From Bacteroidales bacterium (GTDB taxonomy: Bacteria > Bacteroidota > Bacteroidia > Bacteroidales > UBA932), in NCBI GenBank assembly GCA_017617495.1, contig JAFZWD010000027.1, forward strand, positions 1 through 52,160: a stretch of 52,160 bases of DNA, read 5' to 3'. This document shows, piece after piece, positions 1-52,160 of the stretch. The notes beneath the pieces are model-generated. The model was not told where the DNA came from, ran no database searches, and was given only the letters and a program-made list of their open reading frames with translations. The translations under genes and the position numbers were made by a program. The stretch's first letter is position 1. The number at the start of each line of letters is the position of its first letter.

Positions 1-51
1 CAGCTCCAAAGGGCCCGTACAATGCTGCAGAACAGGATTAAAAAGTATTAG
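1..51 (+). CDS. ECF-type RNA polymerase sigma factor, C-terminal end only
   Basis: The first 51 bases read in frame 1 as QLQRARTMLQNRIKKY followed by TAG. This resembles the last helix of ECF (extracytoplasmic function) sigma factors, where the region 4 helix-turn-helix is followed by S-x-L-x-R-A-R-x-x-L. Only 16 residues are visible, so the assignment rests on this tail and on the next gene, which begins two bases after the stop codon and has an anti-sigma-like N-terminus with one membrane helix. The pair would form a sigma factor/membrane partner operon. The upstream part of the gene lies outside the window. Confidence 0.55.
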   Translation, partial: QLQRARTMLQNRIKKY

Positions 52-52
52 G

Positions 53-1318
53 ATGCAAAAAGCAAACAGCGAATTCGACCTTCAGGTCAAGGCGATGATG
101 GAAGCGGCTGAGGTACCGGCACCTGCCGGGGCCTGGGACGCCATTGCCGCCCGCCTCGACGCTGCTGCCGCCCCGGTAGCCGAAGCGGGTGCGGGTGCCG
201 GATTGCTGTTTGGCGCCGCCAGGTCCCGTCGTGTGTGGGGCTGGGCGGCCGCATCCCTGGCTATGGCTGCTTCGCTTGCCCTTGGCATTTTCCTGTTCAC
301 CCGCGGCGGAAGCAATTCCGGCGACGAGGTTCTTGTTGCCGAATCCGTAGAGCTTACGGCTCCGGAAGTAACGGCAACCGAGCCGACCGAAGCTGCGGGA
401 TTGCCGATCACGGTCGGCAATGACGGTGAAAAGGCCGCTGGCAATGACGGTGTAAAGGCAGCTGGGGGTGTAAACGCGAACTTACTGGCTGACAATACTT
501 TATCCAAATCCTCCTCAGCAAAATCGGGTAGGGGTTCGCAAACACGCCCTAAAGAGGAGCAGGCAGCGGTCGAACAGAAGGCGGAACCTGCTGCAGAGGC
601 GGAGGGATTGCCGATCACGGTCGGCAATGACGAAAAGCCCGATCCGTTCGCACAGATGGCGATGGAGGATGCGCTCAAGGCAAAGAAGAGCCGCCGTTCG
701 TACTCGGCATATGTGGACGGTTCGTTCACCACTAACAATGCAGGCGCGCGTCCCGGCGCATACGGCGTGAGCGCGGCCGACGAATACACCCAGACAGGGG
801 TAACCGAAACCAGCAAGTCCAGCTACGGGCTTCCGCTGAGCGTGGGTGCGGGCGTGCGCTTCCACCTGAACGACAGGCTGTCGATAGGAACCGGAGTGGA
901 CTACTCACTGCTTACCAGGACGTTCAAGGGCGACTATGTCTCCGCAAGCGAACAGGTTTCCGGCGACATCCGTCATACCATGCAGTATCTGGGCGTGCCT
1001 GTGGACATCTTCGTGAAACTCCTCGATTTCCAGGGCTTCCATCTTTACTCCTTCGTCGGAGCGGAAGCAGAATACGGCATCACCAACAAGTTTACCATCC
1101 TGGAAAGCGCCAAGAATACGGTGGTCGGCGACAAGTGCCACGGCATGCAGTACTCCGCAGCCTTCGGTTTAGGCATCGAATTCAAGCTTTCCGACCGCAT
1201 CGGCCTGTATGTCGACCCTTCGGCCCGCTACTACTTCGATTGCCGCCAGCCAAAGAGCATCCGCACCGAAAAGCCCTTCCTGCTTATGTTTGACGCGGGA
1301 TTAAGATTTAATTTATAG
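53..1318 (+). CDS. Inner-membrane-anchored protein with C-terminal outer-membrane-type beta-barrel domain
   Basis: A 421-residue protein. Residues 1-55 are cytoplasmic in style, with the P-x-G-x-W-D-A-I pattern common at the N-terminus of Bacteroidetes anti-sigma-like proteins. One transmembrane helix follows at about 61-82, then a low-complexity linker at 85-210. From about 216 to the end there are alternating hydrophobic/polar strands ending in DAGLRFNL, typical of PorT-like outer-membrane beta-barrels. It starts two bases after the sigma factor stop, so they are probably co-transcribed. The linker contains GLPITVGND twice (residues 116-124 and 185-193), each encoded by the same 29-bp palindromic sequence, and a 24-bp imperfect tandem repeat at about 416-463. 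The function is unknown; a role in envelope sensing with the sigma factor is inferred from position only. Confidence 0.6.
   Translation: MQKANSEFDLQVKAMMEAAEVPAPAGAWDAIAARLDAAAAPVAEAGAGAGLLFGAARSRRVWGWAAASLAMAASLALGIFLFTRGGSNSGDEVLVAESVELTAPEVTATEPTEAAGLPITVGNDGEKAAGNDGVKAAGGVNANLLADNTLSKSSSAKSGRGSQTRPKEEQAAVEQKAEPAAEAEGLPITVGNDEKPDPFAQMAMEDALKAKKSRRSYSAYVDGSFTTNNAGARPGAYGVSAADEYTQTGVTETSKSSYGLPLSVGAGVRFHLNDRLSIGTGVDYSLLTRTFKGDYVSASEQVSGDIRHTMQYLGVPVDIFVKLLDFQGFHLYSFVGAEAEYGITNKFTILESAKNTVVGDKCHGMQYSAAFGLGIEFKLSDRIGLYVDPSARYYFDCRQPKSIRTEKPFLLMFDAGLRFNL
397..425 (+). repeat. Palindromic element inside a coding sequence, copy 1
   Basis: ATTGCCGA (400-407), a 6-base loop and TCGGCAAT (414-421) form an 8-bp-arm palindrome followed by GACG. 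The whole 29 bases recur exactly at 604-632 in the same frame. A close relative sits between genes at 23004-23029. It is translated as GLPITVGND. Confidence 0.7.
604..632 (+). repeat. Palindromic element inside a coding sequence, copy 2
   Basis: This is an exact second copy of the 29-base element at 397-425. Its arms are at 607-614 and 621-628 and it is read in the same frame (GLPITVGND, residues 185-193). Confidence 0.7.
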
Positions 1319-1364
1319 GAGTTAAATTTTATTTGAATATAAGAAACATAAAAATCTGAATTTG

Positions 1365-1400
1365 ACCCACCGTTTTACTACAGCGGTGGGTTATTTTTTT
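1365..1400 (+). terminator. Rho-independent terminator after the beta-barrel gene
   Basis: ACCCACCG (1365-1372) pairs with CGGTGGGT (1384-1391) across an 11-base loop and is followed by TTATTTTTTT. It lies about 45 bp after the stop at 1318 and closes the sigma factor/barrel operon. Confidence 0.85.
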
Positions 1401-1429
1401 ATTTCATTTGCACACCAAAAATGTGCGAT

Positions 1430-2623
1430 ATGAATTTCAGATTTTTTGCGGCCCTGTCCGCACTGCTCCCGACAATAGTCCTTTCCTGCGAAAAGGTGGA
1501 CACAAAAGGGCGAACACCAGGCGCAACCATTTCCATAACTCCAGAGCCCGACACGGTCCTGCTTTTTACCGCAGTGCGCGTTCCCGAGGACTACGACTGG
1601 CACCGTGATACGGCGGCCGGCGCCTCTTCGTGCGAACTCCTTTTATATAAGGATATGGAGTTGGCAGCGGTGTATCACACAGGGCCGCAATTTTTTATAA
1701 GTACCGATCCCGATACGCATCACCTGATTGGCGGCCATCTTTATACGGAGTACGTTACCGACGCCGAGACGGTCGTCGGGCGCGACGGCGAAGAACTGTT
1801 CCGCTATGCCGGCAGGGAACTGCTGCTGGGAATACTGCCATTCGGCAGCAGCGTGTATACGGTGGGCAGGCACCGCTCCGGCGACATCTGCACTTTCCGG
1901 AAAAACGGCGAACTCCTTCTGCAAATGGAGGACTGCCGCATCTTCGGGGACTTCGGCTCGTCGGCTTACGGCCGCACCGGGGCCCTCTACAGGGACGGCG
2001 ACCATTTCTGTTTCTGCTATCAGGACCTTTCCGGCAAATGCTGGAAGGTAGTGGACGGGCAGAAGTCGAAGGTATCGGTGCCGTCGTCGGCAGGCCGGAC
2101 GGTCGACGTTAAAATCCACGACGGCAAGGAATACATCATGTACGAAGCTACCCTCGGCTCGAACATAAAAACGCCGTCCAGGACCTATTCGCTCGGGCCG
2201 GTCGGCTGGAGCTCCGGGGGAATCGTTTTCTGCGACGGCGCCTTGTTCGCAGTCGGCAACAGGTATAATAAAGCGAACGGAATAATGGCGGTGGAAGAGG
2301 GGGCGGCGTATGTCAACCCTTCTGTGGAAGGAATATTCTTCGGGGTGCCGGCGTTTTTCATCTACGGCCTCAAATCGGAGGCCTGGGCGGTCATCGCCGA
2401 AGGGGACGGCTTCGTGGTGCAGGAGGGGGAGGATGTGCTTTACGAGATACCCTCGGCTTATATCTTCACCAGGGACTGCGCGCAGGCGACCGAGGGGGGC
2501 TTTCTCATCGGCGTGACGCCGAGGGCAAAAGGGGCGAAGCCCTATCTCCTCTTCGAGGACGAAGAATACGTGGTGAACATCAACGGCTACATTACCTCCG
2601 TTGCAATGGAAATAAAACGCTGA
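1430..2623 (+). CDS. Predicted lipoprotein of unknown function
   Basis: A 397-residue protein if it starts at the ATG at 1430. An ATG three codons earlier, at 1421, is possible, but 1430 gives a more ordinary signal peptide. The N-terminus is a hydrophobic signal ending in a lipobox (IVLSC, Cys20), so the product is probably an exported lipoprotein. The rest has short repeated beta-rich segments with phrases such as SVYTVGRH, GALYRDGDHFCFCY and GKEYIMYEA, which suggests a beta-propeller-like fold similar to Bacteroidales surface lipoproteins of unknown role. No catalytic motif is recognised. It follows a terminator and ends 3 bp before the comM-like gene. Confidence 0.55.
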   Translation: MNFRFFAALSALLPTIVLSCEKVDTKGRTPGATISITPEPDTVLLFTAVRVPEDYDWHRDTAAGASSCELLLYKDMELAAVYHTGPQFFISTDPDTHHLIGGHLYTEYVTDAETVVGRDGEELFRYAGRELLLGILPFGSSVYTVGRHRSGDICTFRKNGELLLQMEDCRIFGDFGSSAYGRTGALYRDGDHFCFCYQDLSGKCWKVVDGQKSKVSVPSSAGRTVDVKIHDGKEYIMYEATLGSNIKTPSRTYSLGPVGWSSGGIVFCDGALFAVGNRYNKANGIMAVEEGAAYVNPSVEGIFFGVPAFFIYGLKSEAWAVIAEGDGFVVQEGEDVLYEIPSAYIFTRDCAQATEGGFLIGVTPRAKGAKPYLLFEDEEYVVNINGYITSVAMEIKR

Positions 2624-2626
2624 GCT

Positions 2627-4222
2627 ATGCTTGTAGATATAAAAGGAGCAAAATGCGTGGGTATCGACGCGGTACCCGTGACGGTCGAGGTAAACATCGA
2701 CCGCGGTATAGGAGTGCATCTGGTCGGACTGGCGGATGCTGCGGTGAAGGAGAGCATGCTGCGCACGGTGACGGCGCTGCAGTCGCGCGGCTTCCATATT
2801 CCGGGCAAAAAAATAGTCATAAACCTGGCGCCTGCGGATATGCACAAAAACGGAAGCGGCTACGACCTGCCGATTGCGCTTGGCATTATTGCGGCCTCCG
2901 AGCAGCGGGTACTTCCCGGTCTGGGCAAATACATAATCATGGGAGAACTGGGTCTGGACGCATCCGTGCGGGACGTTCCGGGTGCACTTCTTTTTGCGGA
3001 ACTGGCGGAGAAACTGGGCTACGAGGGCTGCATCCTGCCCAAACGTTCGGCCCTGGAGGCCCTCGAGTTCAGCGACTCCAAGGTTTTCGGGGTGGACAGC
3101 CTCGACGAAGTGCTGTTCATCCTGGAGGAGCGCGAGGATCCGTCGGAACTGCTCATCCATAACCGGGTGAACCTTTGGGACGAAGCCCGGGAAGCACAGG
3201 CACAGGAGCGTTCCTATATGGATTTTGCGGACATCATAGGGCAGGAAGGAGCGAAGCGCGGAGCGGAAATCGCAGTCGCCGGGGCACATAACCTGCTTCT
3301 CATAGGTGCCCCCGGCTCCGGGAAGAGTTCGATGGCAAAGGCGATGGCGGGAATCCTGCCTCCGATGACAAGGGAGGAGTCGCTTGTTACAAGCAAACTG
3401 TATTCGGTAATAGGCAAGCGCGAGAATCCCTACGGCCTGATGCGCCAGAGGCCCTTCCGGGCACCGCATTACAGCGCTTCGCTAGCCGCCCTTGTCGGGG
3501 GCGGCGGAGGCGACAGCCTCATCCCGGGGGAGGTGAGCCTGGCGCACAACGGGGTACTCTTTCTCGACGAACTGGCCCAGATGCCGAAAAACGTCATAGA
3601 GGCCCTTCGGGGGCCGATAGAGGACCGCTGCGTGGAGATATCGCGGCTGCGCTCCAAACTGGTCTATCCGGCCTCGTTCATGCTGGTCGCAGCCACCAAT
3701 CCCTGCCCCTGCGGCTACTACGGCGAGGGCGACCGCTGCACCTGCACAATCGGTCAGGTGCGGGGCTATCTTTCCAAACTTTCCGGCCCTATCATGGACA
3801 GGATCGACATACATCTCTGGGTTCATCCGGTGGACACCGGCCGGCTGGTGGCGCGAACCAAAGGGGAGAGCAGCTCGGCAATCGCCGCCAGGGTTGCGGC
3901 GGCGCGGGAGATTCAGAAGGCGCGTTTCGCAGGAGAGGGCATCTTTACGAACGCCGAGATGAGCAGCCGCCAACTGGAAAAGTTTTGCCCGCTCACATCG
4001 GAGTGCAACGAGCTGCTGCAGAAGCTGATAGACCGCCTGGGACTGTCGGCGAGGGCCTTCTCGCGCATCATCAAGCTTGCCCGCACAATCGCCGACCTGG
4101 AGGCCGCTTCCGAGGCCGTCGCCAACGGCAGGCCAGCCGCCCCCGGCTCCATCCTTCCCCGCCACATCTCCGAAGCCGCCACCTACCGTTTCCTCGACAA
4201 ACGCAACATCCTGGATTTCTGA
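2627..4222 (+). CDS. comM: YifB/ComM family Mg-chelatase-like AAA+ ATPase
   Basis: A 531-residue member of the YifB/ComM family, slightly longer than the usual 500-510. The N-terminal domain (about 1-170) is the Lon-protease-like ChlI domain, with the family phrase VGLADAAVKES. The AAA+ core has Walker A GAPGSGKS at about 227-234, Walker B LFLDEL near 311-316, and the cysteine motif NPCPCGYYG near 358 with a nearby C-T-C. The C-terminal Mg-chelatase domain ends ATYRFLDKRNILDF. In naturally competent proteobacteria ComM is a hexameric helicase that promotes branch migration during integration of transforming DNA. Whether that applies here is unknown, since the gene is also common in bacteria not known to be competent. 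Confidence 0.92.
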   Translation: MLVDIKGAKCVGIDAVPVTVEVNIDRGIGVHLVGLADAAVKESMLRTVTALQSRGFHIPGKKIVINLAPADMHKNGSGYDLPIALGIIAASEQRVLPGLGKYIIMGELGLDASVRDVPGALLFAELAEKLGYEGCILPKRSALEALEFSDSKVFGVDSLDEVLFILEEREDPSELLIHNRVNLWDEAREAQAQERSYMDFADIIGQEGAKRGAEIAVAGAHNLLLIGAPGSGKSSMAKAMAGILPPMTREESLVTSKLYSVIGKRENPYGLMRQRPFRAPHYSASLAALVGGGGGDSLIPGEVSLAHNGVLFLDELAQMPKNVIEALRGPIEDRCVEISRLRSKLVYPASFMLVAATNPCPCGYYGEGDRCTCTIGQVRGYLSKLSGPIMDRIDIHLWVHPVDTGRLVARTKGESSSAIAARVAAAREIQKARFAGEGIFTNAEMSSRQLEKFCPLTSECNELLQKLIDRLGLSARAFSRIIKLARTIADLEAASEAVANGRPAAPGSILPRHISEAATYRFLDKRNILDF

Positions 4223-4230
4223 AAAATGTC

Positions 4231-4238
4231 TACATTTG
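4231..4238 (+). promoter_or_regulatory. Bacteroidetes -7 promoter element (TACATTTG)
   Basis: TACATTTG matches TAnnTTTG and ends 7 nt before the ATG at 4246. No -33 element was found at the right distance. Confidence 0.45.
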
Positions 4239-4245
4239 TACCGCC

Positions 4246-4410
4246 ATGGCGGATAATTTTCTGGAAAAACAGTACGACGCCGCGTTCGGGAAGGATGCGG
4301 GCAGGGAGAGCGTGAGCATAAGGCACGGACTGGTGATCCGCAAAAGGGGAGGGAAGATTGTGTCGGTGAAGAAGCTTCCTAGTCGTCAGGATCCTCCGAA
4401 GGCTCGTTGA
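4246..4410 (+). CDS. Small conserved-type Bacteroidetes protein (MADNFLEKQY...)
   Basis: A 54-residue basic protein beginning MADNFLEKQYDAAFG and ending KLPSRQDPPKAR. Small Bacteroidetes proteins with a MADNxLEK start occur widely in my experience of these genomes, but they have no assigned function that I know. The reading frame continues upstream without a stop, but the ATG at 4246 lies 7 nt behind a TACATTTG promoter box, and the preceding comM-like gene ends at 4222. The last 32 bases overlap the 3' end of the convergent hydrolase gene. Confidence 0.5.
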   Translation: MADNFLEKQYDAAFGKDAGRESVSIRHGLVIRKRGGKIVSVKKLPSRQDPPKAR

Positions 4411-5047
4411 AGGGCTCCAGGAAGGGGTTGTTGACGCGTTCGTCCGAGATGGTCGTAGGGCGGCCGTGGCCGGGGAAGACGTCGGTTTCGCCGGGCAGGA
4501 AAATCAGTTTTTCCATAATGCTGAGGATAATGGCATCGTAGTCGCCGTACTCCAGGTCGGTGCGGCCGATGGTGCCGGCAAACAGCGTGTCGCCGCTGAA
4601 CAGCACGCCGGCGGCCTCGTTGTACCAGCAGACGCCCCCGGGAGTGTGTCCGGGGGTGGCGATTACCTTGAACGACAGCCCCTCGGCAAGGTCCAGCACC
4701 TGCCCGTCCTCCACCGGGGTGGAAACGAATTCCGGCTGGAAACCGCTGATGCCGCTCTCGTCCACGTACTTTTTGTCCAGTTCCAGGGTTATGGCTTCCT
4801 TCGGATGCATATACACCGGGATGCCCCCGAAGCGCTCCTGCAGGGTTTTCGTGGCCAGCATGTGGTCGAAGTGGGCGTGGGTGAGCAGGATGGCGCAGGG
4901 CTTCAGTCCTTCGGCCTTCAGATACTCATAGAGCGCCGGGAGTTCCTCGTCGAAGAAGCCCGGATCCACAATCACCGCGGCGCCGCCCTCGGAGGCGACG
5001 TAGCAGTTTTCGGAGAGGTAATTGCAGTTGTAACGCCTGATTTTCAT
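4379..5047 (-). CDS. Metallo-beta-lactamase-fold hydrolase, glyoxalase II-like
   Basis: A 222-residue MBL-fold hydrolase. The zinc-binding signature THAHFDH is at residues 56-62 (H57, H59, D61, H62). Further metal ligands are in GHTPGG, FSGDTLFAGTIGR and FPGHGRPT. The size and motifs fit the YcbL/GloB-like small hydrolases that cleave thioesters such as S-lactoylglutathione; the true substrate is unknown. The start is taken as the ATG at 5047-5045. An in-frame TTG four codons upstream is unlikely, because it lies inside a perfect TATCTTTG promoter box (5064-5057). It is transcribed divergently from the deoxynucleoside kinase genes. Confidence 0.88.
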   Translation of the reverse strand: MKIRRYNCNYLSENCYVASEGGAAVIVDPGFFDEELPALYEYLKAEGLKPCAILLTHAHFDHMLATKTLQERFGGIPVYMHPKEAITLELDKKYVDESGISGFQPEFVSTPVEDGQVLDLAEGLSFKVIATPGHTPGGVCWYNEAAGVLFSGDTLFAGTIGRTDLEYGDYDAIILSIMEKLIFLPGETDVFPGHGRPTTISDERVNNPFLEPFNEPSEDPDD

Positions 5048-5056
5048 ACCAGTGAG

Positions 5057-5064
5057 CAAAGATA
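5057..5064 (-). promoter_or_regulatory. -7 promoter element for the MBL hydrolase gene
   Basis: Read on the minus strand this is TATCTTTG, 9 nt before the ATG at 5047. It decides the start codon by excluding the upstream TTG. Confidence 0.6.
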
Positions 5065-5076
5065 AGTAGTTTTTAT

Positions 5077-5084
5077 TATCTTTG
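5077..5084 (+). promoter_or_regulatory. -7 promoter element for the first deoxynucleoside kinase
   Basis: TATCTTTG lies 22 nt before the ATG at 5107, back to back with the minus-strand box at 5057-5064. The predicted 5' leader is short and A-rich. Confidence 0.6.
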
Positions 5085-5106
5085 TAAACTAACTAAACCA
5101 AACAAG

Positions 5107-5721
5107 ATGCACATCGGCGTAGCAGGAAATATAGGCAGCGGAAAAACCACACTCACAACCATGCTGGCAGCCCACTACGGCTGGAAACCGCAGTTCGAGT
5201 CCGTTACCTACAATCCCTATCTTGAAGATTACTACAAGGATATTCCCCGCTGGAGCTATAATCTCGAAACCTACTTCCTCGCACAGCGTTTCAAGGACCT
5301 CATCGAGATTTCGCACAGCAACGAGACCATCATCCAGGACCGCACCCTGATGGAAGGCGTGCATATCTTCGTGGCCAACAACTACGAGATGGGCAACCTC
5401 TCGGAGCGCGACTACGAGACCTACATGCAGCTCTTCGAGATAATGATGAGCATGGTAAAGCCCCCCGAGCTTCTCATCTACCTCAAATCCAGCATCGAAC
5501 ATCTGGTGGCCAACATCCAGAAGCGCGGCCGCGACTACGAGCAGGGCATGAGCATCGAGTACCTGAGCGGGCTCAACCGCCACTACGAAGAGTGGATCTC
5601 CGGCTACAAGGGGAGGCTCCTCACCATCGAGACCGACGGGCTCGACTTCAAAAACAATCCGGAAGATTTCGCGATGATAACCGACAAGATTGACGCCGAA
5701 CTCTACGGACTGTTCAAATAA
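5107..5721 (+). CDS. Deoxynucleoside kinase (dAK/dGK/dCK family), paralogue 1
   Basis: A 204-residue deoxynucleoside kinase that phosphorylates deoxynucleosides for nucleotide salvage in the cytoplasm. It shows the P-loop GNIGSGKT at residues 7-14, the QDRT motif near 77-80 (the DR pair follows the catalytic strand), and an arginine-rich lid region RGRDYEQG. The length is normal for the family. A close paralogue follows 35 bp downstream. Such tandem pairs in lactobacilli encode heterodimeric enzymes with different base preferences; whether that holds here is inference. Substrate specificity cannot be read from the sequence. Confidence 0.88.
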   Translation: MHIGVAGNIGSGKTTLTTMLAAHYGWKPQFESVTYNPYLEDYYKDIPRWSYNLETYFLAQRFKDLIEISHSNETIIQDRTLMEGVHIFVANNYEMGNLSERDYETYMQLFEIMMSMVKPPELLIYLKSSIEHLVANIQKRGRDYEQGMSIEYLSGLNRHYEEWISGYKGRLLTIETDGLDFKNNPEDFAMITDKIDAELYGLFK

Positions 5722-5726
5722 AAGAT

Positions 5727-5734
5727 TATATTTG
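5727..5734 (+). promoter_or_regulatory. -7 promoter element for the second deoxynucleoside kinase
   Basis: TATATTTG lies in the 35-bp gap between the two kinase genes, 22 nt before the ATG at 5757. The second gene may therefore have its own start site as well as read-through. Confidence 0.5.
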
Positions 5735-5756
5735 TAAGATTAAATAAAACACGATT

Positions 5757-6371
5757 ATGCACATCGCTATAGCAGGAAACATCGGTTGCGGAAAGACCAC
5801 GCTCACCAAGATGCTCGCCGCCCACTACGGTTGGATCCCCAAGTTCGAATCGGTGGATTTTAACCCCTATCTGGCTGATTTTTATGAGGATATGGAACGC
5901 TGGTCGTTCAATCTCCAGATCTACTTCCTCAACAAGCGCTTCAAGGACGTGGTGGATATTTCCAAGACCGACGACGTGGTGATCCAGGACCGTACCATCT
6001 ACGAAGACGCCCGCATCTTCGCCCCCAACCTTCACGACATGGGGCTGATGAGCTCACGCGACTTCGACAACTATTCGGACCTGTTCGACCTTATGATGTC
6101 GCTCGTGGGCTACCCCGACCTGCTCATCTACATCCGTTCCACCATCCCCAACCTTATCTCGCAGATACAGAAGAGGGGCCGCGAGTACGAGAAGAGCATC
6201 CGCATCGACTACCTCACGGGACTTAACGAAAAGTACGAGAACTGGATCAAGGATTATCCCGCCAACCTGCTGATCGTGGACGGCGACAACATCAAGTTCG
6301 GCAACAACCCCGAGGATTTCGAGAAGGTTACCGACATGATCGACGCCAAACTCTACGGACTTTTCAAATAA
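5757..6371 (+). CDS. Deoxynucleoside kinase, paralogue 2
   Basis: A 204-residue enzyme of the same length and family as the gene before it, and alignable along its full length (both start MHI-x-x-AGNIG and end LYGLFK). The P-loop is GNIGCGKT, with Cys where the first copy has Ser. The catalytic-region motif is QDRTIYED, and the lid is RGREYEKS. The differences cluster in the substrate region (for example EDARIFA against EGVHIFV), which fits a divided base specificity. It is followed 31 bp later by an acyl-CoA synthetase gene with no obvious functional link. Confidence 0.88.
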   Translation: MHIAIAGNIGCGKTTLTKMLAAHYGWIPKFESVDFNPYLADFYEDMERWSFNLQIYFLNKRFKDVVDISKTDDVVIQDRTIYEDARIFAPNLHDMGLMSSRDFDNYSDLFDLMMSLVGYPDLLIYIRSTIPNLISQIQKRGREYEKSIRIDYLTGLNEKYENWIKDYPANLLIVDGDNIKFGNNPEDFEKVTDMIDAKLYGLFK

Positions 6372-6402
6372 CCGCATGGCGGCTCTGCCGCGACAACACT
6401 AA

Positions 6403-8325
6403 ATGGAGAAGAAGAGAGAAACGATTATCGACTTCGTCGAAAAGTACACGAAGAAATATGCGGACAGCACCTTCCTCCGGGAAAAGGTGAACGGTGTCTG
6501 GACCGAGACTTCCTTCAAGAAGACCAGGGACGAAGGACGTATTCTTGCAGCGGGATTCATGGCCCTCGGCCTGAAGAAGGGCGAGAAGGTCTCCCTGCTC
6601 TCGGAGGGACGCAACCTCTGGATAATGACCGAACTGGGCATACTTTATGCCGGCGGCGTGGACGTGCCCCTTTCCTACAAGCTCGAGTCCGACCACGACC
6701 TCAACTTCCGCATCAACCACTCGGACAGCGTCTATGTGGTGGCTTCGGAGGGCGAGCTCCACAAGATCCGCCGCGTCATAGGCAAATGCAAGGGCGTGCG
6801 CAAGGTCATCGTCCTGGACGATATCCCCCTGCAGGACAATGAGATGTATATCGGCGAGCTCCGCGAGATGGGCCTCAAGTTCATGAAGGACCATTCCCCC
6901 GAACTCGAAGAGCGCATCGCCTCGGTGGGCCCGGACGACTACGCCAACATAAGCTACACTTCCGGCACCACCGCCGACCCCAAGGGCATCCTCCTCACCC
7001 ACCGCAACTACACCGCGAACGTGGAGCAGGGCGCTTCCGTCATCGGCATCGAAGAGGGCGCGGTGATGCTCATCATCCTCCCGCTGGACCACTGCTTCGC
7101 GCACGTTGCCGGCTTCTACACCATGATGATGTACGGCGGCAGCATCGCCACGGTGCCAGTCGGCAAAACCCAGCTCGCCACCCTCAAGAACATCCCCGGC
7201 GCCATCAAGGACACGCGCCCGCACATCATGCTCAGCGTGCCCGCGCTCTCCCGCAACTTCAAGAAAGCCATCGAGAACGGCATCCGCGCCAAGGGCGAGA
7301 AGGTGGAGAAACTCTTCAACTTTGCAATCAGGCTCGCGATATCCTACAACCGCGAATACTATAACGCCGGCAAGCCCTGGATCAAACAGTTCTGGAAGAA
7401 GCCGCTGCTGAACTTCTTCGACAAGAAGATTTTCAAGCCCGCCCGCGAGGCCGCTTTCGGCGACAGGATGCGCTTCTTCGTAGGAGGCGGAGCGCTGCTG
7501 GATATTGAACTGCAGCGCTGGTTCTGCGCCATCGGCATCCCGGTCTTCCAGGGATACGGCCTTTCGGAGGCGACGCCCATCATCTGCGCCAACTCTGCCG
7601 GCCACGCCATTTTCGGCAGCTCCGGCCGCACTGTCCAGCCCATGGACATCAAGATCTGCGACGAAGAGCACAAGGAAGTGCCCGACGGAGTCACCGGCGA
7701 GATCGTCATCCGCGGCGAGAACGTGATGGCAGGCTATTGGAAGAACCCCGAGGCCACGGCCGAAACCGTGGTGGACGGCTGGCTCTACACCGGCGACCGC
7801 GGCTATCTCTACCCGAAGGACAGGCGCTACCTCTACGTGACGGGCCGCTTCAAGAGCCTGCTCATCAGCGCCGACGGCGAGAAGTATTCGCCCGAAGGAT
7901 ATGAGGACAGCCTCACCGACGGCAGCAAGTTCATCGACCAGGTGATTATCCACAACAACCAGAATCCCTACACTATCGTGCTGATAGTGCCCGCCAAGGA
8001 TGCGCTTCGCCGGGAACTCAAGGCGAAGCGTCCGGACCTCGACCCCGAGAGCCGCGAAGGCAGGGAAGCGATGCTGCAGATAATCCAGGCGGAGTGCGAC
8101 AGCTACCGCAAGGGCGGTTCCCACGAGGGGATGTTCCCCGAGAAGTGGCTGCCTTCGGCGATAGCGGTGCTCCCCGAGCCCTTCACCGAGCAGAACGGGC
8201 TGGTGAATTCCACCTCCAAGATAGTGCGCGGCAAGGTCGAGAAGTTCTATGCGGACCGCATCGACTACGCCTACACCCCGGAGGGACGCCAGCTGCTGAA
8301 TCCCAGGAATATAGAATCTATCTAA
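6403..8325 (+). CDS. Long-chain fatty acid-CoA ligase / AMP-binding protein
   Basis: A 640-residue ANL-superfamily adenylate-forming enzyme, predicted to activate long-chain fatty acids with ATP and CoA. The ATP-binding P-loop motif is YTSGTTADPKG at about 185-195. The A5-type motif GYGLSEATP is near 384, the ribose-binding aspartate is in YTGDRG near 462, and the hinge/lid region reads VTGRFKSLLISADGEKYSP. There are no transmembrane segments, so it is probably peripheral to the inner membrane. Bacteroidetes members of this clade are usually annotated as long-chain acyl-CoA synthetases; the exact chain length preference is not predictable. Confidence 0.9.
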   Translation: MEKKRETIIDFVEKYTKKYADSTFLREKVNGVWTETSFKKTRDEGRILAAGFMALGLKKGEKVSLLSEGRNLWIMTELGILYAGGVDVPLSYKLESDHDLNFRINHSDSVYVVASEGELHKIRRVIGKCKGVRKVIVLDDIPLQDNEMYIGELREMGLKFMKDHSPELEERIASVGPDDYANISYTSGTTADPKGILLTHRNYTANVEQGASVIGIEEGAVMLIILPLDHCFAHVAGFYTMMMYGGSIATVPVGKTQLATLKNIPGAIKDTRPHIMLSVPALSRNFKKAIENGIRAKGEKVEKLFNFAIRLAISYNREYYNAGKPWIKQFWKKPLLNFFDKKIFKPAREAAFGDRMRFFVGGGALLDIELQRWFCAIGIPVFQGYGLSEATPIICANSAGHAIFGSSGRTVQPMDIKICDEEHKEVPDGVTGEIVIRGENVMAGYWKNPEATAETVVDGWLYTGDRGYLYPKDRRYLYVTGRFKSLLISADGEKYSPEGYEDSLTDGSKFIDQVIIHNNQNPYTIVLIVPAKDALRRELKAKRPDLDPESREGREAMLQIIQAECDSYRKGGSHEGMFPEKWLPSAIAVLPEPFTEQNGLVNSTSKIVRGKVEKFYADRIDYAYTPEGRQLLNPRNIESI

Positions 8326-8343
8326 CAATTAATAATCACAACT

Positions 8344-9600
8344 ATGTCCAACAAAAAATCCAATTTCCTTGCAATTGCGATCATGTTCTTCCTTTTCTTC
8401 ATGATCGCCTTTGTAACCAACCTCTGTTCTCCCATGGCAACGGTCGTGAAGCAGCAGTTTGGCGCTTCCGAGCTTATGGGACAGGTCGGTAACTATGCGA
8501 ACTTTATCGCTTACCTGCTGATGGGTATTCCCGCCGGTATGCTCATCGCAAAATTCGGCTACAAGAAAACAGCTCTTGCTGCAGTCGTAGTCGGTATCAT
8601 AGGTATCAGTCTCGAATTCCTCAGCGGAGAGATTGAAAGCTATGGCGTATATGTACTCGGCGCTTTCATCAGCGGCCTCTGCATGTGCATGCTCAACACC
8701 GTAGTGAATCCTATGCTCAACATCCTGGGCGGCGGCGGCAAGAAGGGCAACCAGCTCATCCAGATCGGCGGCTCGTTCAACTCCGCGGGTGCCGTTGTGG
8801 TTTACATCCTGATGGGAGCACTCGTAGGAACCGTGACCGAGGCGACAGGTATTTCGGATGTCACCCCGGCTCTCTTCCTCGCCCTCTTCATCTTCGCCCT
8901 GGCATTTGTTGTCATCCTCTTCACCAAGATTGACGAACCCGAGCAGGCCCCCGTACAGCTCAGCCTTATCGGCGGTGCACTCAAGCACAGGCATTTCGCC
9001 CTCGGCGCACTCGCCATCTTCCTTTACATGGGTCTTGAGGTCGGCACTCCTACCTATATGATTTCCTATCTCCAGAGCCCCGCAGTGGGTATCTCGATGG
9101 AGGTTGCTGCACTCATCGCCGCAGTTTACTGGTTCCTGATGTTCATCGGCCGTACCATCGGCGGTGCTATCGGCGGAAAGGTGAGCAGCCGCGCCATGGT
9201 GGGCACCGTTGCAGCAGTTGCATGCGTGCTCGTTGCGCTGGGAATCTTCCTTCCTTCCACCATTACCGTCAGCGTTCCCGGTATCGACTGGGCAAACCTT
9301 AAGGTTATCTGGGTGCCCGTTCCCGCCGGAATGGCCGCATTCCTTCTCGTAGGTCTCTGCACTTCCGTCATGTGGGGCGGCATCTACAATATGGCTGTCG
9401 AGGGTCTCGGCAAATACACCGCGGTTGCTTCCGGTATCTTTATGACAATGGTATTCGGCTGCGCAGTGATGGTTGCTATCCAGGCTGCCCTCTACGACAA
9501 GATCGGCCTCTACAGCTATGTCGTTCCTCTCGCCTGCGGCGCTTATATTCTCTTCTATGCGCTTGTCGGAAGCCGCGTAAAAAAGATCGAGGAGGCTTAG
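8344..9600 (+). CDS. MFS sugar transporter (FucP/GluP-like)
   Basis: A 418-residue major facilitator superfamily transporter with about 12 hydrophobic helices. It resembles the FHS family, which includes fucose and glucose/galactose proton symporters (FucP/GluP), with GMLIAKFGYKK in the first cytoplasmic loop region. The gene immediately downstream (3 bp gap) is a ROK family sugar kinase. The pair therefore probably imports a hexose by symport and phosphorylates it inside the cell. The specific sugar is not shown by the sequence. Its base composition is slightly less GC-rich than the flanking genes. Confidence 0.85.
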   Translation: MSNKKSNFLAIAIMFFLFFMIAFVTNLCSPMATVVKQQFGASELMGQVGNYANFIAYLLMGIPAGMLIAKFGYKKTALAAVVVGIIGISLEFLSGEIESYGVYVLGAFISGLCMCMLNTVVNPMLNILGGGGKKGNQLIQIGGSFNSAGAVVVYILMGALVGTVTEATGISDVTPALFLALFIFALAFVVILFTKIDEPEQAPVQLSLIGGALKHRHFALGALAIFLYMGLEVGTPTYMISYLQSPAVGISMEVAALIAAVYWFLMFIGRTIGGAIGGKVSSRAMVGTVAAVACVLVALGIFLPSTITVSVPGIDWANLKVIWVPVPAGMAAFLLVGLCTSVMWGGIYNMAVEGLGKYTAVASGIFMTMVFGCAVMVAIQAALYDKIGLYSYVVPLACGAYILFYALVGSRVKKIEEA

Positions 9601-9603
9601 TTT

Positions 9604-10563
9604 ATGGCTAAAGATTACGTAGTAGGAATAGACATCGGCGGTCAGAGCTGCAAGCTCGGCGTCGTCGATGCAAGGGGCGAGGTTCTCGCCCAGAGCGTCA
9701 TCAAGGCTAACGCAAGTACTGACGCACAGGTAATAGTCAACGAACTAGCCGCCGGCGTAAAGGAACTCATAGTCAAGTCCGGCAAGCAGGGGCAGATTCG
9801 CGGTATCGGTGTAGGCGCCCCCAACGGAAACTATTATACCGGATCCATCGCTTTCGCACCCAATCTTCCCTGGGCCGCTCACGGTGAGATTCATTTTGCT
9901 CAGATGCTCTCCAAGGCCTGCGGCGATATCCCTGTGTCGCTTACCAACGACGCCAATGCGGCGGCGGTGGGTGAGATGACCTACGGCGTTGCCAAGGGTA
10001 TGAAGCACTTTATAATGATAACCCTCGGTACCGGTGTCGGCAGCGGCATCGTCATCGACGGCAAGGTGCTTTACGGCTCGGACGGCTTTGCCGGCGAACT
10101 CGGACACACCCGCGCAGTGCGCCACAACGGGCGCCTCTGCAATTGCGGCAGGTCCGGCTGCCTCGAGGCATACTGCTCCGCCATCGGCGTGGCCCGCACG
10201 GCCCGCGAATGGCTGGAGGCCACCGAGGAGCCTTCGCTCCTGCGCGATGTTCAGGAAATCACTTCCAAGGACGTGTTCGAAGCGGCGGTGCAGGGCGATG
10301 CGCTCGCAAAGCGCGTTTTCGACTTCACCGGACGCATCCTCGGCGAGAGCCTGGCGGATTTCGTGCACTTCTCCGCTCCCGAGGCCATCGTGCTCTTCGG
10401 CGGACTTGCAAGGGCCAAGGAATTCCTGTATGAGCCCACGCTCAAGGCACTCAACGACAACGTGCTTCCTCTCTGGAGGGGCAAGGTCAAACTCCTGTTC
10501 TCCCAGCTCAAGGAGTCCGACGCCGCCATACTCGGTGCATCGGCACTTGCATGGGAACTTTAG
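9604..10563 (+). CDS. ROK family sugar kinase (glucokinase-like)
   Basis: A 319-residue ROK (repressor, ORF, kinase) family sugar kinase without a DNA-binding domain. It has the phosphate-binding motif GIDIGGQS at 9-16, the catalytic region TNDANAAAVGE, the glycine-rich adenosine-site loop GTGVGSG, the sequence GFAGELGH, and the zinc-binding CNCGRSGCLEAYC motif near 179-191. It transfers phosphate from ATP to a hexose, most likely glucose. It directly follows the sugar transporter, so uptake and first phosphorylation are probably coupled. Glucokinase is the best guess; N-acetylmannosamine or allose kinases share the same motifs. Confidence 0.88.
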   Translation: MAKDYVVGIDIGGQSCKLGVVDARGEVLAQSVIKANASTDAQVIVNELAAGVKELIVKSGKQGQIRGIGVGAPNGNYYTGSIAFAPNLPWAAHGEIHFAQMLSKACGDIPVSLTNDANAAAVGEMTYGVAKGMKHFIMITLGTGVGSGIVIDGKVLYGSDGFAGELGHTRAVRHNGRLCNCGRSGCLEAYCSAIGVARTAREWLEATEEPSLLRDVQEITSKDVFEAAVQGDALAKRVFDFTGRILGESLADFVHFSAPEAIVLFGGLARAKEFLYEPTLKALNDNVLPLWRGKVKLLFSQLKESDAAILGASALAWEL

Positions 10564-10587
10564 AAACTTATTAACTATTTAATAATT

Positions 10588-11376
10588 ATGAAGACAAAGA
10601 AATTTTTTGCTGCCATCCTTATCGGACTTGTAGCATTTGCCTGCACTCCCAAGGCGGAGGAACAGGCAGCAGAGGCCCCTGCAGAGGGCGCCGAAGAGCA
10701 GGTTGAAGCACCCGCTCCCGAAAAGAAGATCACCAAGGCCATGATCGACTCCGTCGCTTACCTCGTCGGTGTCAATTTCGGTTCCTTCATCAAGGGTTAC
10801 GATTTCGGCGACCTGCCTTACAGCAAGGTCAAGAAGGGTATGAGCGACTTCCTCAAGGCAAAGGGCAACCCCCGCGACGAGGAGTTCAGCAAGCAGTTCA
10901 AGATTGCTCCCGAGGAGATGAACACTCTCTTCAACGAATATCTTGAGCTCCGCCGCAACGCGAAACTCGCCGACAACAAGGCCAGGGAGGAGAAGTTCCT
11001 CGAGAAGAACAAGAAGAAGGCCGGCGTCGTGGAGACCGAGACCGGACTCCAGTACAAGATTATCGAGCCCGGTACCGACAAGAAGGCTGTCAGCGTAAAG
11101 GATACCGTTTGGGTACTTTACGAAGGCAAGACCCTTGACGGCGAGGTGTTCGATTCCGCAAAGGACGAGCCCGTGCGCTTCATCCTCAACCGTGTCATCA
11201 GGGCATGGGGCGAGGGCCTGCAGCTGGTTGGCGAAGGCGGCGAGATCGAGCTCTACTGCCCCGCGGCTCTCGCATACGGCGAGCGTGGCAACCAGGGCAT
11301 CGATCCTAACGCCACCCTCATCTTCAACATCAAGGTTGACCGCGTAAGCAACTTTGTTGAAAAAGAGGAGGAGTAA
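10588..11376 (+). CDS. FKBP-type peptidyl-prolyl isomerase lipoprotein
   Basis: A 262-residue exported lipoprotein with an N-terminal signal ending AFAC (Cys19), then an alanine/glutamate-rich linker. An FKBP_N dimerisation-type helical domain (about 50-145) is followed by a C-terminal FKBP domain (about 150-255), with VWVLYEGKTLDGEVFDS and the active-site loop LAYGERG. It probably acts as a periplasmic prolyl isomerase and chaperone, like FkpA and Mip. The normal FKBP phrase VxYxGxLxDGxxFDSS is well kept. The stop is followed by a hairpin terminator. Confidence 0.88.
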   Translation: MKTKKFFAAILIGLVAFACTPKAEEQAAEAPAEGAEEQVEAPAPEKKITKAMIDSVAYLVGVNFGSFIKGYDFGDLPYSKVKKGMSDFLKAKGNPRDEEFSKQFKIAPEEMNTLFNEYLELRRNAKLADNKAREEKFLEKNKKKAGVVETETGLQYKIIEPGTDKKAVSVKDTVWVLYEGKTLDGEVFDSAKDEPVRFILNRVIRAWGEGLQLVGEGGEIELYCPAALAYGERGNQGIDPNATLIFNIKVDRVSNFVEKEEE

Positions 11377-11420
11377 TCCACCCGTTTTTGCTAAATATCT
11401 GGCTTTCAGCCAGTTGTTGA

Positions 11421-11458
11421 AAATCGATGCTCCGTTTTGGAGCATCGATTTCTCGTAA
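11421..11458 (+). terminator. Hairpin terminator after the FKBP gene
   Basis: AAATCGATGCTCC (11421-11433) and GGAGCATCGATTT (11439-11451) form a perfect 13-bp stem with a 5-base loop. The T-run after it is short, so termination may be partial. Confidence 0.7.
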
Positions 11459-11477
11459 AATATTGATAATAAACCAC

Positions 11478-11507
11478 TTGATAAAAACGCAAAAATTGCT
11501 AACTTTG
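11478..11507 (+). promoter_or_regulatory. Bacteroidetes promoter for the FGE-like gene
   Basis: TTG (11478-11480), a 19-base spacer and TAACTTTG (11500-11507) match the -33/-7 consensus. The start codon at 11513 is only 5 nt downstream, which predicts a leaderless or nearly leaderless mRNA. Confidence 0.7.
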
Positions 11508-11512
11508 TAGTT

Positions 11513-12409
11513 ATGAAAAGGTTAATTATATGTTTGCTGGGTGCGGCGCTAGGCGCAGCAGCGCTGGCGCAGCCGAAAGAGATAACCGTAAAGGCTGGCG
11601 ATATCGTCATCGAAATGGTTCGCATCGAGCCCGGCTCGGTGACGGTAGGGGATTCCACTTACACGGTGGACGCTCCGTTCTACATTGCCAAGAACATGGT
11701 CAAGTGGGGTGAGTGGTTCGATGTATGCGGCCATGGGACCCTTACCAAACCATTGGGAAAGGTCAGGGAGTATCCCGTACCTATGGATTATATTTCCAGG
11801 GACAAATGGACCGGAAAGCTGAAACCCGACGAAAACCACAGCAAGTATGTGGAACCGTTCGCGTACTGGATAAAAGCTCACGGCGGACAGATTCTCCGCC
11901 TGCCCACGCTTGCGGAATGGATGGTTGCCTGCGGTCCGGTGCCTGCCGCTGAAGATCTGGACAGAATCGCCTGGATTGACGGTGCAAGGCACGGCGTCGG
12001 GGAGAAAGAACCCAATGTCAACGGGGTGTACGATATAGTCGGCGGCAGGACCGAGATGGTGGAAGTGCCCGGAGACGGCTTCAGGTATATCGGCGGGCTG
12101 CCGCTGGTTGCCGCAAGGAAGCAGGCCCTCAAGAATCCCGAACTCCTCTATATGATCCGCAAGCAGCCGATGGACAACATGTGGGCCCCTTCCTTCCGGC
12201 TTGTTCTGCACGAAGAATCCGCAACGGCCCCGGCCGGTATTAAGCCGGAGGCTGCGCCTGCGCAGAATGCCGGACAGGCCGCCCCTGCCGCATCCCCCGA
12301 TGCCACGGCAATAAAAATCGCCCGCCAGATGCTCGCAAAGGGCATCGCCGACGAGACCATTGCCGAGTGCACCGGTCTTTCCCTGGAAGTAATCGCTGCG
12401 CTTAAATAG
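11513..12409 (+). CDS. Secreted formylglycine-generating-enzyme-like (SUMF1) protein with an unusual C-terminal tail
   Basis: A 298-residue protein with a Sec signal peptide (cleavage likely after ALA at about residue 19). Residues 20-235 resemble the FGE-sulfatase/SUMF1 fold: a start like MVRIEPGSVTVG, a middle LPTLAEWMVACG (usually LPTEAEWE) and NVNGVYDIVGGRTEMV (usually N-x-x-GLYDMxGNVWEW). The catalytic cysteine pair of true formylglycine enzymes is not apparent, so it is probably not an active FGE. After an Ala/Pro linker the last 35 residues (ending ETIAECTGLSLEVIAALK) resemble the short helical tail of Rpn-type PD-(D/E)XK proteins. It is the last gene before the CRISPR island. Confidence 0.55.
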   Translation: MKRLIICLLGAALGAAALAQPKEITVKAGDIVIEMVRIEPGSVTVGDSTYTVDAPFYIAKNMVKWGEWFDVCGHGTLTKPLGKVREYPVPMDYISRDKWTGKLKPDENHSKYVEPFAYWIKAHGGQILRLPTLAEWMVACGPVPAAEDLDRIAWIDGARHGVGEKEPNVNGVYDIVGGRTEMVEVPGDGFRYIGGLPLVAARKQALKNPELLYMIRKQPMDNMWAPSFRLVLHEESATAPAGIKPEAAPAQNAGQAAPAASPDATAIKIARQMLAKGIADETIAECTGLSLEVIAALK

Positions 12410-12418
12410 GAACCAAGA

Positions 12419-12527
12419 GCGTAAACGCTAATAGCTTGATTATCAGTTAAATATTAAAAATCTCCTCGGAATATTTCTGAGGAGATTTTTGATAAAGTGC
12501 TATGAATCAATAGTTTGGCGTTTACGC
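12419..12527. repeat. Inverted repeat GCGTAAACGC / GCGTTTACGC around a terminator
   Basis: GCGTAAACGC at 12419-12428 and its reverse complement at 12518-12527 flank the hairpin at 12456-12490. It marks the left edge of the AT-rich CRISPR island. Its function is unknown. Confidence 0.5.
12456..12490. terminator. Bidirectional hairpin terminator
   Basis: AAAAATCTCCTC (12456-12467) and GAGGAGATTTTT (12479-12490) form a perfect 12-bp stem with an 11-base loop and T-tracts in both directions. It ends the FGE-like transcript and would also stop leftward transcripts coming from the tracrRNA side. Confidence 0.85.
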
Positions 12528-12561
12528 GATTGAGCTGTATCCTCAAACGTAACCAATAATT

Positions 12562-12593
12562 TTTGCAATAAACGAACGCAATTCCTATATTTA
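12562..12593 (+). promoter_or_regulatory. Candidate cas9 operon promoter
   Basis: TTTG (12562-12565), a 20-base spacer and TATATTTA (12586-12593, one mismatch to TAnnTTTG) form the best plus-strand promoter upstream of cas9. A start near 12599 would give a 5' leader of about 140 nt that is antisense to the whole tracrRNA gene. Confidence 0.5.
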
Positions 12594-12627
12594 TGGCAGT
12601 GATTGGTATTGAAAGCCTGGTAAACAG

Positions 12628-12698
12628 AAAAAGCGAGTCTTTCAACCCGCTTTAAATGTTTTCACAACGGAATAATCCTTATTGTGAATTGCTTTCGA
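12628..12698 (-). ncRNA. tracrRNA of the type II-C CRISPR system
   Basis: The gene is read on the minus strand, divergent from cas9. An 18-nt anti-repeat (12699-12682) is identical to the plus-strand form of the CRISPR repeat and so can pair with crRNA. A nineteenth position would be a G-U wobble. Next comes a small GGA-loop-TCC stem (the nexus region, about 12679-12670), then TTGTGAAAACATT. The RNA ends in a 10-bp hairpin with a GAAA loop (12653-12630) followed by a U-run to 12628, a rho-independent terminator. A TATCTTTG box at 12711-12704 puts the start at about 12698, just at the anti-repeat, so the RNA should be about 71 nt. Both ends are inferred from sequence. Confidence 0.88.
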
Positions 12699-12703
12699 TA
12701 CAG

Positions 12704-12734
12704 CAAAGATAATGAATTATTGGAAGAAACGAAA
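12704..12734 (-). promoter_or_regulatory. tracrRNA promoter
   Basis: On the minus strand, TTTC (12734-12731), a 19-base spacer and TATCTTTG (12711-12704). The -7 octamer is identical to the one inside each CRISPR repeat. The promoter overlaps the last bases before the cas9 start codon at 12740. Confidence 0.65.
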
Positions 12735-12739
12735 GAAAT

Positions 12740-15700
12740 ATGAAAAAAGTACTCGGACTTGATCTCGGAACAACCAGCATTGGATGGGCATTGGTTAATC
12801 AGGCCGAAACCCCGGAAGAGAAGTCTTCAATCATTCGTGCAGGAGTTCGCGTGAATCCACTCTCTGTAGATGAAAAGGATTGCTTTGAGAAAGGAAAGGA
12901 TGTTGCCACGAACTCCGACAGAAGGTTGAAACGTTCTATGAGGAGGAACCTCCAGCGGTACAAATTAAGGAGGGAAAACCTAATCGCGCTTCTAAAAGAA
13001 AAAGGATGGATTGACGATTTGACAGTGCTCGCTGAATCAGGAATAGGTACTACTTTCGAGACCTACGCATTAAGAGCAAAGGCTCCAGTAGAAGAAATAA
13101 GTCTGTCTGATCTTGCCAGAGTGCTCTTGATGATCAATAAAAAACGAGGATACAAGAGCAGTCGAAAAATTAAAAGTGGAGAGGATGGTAAACTGTTCGA
13201 TGGCATAGCAGTAGCCAAAGAGCTTGCCGCGAGAGCAATTACGCCTGGGCAATATTCCTTGGAATTGTTAAAACAGGGTAAGAAGTACCTCCCTGATTTT
13301 TATACTTCGGATTTGCAAGACGAGTTAAGACGGATTTGCGGTTTTCAAAAACAGTATTACCCCGAGTTTCTCACCGCGGAGTTTATTGAAAGTATTAGGG
13401 GTAAAGGCAGGAACGAGATTGCCAAGTTGATTAAAGACAAATATGCAGTTCTCACTGCTGACAACAAGGGGAAGAATAAGAAAATACAAGCATTTACGTG
13501 GAGAACGAATGCACTGACAACCAGGCTGGGTATTGAAGAACTGGCGTACGTTATTGCTGATATTTGCGGCGCAATAAAGAATTCCTCCGGTTATCTGGGA
13601 GCAATAAGTAATCGAAGCAAGGAGCTACAGTTCAACAACGAGACAGTCGGTCAGTATTTGTACCGTCAAATCAAAGAGCATCCGGGACAGAGCATCAAGA
13701 ATACCACCTTCTATCGCCAGGACTATATAGATGAATTTGAAACGATATGGGAAAAGCAGAGTGCCTATCATAAAGAGCTTACTCCAGAGTTGAAGAAAGC
13801 CGTTAGAGATGAAGTCATCTTCTTTCAAAGAAGGTTAAAATCCCAAAAGGCACTTATTAGCAACTGTGAATTTGAAAAGCATCATAAAGCAGCCCCGAAG
13901 TCTTCCCTTTTGTTCCAGGAGTTCAGGACCTGGCAGATACTAAACAATGTTGTGGTGATTGACAAAGAATCCGGGGAGCAACGCCTGTTGTCTTTGGATG
14001 AAATGAATAGCTTGGCCTCTGAACTCTTCGTCAAAGGAAAACTGTCGTCAACAGAGGCTTTAAAAATTCTATTTAAGAGAGCCAAAGGTTACGAACTGAA
14101 CTATAAGTCCCTTGAAGGGAACACGACAGTTGAAGCAATTGCGGAAAAATTACTCGAGATTATCAACGTTGAGGATGACAGGGATTATGTCTTGACGAAG
14201 ATGACCGCCGAGGACGTATTACACGTTATAGCCACCACTTTCAAGAAATTAGGTTATAACGAACATATTATGGAGGAGCCGACGCTATCAATACTTTGGC
14301 ATCTCCTATATTCTTATGAGGGAGATAATTCTAGAACCGGAGAAGACGGGCTCATCAGAAAACTGGTTGAAATATGCAAAATTCCTAAAGAATATGCCGC
14401 GCTCCTGGCAGACATAAGTTTTGAAGATGATTATGGCTCATTGAGCAGCAGGGCTATGCGAAAGATTCTCCCATATCTGAAAGAGGGTAACACTTACGAT
14501 AAGGCCTGCTTTTATGCTGGCTATAACCACTCCCATTCAGAGACAACAGAAGAGAGAGAGAACAAGGAATTGAAAGACAGGCTGGATATTCTACCCAAAA
14601 ACAGCCTCAGAAATCCTGTGGTGGAGAAAATTATCAATCAGATGATAAATGTTGTTAATGCGGTATCTGAGTGTTATGGCAAGCCCGATGAAATAAATAT
14701 AGAACTGGCCAGATCGTTAAAGGATAACAAACAAAAGAGAGCAAAACGATACGAGGAGAATCAAGCTGCTGAAAAAGAAAATAAAAGAATAAGCGATTTG
14801 CTTAAGTCTGATTTCGGCTTTACCTATGTGAGAAAGTCAGATATTGAAAGATATCGGTTGTATGAAGAACTCAAACCACGAGGGTACAAAACGTTATACT
14901 CGGGCCAGTATATTCCAAGGGAAAAACTCTTCTCAAAAGAGATTGATATAGAGCACATCATTCCTCAGTCCGTACTTTTCAATGACTCATTTTCCAATAA
15001 AACATTGGAGTATAGAGCTGTGAATATAGAGAAAGCAGATGCTACCGCTCGAGACTATGTGGCTCTTAAGTACGGTGATGACCATCTTGCAGAGTATAAG
15101 GCAGACATTAATGACCTTCGAAATAACGGTTCAATCAGTTGGACAAAGGCAGCAAATCTCTGGATGAGAAAGGAAGATCTTCCGGAAGATTTTCTTGAAA
15201 GGGATTTGACGATGTCTGGCTATATCGCCAAAAAGGCCAAGGATGTTTTAAACTCTTACGTACGCGTCGTTCTGCCTACCAGTGGTAAGGTTACTTCCCG
15301 CTTGAGAGAAGACTGGCAGTTGGTTGATGTGATGAAAGAAATCAACATGCCAAAATATGATAAGTTAGGTATGACATTCGTGGATAATGGTTCGGAAGGG
15401 CACCCTGTCAAACGAATCAAAGATTGGAGTAAGCGTAATGATCACCGCCATCACGCGATGGATGCCTTGACGATTGCATTTACGCGGCCATCTCATATTC
15501 AGTACCTCAACCATATGAGCGCCAAAGACGACAAGAGTTCGGCCGTATATGGCATTATGGTAAAAGAAACCATAAGAACAAATAATGGCAGGATCTTCCT
15601 TCCTCCGATGCCATTGGATGAGTTGAGGGCCGCCTTCCGCAAAGAATTGGAATCAGTGTTGGTATCCATCAAAGCTAAGAACAAGGTGGTCACCAGGAAT

Positions 15701-16772
15701 GTTAACAAGTCCCGCAAAAGCGGCGGATATAATACTCGGATTGAGTTGACGCCGAGGGGGGCCTTGCATAAAGAAACCATTTATGGTAGCAGAATGATTC
15801 CAATCAGGGTTGAAATACCTGTGGGCGCCAAGTTGACAGAAGATATTATTGCTACTGTAGCCAAGAAGTCTGAGCGTGAAGCACTGGCGGCAAGGTTGGC
15901 TGCTTTCGGAGGAGATCCGAAGAAGGCTTTTACCGGAAAGAACTCCATAGAAAACAATCCAATCTTTGTTGATGCAATTCATTCAAAACAGATTGGACCA
16001 AAGGTGGCGTGCATAGAATACAAGCAGGTATACAGTATTCGGAAGGCAATCGACCCCTCCCTTAATGTGGAGAAAGTCCTGGATAAGAGAATAAAGGAAC
16101 TATTGCAGGCGCGTCTGGAAGAACACGGCGGGAATACTGCAAAAGCTTTCTCCAACCTTGATGAGAATCCAATCTGGCTGAACAGGGATAAGGGAATAGC
16201 AATCAAGACGGTTACCATTGCGGAGAATTTCGAAGAATTACAACCGTTGCATGAAAAACACGATAATCTGGGTCGCTTGATAACGGATGCTGATGGAAAC
16301 AAAATGCCAACGGATTATGTCAATCTCCGCAATAATCATCATGTCGCTATCTATGAGGATAGTGAAGGGAATTATCATGAGAAGGTCGTTTCTTTCTTTG
16401 AGGCGCTTGAACGAATCTCTGCGGGTCTTAGGCCGGTTGACAAAGACTGGAAGAGGGATGAGGGCTATAAGTTTGTCTTCAGTTTGAAGATTAATGAAAT
16501 GTTCGTATTTCCAAACGAAGAATTGGGGTTCTATCCTAAAGAGATTGATTTAATGAATCCTGAAAATTATCCGGCAATAAGCCCGAATTTGTTTAGGGTT
16601 CAAAAGCTGACGAGCGGCATCTACACGTTCCGACATCATCTGGAGACAGTATTAAACGACGATAAACAGTTGCAAGGGACTGCATGGAAAAGGGTATCCA
16701 GTATGAATAATCTTAAAACAGTTGTCAAGGTTCGAGTGAACCATATTGGCGAAATAGTTGCCGTAGGAGAGT

Positions 16773-16780
<8 letters not shown>
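12740..16780 (+). CDS. cas9: CRISPR-associated endonuclease Cas9, type II-C
   Basis: A 1346-residue RNA-guided DNA endonuclease. The RuvC-I motif is at the N-terminus with Asp8 (GLDLGTTSIGWAL). The arginine-rich bridge helix is at about 61-80. RuvC-II has Glu655 (NIELARS), the HNH catalytic histidine is His739 (DIEHIIPQS), and RuvC-III has His905 and Asp908 (HHAMDAL). All expected catalytic residues are present, so the protein looks intact. The size is near that of other Bacteroidetes type II-C Cas9 proteins. It works with crRNA and the tracrRNA encoded just upstream on the other strand. Its stop overlaps cas1 by 8 bp. The gene is clearly less GC-rich than the housekeeping genes around it, which suggests acquisition by transfer. 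The PAM cannot be deduced here. Confidence 0.98.
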
Positions 16781-18031
<1,251 letters not shown>

Positions 18032-18050
18032 AAAATGGTTTGATAACTGA

Positions 18051-18080
18051 AAATCCCGAGCCGAAGCCCGGGATTTTTTT
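18051..18080. terminator. Terminator between cas2 and the CRISPR array
   Basis: AAATCCCG (18051-18058) pairs with CGGGATTT (18069-18076) and seven T follow on the plus strand. The reverse strand also has a short T-run, so it may stop leftward array transcripts as well as the cas operon. Confidence 0.88.
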
Positions 18081-18132
18081 ATCTTTGAGAAGCTGCTTAA
18101 GTTATTGATATCGAGCCATTTTCGCATAATGT
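18081..18132. other. Presumed leader/acquisition-end flank of the CRISPR array
   Basis: These 52 bp between the cas2 terminator and the first repeat are AT-rich and hold no gene. The repeat here is intact, while the opposite end carries a degenerate repeat. By the usual rule the intact end next to this flank is where new spacers enter. Confidence 0.5.
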
Positions 18133-19783
18133 GCTGTGGCTTCTATGTCAAAGATAGTAAATCGAAAGCAATTCACAACTTTTAGGTATTGTTACTGTTG
18201 ATTAATTATGCTGTGGCTTCTATGTCAAAGATAGTAAATCGAAAGCAATTCACAACTATCGCTGCTCTCCGTGCTGCTAATAGTCTGCTGTGGCTTCTAT
18301 GTCAAAGATAGTAAATCGAAAGCAATTCACAACCTAAACGTGAGCGTCTTGATATTGCTGTTGGCTGTGGCTTCTATGTCAAAGATAGTAAATCGAAAGC
18401 AATTCACAACTGTAACAAAATATATGTTGAAGCGTTCTGAGCTGTGGCTTCTATGTCAAAGATAGTAAATCGAAAGCAATTCACAACATGCTGATTGGCG
18501 TGATCTTCAGTTATGCGCTGTGGCTTCTATGTCAAAGATAGTAAATCGAAAGCAATTCACAACGCCTCCGCCGTAAGGGCATCGATGGATAAGGCTGTGG
18601 CTTCTATGTCAAAGATAGTAAATCGAAAGCAATTCACAACCGCACCAGTAAGCGCACGACCGGACTTGGGCTGTGGCTTCTATGTCAAAGATAGTAAATC
18701 GAAAGCAATTCACAACGGTATTTCTACATGAACGAATTTGTTCAGCGCTGTGGCTTCTATGTCAAAGATAGTAAATCGAAAGCAATTCACAACGGATTAT
18801 GTGTATAGTAGAATACACAGTAAGCTGTGGCTTCTATGTCAAAGATAGTAAATCGAAAGCAATTCACAACGTAAAAAAGGGCGCCCTTTGGAGAGGTGAG
18901 CTGTGGCTTCTATGTCAAAGATAGTAAATCGAAAGCAATTCACAACTCTTCGAACATAATTCAAAATCAAAACCGAGCTGTGGCTTCTATGTCAAAGATA
19001 GTAAATCGAAAGCAATTCACAACTAAAGATTAGTTATGAAAAAGTTTCTTCAGGCTGTGGCTTCTATGTCAAAGATAGTAAATCGAAAGCAATTCACAAC
19101 ACCGTGACCCTGAGGGCAACCTTCAGAGGGCTGTGGCTTCTATGTCAAAGATAGTAAATCGAAAGCAATTCACAACGTAAAAATACTTGCAAAAGCAAAT
19201 TTTTTCGCTGTGGCTTCTATGTCAAAGATAGTAAATCGAAAGCAATTCACAACCCGGAGTGCCTACGGCAACTTTCGATTGCAGCTGTGGCTTCTATGTC
19301 AAAGATAGTAAATCGAAAGCAATTCACAACTCTGACGAGGGCTCCTCTTCCGTTCCCGCCGCTGTGGCTTCTATGTCAAAGATAGTAAATCGAAAGCAAT
19401 TCACAACCTGACGATACAAACAAGCTTGTCGAAACAAGCTGTGGCTTCTATGTCAAAGATAGTAAATCGAAAGCAATTCACAACGCATTCAGCCTCATTC
19501 CGTTCCAACCGGCAGCTGTGGCTTCTATGTCAAAGATAGTAAATCGAAAGCAATTCACAACTAGAGCCTTTCCATCTCCGTCTCGCCCTTCGCTGTGGCT
19601 TCTATGTCAAAGATAGTAAATCGAAAGCAATTCACAACGGATAATTACTTTATGAAATTTTTGCAAAGCTGTGGCTTCTATGTCAAAGATAGTAAATCGA
19701 AAGCAATTCACAACAAAATGACTATGAGAACGACCGTTACACTTGCTGTGGCTTCTATGTCAAAGATAGTAAATCGAAAGCAA
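18133..19783 (-). CRISPR. Type II-C CRISPR array: 22 repeats, 21 spacers
   Basis: There are 21 apparently identical 47-bp repeats and a truncated 22nd (19745-19783), separated by 21 spacers of 29-30 bp. On the plus strand each repeat begins GCTGTGGCTTCTATG and ends GAAAGCAATTCACAAC. The crRNA sense is the minus strand (repeat starting GTTGTGAATTGCTTTCGAT), because that form pairs with the tracrRNA anti-repeat. Each intact repeat contains TTG at repeat positions 2-4, a 19-base gap and TATCTTTG at positions 24-31 (minus-strand numbering), a complete promoter aimed at the adjacent spacer. The last repeat has lost the 8 bases that would be repeat positions 1-8, including the -33 TTG. Five spacers are 29 bp and the rest 30 bp. 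Spacer targets were not searched. Confidence 0.97.
19745..19783 (-). repeat. Degenerate terminal CRISPR repeat
   Basis: The first 39 of 47 plus-strand bases match the repeat; the remaining TTCACAAC is replaced by CCCGGCTT. It is the transcription-start end of the array and the presumed old end for spacer acquisition. The -7 box is intact and the -33 element is lost. Confidence 0.9.
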
Positions 19784-19796
19784 CCCGGCTTGGCCG

Positions 19797-20342
19797 TCAG
19801 AGTTCGCTGGCGTCGGCGATCTCTTCGGTTTCCTCGTCGGAATCGTCCTCTTCGTCGGAGAAGTCTTCGTCTTCTTCGTCGTCGAGGTCGTCGTCATCTT
19901 CGCCGGGGAGCTTGCGCTTGTCGTCCGGAAGGTCCTCGAAGGCAACATAGCCGTTTTCGAACTCTATGGGCAGGGGACCCTTGCTCTCGATGCAGACGGG
20001 TGAGGGAACGCTCTCGGGCACCTCGCCCTCGAAGGTGATTATAACGCTCTTGCGCGATACCACGTCGTAGAAATACTCGAAGCTGACGATGCCGGCCTTG
20101 ACGGTTTCGGCAAGGCTTACCTCGTCAACCGCCTTGTTGCCGGGGAGAGCCGTCAGTGCGAAGCGCCCCGCCACGTTTCCGGCCTCGTCGAAGGCCTTGA
20201 AGAGAATCTGCTGGTCCTGGGGGAATTCCAGATCGGCGCGCAGCCGCTTATGGAAGGAATACAGGGTGTTTCCCGCGGCAGTGAGATATACGCGGAAAAA
20301 GCCTTTGAGCCCCTTCAATGTTACCCGATACTTGTACGACAT
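19797..20342 (-). CDS. pRiA4b ORF-3-like protein with a very acidic C-terminal tail
   Basis: A 181-residue protein. Residues 1-110 have the alternating pattern of the pRiA4b ORF-3/IS1096 TnpR-like family of Bacteroidetes: an N-terminal strand KYRVTLKG, then NTLYSFHKRLRADLEF, then SFEYFYDVVSRKSVIITFE. The last 50 residues are mostly Asp and Glu. No catalytic motif is known for this family and its role is unclear; the match is by eye and moderate. Its stop codon lies 13 bp from the degenerate end of the CRISPR array. As both are on the minus strand, transcripts may read into the array. Confidence 0.5.
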   Translation of the reverse strand: MSYKYRVTLKGLKGFFRVYLTAAGNTLYSFHKRLRADLEFPQDQQILFKAFDEAGNVAGRFALTALPGNKAVDEVSLAETVKAGIVSFEYFYDVVSRKSVIITFEGEVPESVPSPVCIESKGPLPIEFENGYVAFEDLPDDKRKLPGEDDDDLDDEEDEDFSDEEDDSDEETEEIADASEL

Positions 20343-20385
20343 AAAAAAGTTTGCGTTAACGGGTACGAATATACGCGAAATTTAC

Positions 20386-20393
20386 TAATTTTG
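20386..20393 (+). promoter_or_regulatory. -7 promoter element for the YigZ-family gene
   Basis: TAATTTTG matches TAnnTTTG and ends only 3 nt before the ATG at 20397, which predicts a leaderless mRNA. No -33 element at 19-20 bp. Confidence 0.45.
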
Positions 20394-20396
20394 GTT

Positions 20397-21017
20397 ATGC
20401 TTGAGTCGGATAAATATTCGGGCATAGCAGAGGCGTCGCAGGGACTGTACCGCGACAAGGGCAGCCGGTTCATCGGTTACGCCTTCCCCGTGAGCTCGGA
20501 AGAAGAGGTAAAAAGCCTCGTGGACGGCATCCGGCGCGAGCATCACGGCGCCCGGCATCACTGCTGGGCATATCGCATCGCAAGCATCGACGACACGCTC
20601 GAGGGGCCGCAGCTTTCCCGGGAGGGAGTTTGGCGCGCCAACGACAACGGCGAACCTTCGGGCACTGCGGGCCGCCAGATCCTGGCCCGCATAGATGCAG
20701 CGGGCCTCAGGGACGTGCTGGTGGTGGTAGTGCGCTATTTCGGAGGGATACTTCTGGGCGTGCCCGGGCTCATCGCGGCGTATCGCGCCGCAACCGACGA
20801 CGCGCTGGCAAATGCCCGCAAGGTCGAGAAGACCGCCGCCCGGCAGTGGACGCTCCGCTGCTCCTACGCCGAGCTTCCGGGGGTTGAGGGGGAACTCAAG
20901 AACCTCGGCCTTCAGCCCTCAGGGCGCGATTTTAACGAAGACTGCGTCTTTACCCTTAAAGTTCCCATAGGAAAAGAGAAAACATTTATCGAAAAATTTT
21001 CTAACTTTATAAAATGA
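20397..21017 (+). CDS. YigZ/IMPACT family protein
   Basis: A 206-residue member of the UPF0029/IMPACT (YigZ) family. The family signature region reads [15 protein letters not shown], preceded by [10 protein letters not shown] and followed by [12 protein letters not shown] and [10 protein letters not shown]. The C-terminal third is the small DUF1949-type domain. Eukaryotic IMPACT regulates the kinase GCN2; the bacterial role is unclear. The frame is open further upstream, but the ATG at 20397 is preferred because upstream sequence overlaps the divergent gene and a promoter box. The TGA stop overlaps the serC ATG (ATGA). Confidence 0.88.
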
Positions 21018-22081
21018 AACACATCTTCAACGCGGGGCCCTGCGTACTCCCGCAGCAGGCCATAGACAACGCAATCGAGGCATTGCGCAATTTCAAGGGC
21101 ACAGGAGTGTCCCTGATATCGATTTCCCACCGCACCAAGGAGTGGGAGGAGACAATGGACGAGACCAGAGCTCTCTGGAAGGAGCTCCTGAATATCCCGG
21201 ATGATTACGAAACCGTGTTCCTGGGCGGCGGCGCAAGCCTCCAGTTCCTGTATGTGGCAATGAACTTCCTGGAGAAGAAGGCCGCATATCTCGACACGGG
21301 CGTGTGGGCGCACAAGGCACTCAAGGAGGCTGCCGGCCTGGGCGAGGCTTATGCGCTGGCATCCTCGGCCGACAAGAACTACAGCTACATCCCCAAGGGC
21401 TACATCATCCCGAGGGACGTGGACTATTTCCACATCACAACCAACAACACCATCTACGGCACGGAGATCAAGCACGACATCGACAGCCCCGTGCCCCTCA
21501 TCGCGGACATGTCCTCGGACATCCTCAGCCGCAGGGTGGACGTCAAAAAGTATGCGATGATTTACGGCGGCGCGCAGAAGAATGCCGGTCCTGCCGGCGT
21601 GGCCTTCGCGATTATCCGCAAGGATGCCCTCGGCAAGGTGAGCAGGTACATCCCCACCATGCTCGACTACCGCACCCACATCGACAAGGGCTCCATGTTC
21701 AACACTCCGCCGGTATTCTCCATCTTCGTGATGAACGAGACCCTCAAGTGGCTCAAGGGCATCGGCGGCATCGACGCCATTCACGAAATCGACGAGAAGA
21801 AGGCCGCTACGCTCTATGGCGAAATCGACCGCAACAGCATCTTCAAGGGCACCGCGGCGGTTGAGGACCGTTCGATAATGAACGTCCCCTTCGTGATGGC
21901 CCCCGGCTACGAAGAGCTCGCCCCCAAGTTCCTGGAATTTGCCAAGGAACGCGATCTGGTGGGCCTCAAGGGCCACCGCAGCGTGGGCGGTTTCCGCGCA
22001 TCGCTCTACAACGCATGCACCCAGGAGGACGTCGACGCCCTCGTGAAGGCAATGCAGGAATTCGAAAAGGAGAACAAGTAA
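21014..22081 (+). CDS. serC: Phosphoserine aminotransferase
   Basis: A 355-residue class V PLP-dependent aminotransferase that converts 3-phosphohydroxypyruvate and glutamate to phosphoserine, the second step of serine synthesis. It may also act in pyridoxal phosphate synthesis. The PLP-binding lysine is Lys189 in [13 protein letters not shown]. The N-terminal [17 protein letters not shown] and the C-terminal [18 protein letters not shown] substrate-binding region are all typical. It overlaps the preceding gene by 4 bp and is followed 1 bp later by serA, so both steps are co-expressed. Confidence 0.96.
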
Positions 22082-22082
22082 G

Positions 22083-23003
22083 ATGAAAGTACTGGTAGCA
22101 ACCCAGAAGCCGTTCGCCAAGGTGGCGGTCGACGGTATCAGGAAGATTCTTGAAGAAGCGGGCCACGAAGTCGCGCTTCTGGAAAAGTATGAGGCCCAGG
22201 CCGATCTGGTGGCCGCGGTGGCTGACGCCGAGGCCCTTATCATCCGCTCCGACAAGGTGACGGAAGAAGTGCTCGCGGCCGCAGGCAAACTCAAGATAGT
22301 GGTTCGCGCGGGCGCGGGTGTGGACAACGTCGACCTCGAAGCCGCCACAAAGCATGGCGTGGTGGTGATGAATACACCCGGCCAGAACTCCAACGCAGTG
22401 GCCGAACTCGCAATAGCGATGATGATTTTCATGAGCCGCACGCAGTTTACCCCCGCCACCGGCAGCGAGATATCGGGCAAGACGCTCGGCATCCAGGCCT
22501 TCGGCAACGTGGGCAGGCTGGTGGGCGCAAAGGCGAAGGCCCTCGGCATGAAGGTGAAGGCCATCGACCCCTTCCTCCCTGCGGAGAAGATAGTGGAAGG
22601 CGGAGCGGAGCCTGCGGAGAGCCTCGAGGCCCTTTATGCCGGCAGCGATTTCGTGAGCATCCACATCCCGGCAACGCCCGAGACCATCGGTTCCATCGGC
22701 TACAAGCTGATAACCAGCATGCCCAAGGGCGCCACGCTCGTGAATACCGCCCGCAAGGAGGTTATCGACGAGGCGGGCCTCGAGAAGGCGCTTGCCGAGC
22801 GCGAGGACCTCAAGTATGTAGCCGACGTGGCCCCCGACAACTATGCGGAGCTTAAGGAGAAGTTCGGCCTGCGCGTTTTCGCCACCCCCAAGAAGATGGG
22901 AGCGCAGACGGCCGAGGCCAATATAAACGCGGGCCTCGCCGCCGCGCGCCAGATTGCCGACTTCTTCGCCACCGGCAATACCAGATTTCAGGTTAACAAA
23001 TAA
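22083..23003 (+). CDS. serA: D-3-phosphoglycerate dehydrogenase, short form
   Basis: A 306-residue NAD-dependent 2-hydroxyacid dehydrogenase, the first enzyme of serine synthesis, placed directly after serC. The nucleotide-binding glycine motif is in GIQAFGNVGRLVGAKA, and the substrate-side arginine is in RAGAGVDNVDL. There is no C-terminal ACT domain, so allosteric serine inhibition by the usual route is unlikely. The usual catalytic histidine motif TPHxGA is replaced by ATPKKMGAQT, with Lys at the histidine position. I recall the same in other Bacteroidetes SerA proteins, so this is probably a lineage variant, not a broken gene. Confidence 0.92.
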   Translation: MKVLVATQKPFAKVAVDGIRKILEEAGHEVALLEKYEAQADLVAAVADAEALIIRSDKVTEEVLAAAGKLKIVVRAGAGVDNVDLEAATKHGVVVMNTPGQNSNAVAELAIAMMIFMSRTQFTPATGSEISGKTLGIQAFGNVGRLVGAKAKALGMKVKAIDPFLPAEKIVEGGAEPAESLEALYAGSDFVSIHIPATPETIGSIGYKLITSMPKGATLVNTARKEVIDEAGLEKALAEREDLKYVADVAPDNYAELKEKFGLRVFATPKKMGAQTAEANINAGLAAARQIADFFATGNTRFQVNK

Positions 23004-23029
23004 GATTGCCGGTCAGCCGGCAATGACGG
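23004..23029 (+). repeat. Intergenic palindromic element
   Basis: ATTGCCGG (23005-23012), loop TCAG and CCGGCAAT (23017-23024) followed by GACGG. It shares GATTGCCG and CGGCAATGACG with the two elements inside the beta-barrel gene at 397 and 604. It occupies most of the serA to DUF1015 gap. Confidence 0.7.
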
Positions 23030-23042
23030 AATAAGCGTTATT

Positions 23043-24278
23043 ATGGTAAGAGTAAAGCCCTTTGCGGCATTGAGGCCGCCCAAAAACATTGTCACAGAAG
23101 TGGCGGCGCCCCCCTACGACGTGCTGAACTCGCAGGAGGCCAAGGCCATGGCGGGAGAGAAGTCCCTGCTGCACATCACCAAGCCGGAGATCGACTTCGA
23201 CCCCATCCTGCAGGACCACGATCCCGAGGTTTACGACCGTGCGGTGGAGAACTTCCGCCGCTGGCGCGAGGCCGGCTGGCTCAAGCGCGACCCCAAGCCC
23301 TGCTACTACGTGTATGCCCAGACTATGGCAGGCCGCACCCAGTACGGACTGGTGCTCTGCGCCCACGCCGATGACTATGCCAAAGGCATCATCAAGAAGC
23401 ACGAGCTCACCCGCCGCGATAAGGAAGACGACCGCATGATTCATGTGCGCAACCAGAACGCCAACATAGAGCCGGTGTTCTTCGCATACAAGGACAATGC
23501 GGCGCTTAACGAAATTGTCTCGCGTGTGGCTTCCGGAAAGCCGGAATACGATTTTATCGACGAGAACAACTTCGGACACCGCTTCTGGGTGCTGGACGAC
23601 GATGCCGACATTGCGGCCGTAACGCAGCATTTCACGCAGGAGGTGCCGGCGTTTTACGTGGCGGACGGACATCACCGCACCGCTGCGGCCGCCCGCGTCT
23701 GCGAGGAAAAGCGCGCTCAGAATCCTCATCACGACGGAACAGAGGAGTACAACTGGTTTATGGCGGTTTGCTTCCCTTCGAGCCAGCTGAAGATCATAGA
23801 TTACAACAGGGTTGTCAAAGACCTTAATGGGCTCGGCAATGACGCATTTTTAAAAGCTATTGCGCAAGACTTCGAGGTTTCGTCTACCGACGAACCCTCT
23901 CCGTCTGGGCTCCATAACTTCAGCATGTACCTTGCAGGCAAGTGGTACAGCCTCACCGCAAAGCCGGGGCGTTACGACGACACCGACCCCATCGGGGTGC
24001 TGGACGTGGACATACTCTCCCGCCTGGTGCTGGACAGGATCCTGGGAATCAAGGACCTGCGCACCGACAAGCGCATCGACTTCGTCGGAGGTATCCGCGG
24101 ACTCGGGGAACTTGTGCGCAGGGTGGACAGCGGCGAAATGGCAGTGGCCTTCGCCCTGTATCCGGTGAGTATGGAACAGCTCGAGAACATCGCCGACAGC
24201 GGCAACATTATGCCGCCCAAGACTACCTGGTTCGAACCCAAGCTGCGCTCGGGTCTTGCAATTCATACCCTGGACTGA
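23043..24278 (+). CDS. DUF1015 family protein
   Basis: A 411-residue DUF1015 protein. It starts with VRVKPFAALRP, has PPYDVLN near residue 20-26 and the histidine-rich motif VADGHHRTAAAA in the middle, all hallmarks of the family. In Bacteroidetes this gene commonly follows serC and serA, as here, which suggests a link with serine metabolism or its control, but no activity is established. Around 23830-23915 the coding sequence is less GC-rich. It contains TCGGCAATGACG, the right half of the palindromic element seen elsewhere in the window, so a fragment of that element may have been absorbed (residues LGNDAFLKAI). Confidence 0.9.
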   Translation: MVRVKPFAALRPPKNIVTEVAAPPYDVLNSQEAKAMAGEKSLLHITKPEIDFDPILQDHDPEVYDRAVENFRRWREAGWLKRDPKPCYYVYAQTMAGRTQYGLVLCAHADDYAKGIIKKHELTRRDKEDDRMIHVRNQNANIEPVFFAYKDNAALNEIVSRVASGKPEYDFIDENNFGHRFWVLDDDADIAAVTQHFTQEVPAFYVADGHHRTAAAARVCEEKRAQNPHHDGTEEYNWFMAVCFPSSQLKIIDYNRVVKDLNGLGNDAFLKAIAQDFEVSSTDEPSPSGLHNFSMYLAGKWYSLTAKPGRYDDTDPIGVLDVDILSRLVLDRILGIKDLRTDKRIDFVGGIRGLGELVRRVDSGEMAVAFALYPVSMEQLENIADSGNIMPPKTTWFEPKLRSGLAIHTLD

Positions 24279-24300
24279 ACGAAAAACTAATCCGGACAAT

Positions 24301-26514
24301 ATGATCGACTATTCGGAGCAAATAGCAAAGACGCTGAAGGAATTCTTCGGCTACGACAACTTCAAAGGCGGGCAGGAAGACGTCATCAACCACCTTCTGG
24401 GAGGGGGTGACGCCTTTGTCCTGATGCCCACCGGAGGCGGCAAATCGCTTTGCTACCAGCTCCCGGCCCTCATCTCCGAAGGCACGGCGATAGTGATTTC
24501 GCCGCTCATCGCGCTGATGAAGAACCAGGTCGACGTGCTCCGGGGTTTCGTGTCCGGCAACGAGAGCATCGCCCACTTCCTCAATTCTTCGCTGTCACGC
24601 CAGCAGATCGACGACGTGCGGGCCGACCTTGTAACCGGCAAGACCAAAATACTTTACGTCGCGCCGGAGTCGCTCACCAAAGAGGAGAACGTCGCCATCC
24701 TCAAGGAAATCAAGGTGTCGTTCTACGCGGTTGACGAGGCCCACTGTATCTCGGAATGGGGTCACGACTTCCGCCCGGAGTACAGGCGCATCCGCAACTT
24801 TATCGACCAGATAGGCCGCAGGCCCATCATCGCGCTCACCGCGACGGCTACGCCAAAGGTGCAGAGCGACATCCTCAAGAACCTGGGCATCCAGCAGGCC
24901 GCGGTGTTCAAATCCTCCTTCAACCGACCCAACCTTTACTACGAAATCCGCAGCAAGGTGGACGCGGAGAAGGATATAGTCAAGTTCATCAAGAACTCGC
25001 CCCGCAAATCCGGCATCATCTACTGCCTCAGCCGCAAAAAGGTTGAGGATATGGCGGAATTCCTCTGCATAAACGGCATCAAGGCACTGCCTTACCACGC
25101 TGGCCTGGACGCAAAGGTTCGCGCCGACAACCAGGACGCCTTCCTGATGGAGGAAATTGACGTCATAGTGGCCACGATTGCCTTCGGCATGGGCATCGAC
25201 AAGCCCGACGTGCGCTTCGTCATCCACTACGACATCCCCAAGAGCATCGAAAGCTACTATCAGGAGACGGGCCGCGCCGGACGTGACGGCGAGGAGGGCA
25301 TCTGCATAGCGTACTACTCCCGCAAGGATATCCAGAAGCTGGAGAAGTTCATGCAGGGCAAGCCCGTGTCCGAGCAGGAAATCACCCGGCAGCTGCTGTC
25401 CGAGGTGGTGGCTTACGCCGAATCGGGGCAGTGCCGCCGCAAGCTTCTGCTCAATTACTTCGGCGAAGACTACCCGCAGGACAACTGCGGCGCCTGCGAC
25501 AACTGCGTGCATCCGCGCCAGAAATACGACGGCCGCAAGCAGATGCAGCTGGTGCTGAAGCTCGTGCTGAGCCTGCCGGAGCACTTCAAGATAGAGCATC
25601 TGGCCTGCATCCTGGCAGGAGTGGAGAACTCCACCATCCTGTCGTTCAAGCACGACGAGCTGGACCTGTTCGGAGCGGGCGAGGACCACAGCGAGGAATA
25701 CTGGTGCGCGGTAATCCATCAGGGACTTGTGCACCATCTGCTGGGCAAGGAAATCGAAAGTTACGGCCGCATTTACGCCACTCCGGAAGGCGAGGCCTTC
25801 TGCAAGTCGCCGGAGCCGTTCCAGCTTGTGGACGACGTTGTGTTCAAGGATCCCGACAATACCGACGACGAGGACGATGAGGACGCAATGGCCGTGGCGG
25901 CGATGAAGGGCGGCGGAGGCGGCGACCCCGTGCTGCTGTCGGCCCTCAAGGACCTGCGCAAGGACCTCTCCAAGCGGCTCAAGCTCCAGCCCTGGATTAT
26001 CTTCGGCGACCCGGCCCTGGAGGATATGTCCATCCTCTATCCGGAAACCATCGAAGAGCTCCAGCGCTGCCAGGGCGTGGGCGACGGCAAGGCGCGCAAG
26101 TTCGGCGAGGAGTTCGTCAAGCTCATCAAGAAGTATGTGGAGGAGAACGAGATAGAGCGTCCGGACGACTTTGTGGTGAAGACTCCTCCCAGCAAATCGT
26201 CCAACAAGCAGTTCATCATCCAGAGCCTGGACCGCCAGCTGGACCTCGAGGATATAGCCGCGATGCGCGACCTCGACATGGACGAACTGCTCTCGGAAAT
26301 CGAGGCGATTGCCGCGACCGGCTTCAAGCTCAACCTTAATTATTATATCAAGGAGAACATCGACGAGGATATAGTGGACGAAATAATCGAATACTTCCGC
26401 GACGAAGCGGAATCGGATTCGATAGACGACGCCATAGCCGCTCTCGGAGGCGACTGCGAAGAGTGGGAAATCCGCCTCGTACGAATCAAGTTCCTCTGTG
26501 AAATTGCATCATGA
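24301..26514 (+). CDS. recQ: ATP-dependent DNA helicase RecQ
   Basis: A 737-residue superfamily 2 helicase that unwinds DNA 3' to 5' in recombination and repair. Walker A is PTGGGKS at about 43-49 and the DEAH box is at about 145-148 (DEAHCISEWGHDFRPEY). Motif VI is QETGRAGRDG. The RQC zinc cluster shows CRRKLLLNYF and then CGACDNC. An HRDC-like domain lies around 575-625 and an acidic C-terminal extension follows, giving the longer form usual in Bacteroidetes. An upstream ATG at 24256 would overlap DUF1015; the ATG at 24301 is the more natural start. The stop overlaps dnaG by 4 bp. Confidence 0.95.
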   Translation: MIDYSEQIAKTLKEFFGYDNFKGGQEDVINHLLGGGDAFVLMPTGGGKSLCYQLPALISEGTAIVISPLIALMKNQVDVLRGFVSGNESIAHFLNSSLSRQQIDDVRADLVTGKTKILYVAPESLTKEENVAILKEIKVSFYAVDEAHCISEWGHDFRPEYRRIRNFIDQIGRRPIIALTATATPKVQSDILKNLGIQQAAVFKSSFNRPNLYYEIRSKVDAEKDIVKFIKNSPRKSGIIYCLSRKKVEDMAEFLCINGIKALPYHAGLDAKVRADNQDAFLMEEIDVIVATIAFGMGIDKPDVRFVIHYDIPKSIESYYQETGRAGRDGEEGICIAYYSRKDIQKLEKFMQGKPVSEQEITRQLLSEVVAYAESGQCRRKLLLNYFGEDYPQDNCGACDNCVHPRQKYDGRKQMQLVLKLVLSLPEHFKIEHLACILAGVENSTILSFKHDELDLFGAGEDHSEEYWCAVIHQGLVHHLLGKEIESYGRIYATPEGEAFCKSPEPFQLVDDVVFKDPDNTDDEDDEDAMAVAAMKGGGGGDPVLLSALKDLRKDLSKRLKLQPWIIFGDPALEDMSILYPETIEELQRCQGVGDGKARKFGEEFVKLIKKYVEENEIERPDDFVVKTPPSKSSNKQFIIQSLDRQLDLEDIAAMRDLDMDELLSEIEAIAATGFKLNLNYYIKENIDEDIVDEIIEYFRDEAESDSIDDAIAALGGDCEEWEIRLVRIKFLCEIAS

Positions 26515-28505
26515 TACCCCAGGATACCGTCGAACTCATACTCAACACCGCCAAGATAGAGGAAGTGGTCGGGGATTACGTGACGCTCAAGCGCCGCGGG
26601 GCCAGTTATGTGGCCTGCTGCCCTTTCCACAACGAGAAGACGCCTTCCTTCTATGTAACCCCTTCCAAGGGTATCTACAAATGCTTCGGCTGCGGCAAGG
26701 CCGGCACTGCTGTGGGCTTCGTGATGGAGCAGGAGCACTGCGACTATCCGGAAGCCCTGCGCTACCTCGCACGCAAATATCATATCGCAATCCAGGAAGA
26801 GGAAGAAACCCCCGAGGTGACGGCGGCGCGCCAGCGTAAGGAGAGCCTGCTGCTTGCCACCGAATTCGCCAACAAGTTCTTCGTCGACCAGCTTTCCACC
26901 CCCGAGGGGAGGGCGACCGGCTATGCATATTACAAGAGCCGCGGGCTGGAGGATTCGACCATCCAGAAGTTTTCGCTGGGATGGGCCCCTTCCGGAGGCA
27001 CCACCCTGATGAATGCCGCCATGGCCGCGGGATATAAGCAGGAGTATCTGCTCGAGGCGGGCCTGATTGCCCAGAAAGAGGACGGCGCCCTGGTGGACAA
27101 GTTCCGCGAGAGGGTGATGTTCCCGATTTACTCGGTAAGCGGCAGGGTGATAGCGTTCAGCGGCCGTACCCTCAAGGCGGACAACCCCGCCAAATACGTG
27201 AACTCGCCGGATACGCCCCTCTACACAAAGAGCGACATCCTCTACGGCCTCTTCCAGGCCAAGTCCGAGATAGGCCGGCAGAACCGTTGCATAGTGGTCG
27301 AGGGGAACCTCGACATGGTGATGATGCACCAGCTCGGAATCACCAACGTGGTGGCTCCCTGCGGCACCTCCTTCACCACCCAGCAGATGCACCTCATCCA
27401 CAAGTTCACCGAGAACCTGACCGTAATGTTCGACGGCGACAGCGCGGGCATACACGCCGCGCTGAAGGTGATGGACGACGTGCTGCTCGAGGGCCTCAAT
27501 ATGAAAGTGGTGCTGCTGCCGGAAGGCGAGGACCCCGATTCCTTCGCGCGGAAGCACACCCTGCTACAGGTGCAGGCATACATCGAGGAGCACGAGAAGG
27601 ACTGCATAGACTTCAAGACCGACTGGCTGCTGCAGGAAGCGGGAGACGACCCGCTGCGCAGGGCGGACGTCATAGGCGCGGTGTCGGATACCATCGCCGC
27701 CATTCCGGACGCAATCAAGCGCTCGACCTATGCGGAGCGTTTTGCCGCCCGGATGGGAGTGGACAAGGAAGAGATAGTCCACCGCAGGGTAAAGACCACA
27801 CGCAACAGGGCCATCGAGGAGAACAAGCGCCGCGAGGAGCGCGAATCTCGCGTGCCCGGGCAGGCGCCGGACGCTCCGGTGACGGTGGAAATCACAAAGC
27901 CGAAGGCGCCCCTGTATCCGATTGAAAACAAGATACTTGCACCGATCGAAGCGGAGATTCTCGGCTTCCTGCTGATGGACGGCGACAAGGACGTGCTGTA
28001 TGAGGACGAGCAGATTCCGCTGCCCGAATTCGTATCGGAGATTATCACCCAGTACGGCAAACCCCTCAGCAATTCCGTCTACCGCAAGCTCTACGACGAG
28101 TATATGGCGCTGTACGAAAGCATTATGCCGGAAACCGACCCCGAGGATCCCAAACGGGACGAGTTGAGGGCGCAGGCGCTGGAGGAGATTCTGCGCAGGC
28201 TGCTCAATTCGCCGGACCCGCAGGTGAATGCGGCTGCCCAGGACCTCGGTTTCGAAAAGTACAAGATAACCTACGGCAAGCTCTCCGGTTCGATGCGCGC
28301 CACGGGCGACTGGCTCAAGCATGCGGTGCCAAAATCGCTCTTTACCCTCGTGGAAAAACGTATCCAGAGCGACCTTGGCGAGAAGCGCAGGGAGGAAGCC
28401 GCAACGGAGGATTTTACCCGCCAGATGGAAATCCTGGAGGAAATCAACAAGCTTTCGCGTGAGCGCGAGAGGATAAGGAAACTGATTAAGGAGAAGACAG
28501 TATGA
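26511..28505 (+). CDS. dnaG: DNA primase
   Basis: A 664-residue bacterial primase that makes RNA primers at the replication fork. The CHC2 zinc-binding domain has Cys37, His40, Cys58 and Cys61 (CPFHNEK...CFGCGKAG). The core has [13 protein letters not shown] near 260 as the Toprim glutamate motif and FDGDSAG as the acidic metal-binding motif. The C-terminal helicase-interacting part is divergent, as usual. It overlaps recQ and metG by 4 bp at each end, so replication and translation genes share one transcript. Confidence 0.96.
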
Positions 28506-30562
28506 CACAGAAGAATTTCAAGCGAACCCTTGTTACATGTGCCCTGCCCTACGCGAACGGGCCGGTTCATATAGGACATCTCGCCGGGGTATATGTGCCG
28601 GCGGATATTTACGTGAGGTATCTGCGCCTCCGCGGCCGCGATGTGCTGTACATCTGCGGAAGCGACGAGCACGGCGTGCCCATCACCATCAAGGCGCGCC
28701 AGAAAGGCTGCAGCCCGCAGGATATAGTGGACGAATACAACGCACTGATAGACAAGAGCTTCAAGGCCCTTGGCATTAACTTCGACATCTACGGCCGCAC
28801 CAGTTCCAAGGTGCATGCCGCCAACGCTTCGCAGTTCTTCCGCAAACTCTACGACGAGGGCAAGTTCGTCACCCGCGAGAGCGAGCAGTTCTACGATCCC
28901 GAGGCCAAGACCTTCCTGGCGGACCGTTATATAGTGGGCACCTGCCCCAAGTGCGGTGCAGAGGGAGCCTACGGCGACCAGTGCGAGCACTGCGGCTCCA
29001 CCCTCAGCCCCGAGGAACTCATCAATCCGCACAGCAAGCTTTCCGGCGCGGAGCCAATAAAGAAGAAAACCACCCACTGGTATCTACCCCTCCAGGACTA
29101 CGAGCAGTGGCTTCGCGAGTGGATACTCGAAGGCCACAAGGAGTGGCGCAGCAACGTTTACGGCCAGGTGAAGTCGTGGCTGGACGGCGGCCTGCAGCCC
29201 CGTGCGGTCACCCGCGACCTCGACTGGGGCGTGCCGGTACCCGTGGAGGGAGCCGAAGGCAAGGTGCTCTACGTCTGGTTCGACGCCCCCATCGGCTACA
29301 TTTCCAATACGATAGAACTTCTGCCCAATGACTGGGAGAAGTGGTGGAAGTCGCCGGACACCCGCCTGGTGCACTTCATCGGCAAGGACAACATAGTTTT
29401 CCACTGCATAGTGTTCCCCGCAATGCTCAAGGCCTACGGCGACGGCTTCATCCTGCCGGACAACGTGCCGGCCAACGAGTTCCTGAACCTCGAGGGCGAG
29501 AAAATTTCGACCTCCCGCGGCTGGGCGGTGTGGGCTCACGAATATGTGAAAGATTTCCCCGGCAAGGAGGATGTGCTGCGCTATGTGCTCACCGCCAACG
29601 CCCCGGAAACCAAGGACAACGACTTCTCCTGGAAGGAATTCCAGACACGCAACAACAGCGAGCTGGTGGCCATTTTCGGCAACTTCGTCAACCGCGCCGT
29701 GGTGCTCACGCACAAGTATTTCGGCGGCAAGGTTCCCGCGGCGGGCGAGCTCATGCCCGCCGACAAGGAGGTGCTGGCCCAGATTCCGGCCCTGCGCGAC
29801 AGCCTCGAGAAGAATATCGAGGGCTTCCGCTTCCGCGAAGCGCTCAAGGACGCAATGTCCATCGCCCGCATCGGCAACAAGTATATCTCGGATTCCGAGC
29901 CCTGGAAGCTCGCCAAGGAGGATCTCGCCCGCACCGGCACCATCCTCAATGTCTGCCTGCAGATATGTGCAGATTTGGCGATAGCATTTGAACCTTTCAC
30001 GCCGTTTGCCTGCGAACGACTCGTCAAGATGCTGAACCTTCCGGGGACCTCCTGGGAGCAGCTCGGGGCGGAGGATATCATCCCTGCGGGGCATCAGCTT
30101 GCGGAAGCGCAGCTGCTGTTCGAGAAGATCGACGACGCGGCCATCCAGGTGCAGCTCGACAGGCTCGACGCCATCCGCGCAGCCAGGGAGGCAGAGGCCA
30201 AAGCGGCCCTCGCAAAGCAGGTCCAGCCCCAGAAGGAAGAGTGCACTTTCGAGGAGTTCGAGAAGATGGATATCCGCACCGCCACCGTGCTCGAGGCTGA
30301 GCGCGTGCCCAAGACCGACAAACTGCTCAAGCTTACCATCGACACTGGCATCGACAAGCGTGTAATCGTCTCGGGCATAGCGGAATACTACGCTCCGGAG
30401 GATATGGTTGGCAAGCAGATTTGCATCCTCGCCAACCTCAGGCCCCGCGTCATCAAGGGCATCGAATCCAAGGGTATGATACTGATGGCCAAGCAGGGCG
30501 ACGGCTCAATGCGCTTCGTCACCCCTCAGGAGGTTGTTGCAAACGGTGCTGTGGTAGGATAG
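28502..30562 (+). CDS. metG: Methionine-tRNA ligase with C-terminal tRNA-binding domain
   Basis: A 686-residue class I aminoacyl-tRNA synthetase that charges tRNA-Met. HIGH is at 23-26 (PVHIGHLAG) and the KMSKS-type loop is KISTS at 334-338. The zinc knuckle is [19 protein letters not shown]. The C-terminal 100 residues ([18 protein letters not shown]...) are the EMAP/Trbp-like OB-fold tRNA-binding domain, fused as in E. coli-type enzymes. Its stop is 1 bp from the stop of the convergent gene downstream. Confidence 0.97.
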
Positions 30563-30563
30563 G

Positions 30564-31331
30564 CTATTTTACCACCTTTCCCTTGAAATGGAATTTGTCG
30601 GTCGCATTGAAACTGCGGTCGGCTTTGGAGAAGATTCTCTGGCGGCGGTAGTAGTAGAGCATGTGGTCGTCGGAACCTATCAGCATCTTGTAGCAGTGCT
30701 TGCCCGAGCCGTTTTCGGCCGGCTGCACGACTATGCCGCAGAGGGCCAGTTTTTCGGATGTCTCGAAGGCCTTGCCCGCCCCTTCTTCGCTCAGGTAAAT
30801 GAGCCTGCCGCGCGTGCTGCGCTTGGAGGCGACAGTCTTGAGCCCGCCGTATGCCACGCGGTCGGATTCGATGGCCTTTACCATGAAATCCTGGGCAATG
30901 TCGATGAACGCCGGCATGTAGATGAGTTCGAGCCCGCCGGAGTTGTCGGCAGGGGCCACGGGCAGCTTCAGCACATCGAAGGCAAGAGCCCTTGGATCTT
31001 CGCCGCTCTCAAGCCCTCCCTTGCTGATTATCAGGTACATAAAGTCGCTGTCCTTGGCGAAGCGCAGGAAGTAATATAGGTTCCGGTTCTTGAAGCGTTC
31101 GTATTCCTGAACCGTGCAGAATTCGTAAGGCGAGATGCGCCAGCGGCTCGAAATCTCTTCCTTCAGGATGATGTCCAGCACCGGCATTCCGGTAAGTACG
31201 ACCTTGGTTGTGCGGGAGGCGAAATCTTCCAGTTTGGCCTTGCGGGTATAGACCTGTCCCTGCCCCCTTGAAACGAGGGGAATCAGCGACAGCGCAAGGG
31301 TCAGAAAATATTTTGCGAAATGCTTTCCCAC
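30564..31331 (-). CDS. Secreted protein of unknown function
   Basis: A 255-residue protein with an N-terminal signal peptide (hydrophobic core LTLALSLIPLV, cleavage near SRG-QG). It starts with GTG at 31331. No known domain is recognised. The mature part is mixed alpha/beta with LTGMPVLDIILKEEI, YLIISKGG and a C-terminal CYKMLIGSDDHMLYYY. It looks like a Bacteroidales-restricted periplasmic protein. A TAACTTTG box at 31346-31339 on the minus strand is 7 nt before the GTG and supports this start. It is divergent from dnaX and convergent with metG. Confidence 0.6.
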   Translation of the reverse strand: MGKHFAKYFLTLALSLIPLVSRGQGQVYTRKAKLEDFASRTTKVVLTGMPVLDIILKEEISSRWRISPYEFCTVQEYERFKNRNLYYFLRFAKDSDFMYLIISKGGLESGEDPRALAFDVLKLPVAPADNSGGLELIYMPAFIDIAQDFMVKAIESDRVAYGGLKTVASKRSTRGRLIYLSEEGAGKAFETSEKLALCGIVVQPAENGSGKHCYKMLIGSDDHMLYYYRRQRIFSKADRSFNATDKFHFKGKVVK

Positions 31332-31334
31332 GGT

Positions 31335-31366
31335 TTTGCAAAGTTACTCAATTTATGCTATTTTTG
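31335..31366 (+). promoter_or_regulatory. dnaX promoter
   Basis: TTTG (31335-31338), a 20-base spacer and TATTTTTG (31359-31366). The ATG at 31373 is 6 nt downstream, so the mRNA is probably leaderless. Confidence 0.75.
31339..31346 (-). promoter_or_regulatory. -7 element for the secreted protein gene
   Basis: The minus strand reads TAACTTTG, 7 nt before the GTG start at 31331. It overlaps the dnaX promoter spacer, so the two divergent promoters may interfere. Confidence 0.5.
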
Positions 31367-31372
31367 TAAACT

Positions 31373-33148
31373 ATGTCAGATTATATCGTATCAGCGCGCA
31401 AGTACCGTCCGGATTCGTTTGAATCCCTTATCGGTCAGGACAATATAGCACAGACGCTCAAGAATTCCGTGCTTCGCGGGCAGCTCGCCCACGCCTATCT
31501 GTTCTGCGGCCCCAGGGGTGTCGGCAAGACCAGCACGGCGCGTATTTTCGCAAAGACCATAAACTGTTCCAATCCCGGTCCCGAACTCGAGCCCTGCGGC
31601 CATTGCGAGAGCTGCGAGTCGTTCCAGGAGGGACGTTCGTATTGCATCTACGAGCTCGACGCCGCGTCCAACAACAGTGTCGACGATATCAAGACCCTGA
31701 TGGAGAAGGTGCAGATACCTCCCCAGGTGGGCAAGTACAGCGTGTATATAATCGACGAGGTGCATATGCTCAGCCAGGCGGCCTTCAACGCCTTTCTCAA
31801 GACTCTGGAGGAACCGCCTTCGTATGCAATCTTCATCCTCTGCACCACCGAGAAGCACAAGGTTCTCCCTACCATTCTCTCGCGCTGCCAGACCTACGAT
31901 TTCAACCGCATCGGCGTTGCCGACATAGTGTCCAACCTCAAGGCCATCGCGGCCAAGGAGGGAATTACCGTGGACAGCCGTTCCCTCCACGTAATCGCGC
32001 GCAAGGCGGACGGAGCTATGCGCGATGCGCTTACCATTTTCGACCAGACCGTGGCTTTCTGCGGCAACGATATCAAGTATGCCGATGTGGAGCGCAACCT
32101 GGGAATCCTGGACTCGGAGTACGGGTTCCGGCTTGTGGACGCGTTCCTCGCAAAGGACTATGCTTCATCCCTCCTTATTCTGGACGAGGTGCTTCGCGCC
32201 GGGTTCAACGCCCTGCACTTCATTACCGCCCTCGGCGAGCATGTGCGCGACCTGCTTGTGGCGCGCACCGGCGGGCTGGAGGCCCTCGTGGAGATGCCGG
32301 AAGACCTTGCCGCCCAGTACCGGGAGCAGGGGAGCCGCTGCAGCGTGAAGTTCCTGTATGATGCGCTGGGGGTGATTTCGGAGTGTGAGGCCGGGTATAA
32401 GGCCGCCGTCAATCAGCGGCTGCATATCGAGTACGCCATCATGCGGCTCGCGTTCCTTGGCGGTGTTCCAGAAACGGGCGGAGGGGCAAACATTTCCGAA
32501 CCGGTTCGCGCCAAAGGCGCTCATCCCTCCCAAGCTGGCGCTTGGGCCCCTCCCTCTAACGATGCCGAGGGTGGCACGCCTCTCGGAAATGATGCCACCT
32601 CCGCACCTGCTGCTCCTTCACCAAAGCCCGCCCCTGCACCGGTACAGGAACCCGAGCCTGAAAAGCCCAAGAAAGCGGGACACGCTGCGACAAGTAAGTT
32701 TGCATCGCTGCTGAATACGGAAACAGAGATGAAGCCTGTGGAAGAGAAACCTAAGGTGGAAGATAATGGAGTGATACCCGACGAGGCGGCGGTCAAGAAA
32801 GCCTGGGTGGAGATGGTGAGCGAGATTGCCGACGGCAAGCCGCGCCTGCGCGTCGCGCTGATAGACGCTCCGCTGGAGGTATCGGCCGAAGGCGAAACCT
32901 GCCTGATAGGCTTCGAGGTGCTGAGCCAGACGCAGAAGACCTGGATCGAGAACGAGATTCTCAAGAGGATGGTCGCCCTGCTCTGCGCAAAGCTGCACTA
33001 TCTCAAGATAAACGTCTCCATCTCGGTGAAGCCGATGGAGGAACTGCCCAAGAGGGCCTATAAACCCGAAGAGCAGGCACAGGAATTGATGGAATCCAAC
33101 CCCGATGTCCGCGAACTTGTGAGGGAACTTTCCCTCGACGCCAAGTAG
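31373..33148 (+). CDS. dnaX: DNA polymerase III subunit tau/gamma
   Basis: A 591-residue clamp-loader ATPase. Walker A is GPRGVGKTS near 46-54. The zinc module has CGHCESC, Walker B reads IIDEVHMLS, and the arginine-finger SRC motif is ILSRCQ. Domain III ends near 370. A low-complexity Pro/Ala linker and a tau-type C-terminal domain (about 465-591) follow. Part of the linker (about 32496-32610) contains CCCAAGC-TGGC-GCTTGGG and GCGCC-AAA-GGCGC palindromes and reads as an in-frame inserted repeat element. No clear gamma-type frameshift signal was seen. Confidence 0.95.
   Translation: MSDYIVSARKYRPDSFESLIGQDNIAQTLKNSVLRGQLAHAYLFCGPRGVGKTSTARIFAKTINCSNPGPELEPCGHCESCESFQEGRSYCIYELDAASNNSVDDIKTLMEKVQIPPQVGKYSVYIIDEVHMLSQAAFNAFLKTLEEPPSYAIFILCTTEKHKVLPTILSRCQTYDFNRIGVADIVSNLKAIAAKEGITVDSRSLHVIARKADGAMRDALTIFDQTVAFCGNDIKYADVERNLGILDSEYGFRLVDAFLAKDYASSLLILDEVLRAGFNALHFITALGEHVRDLLVARTGGLEALVEMPEDLAAQYREQGSRCSVKFLYDALGVISECEAGYKAAVNQRLHIEYAIMRLAFLGGVPETGGGANISEPVRAKGAHPSQAGAWAPPSNDAEGGTPLGNDATSAPAAPSPKPAPAPVQEPEPEKPKKAGHAATSKFASLLNTETEMKPVEEKPKVEDNGVIPDEAAVKKAWVEMVSEIADGKPRLRVALIDAPLEVSAEGETCLIGFEVLSQTQKTWIENEILKRMVALLCAKLHYLKINVSISVKPMEELPKRAYKPEEQAQELMESNPDVRELVRELSLDAK
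32496..32610 (+). repeat. Probable palindromic element inserted in the dnaX linker
   Basis: GCGCCAAAGGCGC (about 32508-32520) and a 7-bp-arm palindrome CCCAAGC/GCTTGGG (about 32528-32545) lie in the non-conserved linker between DnaX domain III and the tau tail. The segment is translated in frame. Confidence 0.45.
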
Positions 33149-33174
33149 CGGCCGGCAGATAATACAGGAAAGAA

Positions 33175-33972
33175 ATGAAACTTCGCTGCGAAAATCTGGT
33201 AAAGAAATACGGTGTGCGCACCGTGGTCAAAGGCGTGTCGATGGAGGTCAACCAGGGGGAAATCGTAGGTTTCCTCGGGCCCAACGGCGCCGGCAAGACC
33301 ACCAGTTTCTATATGATAACCGGGCAGATCGTGCCCAACGAGGGACGCATCTTCCTCGACGACGAGGAACTCACCGGCCTGCCCATGTACAAGCGTGCCC
33401 AGAAGGGCGTGGGGTACCTGCCCCAGGATGCATCGGTTTTCCGCCAGATGAGCGTCGAGGACAACATCATGTCCGTGATGCAGTTCTCCAAGCTCACCAA
33501 GGCCGAGCGCAATGAGCGTCTCGAGAGCCTTATCGACGAGTTTAACCTCTCCAAGGTGCGCAAGAGCAAGGGCATCCAGCTGTCCGGAGGTGAGCGCCGC
33601 CGCTGCGAGATTGCACGCGCGCTTGCCATCGACCCCAAGTTCATCCTGCTGGACGAGCCGTTCGCCGGGGTGGACCCCATCGCCGTCGAGGACATCCAGT
33701 ACATTATCGCAAAGCTCAAATACAAGAACATCGGCGTAATCATCACCGACCACAACGTGGGCGAGACGCTGGCAATAACCGACCGCGCCTATCTGCTTTA
33801 CGAGGGCACCATCCTCCAGCAGGGAACCCCCGAATCGCTGGCCGGCGACGAGGATGTGCGCACCAAGTACCTGGGCAGCGGATTCATCCTCAAGCGCAGC
33901 GTGTCCGTGGAGCGCGCACAGCGTGAGCACGAGGCCCAGCTTGCGGCGGAAAAGGCGGCGGAAAACAAATAA
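33175..33972 (+). CDS. lptB: LPS export ABC transporter ATPase LptB
   Basis: A 265-residue ABC ATPase matching LptB, which powers lipopolysaccharide extraction from the inner membrane with LptF and LptG. Walker A is GPNGAGKTT at about 36-44, the signature is [16 protein letters not shown] near 136, and Walker B with its glutamate is [19 protein letters not shown], a phrase diagnostic for LptB. The last 20 residues are a charged tail. It starts 27 bp after dnaX, and a Tat-signal oxidoreductase gene follows 4 bp later. Confidence 0.93.
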
Positions 33973-33976
33973 CACT

Positions 33977-35287
33977 ATGGACAGACGGAAATTTTTGAAA
34001 ATCGGGGCGGCCGGCGCAGGTGCAGTGGCTGCAGGCAGCGTGACTTCGTTTGCGCAGGAACCCGAAAAGGTGAAGATCGCCTCCGAGGCGGTCAGCGCGC
34101 AGGGTTACGTGAGTGAGCCAGCCCGCGAGATTCCCGTGGTGGCTGCCTGCGACGTGCTCGTTGCGGGAGGCGGCCCTGCAGGTTTTGCAGCGGCCCTTTC
34201 GGCCGCAAGGCAGGGTTGCAGCGTCATAGTGCTGGAAAAGGGAGGCTTCCTCGGAGGTCTCTGGACCGGCTGTGCTGTGCTGCCGCTCAACTGCATGGGC
34301 GCAAACGTGGCCGGCGAGTGGAAGCAGGTGGTTTACGGCTATGCCCACGAACTCAACCGCCGTCTGGAAGACATCGACATGTCCATATTTGAACGCCGTT
34401 CCCCCGTTGTGGACCCCGAGGCGACCAAGTATATGATGCAGGTAATGCTGCAGGAAGCCGGGGTAAAGGTGCTCTACTACGTGCAGGCCGCGGCCCTTTC
34501 GATGTCCGGCGACCGCATCGACAGCGTCATCGTGGAGAGCAAGAGCGGCCGCTGCGCGGTAAGGGCCAAAACGGTTGTGGATGCCACCGGCGACGGCGAC
34601 ATCTTCTTCTGGGCCGGCGATCCCTTCCGCCACGTCAAACATCATATCGGCGCAATGTGGCGCGTTGGCAATATCAAGGAAGACAACGACCTCAAGCGCA
34701 CTCCGACTCCCATTCCCGGCGTCCGCCTGATGCATACCCCCGGCGAGTACGACCAGGACGGGCTGGACCTCTTCAACCTGTCGCGCCTTACCGAGGCGAT
34801 GCGCGAGCACTGCTGGAAGAGAACTCAGGAGATCCGGGCGGTGCGCGGCTGCGAGGATGCCTACGTGGTGGACACTCCGACGCTGGTGGGAGTGCGCGTA
34901 ACGCGAGTGCTCGAGAGTCTCTGCGACGTGGATGTGGACAGCGTGATGACCGACCGCGCCTACGACGACGTGATAGGCATAGCCGGCGTGGATATTAACA
35001 TGAAATGGGAAGGCCAGGTGCATAAGGTGGGCAACCGTCACCCCTGGCAGATTCCTTTCCGCGCCCTTCTGCCTAAAAAGACGCAGAACCTGGTGGTGGC
35101 CGGCCGCTGCTTCGGCTACGGTGACGGCATCACCTACGACGCCCGCGAAATAGGCACCTGCCTCGTTACCGGGCAGGCCGCCGGCGCTGCCGCCGCAAGA
35201 GCGGTGCTGGAGCGGAGCGCAATCCGCGGAATCAATATCAAAAAACTGCAGAAAACCCTGCGCGAGCAGGACGTAAGACTGGACTGA
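33977..35287 (+). CDS. FAD-dependent oxidoreductase with a twin-arginine signal
   Basis: A 436-residue protein that starts MDRRKFLKIGAAGAGAVAAG, a twin-arginine (Tat) export signal, so it is probably folded with its cofactor before export. The mature part has the Rossmann FAD motif VLVAGGGPAGFAAALSAARQG, an acidic ribose-binding end VIVLEKGGFLGG, and C-terminal VVAGRCFGYGDG...GTCLVTGQAAG. These fit the FAD_oxidored (Pfam 12831) family found in Bacteroidetes. The frame is open further upstream inside lptB, but the Tat motif sets the start at 33977. Its substrate is unknown. It ends 1 bp before the response regulator gene. Confidence 0.85.
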   Translation: MDRRKFLKIGAAGAGAVAAGSVTSFAQEPEKVKIASEAVSAQGYVSEPAREIPVVAACDVLVAGGGPAGFAAALSAARQGCSVIVLEKGGFLGGLWTGCAVLPLNCMGANVAGEWKQVVYGYAHELNRRLEDIDMSIFERRSPVVDPEATKYMMQVMLQEAGVKVLYYVQAAALSMSGDRIDSVIVESKSGRCAVRAKTVVDATGDGDIFFWAGDPFRHVKHHIGAMWRVGNIKEDNDLKRTPTPIPGVRLMHTPGEYDQDGLDLFNLSRLTEAMREHCWKRTQEIRAVRGCEDAYVVDTPTLVGVRVTRVLESLCDVDVDSVMTDRAYDDVIGIAGVDINMKWEGQVHKVGNRHPWQIPFRALLPKKTQNLVVAGRCFGYGDGITYDAREIGTCLVTGQAAGAAAARAVLERSAIRGINIKKLQKTLREQDVRLD

Positions 35288-35288
35288 T

Positions 35289-36434
35289 ATGAAAATTCTT
35301 GTTGTTGACGACGAGCGCTACATCCGCAATTCCCTCAAGGAAATCCTCGGGGACGAGGGTTATGAGGTGGAGGAGGCCGAAGACGGCGCCAAGGCGGTGG
35401 AGATGATAGACAAGGAGCACTACGACGTGGTGCTCTGCGATATCAAGATGCCCGGCAAGGACGGCATCGAGGTGCTGGACTATGTAACCGGACAGGGCAT
35501 CGACTCCGTAATGGTGATGCTCTCCGGCCACGGCGACATCCAGACCGCGGTGGACTGCCTCAAGAAGGGCGCCTTCGACTATCTGGCGAAGCCCCTGGAC
35601 CTGAACCGCCTGCTCATCACCGTAAAGAACGCAGGCGACAAGAACACCCTCGTTAAGGACAACAAGGTGCTCAAGAAGAAGGTTTACGGCTGCAAGATGG
35701 TTGGCTCTTCCGCCGCGCTTGCGAACATCCGCGCGATGATCGACAAGGTGGCTCCCACCGACGCACGCGTGCTGATAACCGGAGCCAACGGCACAGGCAA
35801 GGAACTCGTCGCCAGGAGCATCCACGCGCAGAGCCTGCGCAGCGCTATGCCTTATATCGAGGTGAACTGCGCGGCCATCCCGTCCGAACTCATCGAGAGC
35901 GAACTTTTCGGCCACGAAAAGGGCTCTTTTACCTCCGCAATCAAGCAGCATAAGGGCAAGTTCGAGCAGGCTGACGGCGGCACTCTCTTCCTCGACGAGA
36001 TTGGGGACATGTCGCTGGCCGCCCAGGCCAAGGTGCTGCGCGTGCTCCAGGAGAAGAAGCTCTCCCGCGTGGGTTCCGACAAGGATATCCAGGTGGACGT
36101 GCGCGTGGTGGCCGCAACCAACAAGGACCTTGCGAAGGAGATAGCCGAAGGGCGCTTCCGCGAGGACCTCTACCACCGCCTCAGCGTTATCCTCATCAAG
36201 GTGCCTTCGCTCGACGACAGGCGCGAGGACATACCCGAGCTGGTGAATTATTTTGCGGAGGAGATATGCTCCGAGAGCGGCAAGGCCGCCGTGCCTTTCT
36301 CGCCAGAGGCGGTGAAGCTGCTGCAGGCCAGGCACTGGCCCGGCAATATCCGCGAACTGCGCAACGTGGTGGAGCGCCTGCTCATACTGGGCGGCAATCC
36401 CGTGAGCGCGGGGGATGTTGAATCTTTCGTCTAA
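35289..36434 (+). CDS. NtrC-type response regulator lacking a DNA-binding domain
   Basis: A 381-residue protein with a receiver domain (phospho-acceptor Asp51, LCDIKMPG; acidic pair Asp7/Asp8) and a sigma-54 AAA+ domain (Walker A GANGTGKE; Walker B GGTLFLDEIGDM). The sigma-54 contact loop reads GSFTSA at 212-217, not the usual GAFTGA. It stops right after the AAA+ lid (LRNVVERLLILGG...VESFV), with no Fis-type helix-turn-helix, about 70 residues shorter than NtrC. It could act from solution, or have another target. A likely kinase partner is the NtrY-like protein at 39695. cmk follows 12 bp later. Confidence 0.88.
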   Translation: MKILVVDDERYIRNSLKEILGDEGYEVEEAEDGAKAVEMIDKEHYDVVLCDIKMPGKDGIEVLDYVTGQGIDSVMVMLSGHGDIQTAVDCLKKGAFDYLAKPLDLNRLLITVKNAGDKNTLVKDNKVLKKKVYGCKMVGSSAALANIRAMIDKVAPTDARVLITGANGTGKELVARSIHAQSLRSAMPYIEVNCAAIPSELIESELFGHEKGSFTSAIKQHKGKFEQADGGTLFLDEIGDMSLAAQAKVLRVLQEKKLSRVGSDKDIQVDVRVVAATNKDLAKEIAEGRFREDLYHRLSVILIKVPSLDDRREDIPELVNYFAEEICSESGKAAVPFSPEAVKLLQARHWPGNIRELRNVVERLLILGGNPVSAGDVESFV

Positions 36435-36446
36435 TCTCCTCAGAAT

Positions 36447-37145
36447 ATGAAGATTCCCGATATCATTATTGCCATCGACGGATGGTCCTCCACAGGCAAG
36501 AGTTCTTTTGCCAAGCAGCTTGCGGCAAGGTTCGGCTTCCTGTATCTCGACTCCGGAGCGATGTACCGCGGAGTTACCCTTTTTGCACAGGAGCGCGGAT
36601 TCATCGGTGCGGCCGGTGTTATCGACGAACCTGCCCTGGAGGCGGCTCTTCCCGAGCTCGAACTGCACTTCGAGAGGGACGAGAACGGCACCCGTCTTTT
36701 CAGCGGCTCCCGCTGCATCGAGAGCGAAATCCGCTCTATGAAGGTGTCTTCTTTCGTGAGCCCCGTCTCGGCGATTCCTTTCGTCCGTTCGTGGGTGGAC
36801 GAGCGCCTGCACGCCTTCAGCAAGGGCGGCCGTGTGGTTATGGACGGCCGCGATATCGGCACCACCGTGTTCCCCAACGCCGAAATCAAGCTCTTCATGA
36901 CCGCCTCCCCCGAGGTGCGCGCGCAGCGGCGTTACGACGAGCTGATCATGAAGGGTCAGAAGGCTGATATGGAGGATGTCAAGCGCAATCTCGCCGAGCG
37001 CGACCATATCGATTCCACGCGTGCCGTTTCGCCGCTCCGGCAGGCCCCGGACGCCTTTGTGCTGGACAATTCCAACATGACTTTCGAGGAGGAGCTCGTG
37101 TGGGTGCAGGGAGTGATTCAGGGTAAATTCGGGATTCTGCAATGA
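36447..37145 (+). CDS. cmk: Cytidylate kinase
   Basis: A 232-residue (d)CMP kinase that makes CDP and dCDP from CMP and dCMP. The P-loop is IAIDGWSSTGKSSFAKQLA, with LYLDSGAMYRG behind it. The nucleotide-binding DGRDIGTTVFPNAEIKLFMTA region and the lid RRYDEL are also typical. The length is normal. It overlaps the start of ispH by 4 bp (ATGA), an arrangement that keeps the two housekeeping genes together. Confidence 0.96.
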   Translation: MKIPDIIIAIDGWSSTGKSSFAKQLAARFGFLYLDSGAMYRGVTLFAQERGFIGAAGVIDEPALEAALPELELHFERDENGTRLFSGSRCIESEIRSMKVSSFVSPVSAIPFVRSWVDERLHAFSKGGRVVMDGRDIGTTVFPNAEIKLFMTASPEVRAQRRYDELIMKGQKADMEDVKRNLAERDHIDSTRAVSPLRQAPDAFVLDNSNMTFEEELVWVQGVIQGKFGILQ

Positions 37146-38146
37146 TGAAGGTGGAGATAGACCGGGGGTCCGGTTTCTGCGGCGGGGTTATCCGCGCCAT
37201 CGCCGGCGCCGAGAAGGCTCTCGCGGAAGGCGGCAGCCTCCTGTCGCTCGGCGACATCGTTCACAACGAAGCCGAACTCGCCCGCCTTTCGAACCTCGGC
37301 CTGCATTCAATAACTCTAGATCAGCTTAGATTGGTCGGCGGCGAGGGTAGCCCCTTCGGGAGTTCGCCCTCCGGGCTCACCCCACCGTCGGATGAAACCG
37401 ACGGTCCCCCCGCTACCGAACCGCGGGTGTTACGTCCCTCAGGGACTACCCCCGCCACCGCGCGACTCCTGATCCGGGCCCACGGTGAGCCGCCGTCGAC
37501 GTATGAGCTGGCGGAGGAGAAGGGCTTCAAGGTGCTGGATTTTACCTGCCCGGTGGTGTTGAGGATACAGAAGAGCATCCGCGAGGCGTATGCAAAGCTG
37601 CATGCGAGCGAGCCGTACGGACAGATAGTGATTTTCGGCAAGATCGGCCATGCGGAGGTGCTGGGCCTGGTGGGCCAGGTGGACGGCGACGCCTTTGTGG
37701 TGGAGAACCTGGGACAGCTCCAGGACCTTGTGGCTGAGGGACGGCTGAACACCTCGCGCCGCATAGAGATTTTCTCCCAGACCACCAAGAGCCCGGTGGA
37801 GTACGACGAACTCTGCAAATGGCTGGCCTCCAAAATGGTTTACCCCCGCCTGCTGACGGTCAACGACACCATCTGCCGGCAGGTTGCGGACAGGCACCGC
37901 GAGCTGGTGGGCTTTGCCCGCAGCCACGATGTAATAGTGTTCGTGAGCGGCCGCGAGAGCTCCAACGGAAAGGTGTTGAGCGGGCTCTGCAAGGGTGTGA
38001 ACATCCGCACCTACAGGGTGGTGGGCCCCGATGAGATCAAGCGCGACTGGTTCCGCAGCGACGACAACGTGGGCGTGTGCGGAGCGACCTCCACTCCCAA
38101 GTGGCTGCTGGAGGAAGTGGCGCTGAAAATCAAAAATTTGCAATAA
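37142..38146 (+). CDS. ispH: 4-hydroxy-3-methylbut-2-enyl diphosphate reductase with an inserted segment
   Basis: The last enzyme of the MEP isoprenoid pathway, an iron-sulfur reductase giving IPP and DMAPP. The three cluster cysteines are Cys13 (GSGFCGG), Cys136 (DFTCPVV) and Cys245 (NDTICRQV), so the active site looks complete. The protein has 334 residues where about 290 is usual. The excess lies between ITLDQLR and LLIRAHGEPP (about residues 63-105), rich in Gly, Pro, Ser and Thr, and encoded by DNA with several palindromes. Either of two adjacent ATGs (37142, 37145) may start it. Confidence 0.93.
   Translation: MMKVEIDRGSGFCGGVIRAIAGAEKALAEGGSLLSLGDIVHNEAELARLSNLGLHSITLDQLRLVGGEGSPFGSSPSGLTPPSDETDGPPATEPRVLRPSGTTPATARLLIRAHGEPPSTYELAEEKGFKVLDFTCPVVLRIQKSIREAYAKLHASEPYGQIVIFGKIGHAEVLGLVGQVDGDAFVVENLGQLQDLVAEGRLNTSRRIEIFSQTTKSPVEYDELCKWLASKMVYPRLLTVNDTICRQVADRHRELVGFARSHDVIVFVSGRESSNGKVLSGLCKGVNIRTYRVVGPDEIKRDWFRSDDNVGVCGATSTPKWLLEEVALKIKNLQ
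37330..37461 (+). repeat. Palindrome-rich element inserted in frame in ispH
   Basis: The segment contains ACCGTCGG-ATGAAA-CCGACGGT (37384-37405), with the same 8-6-8 layout as the elements at 400 and 45039, and GTCCC-TCA-GGGAC (37434-37446). It adds about 43 residues to IspH without breaking the frame. The exact borders are estimated from the family alignment in memory. Confidence 0.65.
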
Positions 38147-38168
38147 AAAAGGGGAATTATTAAATTTG
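38137..38168 (+). promoter_or_regulatory. efp promoter
   Basis: TTTG (38137-38140), a 20-base spacer and TAAATTTG (38161-38168) form a perfect Bacteroidetes promoter. The predicted leader to the ATG at 38206 is about 30 nt and AT-rich. Confidence 0.8.
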
Positions 38169-38205
38169 CGCGTTTTTTAGCGAAACTATTTAATCGATTT
38201 ATTAT

Positions 38206-38772
38206 ATGGCAACAACAGCTGATTTCAAAAACGGACTTTATCTGAAGTTCAACGACAAGCCTTGCATGATCGTATGGTTCCAGCACGTGAAGCCCGGCAA
38301 GGGCCCCGCTTTCGTGAAGACCAAACTCCGCAATCTCGAGAACGGACGTATCCTGGAGAACACCTTCACCGCAGGTGCAAAGATAGAGACCATCGAGGTT
38401 GAACGCCGCCCCTACCAGTTCCTTTACGACGACGGTGAGGCATTCAACTTCATGCACGAAGAGACCTACGAGCAGATTACCCTCCCTCACGACGTGGTGG
38501 AGAACGCCGACCTCATGAAGGACGGACAGCACGTGGAAATGATGTTCGTCACCGGGGAAGAGGAGCGCTGCCTCACCTGCGAGCTCCCTACCTATGTGAC
38601 TCTCGAAGTTACCTATGCAGAGCCTGCAGTCAAGGGCAACACGGCCAGCACCAGCGCTCTCAAGGAGGTTACCCTCGAGACCGGAGCCAAGATCATGGTT
38701 CCTCTCTTCATCAACCAGGGCGACGTAATTACCGTCAACACCACCGACCGTTCCTACGGCCAGAGAGTGTAG
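38206..38772 (+). CDS. efp: Translation elongation factor P
   Basis: A 188-residue EF-P, which binds the ribosome between the P and E sites and relieves stalling at proline stretches. The three OB-like domains are present. The tip loop of domain I reads KPGKGPAF with Lys32 at the tip, where many bacteria carry a modified lysine or arginine. No modifying enzyme gene (epmA, epmB) is seen in the window. It ends 1 bp from the stop of the convergent DUF4783 gene. Confidence 0.95.
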   Translation: MATTADFKNGLYLKFNDKPCMIVWFQHVKPGKGPAFVKTKLRNLENGRILENTFTAGAKIETIEVERRPYQFLYDDGEAFNFMHEETYEQITLPHDVVENADLMKDGQHVEMMFVTGEEERCLTCELPTYVTLEVTYAEPAVKGNTASTSALKEVTLETGAKIMVPLFINQGDVITVNTTDRSYGQRV

Positions 38773-38773
38773 C

Positions 38774-39178
38774 TTACTGCACCCTTTCTATTTTAAGCTG
38801 CTGGATGCGGTAGGCGTCGTCTTTGAAACTGACGAACACCGTCACCAGGAAGGTTTCGCCCCCGGCACTGAGGTCGCCGAGGGCGTACTTCATGTTTGCG
38901 CGCCCTGCGGTGTAGGTTACCTTGAACGAACGGGGAGTGTGGGAATTGAAAAACGCCGAGAGAATCTGCTTTGCCTGCTTGCTGCTGGAGATGCCGGATT
39001 TGCCCAGCACCGTCACGTCCAGATTCTCGGAGAACCAGGCCGACAGCGCCTCTGTGTTGCCCTGCGACAGATATTTGGAGATGGGCACGAACACGTCGCT
39101 CTCGCCGCTCTGGGCCCGCAGTGTGACCCCGGCAAGTAGCGCAAACGCGATAATGGCCGACTTTAGTAATGCTTTCAT
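38774..39178 (-). CDS. Secreted DUF4783 family protein
   Basis: A 134-residue protein with a signal peptide (core IIAFALLAGVTL, cleavage after RAQ or near it). The mature part has the NTF2-like pattern of DUF4783: VFVPISKYLSQGNTEALSAWF, then KQAKQILSAFFNSH. NTF2-like folds bind small ligands, but no function is known for this family. The frame is open upstream, but the ATG at 39178 is chosen because it begins the signal peptide and avoids overlap with the divergent rlmH promoter. Confidence 0.78.
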   Translation of the reverse strand: MKALLKSAIIAFALLAGVTLRAQSGESDVFVPISKYLSQGNTEALSAWFSENLDVTVLGKSGISSSKQAKQILSAFFNSHTPRSFKVTYTAGRANMKYALGDLSAGGETFLVTVFVSFKDDAYRIQQLKIERVQ

Positions 39179-39193
39179 AAGCCGCGTTTTTCC

Positions 39194-39224
39194 TTGCAAA
39201 TACCGAGCCAATTCCCTATATTTG
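39194..39224 (+). promoter_or_regulatory. rlmH promoter
   Basis: TTG (39194-39196), a 20-base spacer and TATATTTG (39217-39224). The ATG at 39231 is 6 nt downstream, so the mRNA is probably leaderless. Confidence 0.75.
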
Positions 39225-39230
39225 TGAGTT

Positions 39231-39698
39231 ATGAAAGTGACTCTGCTGACTGTGGGCAAGACGGATATCCCCTGGGTGAAGGCGGGGCTGGAGATGTATG
39301 CGGCGAGACTGGGGCATTACCTCAAGTTTGCTGTGAGCGAAATCCCGGAGCTCAAGGGCGTTGGTGCGCTCAGCGAAGAGCAGATTAAGGAGAAGGAGGG
39401 AGAGCTTATCCTCAAGGCGGCCGGCCAGGCCGACCTGGTGCTTCTGGACGAAAGGGGACAGCAGCTGCGCAGCGTGGAGTTTGCGGCCGAACTGCAGAAG
39501 AGGCTTAACCGCGGACGCGACCTGACCTTCGTGGTGGGAGGCGCCTACGGGTTCAGCAAAGCGGTTTACGACAGGGCCGCGGGGATGATTTCGCTTTCGA
39601 AAATGACTTTTTCGCACCAGATTGTGCGGGCGATATTCGCCGAACAGCTGTACAGGGCGTGCACTATAATCAAGGGAGAACCCTATCACCACGAATGA
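39231..39698 (+). CDS. rlmH: 23S rRNA (pseudouridine1915-N3)-methyltransferase RlmH
   Basis: A 155-residue SPOUT-class methyltransferase that methylates pseudouridine 1915 in helix 69 of 23S rRNA, using S-adenosylmethionine. The knot region shows LVLLDERGQQLRS, FVVGGAYGFS and the C-terminal LSKMTFSHQIVRAIFAEQLYRA...GEPYHHE, all diagnostic. The length is normal. Its TGA stop overlaps the start of the histidine kinase gene by 4 bp (ATGA), which suggests translational coupling. Confidence 0.96.
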   Translation: MKVTLLTVGKTDIPWVKAGLEMYAARLGHYLKFAVSEIPELKGVGALSEEQIKEKEGELILKAAGQADLVLLDERGQQLRSVEFAAELQKRLNRGRDLTFVVGGAYGFSKAVYDRAAGMISLSKMTFSHQIVRAIFAEQLYRACTIIKGEPYHHE

Positions 39699-42600
39699 AG
39701 CTGAAACTTAAAATATGGGACGGCATTGCGGCGCTGCTTTTTGCGGCGGCGCTGGGCTTCCTGGCTGCAGGATTCTTCGGAGGTGAATCCGGGGGAGATG
39801 CGCGCTCCACCGCAAAGCACGTCGAGCGCGTGCTGGGGCGGCGTCTTGCAAAACTGGACGCCGCGATGGAAACCGCCCTCAGGCTCGCCCCGGACGAGTG
39901 GGTGGACATCAAGGGCCTGCCCCGCGACATGGTGATCTACCGCTATGCGGGCGATACCCTGCAGAGCTGGCAGGGGCGCTTCCCCCTGCGCAACGACGCG
40001 CTTACCGCCGGCAGCATGTTCCAGAGCCTTAATAATCCGCGCATTGCGGTGTCCTCGCCCCTGGCGGACGTGGACGGCAGCGTGAGGCTTCATAACTTCG
40101 GCAACAAATGGTATCTGGCAAAGTCCGTCACGGATGGGGATATCCGGGTGATCGGCGGCCTGGAAATAATGAACACCGCGGCCTCGGGCCCCTTCAACGG
40201 CATAAATCCCTGGCTGGCGCTGGGCGAGAACCATCTCATCCGCCCGCTGGGCGAGAGCGGCGGGGAACAGGTGTGCGTGGCGGGCGAGCCCGTCTTCAAA
40301 CTCATCTACTCCTCGCTTGACAAGCCCGCCGGCACGGACTGGAGAATGCTGCATCTGGCACTTCTGTTCGCGCTTCTGTCTTCGCTCACCCTGCTGGTCT
40401 CGCGCCGTTCGCTCGGCAGCCTGCTGGTGTCGCTGCCGGTTTCGCTCCTTTCAATCGGGCTTTTCTGGCTCTGGGGACGCGGCGCCGGGTCGGAACTCAT
40501 CCTCTTCTCGCCCGCAATCTATGCCGACGGCAACATTTTCTATTCGCTGGGAGGCATACTGCTCATCAATACGGCGATGACGCTGCTCTGCGTGTCGCTG
40601 TACATCGCGCGCAAAAGCATTTACGGGAGGCTGCGCTCGCCGCTTTCCGTCGGGCTCTGGACTGCCTGGATACTCATTACCCTGGTCGGGGTGATGCTCT
40701 ACAGCTACGTGGCTCTGCGCAGCATCGCGCTCAACTCCAACATCTCGCTGGAGATTTACAAGATAAGCAGCTTCGGCATACTCAGCAGCCTGGTTTACCT
40801 GTCGTTCGTGCTCCAGCTGCTCTGCTTTCCGATGCTCGTGCAGATGCTCGAGCCGCTGTCGGCAAGCTTCAAGGGCTTCCATCCGGACGCTTTCCGGCTC
40901 AGCAACCGAATAGGCTCGTCGCTGCTGCTGTCGCTGTTCCTCGTCATAGTTACCGCGACGCTGGGTTTCCGCAAGGAGCAGACTACGCTTGAAGTTTGGG
41001 CTTCGCGCCTGGCGGTGAGCCGCGACATTCCGCTCGAGGTGCAGCTGCTTTCCATCGAGGGGCGCCTTGCCGAGGACCCGCTGGTGGCATCGCTTTCCGT
41101 GATGCCCGGGGGCGCGTCGTCAATCCGCGCCCATCTGTCCGAGACCTATCTGTCGAGGGTGATGCAGGAGCACAATGTGACGGTGGCGGTTTTCCCGGAC
41201 GACCTGGGCACTCCGCCCGAATCGGAAGCGCTCGCTGCGGGCTCGCGCTTCAGGTTCGTGGACCACGGCGACGGCTTCGTGGATTACTTCGGCGTGTTTG
41301 CCTATAATATAAAAGGATACGGCCTGCGGCGCGTGCTGGTTACGGTGGAACGCAGCGCGGCGTGGCGCCATCGCGGCTACGCCGGCATCCTCGGGCACTC
41401 GCTTCCCGGAGAAGTGCTGATTCCCGCGCAGTATTCCTTCGCCCGCTACTGCGACGGCAAGCTCATCAACTACAGGGGCACCTACGCATATCCTCTGCAG
41501 ATGGATGCCCGCGGGGGGCACGCCGCCTACGACAACGGCAAGGGCTACTCCAGGCACGGCGGCTTTACGCACTTCTATTACGAGGTGGCCGGTGGCGAGG
41601 CGGTGGTGGTGTCGCGCCCGAAAGTGAGCGCGCTCAACTATCTCATCGCCCTGCTCTTCATGGGGCTCATCTTCTTCTCGCTGTCGGCCGTCTTCAATAT
41701 CGGCCGCGGCAGGGAACAATCCTCCGGCCGCAACTACTTCCGCTCGCGCATCACCTGGCTCATAATGATATCGCTGCTGCTCACGCTGGTGGCGCTGGCG
41801 ACGGTGAGCGTGATATTCGTGTACAACCGCAACGAGGCTAACCTCCATACGCTGATGAGCGAGAAGGTCAACTCCATCCAGGCTTCGCTGGCGGCCAACC
41901 TGCGCGGGATTTCCTCTACCGACGCGCTGCGCACGCCCGAAGCGCTCAGGCTGCTGGAGGAGGTGGGGAGCAATACCAACTCCGACATCACCCTTTATTC
42001 GCCCGACGGAATGGTGATGATGAGCACCGCTCCTGCAGTCTTCGACCAGATGCTGGTGGACGGGCGCATTGACGCGGGGGCCTACCGCACGATGATGAGC
42101 AGTACCAGCCGCTATCATATACAGAAGGAACGTATCGGGCGCAGCCGCTACTACGCGATGTACGCTCCCGTGACAGGCTCCGACGGCCGGATTATCGCAA
42201 TCCTCTGCTCGCCGTACACCGACGACAGCTACGACTTCGAGACCGACGCGGTGACGCACTCCATAATGGTGCTTTCGCTCTTTATTTTTCTGCTGCTGCT
42301 CACGCGCTTCTTCGCAACGCAGGTGCTGGCGCTGATTTTCAAGCCGCTGGAGGAGATGGGAACCCGGATGACCGGGGCCGACCTGGAGTCGCTGGAGCAT
42401 ATCGAGTACGACAAGGACGACGAGATTTCCAGCCTGGTGACGGCGTATAACCGGATGGTGGACGAGCTGTCCGACAATTCGCAGAAGCTGGCGCAGGCCG
42501 AGCGCGAAAGGGCCTGGAGCGGCATGGCGAGGCAGGTGGCGCACGAAATCAAGAACCCGCTCACCCCGATGAAGCTGCAGATCCAGCGCATAATGCGCCT

Positions 42601-43174
42601 TAAGGCGAAGGGGGATCCAAGCTGGCAGGAGAAGTTCGACGAGATGGCGAAGGTGGTGCTGGACCATATCGAAATCCTGACCGCAAGCGCCAACGACTTC
42701 TCGGTAATCGCCAAGCTCTATACCGAGGAGCATGTGGACATAGACCTGCCGGCCCTGCTGCAGGAGGAGATATCGATGTTCGACAACCGCGACAACATCT
42801 CCTTCGAGTTCCTCGGGCTGCAGGAGGCGACGGTGTCCGGGCCCAAGCCCCAGCTCACCCGCGTGTTCGTGAACCTTATAAACAATTCGGTGCAGGCGCT
42901 GGAGCATGCTGAGCACGGGCACATCCTGGTGTCGCTGCGCAACTCGGTGACGGACGGCTTCTACGACATTGTCTTCGAGGACGACGGCCCCGGCGTGGCG
43001 GAGGAGCACCAGTGCAAACTCTTCACCCCTAACTTTACTACCAAGAACGGCGGAAGCGGCCTCGGACTTGCCATCAGCAAGAGTATCCTGGACAGCTGCG
43101 GCGCCACAATCGCATACAGTAAATCTTTTGCCCTCGGGGGCGCGTGTTTTACGATTCTTTATCCGAAGATTTGA
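39695..43174 (+). CDS. Large NtrY-like multi-pass sensor histidine kinase
   Basis: A 1159-residue membrane sensor kinase. An N-terminal membrane helix, a periplasmic-type region and a cluster of about seven hydrophobic helices (about 210-450) come first. A second extracytoplasmic region follows (about 450-650), then helices near 655 and 690, and a third sensing region. A final helix near 860 leads into a HAMP-type linker. The phosphorylated histidine is His950 in VAHEIKNPLTPMKLQ, the H-box typical of NtrY. The ATP-binding domain has NLINNSVQAL (N box), DDGPGV and GGSGLGLAISKSIL. A plausible partner is the AAA+ response regulator at 35289. The signal it senses is unknown. Confidence 0.9.
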   Translation: MKLKLKIWDGIAALLFAAALGFLAAGFFGGESGGDARSTAKHVERVLGRRLAKLDAAMETALRLAPDEWVDIKGLPRDMVIYRYAGDTLQSWQGRFPLRNDALTAGSMFQSLNNPRIAVSSPLADVDGSVRLHNFGNKWYLAKSVTDGDIRVIGGLEIMNTAASGPFNGINPWLALGENHLIRPLGESGGEQVCVAGEPVFKLIYSSLDKPAGTDWRMLHLALLFALLSSLTLLVSRRSLGSLLVSLPVSLLSIGLFWLWGRGAGSELILFSPAIYADGNIFYSLGGILLINTAMTLLCVSLYIARKSIYGRLRSPLSVGLWTAWILITLVGVMLYSYVALRSIALNSNISLEIYKISSFGILSSLVYLSFVLQLLCFPMLVQMLEPLSASFKGFHPDAFRLSNRIGSSLLLSLFLVIVTATLGFRKEQTTLEVWASRLAVSRDIPLEVQLLSIEGRLAEDPLVASLSVMPGGASSIRAHLSETYLSRVMQEHNVTVAVFPDDLGTPPESEALAAGSRFRFVDHGDGFVDYFGVFAYNIKGYGLRRVLVTVERSAAWRHRGYAGILGHSLPGEVLIPAQYSFARYCDGKLINYRGTYAYPLQMDARGGHAAYDNGKGYSRHGGFTHFYYEVAGGEAVVVSRPKVSALNYLIALLFMGLIFFSLSAVFNIGRGREQSSGRNYFRSRITWLIMISLLLTLVALATVSVIFVYNRNEANLHTLMSEKVNSIQASLAANLRGISSTDALRTPEALRLLEEVGSNTNSDITLYSPDGMVMMSTAPAVFDQMLVDGRIDAGAYRTMMSSTSRYHIQKERIGRSRYYAMYAPVTGSDGRIIAILCSPYTDDSYDFETDAVTHSIMVLSLFIFLLLLTRFFATQVLALIFKPLEEMGTRMTGADLESLEHIEYDKDDEISSLVTAYNRMVDELSDNSQKLAQAERERAWSGMARQVAHEIKNPLTPMKLQIQRIMRLKAKGDPSWQEKFDEMAKVVLDHIEILTASANDFSVIAKLYTEEHVDIDLPALLQEEISMFDNRDNISFEFLGLQEATVSGPKPQLTRVFVNLINNSVQALEHAEHGHILVSLRNSVTDGFYDIVFEDDGPGVAEEHQCKLFTPNFTTKNGGSGLGLAISKSILDSCGATIAYSKSFALGGACFTILYPKI

Positions 43175-43175
43175 T

Positions 43176-43183
43176 TATCTTTG
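43176..43183 (+). promoter_or_regulatory. -7 promoter element for engB
   Basis: TATCTTTG starts 2 bp after the kinase stop codon and lies 21 nt before the ATG at 43205. An in-frame TTG at 43181 lies inside this box, so it is an unlikely start. Confidence 0.6.
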
Positions 43184-43204
43184 TACAGCAAACCAGGGGG
43201 TCAG

Positions 43205-43801
43205 ATGAAAATTGTCAACGCATCATTCGCCGGCAGCAGCACTCGAACCGAGTGCAGACCATCCCCCCGCCTCCCGGAGTTCGCCTTTATCGGGCGCTCC
43301 AACGTGGGTAAATCTTCGCTCATAAACACTCTCACAGGAGTCAACGGACTCGCAAAAACTTCTTCCACCCCGGGCAAGACCAAGGTCGTGAATCATTTCC
43401 TGGTCAACGGCAAGTGGTATCTGGTGGACCTGCCGGGATACGGCTTCGCCAAGATGCCCGCCAAGGCGCGCGAGGAACTCAAGGCGGTGGTGCGCGACTA
43501 CATCCACAACAGCGCCGAGCTGGCCTGCCTGTTCGTGCTGGTGGATTCGCGCTTCGACATTCCCCAGATCGACCGCGACTTCATCGCCGAACTCGGCGAG
43601 AACGGAGTGCCTTTCGCAATCATCTTCACCAAGTGCGACAAGAAGGGCCCCAACGCTGTGGCCGCGCAGATGGAGCGCGACCGGCAGATTCTGCTTCAGG
43701 ACTGGGAGAGCCTGCCGCCAATGTTTGCTTCGTCTTCGCTCAAGGGCTCCGGCCGCGACGAAATCCTGGATTACATCGGAACGATATTGAACAATCTATA
43801 A
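43205..43801 (+). CDS. engB: Ribosome biogenesis GTP-binding protein EngB/YsxC
   Basis: A 198-residue TRAFAC-class GTPase required for large ribosomal subunit assembly. G1 is GRSNVGKSS, G2 contains TSSTPGKT, G3 is DLPGYGFA and G4 is TKCDK. The start is taken at the ATG at 43205 (MKIVNASFAGS), which follows the purine-rich stretch AGGGGGTCAG. The length and motifs are normal for the family. prs follows 4 bp after its stop. Confidence 0.95.
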   Translation: MKIVNASFAGSSTRTECRPSPRLPEFAFIGRSNVGKSSLINTLTGVNGLAKTSSTPGKTKVVNHFLVNGKWYLVDLPGYGFAKMPAKAREELKAVVRDYIHNSAELACLFVLVDSRFDIPQIDRDFIAELGENGVPFAIIFTKCDKKGPNAVAAQMERDRQILLQDWESLPPMFASSSLKGSGRDEILDYIGTILNNL

Positions 43802-43805
43802 TACT

Positions 43806-44783
43806 ATGCAACACGAACACAGAATGATGGTTTTCACCTGCAGGGCCTCCAAGGACTTTGCAGAGAAAGTTGTTGAACAGCTTATCCCGCTGATGGCTCC
43901 GGAAGAGGTCCATCTGGGTAACCTCGAGGTATCGCAGTTCTCGGACGGCGAGTTCCAGCCCGCCTATATCGAGAGCGTCCGCGGCGCCACGGTGTTTATT
44001 ATCCAGAGCACCATTCCGCCCGCAGACAACCTTATGGAGCTGCTGCTCAGCATCGATGCGGCCAAGCGCGCTTCGGCCGACAAGGTGATAGCCGTCATTC
44101 CTTACTTCGGATGGGCCCGCCAGGACCGCAAGGACCGTCCCCGCGTGAGTATCGGCGCCAAACTCGTGGCCAATATGCTCAAGGCCGCCGGTGCCGACCG
44201 CGTGATGACCTGCGACCTGCACGCCGACCAGATCCAGGGCTTCTTCGACATCCCCGTGGACCACATCTACGCCAGCAAGGTGTTCCTCCCCACCATCGAG
44301 GGGCTGCACCTCAAGAACCTTTCCATCGCCGCCCCGGATATGGGCGGCGCAAAGAGGGCGAATGCCTATGCCAAGGACCTCAGCAAGCGCAAGGACACTC
44401 CCGTTATCGTCTGCCACAAGACCAGGGCGCGCGCTAACGTGGTTGCGGAAATCAAGGCCATCGGCGATGTGGAAGGCCGCGATATCGTGATTGTGGATGA
44501 TATGATAGATACCGCCGGAACCCTCTGCAAGGCGGCCGACGTGCTCAAGCAGATGGGCGCCGCTAGCGTTCGCGCCTGCGCCTCGCACGGAGTGCTTTCG
44601 GGAGGTGCCGTGGAGCGCATCAACGCTTCCTCCATCGACGAGGTGTTCGTAACCGACACCATTCCCCATCCCGAAATCGGCCCGGACGACAAGGTCAAGG
44701 TAATTTCCATGACCAGCGTCTTCGCCCTGATGATTTCGCGCGTGTACTTCTACGAACCTATCAGCAGCCAGTTTGTGTTCTAG
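43806..44783 (+). CDS. prs: Ribose-phosphate pyrophosphokinase
   Basis: A 325-residue PRPP synthetase, which makes phosphoribosyl pyrophosphate from ribose 5-phosphate and ATP for nucleotide, histidine and tryptophan synthesis. It shows FSDGEFQPAY, the ATP-loop region YFGWARQDRKDRPR, the metal-binding CDLHADQIQGFF and the PRPP loop IVIVDDMIDTAGT. The start may be the ATG at 43806 or the one at 43827 (MMVFTCRASKDFAEK); the second gives a more usual N-terminus. The motifs are all intact. Confidence 0.94.
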   Translation: MQHEHRMMVFTCRASKDFAEKVVEQLIPLMAPEEVHLGNLEVSQFSDGEFQPAYIESVRGATVFIIQSTIPPADNLMELLLSIDAAKRASADKVIAVIPYFGWARQDRKDRPRVSIGAKLVANMLKAAGADRVMTCDLHADQIQGFFDIPVDHIYASKVFLPTIEGLHLKNLSIAAPDMGGAKRANAYAKDLSKRKDTPVIVCHKTRARANVVAEIKAIGDVEGRDIVIVDDMIDTAGTLCKAADVLKQMGAASVRACASHGVLSGGAVERINASSIDEVFVTDTIPHPEIGPDDKVKVISMTSVFALMISRVYFYEPISSQFVF

Positions 44784-44786
44784 CTT

Positions 44787-45077
44787 ATGAAAGTGTTCCT
44801 CGCTGCCGTCGTCCTCGTCGGGCTCTGCGTGCTCGGAATGTGCATCGGAGTCCTGTTCCGGAGGGGCTTCCCCAAGTACGATGTGGGAAGCAACCCCGAG
44901 ATGGCGGCCCGTGGAATACGCTGTTTCAAGGATGAGGATGCCGCACTGCACCGCAAACCCCGTCGCGGCCTGCCCGCCGGCTGCAGCGGCAACTTCTCCG
45001 ATGCCTGCAGGGACTGTGGCTTGTACCCCGGATCCGTCATTCCCGGCCCCGACCGGGAATCTCTAAAAGAAGAGTAA
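44787..45077 (+). CDS. Small single-helix membrane protein with Cys-rich tail
   Basis: A 96-residue protein with one N-terminal membrane helix (about 3-24, [20 protein letters not shown]), followed by a soluble tail with cysteines in CRDCG. A similar short membrane protein with a Cys-containing tail occurs in other Bacteroidetes, but no function is known. The last 14 residues, [14 protein letters not shown], come mostly from a palindromic element (45036-45061) that seems to have extended the reading frame at its end. It ends 2 bp before der. Confidence 0.55.
45036..45061 (-). repeat. Palindromic element at the 3' end of a coding sequence
   Basis: ATTCCCGG (45039-45046), a 6-base loop and CCGGGAAT (45053-45060), flanked by CGTC on the left. 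It has the same 8-6-8 plan and flanks (GATT...AATGACG, here inverted) as the elements at 397, 604 and 23004. It is translated as VIPGPDRES. Confidence 0.65.
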
Positions 45078-45079
45078 TT

Positions 45080-46387
45080 ATGAGTCTTGTAGCAATAGTA
45101 GGAAGGCCTAATGTCGGCAAATCCACCCTGTTCAACAGGTTGGTCGGTATGCGCCAGGCTATAGTCGACGACACCGCCGGCGTAACCCGTGACCGCCACT
45201 ATGGACGCAGCGACTGGAACGGCCGCGAGTTCTCGGTGGTGGACACCGGCGGTTACACCAGCAATTCCGACGACGTCTTCGAGACGGCCATCCGCCGTCA
45301 GGTGCAGATTGCCATCGACGAGGCCGACGTCATCCTCTTTATGGTCGAGGCGGCTACCGGCATCACCGATTACGATGCCGAGATAGCAGAGGTGCTCCGC
45401 CGCAGCAAGAAACCGGTTATCCTCTGCGTCAACAAGGTGGATTCCGGCGACAAGATGTACGACGCCTACCAGTTCTACGGCCTCGGGCTCGGGGAACTCT
45501 ACAGCATCTCCGCGGCAAACGGCAGCGGCACCGGCGACCTGCTGGATGCAGTGGTGGCGGCTCTCCCGGAAGAATCGGCTTCGGAGGATCCCTACGCCGG
45601 GCTCCCGCGCGTGGCCATCGTCGGCAAGCCGAATGTGGGCAAATCGTCGCTCACCAACGCCCTCCTCGGTGAGGAACGCAATATAGTCACCCCCGTCGCC
45701 GGCACTACCCGCGACAGCATCGAGACTCACTACAACAAGTTCGGGCACGAATTCATGCTGGTGGATACCGCCGGCATCCGCAAGAAGGGCAAGGTCAACG
45801 AGGACCTCGAGTTCTACTCCGTGATGCGCAGCATCCGCGCCATCGAGCACAGCGACGTCTGTGTCATGATGATAGACGCCACCACCGGTATGGAGGCGCA
45901 GGATATGAATATCTTCAACCTCATCATCCGCAACCGCAAGGGCTGCGTGCTGGTGGTCAACAAATGGGACCTCTTCGTCAAGGATTCATCCACCATGAAG
46001 GAATACACGGCGGCGCTCAAATCGCGCCTGGCTCCCTTCGACGACGTGCCCATCATCTTCTCGTCGGTGCTCAAGATGCAGCGCATCCAGGATGTGCTCA
46101 GCGCGGTGGCCCAGGTCTATGCCAACTACTCGCAGCGCATTCCGACCGCCCGCCTGAACGAGGCCCTGCTGCCCATCATCGAGGAGACTCCTCCTCCCGC
46201 ATGGAAGGGGAAATATGTAAAGGTGAAGTACATTACGCAGCTTCCGACCGCCTTCCCGGCCTTCGCGTTCTTCTGCAATCTGCCGCAGTACGTCAAGGAG
46301 CCCTACAAGCGTTTCCTGGAGAACCAGCTTCGCGCTGCCTTCCCCCTCACCGGCTGCCCCGTCCAGATCTACTGCCGGCAGAAATAG
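45080..46387 (+). CDS. der: Ribosome-associated GTPase Der (EngA)
   Basis: A 435-residue GTPase with two tandem G domains, essential for 50S subunit assembly. The first G1 is GRPNVGKS at about 8-15, with VDTGG as G3 and NKVD as G4. The second G1 is GKPNVGKS near 182, with VDTAGI as G3 and NKWD as G4. The C-terminal KH-like domain ends [10 protein letters not shown]. The length is normal. Its stop codon directly abuts the stop of the convergent DUF2723 gene. Confidence 0.96.
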
Positions 46388-49300
46388 CTACTCTTGCCCG
46401 CGCTTGATGGCGGCATTGAAGCGGACCTTGATGGCCTTGCCCTGCTCGTCGTCGCCGAATTCCTTCATCGTGTCGGTGAGGTAGTAGATGTAGTTGCCGC
46501 AGAGCTCGAACTCGGACTTGGCTACGTCGTAGAAGTCAAAGTAGAACGATGCGGACTCGATGATATCGTCCGCAAAGCGGTTAGCCAGGTCGCGCGCCTT
46601 TTCGGTTTCGCCGAGCCTGTAGTACAGGTTGATCATCTTGACCACCATATAGTCGTTACCCGAGAAGCCGATGGGTATGGCGCTCACGGGGAACCGCCAC
46701 ATCACTTCCTCGCACTTTTCCAGCATGGCCAGCGCACGGTCTTTCTGCCCGGCGTTGATGAAGGCGTCGGCACAGTTGCAGAACAGCGCACGGATGGGCA
46801 TTACGCCGAGGAAGGTGTAGCAGTTCTGGTAGTCCACGAACCATTTGTCGGCCTTGAGGGCATCCCATTTATAGACTTCTGTCATAAGATGCCACAGATT
46901 GTCGGTATCCACTATGCCGGGGCTGGTCGTCGCAGGCTTGTTGCGCCAGGGAACGATGCGCACCGAATAGCCCTGGTACTCGAACCAGTCCTTGATGCCG
47001 ATATTCAGGTCGCCGCCGTTGTTCAGCAGGCTGATCGGCCTGTCCCACTTGTACTGCGACAGCAGGTCGAGCATAAAGAGTTCCGGCTTGGTGATGAAGT
47101 TCCTGTCTTTGGATATCTCCAGAACTATCTTGTCCTGCATCCTGTCGGCAAACGCGGGGCTCACCAGCCCGCAGGCCAGCGCGTTCTCCTTGTTTACCGG
47201 TATGGAAATCTTGCGGGCACTCAGGAAATCGACGCTGCGACCTCCGAGCTTTACCTTCATCTTAGGGTTCTTGAAGTTGGCAATAACCTCGGAGATGGGA
47301 GTTTCGGCGTTCTTCAGGTCATAAATCGGAATCATCTCGTTGGTGCCGTACAGATATTGCATAGGACCGATGCAGAGGTCCAGCGGACGGCTCTCGTTGC
47401 AGGCCCACTTCATCTGGTCGATATGCCAGTCGGTGCCCAGCAGGCTGGTATTCACCACGCGCACGTCGGGACGCACCTCCTCGACCTCCTGGCTGTACCA
47501 GAGAGGGAAGGTGTCGTTGTCGCCGTGGGTAATGAGCAGGCCCTGGGTACCGGTGGAATTCAGGTAGTCGTAGCCCATTTCGGCGGCGGTGGCACGGTGG
47601 CTGCGGTCGTGGTCGTCCCAGTTCTGGGCACCCATCAGCACGGGCACCAGCAGGAACGCCAGCGACACGCCTGCGGCGATAGGCATCTCCGCCTTGCCCT
47701 CAAACTTCTCCGCCAGCCATTCCCGGACCGCCACTACGGCGAGCCCTATCCAGACGCTGAAGAAATAGAAGGACCCGGCGTAGGCATAGTCGCGCTCGCG
47801 CACCTGGAAGGGCGGCTGGTTCAGGTAGATAACGATGGCGATACCAGTCATGAAGAACATCAGGAAGGTCAGCCACGATCCGCGCTTGTCGCGCCCGGCC
47901 TGGAAGAAGATGCCCAGCAGGCCGAGCAGGAAAGGCAGAAAGTAGTAGTGGTTCTTGCCCTTGTTGTCGCGCAGAAGGGCGGGAGCATCGCTCTGGTCGC
48001 CCAGGCGCAACTCGTCGATAAACTTTATGCCGCTTTCCCAGTTGCCGTGGAAGAGGTTCTGGCTGGGGCCGTGAATCTCGTTCTGGCGGCCGACGAAGTT
48101 CCACATGAAGTAGCGCCAGTACATCCATCCGAGCTGGTAGTCGAAGAAGAAGTGCAGGTTCGCCGCCATCGTGGGCTTGCGGTATTTCGCCCCGCGGACC
48201 GGCGTGCCCTTGCCCTCGGTATACGTCAGGTAGAACTCCACGCCCTTGGGATCGGCGTTGTTCCACATGCGGGGGAAGAGCATCTTGCTGTCCGAGCGGT
48301 ATTTCGCGTAGCCGGGGCCTTCCACCTTCTTGTACTTACCGGCCATGGGAGCCCAGTAATTGTTGCTGGCGATATCGTACTGCGCATCGAAGTACTGCCC
48401 GTAGAGCAGCGGGGTGCTGCCGTACTGCTCTCGCGACAGGTAGCGCACAAGAGTGAATGCGTTGTCCGGCTGATACTCGTTGGTGGGAGTCTTGGCGCAG
48501 GAGCGGATGATATCTATGCTGAAGATGGAGAATCCTATGATGATGGAGGTAAGGCACAGCAGCGCCGTGTTCCAGAAGGCCTTGCCGCTCTTAAGCGTAG
48601 CGAAGAGTCCCCAGAAGCAGAGGCCCAGCACCAGCACCAGGAAGAAGGCCGCGCCCACGTTGTAAGGCAGCCCTAGCCCGTTCACGAAGAAGAGGTCGAA
48701 GTAGGCCGCGAACTTGGGCAGCAGCGGGATAATCACAAAGAGCACCAGCGCCAGGATCACCACGCCGATAAGGAATATCTTGAGCAGTTCGCCGAAGCTG
48801 AACTCGCGGTCCTCGTGCTTGCGGTACCAGTACATGAATACCAGCGCCGGCACGGTGAGCAGGTTAAGCAGATGCACACCGATGCTGAGGCCCATCAGCA
48901 GCGCGATGAGCACTATCCAGCGGTTTGCGCGGGGCTCGTCGGCACGGTCGTACCACTTTGTCATCGCCCAGAAAACCAGCGCGGTGAAGAGCGAGCTCAT
49001 TGCGTAAACCTCGCCCTCGACTGCCGAGAACCAGAAGGTATCGGAGAAGCAGTATGCCAGCGAACCGACAAGTCCGGAGCCGATGACCGCGACCGCCTGG
49101 CCTGTGCTGAGGCCGTCTTCGCCCTTGCGCACCAGGCGTTTTGCAAACCACACGATGGTGAGGTAAAGCAGGAAGATGGTAAGGGCCGAGCAAAGCGCGC
49201 TCATCGCGTTCACCAGGATGGCGGCGTCCATGTTGTCGCCGAACATCGTGAAGAAGCGCGCGATGAGCTGGAAGGTCGGGTTTCCAGGAGGATGCCCCAC

Positions 49301-49447
49301 CTCGAGCTTGTAGGACGATGCGATGAACTCGCCGCAGTCCCAGAAGGAGGCCGACGGTTCTATTGTAAGGAGATAAGTGACCGCCGAGACGATGAAGGCC
49401 ACCGCCGCGGCAATCCTGTTCCAGAAATCAAACTTTTTATTCTGCAT
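46388..49447 (-). CDS. DUF2723 family membrane protein (glycosyltransferase-like)
   Basis: A 1019-residue protein with many hydrophobic helices in its first 600 residues and a soluble C-terminal part. The N-terminus carries the DUF2723 signature TIEPSASFWDCGEFIASSYKL followed by VGHPPGNP. The acidic residue in WDCGEF and the first helices are in the style of GT-C glycosyltransferases (protein O-mannosyltransferase and ArnT relatives). Bacteroidetes glycosylate many exported proteins, and this family is a candidate for such transfer, but that is inference. The C-terminal 250 residues include tetratricopeptide-like helices. It ends exactly where der ends. Confidence 0.88.
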   Translation of the reverse strand: MQNKKFDFWNRIAAAVAFIVSAVTYLLTIEPSASFWDCGEFIASSYKLEVGHPPGNPTFQLIARFFTMFGDNMDAAILVNAMSALCSALTIFLLYLTIVWFAKRLVRKGEDGLSTGQAVAVIGSGLVGSLAYCFSDTFWFSAVEGEVYAMSSLFTALVFWAMTKWYDRADEPRANRWIVLIALLMGLSIGVHLLNLLTVPALVFMYWYRKHEDREFSFGELLKIFLIGVVILALVLFVIIPLLPKFAAYFDLFFVNGLGLPYNVGAAFFLVLVLGLCFWGLFATLKSGKAFWNTALLCLTSIIIGFSIFSIDIIRSCAKTPTNEYQPDNAFTLVRYLSREQYGSTPLLYGQYFDAQYDIASNNYWAPMAGKYKKVEGPGYAKYRSDSKMLFPRMWNNADPKGVEFYLTYTEGKGTPVRGAKYRKPTMAANLHFFFDYQLGWMYWRYFMWNFVGRQNEIHGPSQNLFHGNWESGIKFIDELRLGDQSDAPALLRDNKGKNHYYFLPFLLGLLGIFFQAGRDKRGSWLTFLMFFMTGIAIVIYLNQPPFQVRERDYAYAGSFYFFSVWIGLAVVAVREWLAEKFEGKAEMPIAAGVSLAFLLVPVLMGAQNWDDHDRSHRATAAEMGYDYLNSTGTQGLLITHGDNDTFPLWYSQEVEEVRPDVRVVNTSLLGTDWHIDQMKWACNESRPLDLCIGPMQYLYGTNEMIPIYDLKNAETPISEVIANFKNPKMKVKLGGRSVDFLSARKISIPVNKENALACGLVSPAFADRMQDKIVLEISKDRNFITKPELFMLDLLSQYKWDRPISLLNNGGDLNIGIKDWFEYQGYSVRIVPWRNKPATTSPGIVDTDNLWHLMTEVYKWDALKADKWFVDYQNCYTFLGVMPIRALFCNCADAFINAGQKDRALAMLEKCEEVMWRFPVSAIPIGFSGNDYMVVKMINLYYRLGETEKARDLANRFADDIIESASFYFDFYDVAKSEFELCGNYIYYLTDTMKEFGDDEQGKAIKVRFNAAIKRGQE

Positions 49448-49464
49448 AATCTGCTTTTATCCGA

Positions 49465-51666
49465 TTAGAAATAGATAATGGGGAAGACAAATGCCCGGCC
49501 AGACTTGTCCGTATCCGAAAAGGCCAAAATGGATGATGACCCATCGGATACCTTAAACTGAACAGCCTTTGTCTCGCTGCTTTCCTGGGAGACCCACCAG
49601 TATATGATGTTCCAGTCGCTGATGCCTGTCCGTCGTTTCAGCAGGGCAAGACGGTACTTGGCTTCCGTGTCTATTCCCAGGCTGCTGTAGGTGCTTGCGG
49701 TAAATGTACGTCCTCCGAAAATACAGCACATGTCGGCCAGGGTGGGGAACAGCCATACGGTCTGGTAGTCCGTCATTGCCGAGTTGCTGCCCACGGAAGG
49801 GAGCCTGCCGTTATAATCGGACAAATCCGCATATCTGTCGTCATTGCAGTTGATACCCTCTTTGACAGAAGGCGCTTTGGTTGCGTCGTTCACGAAGAAA
49901 TTCGCAGGGCGTACCTCATAGCTATAGCCGTTGGGGGCATTCTTTCCGACATGGGCGCAGGTATTGAAGAGCGCGGAGTGCTTCAGGGAAGAAGTGTTAT
50001 ACCCGAGCAGGATATTCTTTGAGCTATTATCTCTTGCCCATTCAGGAAGGTTACTGCTGTCCAGGATGTACACCTTGTCATTCTCCCACACTTCTCCGTT
50101 AGTGTAATTGGTCCTGTATACCTTGTTCGCATTCTTTGGTACTGCTATTCCGTGTATGGCTTTGCCGTTCGCAGCGGTAATGCTCTTCTTGGGGCCGTAT
50201 TCGGACCAGAGTGGATCGTCGGCGGTATGTTCGCTGCCGACGTACATTATCAGCGAATTCCTATTATTCTCCGCGTTGGATCCGATGATGAAGTCGACAC
50301 TGACGCTTGCTCCTTTTGTATCGTAAACGCCGTTACCGCGGTAACCGCCATCCTCTATTCCAACTTTATCGAGGTGATCCTTGGCCAGATAATCGCCTTC
50401 CTTGGCCTTGTAGGGATCCAGCTTTACGGTGTAGAAGGTGAACTGCTGAGTGTATCCTCCTTCCGCAGCGAGGGTTACGAAGGACTCCTTGAGTCCGGAA
50501 GATGCCGTGGCGGGCGTTGCCGTGGCGGGTACGGTTACAGTGAGGATTCCATCCGCAATGGAGAACGTAGCCTTGCCGTTGTACGGCTGCTGCTGTCTTA
50601 TGCTCACGGTCTGGGGTGCGGAACTTGGCTCGACACTTACTTTATACTTATGCGTGGCGCCGACGCCGATATCCCACGAATCCCTTGCGCGTTTCTTGTA
50701 GACCACCTCGGCATCGGGAATCTCCTCTACCGAGAGGGATATGCCCGAAGGCTTGGGGTAAATCAGTACTTTTATCCTGCCGTACACGGCTTCGTCCGCC
50801 GCCGACTGGACATAAACCGTGTGCGAAGTGGTAGAAGACTTATTGCAATTCACCAGCCCTTCGGGAGAAACTTCGATATACTCTGGAGACGCATAGCCCG
50901 AAACCCAATAGACAAGAGAGTCTTCCGCCTCGGCCGGAACGGTGGAAGCCTGAATCTGGAAACTCTCCCCTTCCATATATTCGAAACGCTCTTCCGACGG
51001 GTTGTAGTGGCTGTCGGAAGTGGTGGGAGAAGTGATGGAAATCGAAGTGAAAGACTGGACAACCTGCACCTTTATGCTGGCAGTATGGTTGCCGTTCTCG
51101 GTTGTTACGGTAATCGTGGCGGTTCCGCGGGCTACACCAGTAACCTTGCCGGTTTCGCTTACCGTGGCTATCGATTTGTTGCTGGAGGACCAGGTCACTC
51201 CGTGATAAGTCGTATTGGAAGGCTGGAGCGAGGCCGTAAGCTGAAGCTTTCCTCCCACCTTGACCTTTTGGAGGCCCGTCTGGTCGATAGTCACTCCCGT
51301 GGTAGGGATGGGGGTGGCAATAACCGAGACCGCGCAGCTTCCGCTCTTTCCTTCCACCATGGCGGATGTGGCGGTGATGGTGGCATTGCCTATTGCTACC
51401 GCTGTTACTTTGCCGTTGGCATCGACCGTTGCTACCGACGTCTTGGAAGAAGTCCAGTTGACCTTCTTGTTGGTGGCATCGCCGGGACTCACCTTGGCGG
51501 TAAGCTTGCTTTCTCCGCCCACAACGAGGGTTACTTCGGCGGGGAGCACCTTAACTTCTTCGACATATACCTTGGTGTTCCTGGTCTTTATCTTTTCTTT
51601 CGAGCAGGAAAGGCCTGTCGAACACAGTGCGAGGATTAAAAGCGATTTTGCAACAATACTTCTCAT
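49465..51666 (-). CDS. Lipoprotein with bacterial Ig-like (BIG2) domains
   Basis: A 733-residue exported lipoprotein: the signal peptide ends with the lipobox GLSC. Two BIG2 immunoglobulin-like domains follow (about 38-115 and 125-205), each with the hallmarks S-x-N/S-x-x-x-A-T-V and G-K-V-T-x-V-A-x-G-x-A-T-I. The remaining residues hold further beta-rich domains without a known name. Such proteins are usually surface-exposed and involved in adhesion or glycan binding; this is inference. The ATG at 51666 is preferred to a GTG two codons upstream. It is divergent from the SUI1-like gene. Confidence 0.85.
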   Translation of the reverse strand: MRSIVAKSLLILALCSTGLSCSKEKIKTRNTKVYVEEVKVLPAEVTLVVGGESKLTAKVSPGDATNKKVNWTSSKTSVATVDANGKVTAVAIGNATITATSAMVEGKSGSCAVSVIATPIPTTGVTIDQTGLQKVKVGGKLQLTASLQPSNTTYHGVTWSSSNKSIATVSETGKVTGVARGTATITVTTENGNHTASIKVQVVQSFTSISITSPTTSDSHYNPSEERFEYMEGESFQIQASTVPAEAEDSLVYWVSGYASPEYIEVSPEGLVNCNKSSTTSHTVYVQSAADEAVYGRIKVLIYPKPSGISLSVEEIPDAEVVYKKRARDSWDIGVGATHKYKVSVEPSSAPQTVSIRQQQPYNGKATFSIADGILTVTVPATATPATASSGLKESFVTLAAEGGYTQQFTFYTVKLDPYKAKEGDYLAKDHLDKVGIEDGGYRGNGVYDTKGASVSVDFIIGSNAENNRNSLIMYVGSEHTADDPLWSEYGPKKSITAANGKAIHGIAVPKNANKVYRTNYTNGEVWENDKVYILDSSNLPEWARDNSSKNILLGYNTSSLKHSALFNTCAHVGKNAPNGYSYEVRPANFFVNDATKAPSVKEGINCNDDRYADLSDYNGRLPSVGSNSAMTDYQTVWLFPTLADMCCIFGGRTFTASTYSSLGIDTEAKYRLALLKRRTGISDWNIIYWWVSQESSETKAVQFKVSDGSSSILAFSDTDKSGRAFVFPIIYF

Positions 51667-51709
51667 AATCACTAAAATCGTTACAGTCTGCTAATATACG
51701 CATTTTTCC

Positions 51710-51717
51710 TATATTTG
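51710..51717 (+). promoter_or_regulatory. -7 promoter element for the SUI1-like gene
   Basis: TATATTTG ends 5 nt before the ATG at 51723, which predicts a leaderless mRNA. Confidence 0.6.
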
Positions 51718-51722
51718 CAGCC

Positions 51723-52064
51723 ATGGACAACGACTGGAAGAAGCGTCTGGGGGTGGTTTACTCCACAAATCCGGACTTTAAATATCAGACCTCCGAGGCT
51801 TCCGAGCCCGATACCCTCGAGCCCGGGAAACAGCATCTCATCGTAACCATCGACCGCCGCCAGAGGGCCGGCAAGCAGGTTACGCTGGTAAAGGGATTCG
51901 TGGGCAAGAGCGAGGATCTCGCCGCGCTGGGCAAGGCTCTCAAGGTAAAATGCGGCGTGGGCGGCACTGCAAAAGACGGCGAAATCTCCGTTCAGGGCGA
52001 CTTGCGCGACAAGGTAACAGCCCTTCTCACAGCCATGGGATACAACGCAAAACGCGGAAACTAA
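51723..52064 (+). CDS. SUI1/eIF1-like translation factor (YciH family)
   Basis: A 113-residue protein of the SUI1 family, related to eukaryotic eIF1 and E. coli YciH. The core shows IVTIDRRQRAGKQVTLVKGF, then LKVKCGVGGTAKDGEISVQGD, the classical SUI1 pattern. YciH can influence start codon selection in vitro. Its role in Bacteroidetes is unknown, but it is of interest here because many genes in this window appear to be leaderless. It ends 27 bp before the next gene. Confidence 0.9.
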   Translation: MDNDWKKRLGVVYSTNPDFKYQTSEASEPDTLEPGKQHLIVTIDRRQRAGKQVTLVKGFVGKSEDLAALGKALKVKCGVGGTAKDGEISVQGDLRDKVTALLTAMGYNAKRGN

Positions 52065-52075
52065 AGTTTTTTTTG

Positions 52076-52083
52076 TATCTTTG
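52076..52083 (+). promoter_or_regulatory. -7 promoter element for the gene at 52092
   Basis: TATCTTTG ends 8 nt before the ATG at 52092. It sits directly behind a T-run following the SUI1 stop. Confidence 0.55.
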
Positions 52084-52091
52084 CGGCCCAA

Positions 52092-52160
52092 ATGAGAATT
52101 CTTATATCCCAAAAGACGCCGGCAAAGATGACCGCCTACGAGACCCTGCAGACAAAATAC
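52092..52160 (+). CDS. hemD: N-terminus of a probable uroporphyrinogen-III synthase
   Basis: Only 23 residues are visible (starting MRILISQKTPAKM) before the window ends. Bacteroidetes HemD proteins often begin with a strand like KxxLISQxxP followed by a short helix ending EKYG, which fits here. The assignment is tentative, as the diagnostic parts lie beyond the window. Confidence 0.45.
   Translation, partial: MRILISQKTPAKMTAYETLQTKY

Follow-up and report, generated by a model that had tools for sequence, protein, structure and literature searches.

The locus described here raises the question of where transcription of cas9 begins relative to the tracrRNA gene, which lies immediately upstream on the opposite strand. 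If it begins beyond that gene, the cas9 mRNA would carry the complement of the whole tracrRNA in its 5' leader. The window (the whole stretch of DNA analysed, 52,160 nt) is one contig of a 1.51 Mb genome that is 74% complete, and it harbors a CRISPR locus with the order cas9-cas1-cas2-array, the cas genes all being on the plus strand:

12740..16780, plus strand: cas9 (1346 aa; TIGR01865, 2.9e-157)
16773..17699, plus strand: cas1 (TIGR03639, 3.2e-95)
17699..18031, plus strand: cas2 (TIGR01573, 1.8e-19)
18133..19783, minus strand (assumed reading strand): CRISPR array of 47-nt repeats and 29-30 nt spacers

The abutting cas9, cas1 and cas2 genes followed by the array, the lack of csn2 and cas4 within the operon, and a tracrRNA with anti-repeat, hairpin and terminator identify the system as type II-C. 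The array alternates 21 exact repeats with 20 spacers, and the final repeat is degenerate. Read on the minus strand, every repeat contains the sequence TTG-N19-TATCTTTG, and such repeat-internal boxes would yield crRNAs without the help of RNase III. Promoters of this kind are frequent in type II-C systems, not obligatory. None of the spacers matches the window over 14 nt or more, and a search of the window against Rfam at the gathering threshold gave no match. Viral contigs searched with the Cas9 sequence also gave no match; four viral contigs were matched when the tracrRNA core was used as query.

The tracrRNA gene and its surroundings comprise the following elements:

12628..12698, minus strand: predicted tracrRNA gene, 71 nt (ends as set in the sequence-only reading of this DNA)
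12682..12699, minus strand: anti-repeat, the exact reverse complement of 18 repeat nucleotides (18/18)
12663-12687, minus strand: tracrRNA core, CACAACGGAATAATCCTTATTGTGA, exact in 115/145 loci compared (see below)
12630..12653, minus strand: terminator stem of the tracrRNA (terminator scan, RNA fold)
12704..12711, minus strand: putative -7 box of the tracrRNA promoter, TATCTTTG, read from the sequence
12730..12734, minus strand: TTTCG, a probable -33-like element of the same promoter (weak match)

The 71-nt RNA has a predicted fold of -22.4 kcal/mol (z -4.4). Seen on the plus strand, its anti-repeat is a copy of 18 nt from the 5' part of the crRNA repeat. Only 41 bp separate the gene from the cas9 ATG (12740), and both TATCTTTG and TTTCG, spaced 18 bp apart, are found between them, in agreement with the earlier proposal that the tracrRNA promoter overlaps the bases just before cas9. 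A loose -7-type box occurs at the matching place in 133/145 loci. The tracrRNA promoter would occupy the 41-bp gap, so that no separate cas9 promoter would be expected there.

Beyond the tracrRNA gene, a candidate cas9 promoter and the leader that it would produce can be placed as follows:

12562..12565, plus strand: TTTG, putative -33 element of the cas9 promoter (sequence, sigma-70 scan, model score)
12586..12593, plus strand: TATATTTA, putative -7 element of the cas9 promoter (consensus match, class-level enrichment)
12599..12739, plus strand: predicted cas9 5' leader, antisense to the entire tracrRNA (start estimated from box spacing)

The -7 consensus of Bacteroidota is TAnnTTTG, and TATATTTA ends in A where the consensus has G. 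The site had been given as TTTG-N20-TATATTTA at 12562-12593, with coordinates and a 20-bp spacer that are exact, and its description as the only good plus-strand promoter is a fair one, as a sigma-70 scan, a model trained on relatives and a second model (both described below) agree on it. The scan of 12380-12800 returned two plus-strand sites, which overlap and both represent this same promoter. The scan is weak by itself, because sites of that type number 3 on both strands against 1.3 in shuffled sequence. The two-box model trained on the cas9 promoters of relatives gave the site a shuffle p of ~0.01 (200 shuffles), and with a -7 model derived from tracrRNA promoters it ranks 6th of 65 short-gap loci (defined below).

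The box spacing predicts a cas9 transcript that begins near 12599-12601 and carries the full tracrRNA complement, including the partial copy of the crRNA repeat, before the ATG. The perfect complementarity between such a leader and the tracrRNA, as claimed earlier, is true by construction. The computed duplex of leader and tracrRNA has an energy of -121 kcal/mol, compared with -26.8 for the tracrRNA paired to the first 24 nt of the repeat and -31.2 for the leader alone. The fold of the leader is no better than that of shuffled sequences (z -1.2), and for this reason a candidate stem that might hide the repeat mimic (12606-12616 with ~12691-12701) was dropped. An open reading frame in the leader, coupled to cas9, was likewise discarded: in 7 short-gap loci such a frame overlaps the cas9 start as ATGA, which by eye is at chance level. 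An ATG immediately before the core is present in 129/145 loci because the tracrRNA is conserved.

Related loci were collected by Cas9 searches of the genus (44/400 genomes matched), family (78/398) and order (presumably the Bacteroidales; 162/393), and further of the class (38/395, E 1e-60) and of a second order of that class (46/390), presumably the Flavobacteriales. The search sets partly overlap, and many of the matches are more distant Cas9s. Among 109 parsed loci of the first set, a minus-strand tracrRNA core lies upstream of cas9, no more than 1.5 kb away, in 102; in the remainder it is on the plus strand (3 loci; L095, L098, L187) or missing (4 loci). The held-out set has a minus-strand upstream core in 49/66 loci and no core by pattern in 17/66, the latter mostly belonging to more divergent Cas9s, whose cores the pattern may be too stringent to catch. 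By these counts, an antisense tracrRNA is an ordinary feature upstream of cas9 across these groups. Loci without a Cas9 start (L011, L182) or without an ATG (L245, L249, L251) had been dropped before the counts, and removal of duplicates from the first set (L010, L190, L107) and the held-out set (L195, L198, L230) left 145 loci. Loci with gaps of more than 260 nt (L121, L140, L162, L174, L175, L234, L258, L261) were excluded from the long class.

The distance from core to ATG in the 145 loci is bimodal: 66 fall at 38-71 nt, none at 72-79 nt, and 79 at 80 nt or more. Both modes are present in the first set and in the held-out set separately. Loci with a distance under 75 nt were classed as short-gap, and most of these (42/66) lie at 51-59 nt, a length with room for the anti-repeat end and the tracrRNA promoter and little more. 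The window, at 52 nt, belongs to this class. It has no plus-strand TAnnTTT[GA] between core and ATG, and the plus-strand promoter beyond its tracrRNA is a match by consensus only (TTTG-N20-TATATTTA). In the comparison of the spacing in related type II-C loci, as had been suggested, 66/145 loci have the short gap, and the position of the tracrRNA is common to the order and not specific to the window.

Boxes of the form TAnnTTT[GA] were counted on the plus strand and compared with dinucleotide shuffles. In the first set, a box lies in the gap of 45/52 long-gap loci (15.4 expected) and of 3/42 short-gap loci (2.8 expected). Over the first 60 nt past the tracrRNA, an interval picked after inspecting the first-set sequences, short-gap loci carry a box in 19/41 cases (6.6 expected; 0/500 shuffles; minus strand 6) and long-gap loci in 8/52 (5.2 expected); stretches farther upstream are not enriched. 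The gap pattern was replicated in the held-out set (long 12/19, 5.8 expected; short 2/24, 2.8 expected). The pre-set test of short-gap loci beyond the tracrRNA failed there (5/24 vs 3.6 expected; 125/500 shuffles reaching this), long-gap loci having a box in 3/18 (1.3 expected).

A split of the 145 loci by order, made post hoc after the failed replication, attributes it to a difference between the window's own order and the others. Within the own order, gap boxes occur in 57/63 long-gap loci (18.6 by chance) and 3/29 short-gap loci (2.2), and boxes beyond the tracrRNA in 15/28 short-gap loci (4.7 by chance; 0/300 shuffles; minus-strand control 6) and 8/62 long-gap loci (6.1). In the other orders, short-gap loci have a box beyond the tracrRNA in 9/37 cases vs 5.5 (exact TAnnTTTG in 6/37 vs 2.1) and in the gap in 2/37 vs 3.7, while the 8 long-gap loci of these orders do not follow the rule (gap 0/8, beyond the tracrRNA 3/8). 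The cas9 box of long-gap loci mostly precedes the ATG by ~25-60 nt, placing it back to back with the promoter of the tracrRNA.

Two models were also used for scoring. The two-box model, built from long-gap cas9 promoters, found sites at p <=0.05 beyond the tracrRNA in only 4/41 short-gap and 5/53 long-gap loci; the fault lay in its -33 part, which had probably learned to some extent the tracrRNA's own -33 element on the opposite strand. Given that fault and the few significant loci, it was used for the window's own score only. The second model has a -7 part trained on tracrRNA promoters and hand-set -33 weights (TTTG). In agreement with the box counts, its scores for the region beyond the tracrRNA are higher in the short-gap than in the long-gap class within the own order (p 8.8e-5). 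There the plus strand also scores above the minus strand in the short-gap class (p 0.004) and not in the long-gap class (p 0.69); the other orders are marginal (p 0.16 and 0.04).

The states were also followed on Cas9 trees. On the main tree (71 rows, FastTree), the short or long state changes 13 times, 11 of these forced by firm branches, compared with a mean of 21.3 changes for shuffled labels; a tree of the N-terminal part requires 29. The window pairs with L088 inside a firm 7-row clade that includes five long-gap loci. L088, which has the nearest full-length Cas9 (64%), is short-gap and lacks the consensus box; it has TAAATTCG with TTG 19 bp before it. The first 135 Cas9 residues of L104 are 67% like those of the window, yet this locus is long-gap. 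In kinship-independent pairs, a gap box went with the short state in 0.0 vs 6.8 of 11 (median p 0.016), and in a larger set of pairs in 0.2 vs 9.7 of 18 (median p 0.004), so that shared ancestry does not account for the loss of the gap promoter. For the box beyond the tracrRNA the figures were 2.0 vs 1.4 of 11 and 6.6 vs 2.3 of 18 in the larger set (median p 0.23), and its gain is thus not significant in kinship-independent pairs.

The anatomy of the locus, together with the two-state pattern in its relatives, makes it likely that cas9 here has a leader complementary to the tracrRNA, with the promoter at 12562-12593 in use and the RNA starting just after it. This promoter would lie beyond the tracrRNA gene and face the tracrRNA promoter across ~100 bp. 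That the start is beyond the tracrRNA, as the sequence-only reading held, is favored by the chance-level occurrence of boxes in short gaps and by the enrichment beyond the tracrRNA in the own order, and is weakened by the held-out result. In the divergent (long-gap) state, the two units would share only their promoter region. Promoter collision, also raised at that stage, is geometrically possible since the two promoters face each other at this distance. Polymerase interference between them could cause the cas9 and tracrRNA units to limit each other, and pairing of the leader with tracrRNA could withdraw the latter from the crRNA pool. The leader would be a sink more readily than a guide, because pairing over the whole tracrRNA would be expected to unfold it. 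Mutual limitation by interference and pairing is a tentative proposal, clearly short of an even chance, and forms one part of the likelihood given to the antisense leader.

Cleavage of the leader-tracrRNA pair by RNase III, another early suggestion, is doubtful. The enzyme (TIGR02191) was found in none of 13 genomes of the genus, including the window's own (74% complete), a search that a very divergent enzyme could escape, and PF14622 gave no match in the own genome (74% complete) at E values up to 10. Two of the 12 other genus genomes lacking a match are >90% complete, and the same search was positive in 7/8 genomes that represent other families of the order and, among the controls, in Bacteroides ihuae. 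By this measure the pair does not qualify as an RNase III-processed antisense pair, within the limits of a genome that is 74% complete. With no such enzyme, the duplex would not be cut and would instead act as a stable sink.

The remaining part of that likelihood belongs to an account in which the architecture is the same but arose by neutral compaction, the intervening promoter having been lost, which shifted the cas9 start to the far side of the tracrRNA, and the overlap being real but without consequence, either because leader and tracrRNA rarely meet or because Cas9 captures the tracrRNA first. The 13 state changes (11 firm), and the 29 on the N-terminal tree, are as expected for a feature that is easily gained and lost, and the shuffle-level fold of the leader points the same way; against it stand the clustering of short gaps at one length that just fits a tracrRNA promoter (42/66 at 51-59 nt) and the tighter grouping of the states on the tree compared with shuffled labels (13 changes vs mean 21.3). 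Neither kind of clustering shows regulation. Neutral compaction is a plausible account, if somewhat short of an even chance, and shares the likelihood of the antisense leader with the regulatory reading. A different view is that a promoter unlike TAnnTTTG gives cas9 RNA a start within the 41-bp gap or the tracrRNA gene itself, leaving it with a short leader and little or no antisense sequence. The 13/28 own-order short-gap loci without a box beyond the tracrRNA speak for this and against an antisense leader, as an additional 28/37 in the other orders speak for it, and an overlap of promoters is physically possible; but boxes in short gaps are at chance (3/29 vs 2.2; 2/37 vs 3.7) and in the window a box beyond the tracrRNA scores well, and such a start is rather unlikely.

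Antisense sequence could also arise by read-through, if cas9 were co-transcribed with the upstream gene (11513-12409), which is on the same strand and 330 bp away. Between that gene and the CRISPR locus, however, there is a further element:

12414..12532, no strand assigned: near-perfect palindromic element

Its 58-nt arms are 71% complementary without gaps, its fold has a predicted energy of -56 kcal/mol (z -10.2), and on either strand its centre resembles a terminator; similar stretches are present on other contigs of the genome (C16, C24, C46 and C29). The palindrome should insulate cas9 against upstream transcription, and read-through is improbable. Very improbable is a Cas9-guided autorepression in the style of the tracr-L of Streptococcus pyogenes, for which there is the parallel that the tracrRNA adjoins the cas promoter region here too. 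The tracr-L match is described as 11 nt next to a PAM (PMC8616872), but here, over the 250 bp of tracrRNA extension compared, the longest word common to 12950-12699 (minus strand) and 12500-12739 is 9 nt.

The preferred reading, then, is that this type II-C locus probably has an antisense cas9 leader and is a member of a widespread class. A broader form of it, in which cas9 mRNA is a built-in anti-tracrRNA, short-gap transcripts all carry both a full-length antisense sponge and a repeat mimic, the facing promoters fire towards one another, the two supplies are co-limiting and lineages have switched repeatedly between states, is speculative and rather doubtful. The question bears on how type II-C systems balance Cas9 against guide RNA. 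If the leader is antisense in about half of the loci and separate in the rest, these would form a natural paired set for the effect of overlap. The anatomy is common and regulation by it tentative, and the two states allow the effect of overlap on Cas9 and tracrRNA levels to be tested directly. TracrRNAs annotated as "intergenic" could then sit within a cas9 transcript, and even if the overlap is neutral, the two-state map predicts the location of the cas9 start in a simple way.

Searches of an open-access literature collection gave no paper that places the cas9 start with respect to the tracrRNA in these bacteria; the two-state layout seems new, while the antisense position of the tracrRNA is in itself ordinary. 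The type II-C loci of Riemerella anatipestifer, Flavobacterium columnare and F. psychrophilum have cas9, cas1, cas2 and array as here. For R. anatipestifer, the sections available describe an anti-repeat upstream of cas9 and no promoters in its repeats (PMC5006608), while repeat-internal promoters have been proposed, in the available parts of the respective reports, for F. columnare (PMC8092290) and F. psychrophilum (PMC10309648). The latter report, in the same parts, leaves tracrRNA transcription unsettled and proposes a TAnnTTTG cas9 promoter 153 bp upstream of cas9, inside IS982; in strain CN46 this element lies between tracrRNA and cas9 and bears the proposed promoter, unlike the arrangement here (PMC10309648). 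In the type II-A system of S. pyogenes, according to the excerpted text, the extended tracrRNA, tracr-L, guides Cas9 to the cas promoter (PMC11417352). There the tracrRNA locus acts on its own cas genes, which is also proposed here, by way of antisense overlap. Noncanonical crRNAs of Campylobacter jejuni contain part of the repeat, as far as the available portion of that study goes (PMC8224270). The predicted leader also holds 18 exact repeat nucleotides; in contrast to those crRNAs as so described, its complementarity would span the whole tracrRNA and should unfold it, and the mRNA concerned is that of cas9 itself.

Cis-encoded antisense RNAs are likewise perfect antisense transcripts from the opposite strand of one locus, as is predicted here. 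RNase III is their usual partner, and one study reportedly describes a small RNA and its cis-encoded antagonist. The present case would differ from these in what is paired, namely a tracrRNA with the mRNA of the nuclease that it serves.

Upstream of the type II-C locus, the window carries a near-perfect palindrome with a predicted fold of -56 kcal/mol (z -10.2), and the predicted cas9 leader (12599-12739, plus strand, antisense to the whole tracrRNA) contains a short reading frame:

12414-12532, near-perfect palindromic element
12656-12712, plus strand, 18-codon reading frame beginning in the tracrRNA complement, inside the predicted cas9 leader

Stretches resembling the palindrome were found on four other contigs of the same genome (C16, C24, C46 and C29), and it is a small inverted-repeat element present in repeated copies, with a terminator-like centre. 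An ATG occurs at the place matching the start of the leader frame in 129 of the 145 cas9 loci compared, because the tracrRNA is conserved.

A different inverted repeat, GACA-N5-TGTC, occurs on the upstream side of cas9-tracrRNA in 6 of the 66 loci in which the conserved tracrRNA core lies 38-71 nt from the cas9 ATG (0.1 expected), and in 1 of the 79 in which this distance is at least 80 nt (0.3 expected). It is a candidate operator, and the loci that carry it may be close kin:

GACA-N5-TGTC, upstream of the tracrRNA core by about 100-160 nt, in L168, L197, L199, L200, L216 and L220, and in two copies in L110

Three relatives (L093, L095 and L098) form one firm clade in the Cas9 tree. L095 and L098 have a plus-strand core upstream of cas9, and in L093 the 1.5 kb upstream of cas9 showed no core; the tracrRNA cassette seems to have been inverted or moved in this clade. 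Among cas9 relatives identified by searching, the listed matches in G290:C61 and G443:C11 (genome:contig) each span one stop codon, TGA and TAG respectively.

The exact core was also recovered from four putatively viral contigs of a viral contig collection (L264-L267). L265 has relatives of cas9, cas1 and cas2, the start of cas9 lies at the end of both L264 and L267, and the part of L266 that was covered showed no relative of any of these genes.

RNase III was found with TIGR02191 in none of 13 genomes of the genus (this 74% complete genome and 12 others), nor in this genome with PF14622; in other families of the order, TIGR02191 detected it in 7 of 8 genomes. If the enzyme has been lost, or has diverged strongly, across the genus, that would be notable.

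On the minus strand, every repeat of the CRISPR array (18133-19783) carries TTG-N19-TATCTTTG as a putative repeat-internal promoter of the Bacteroidota type, and the repeats of many relatives also have CAAAGATA. Repeat-internal promoters were proposed earlier for Flavobacterium (F. columnare and F. psychrophilum; PMC8092290 and PMC10309648).
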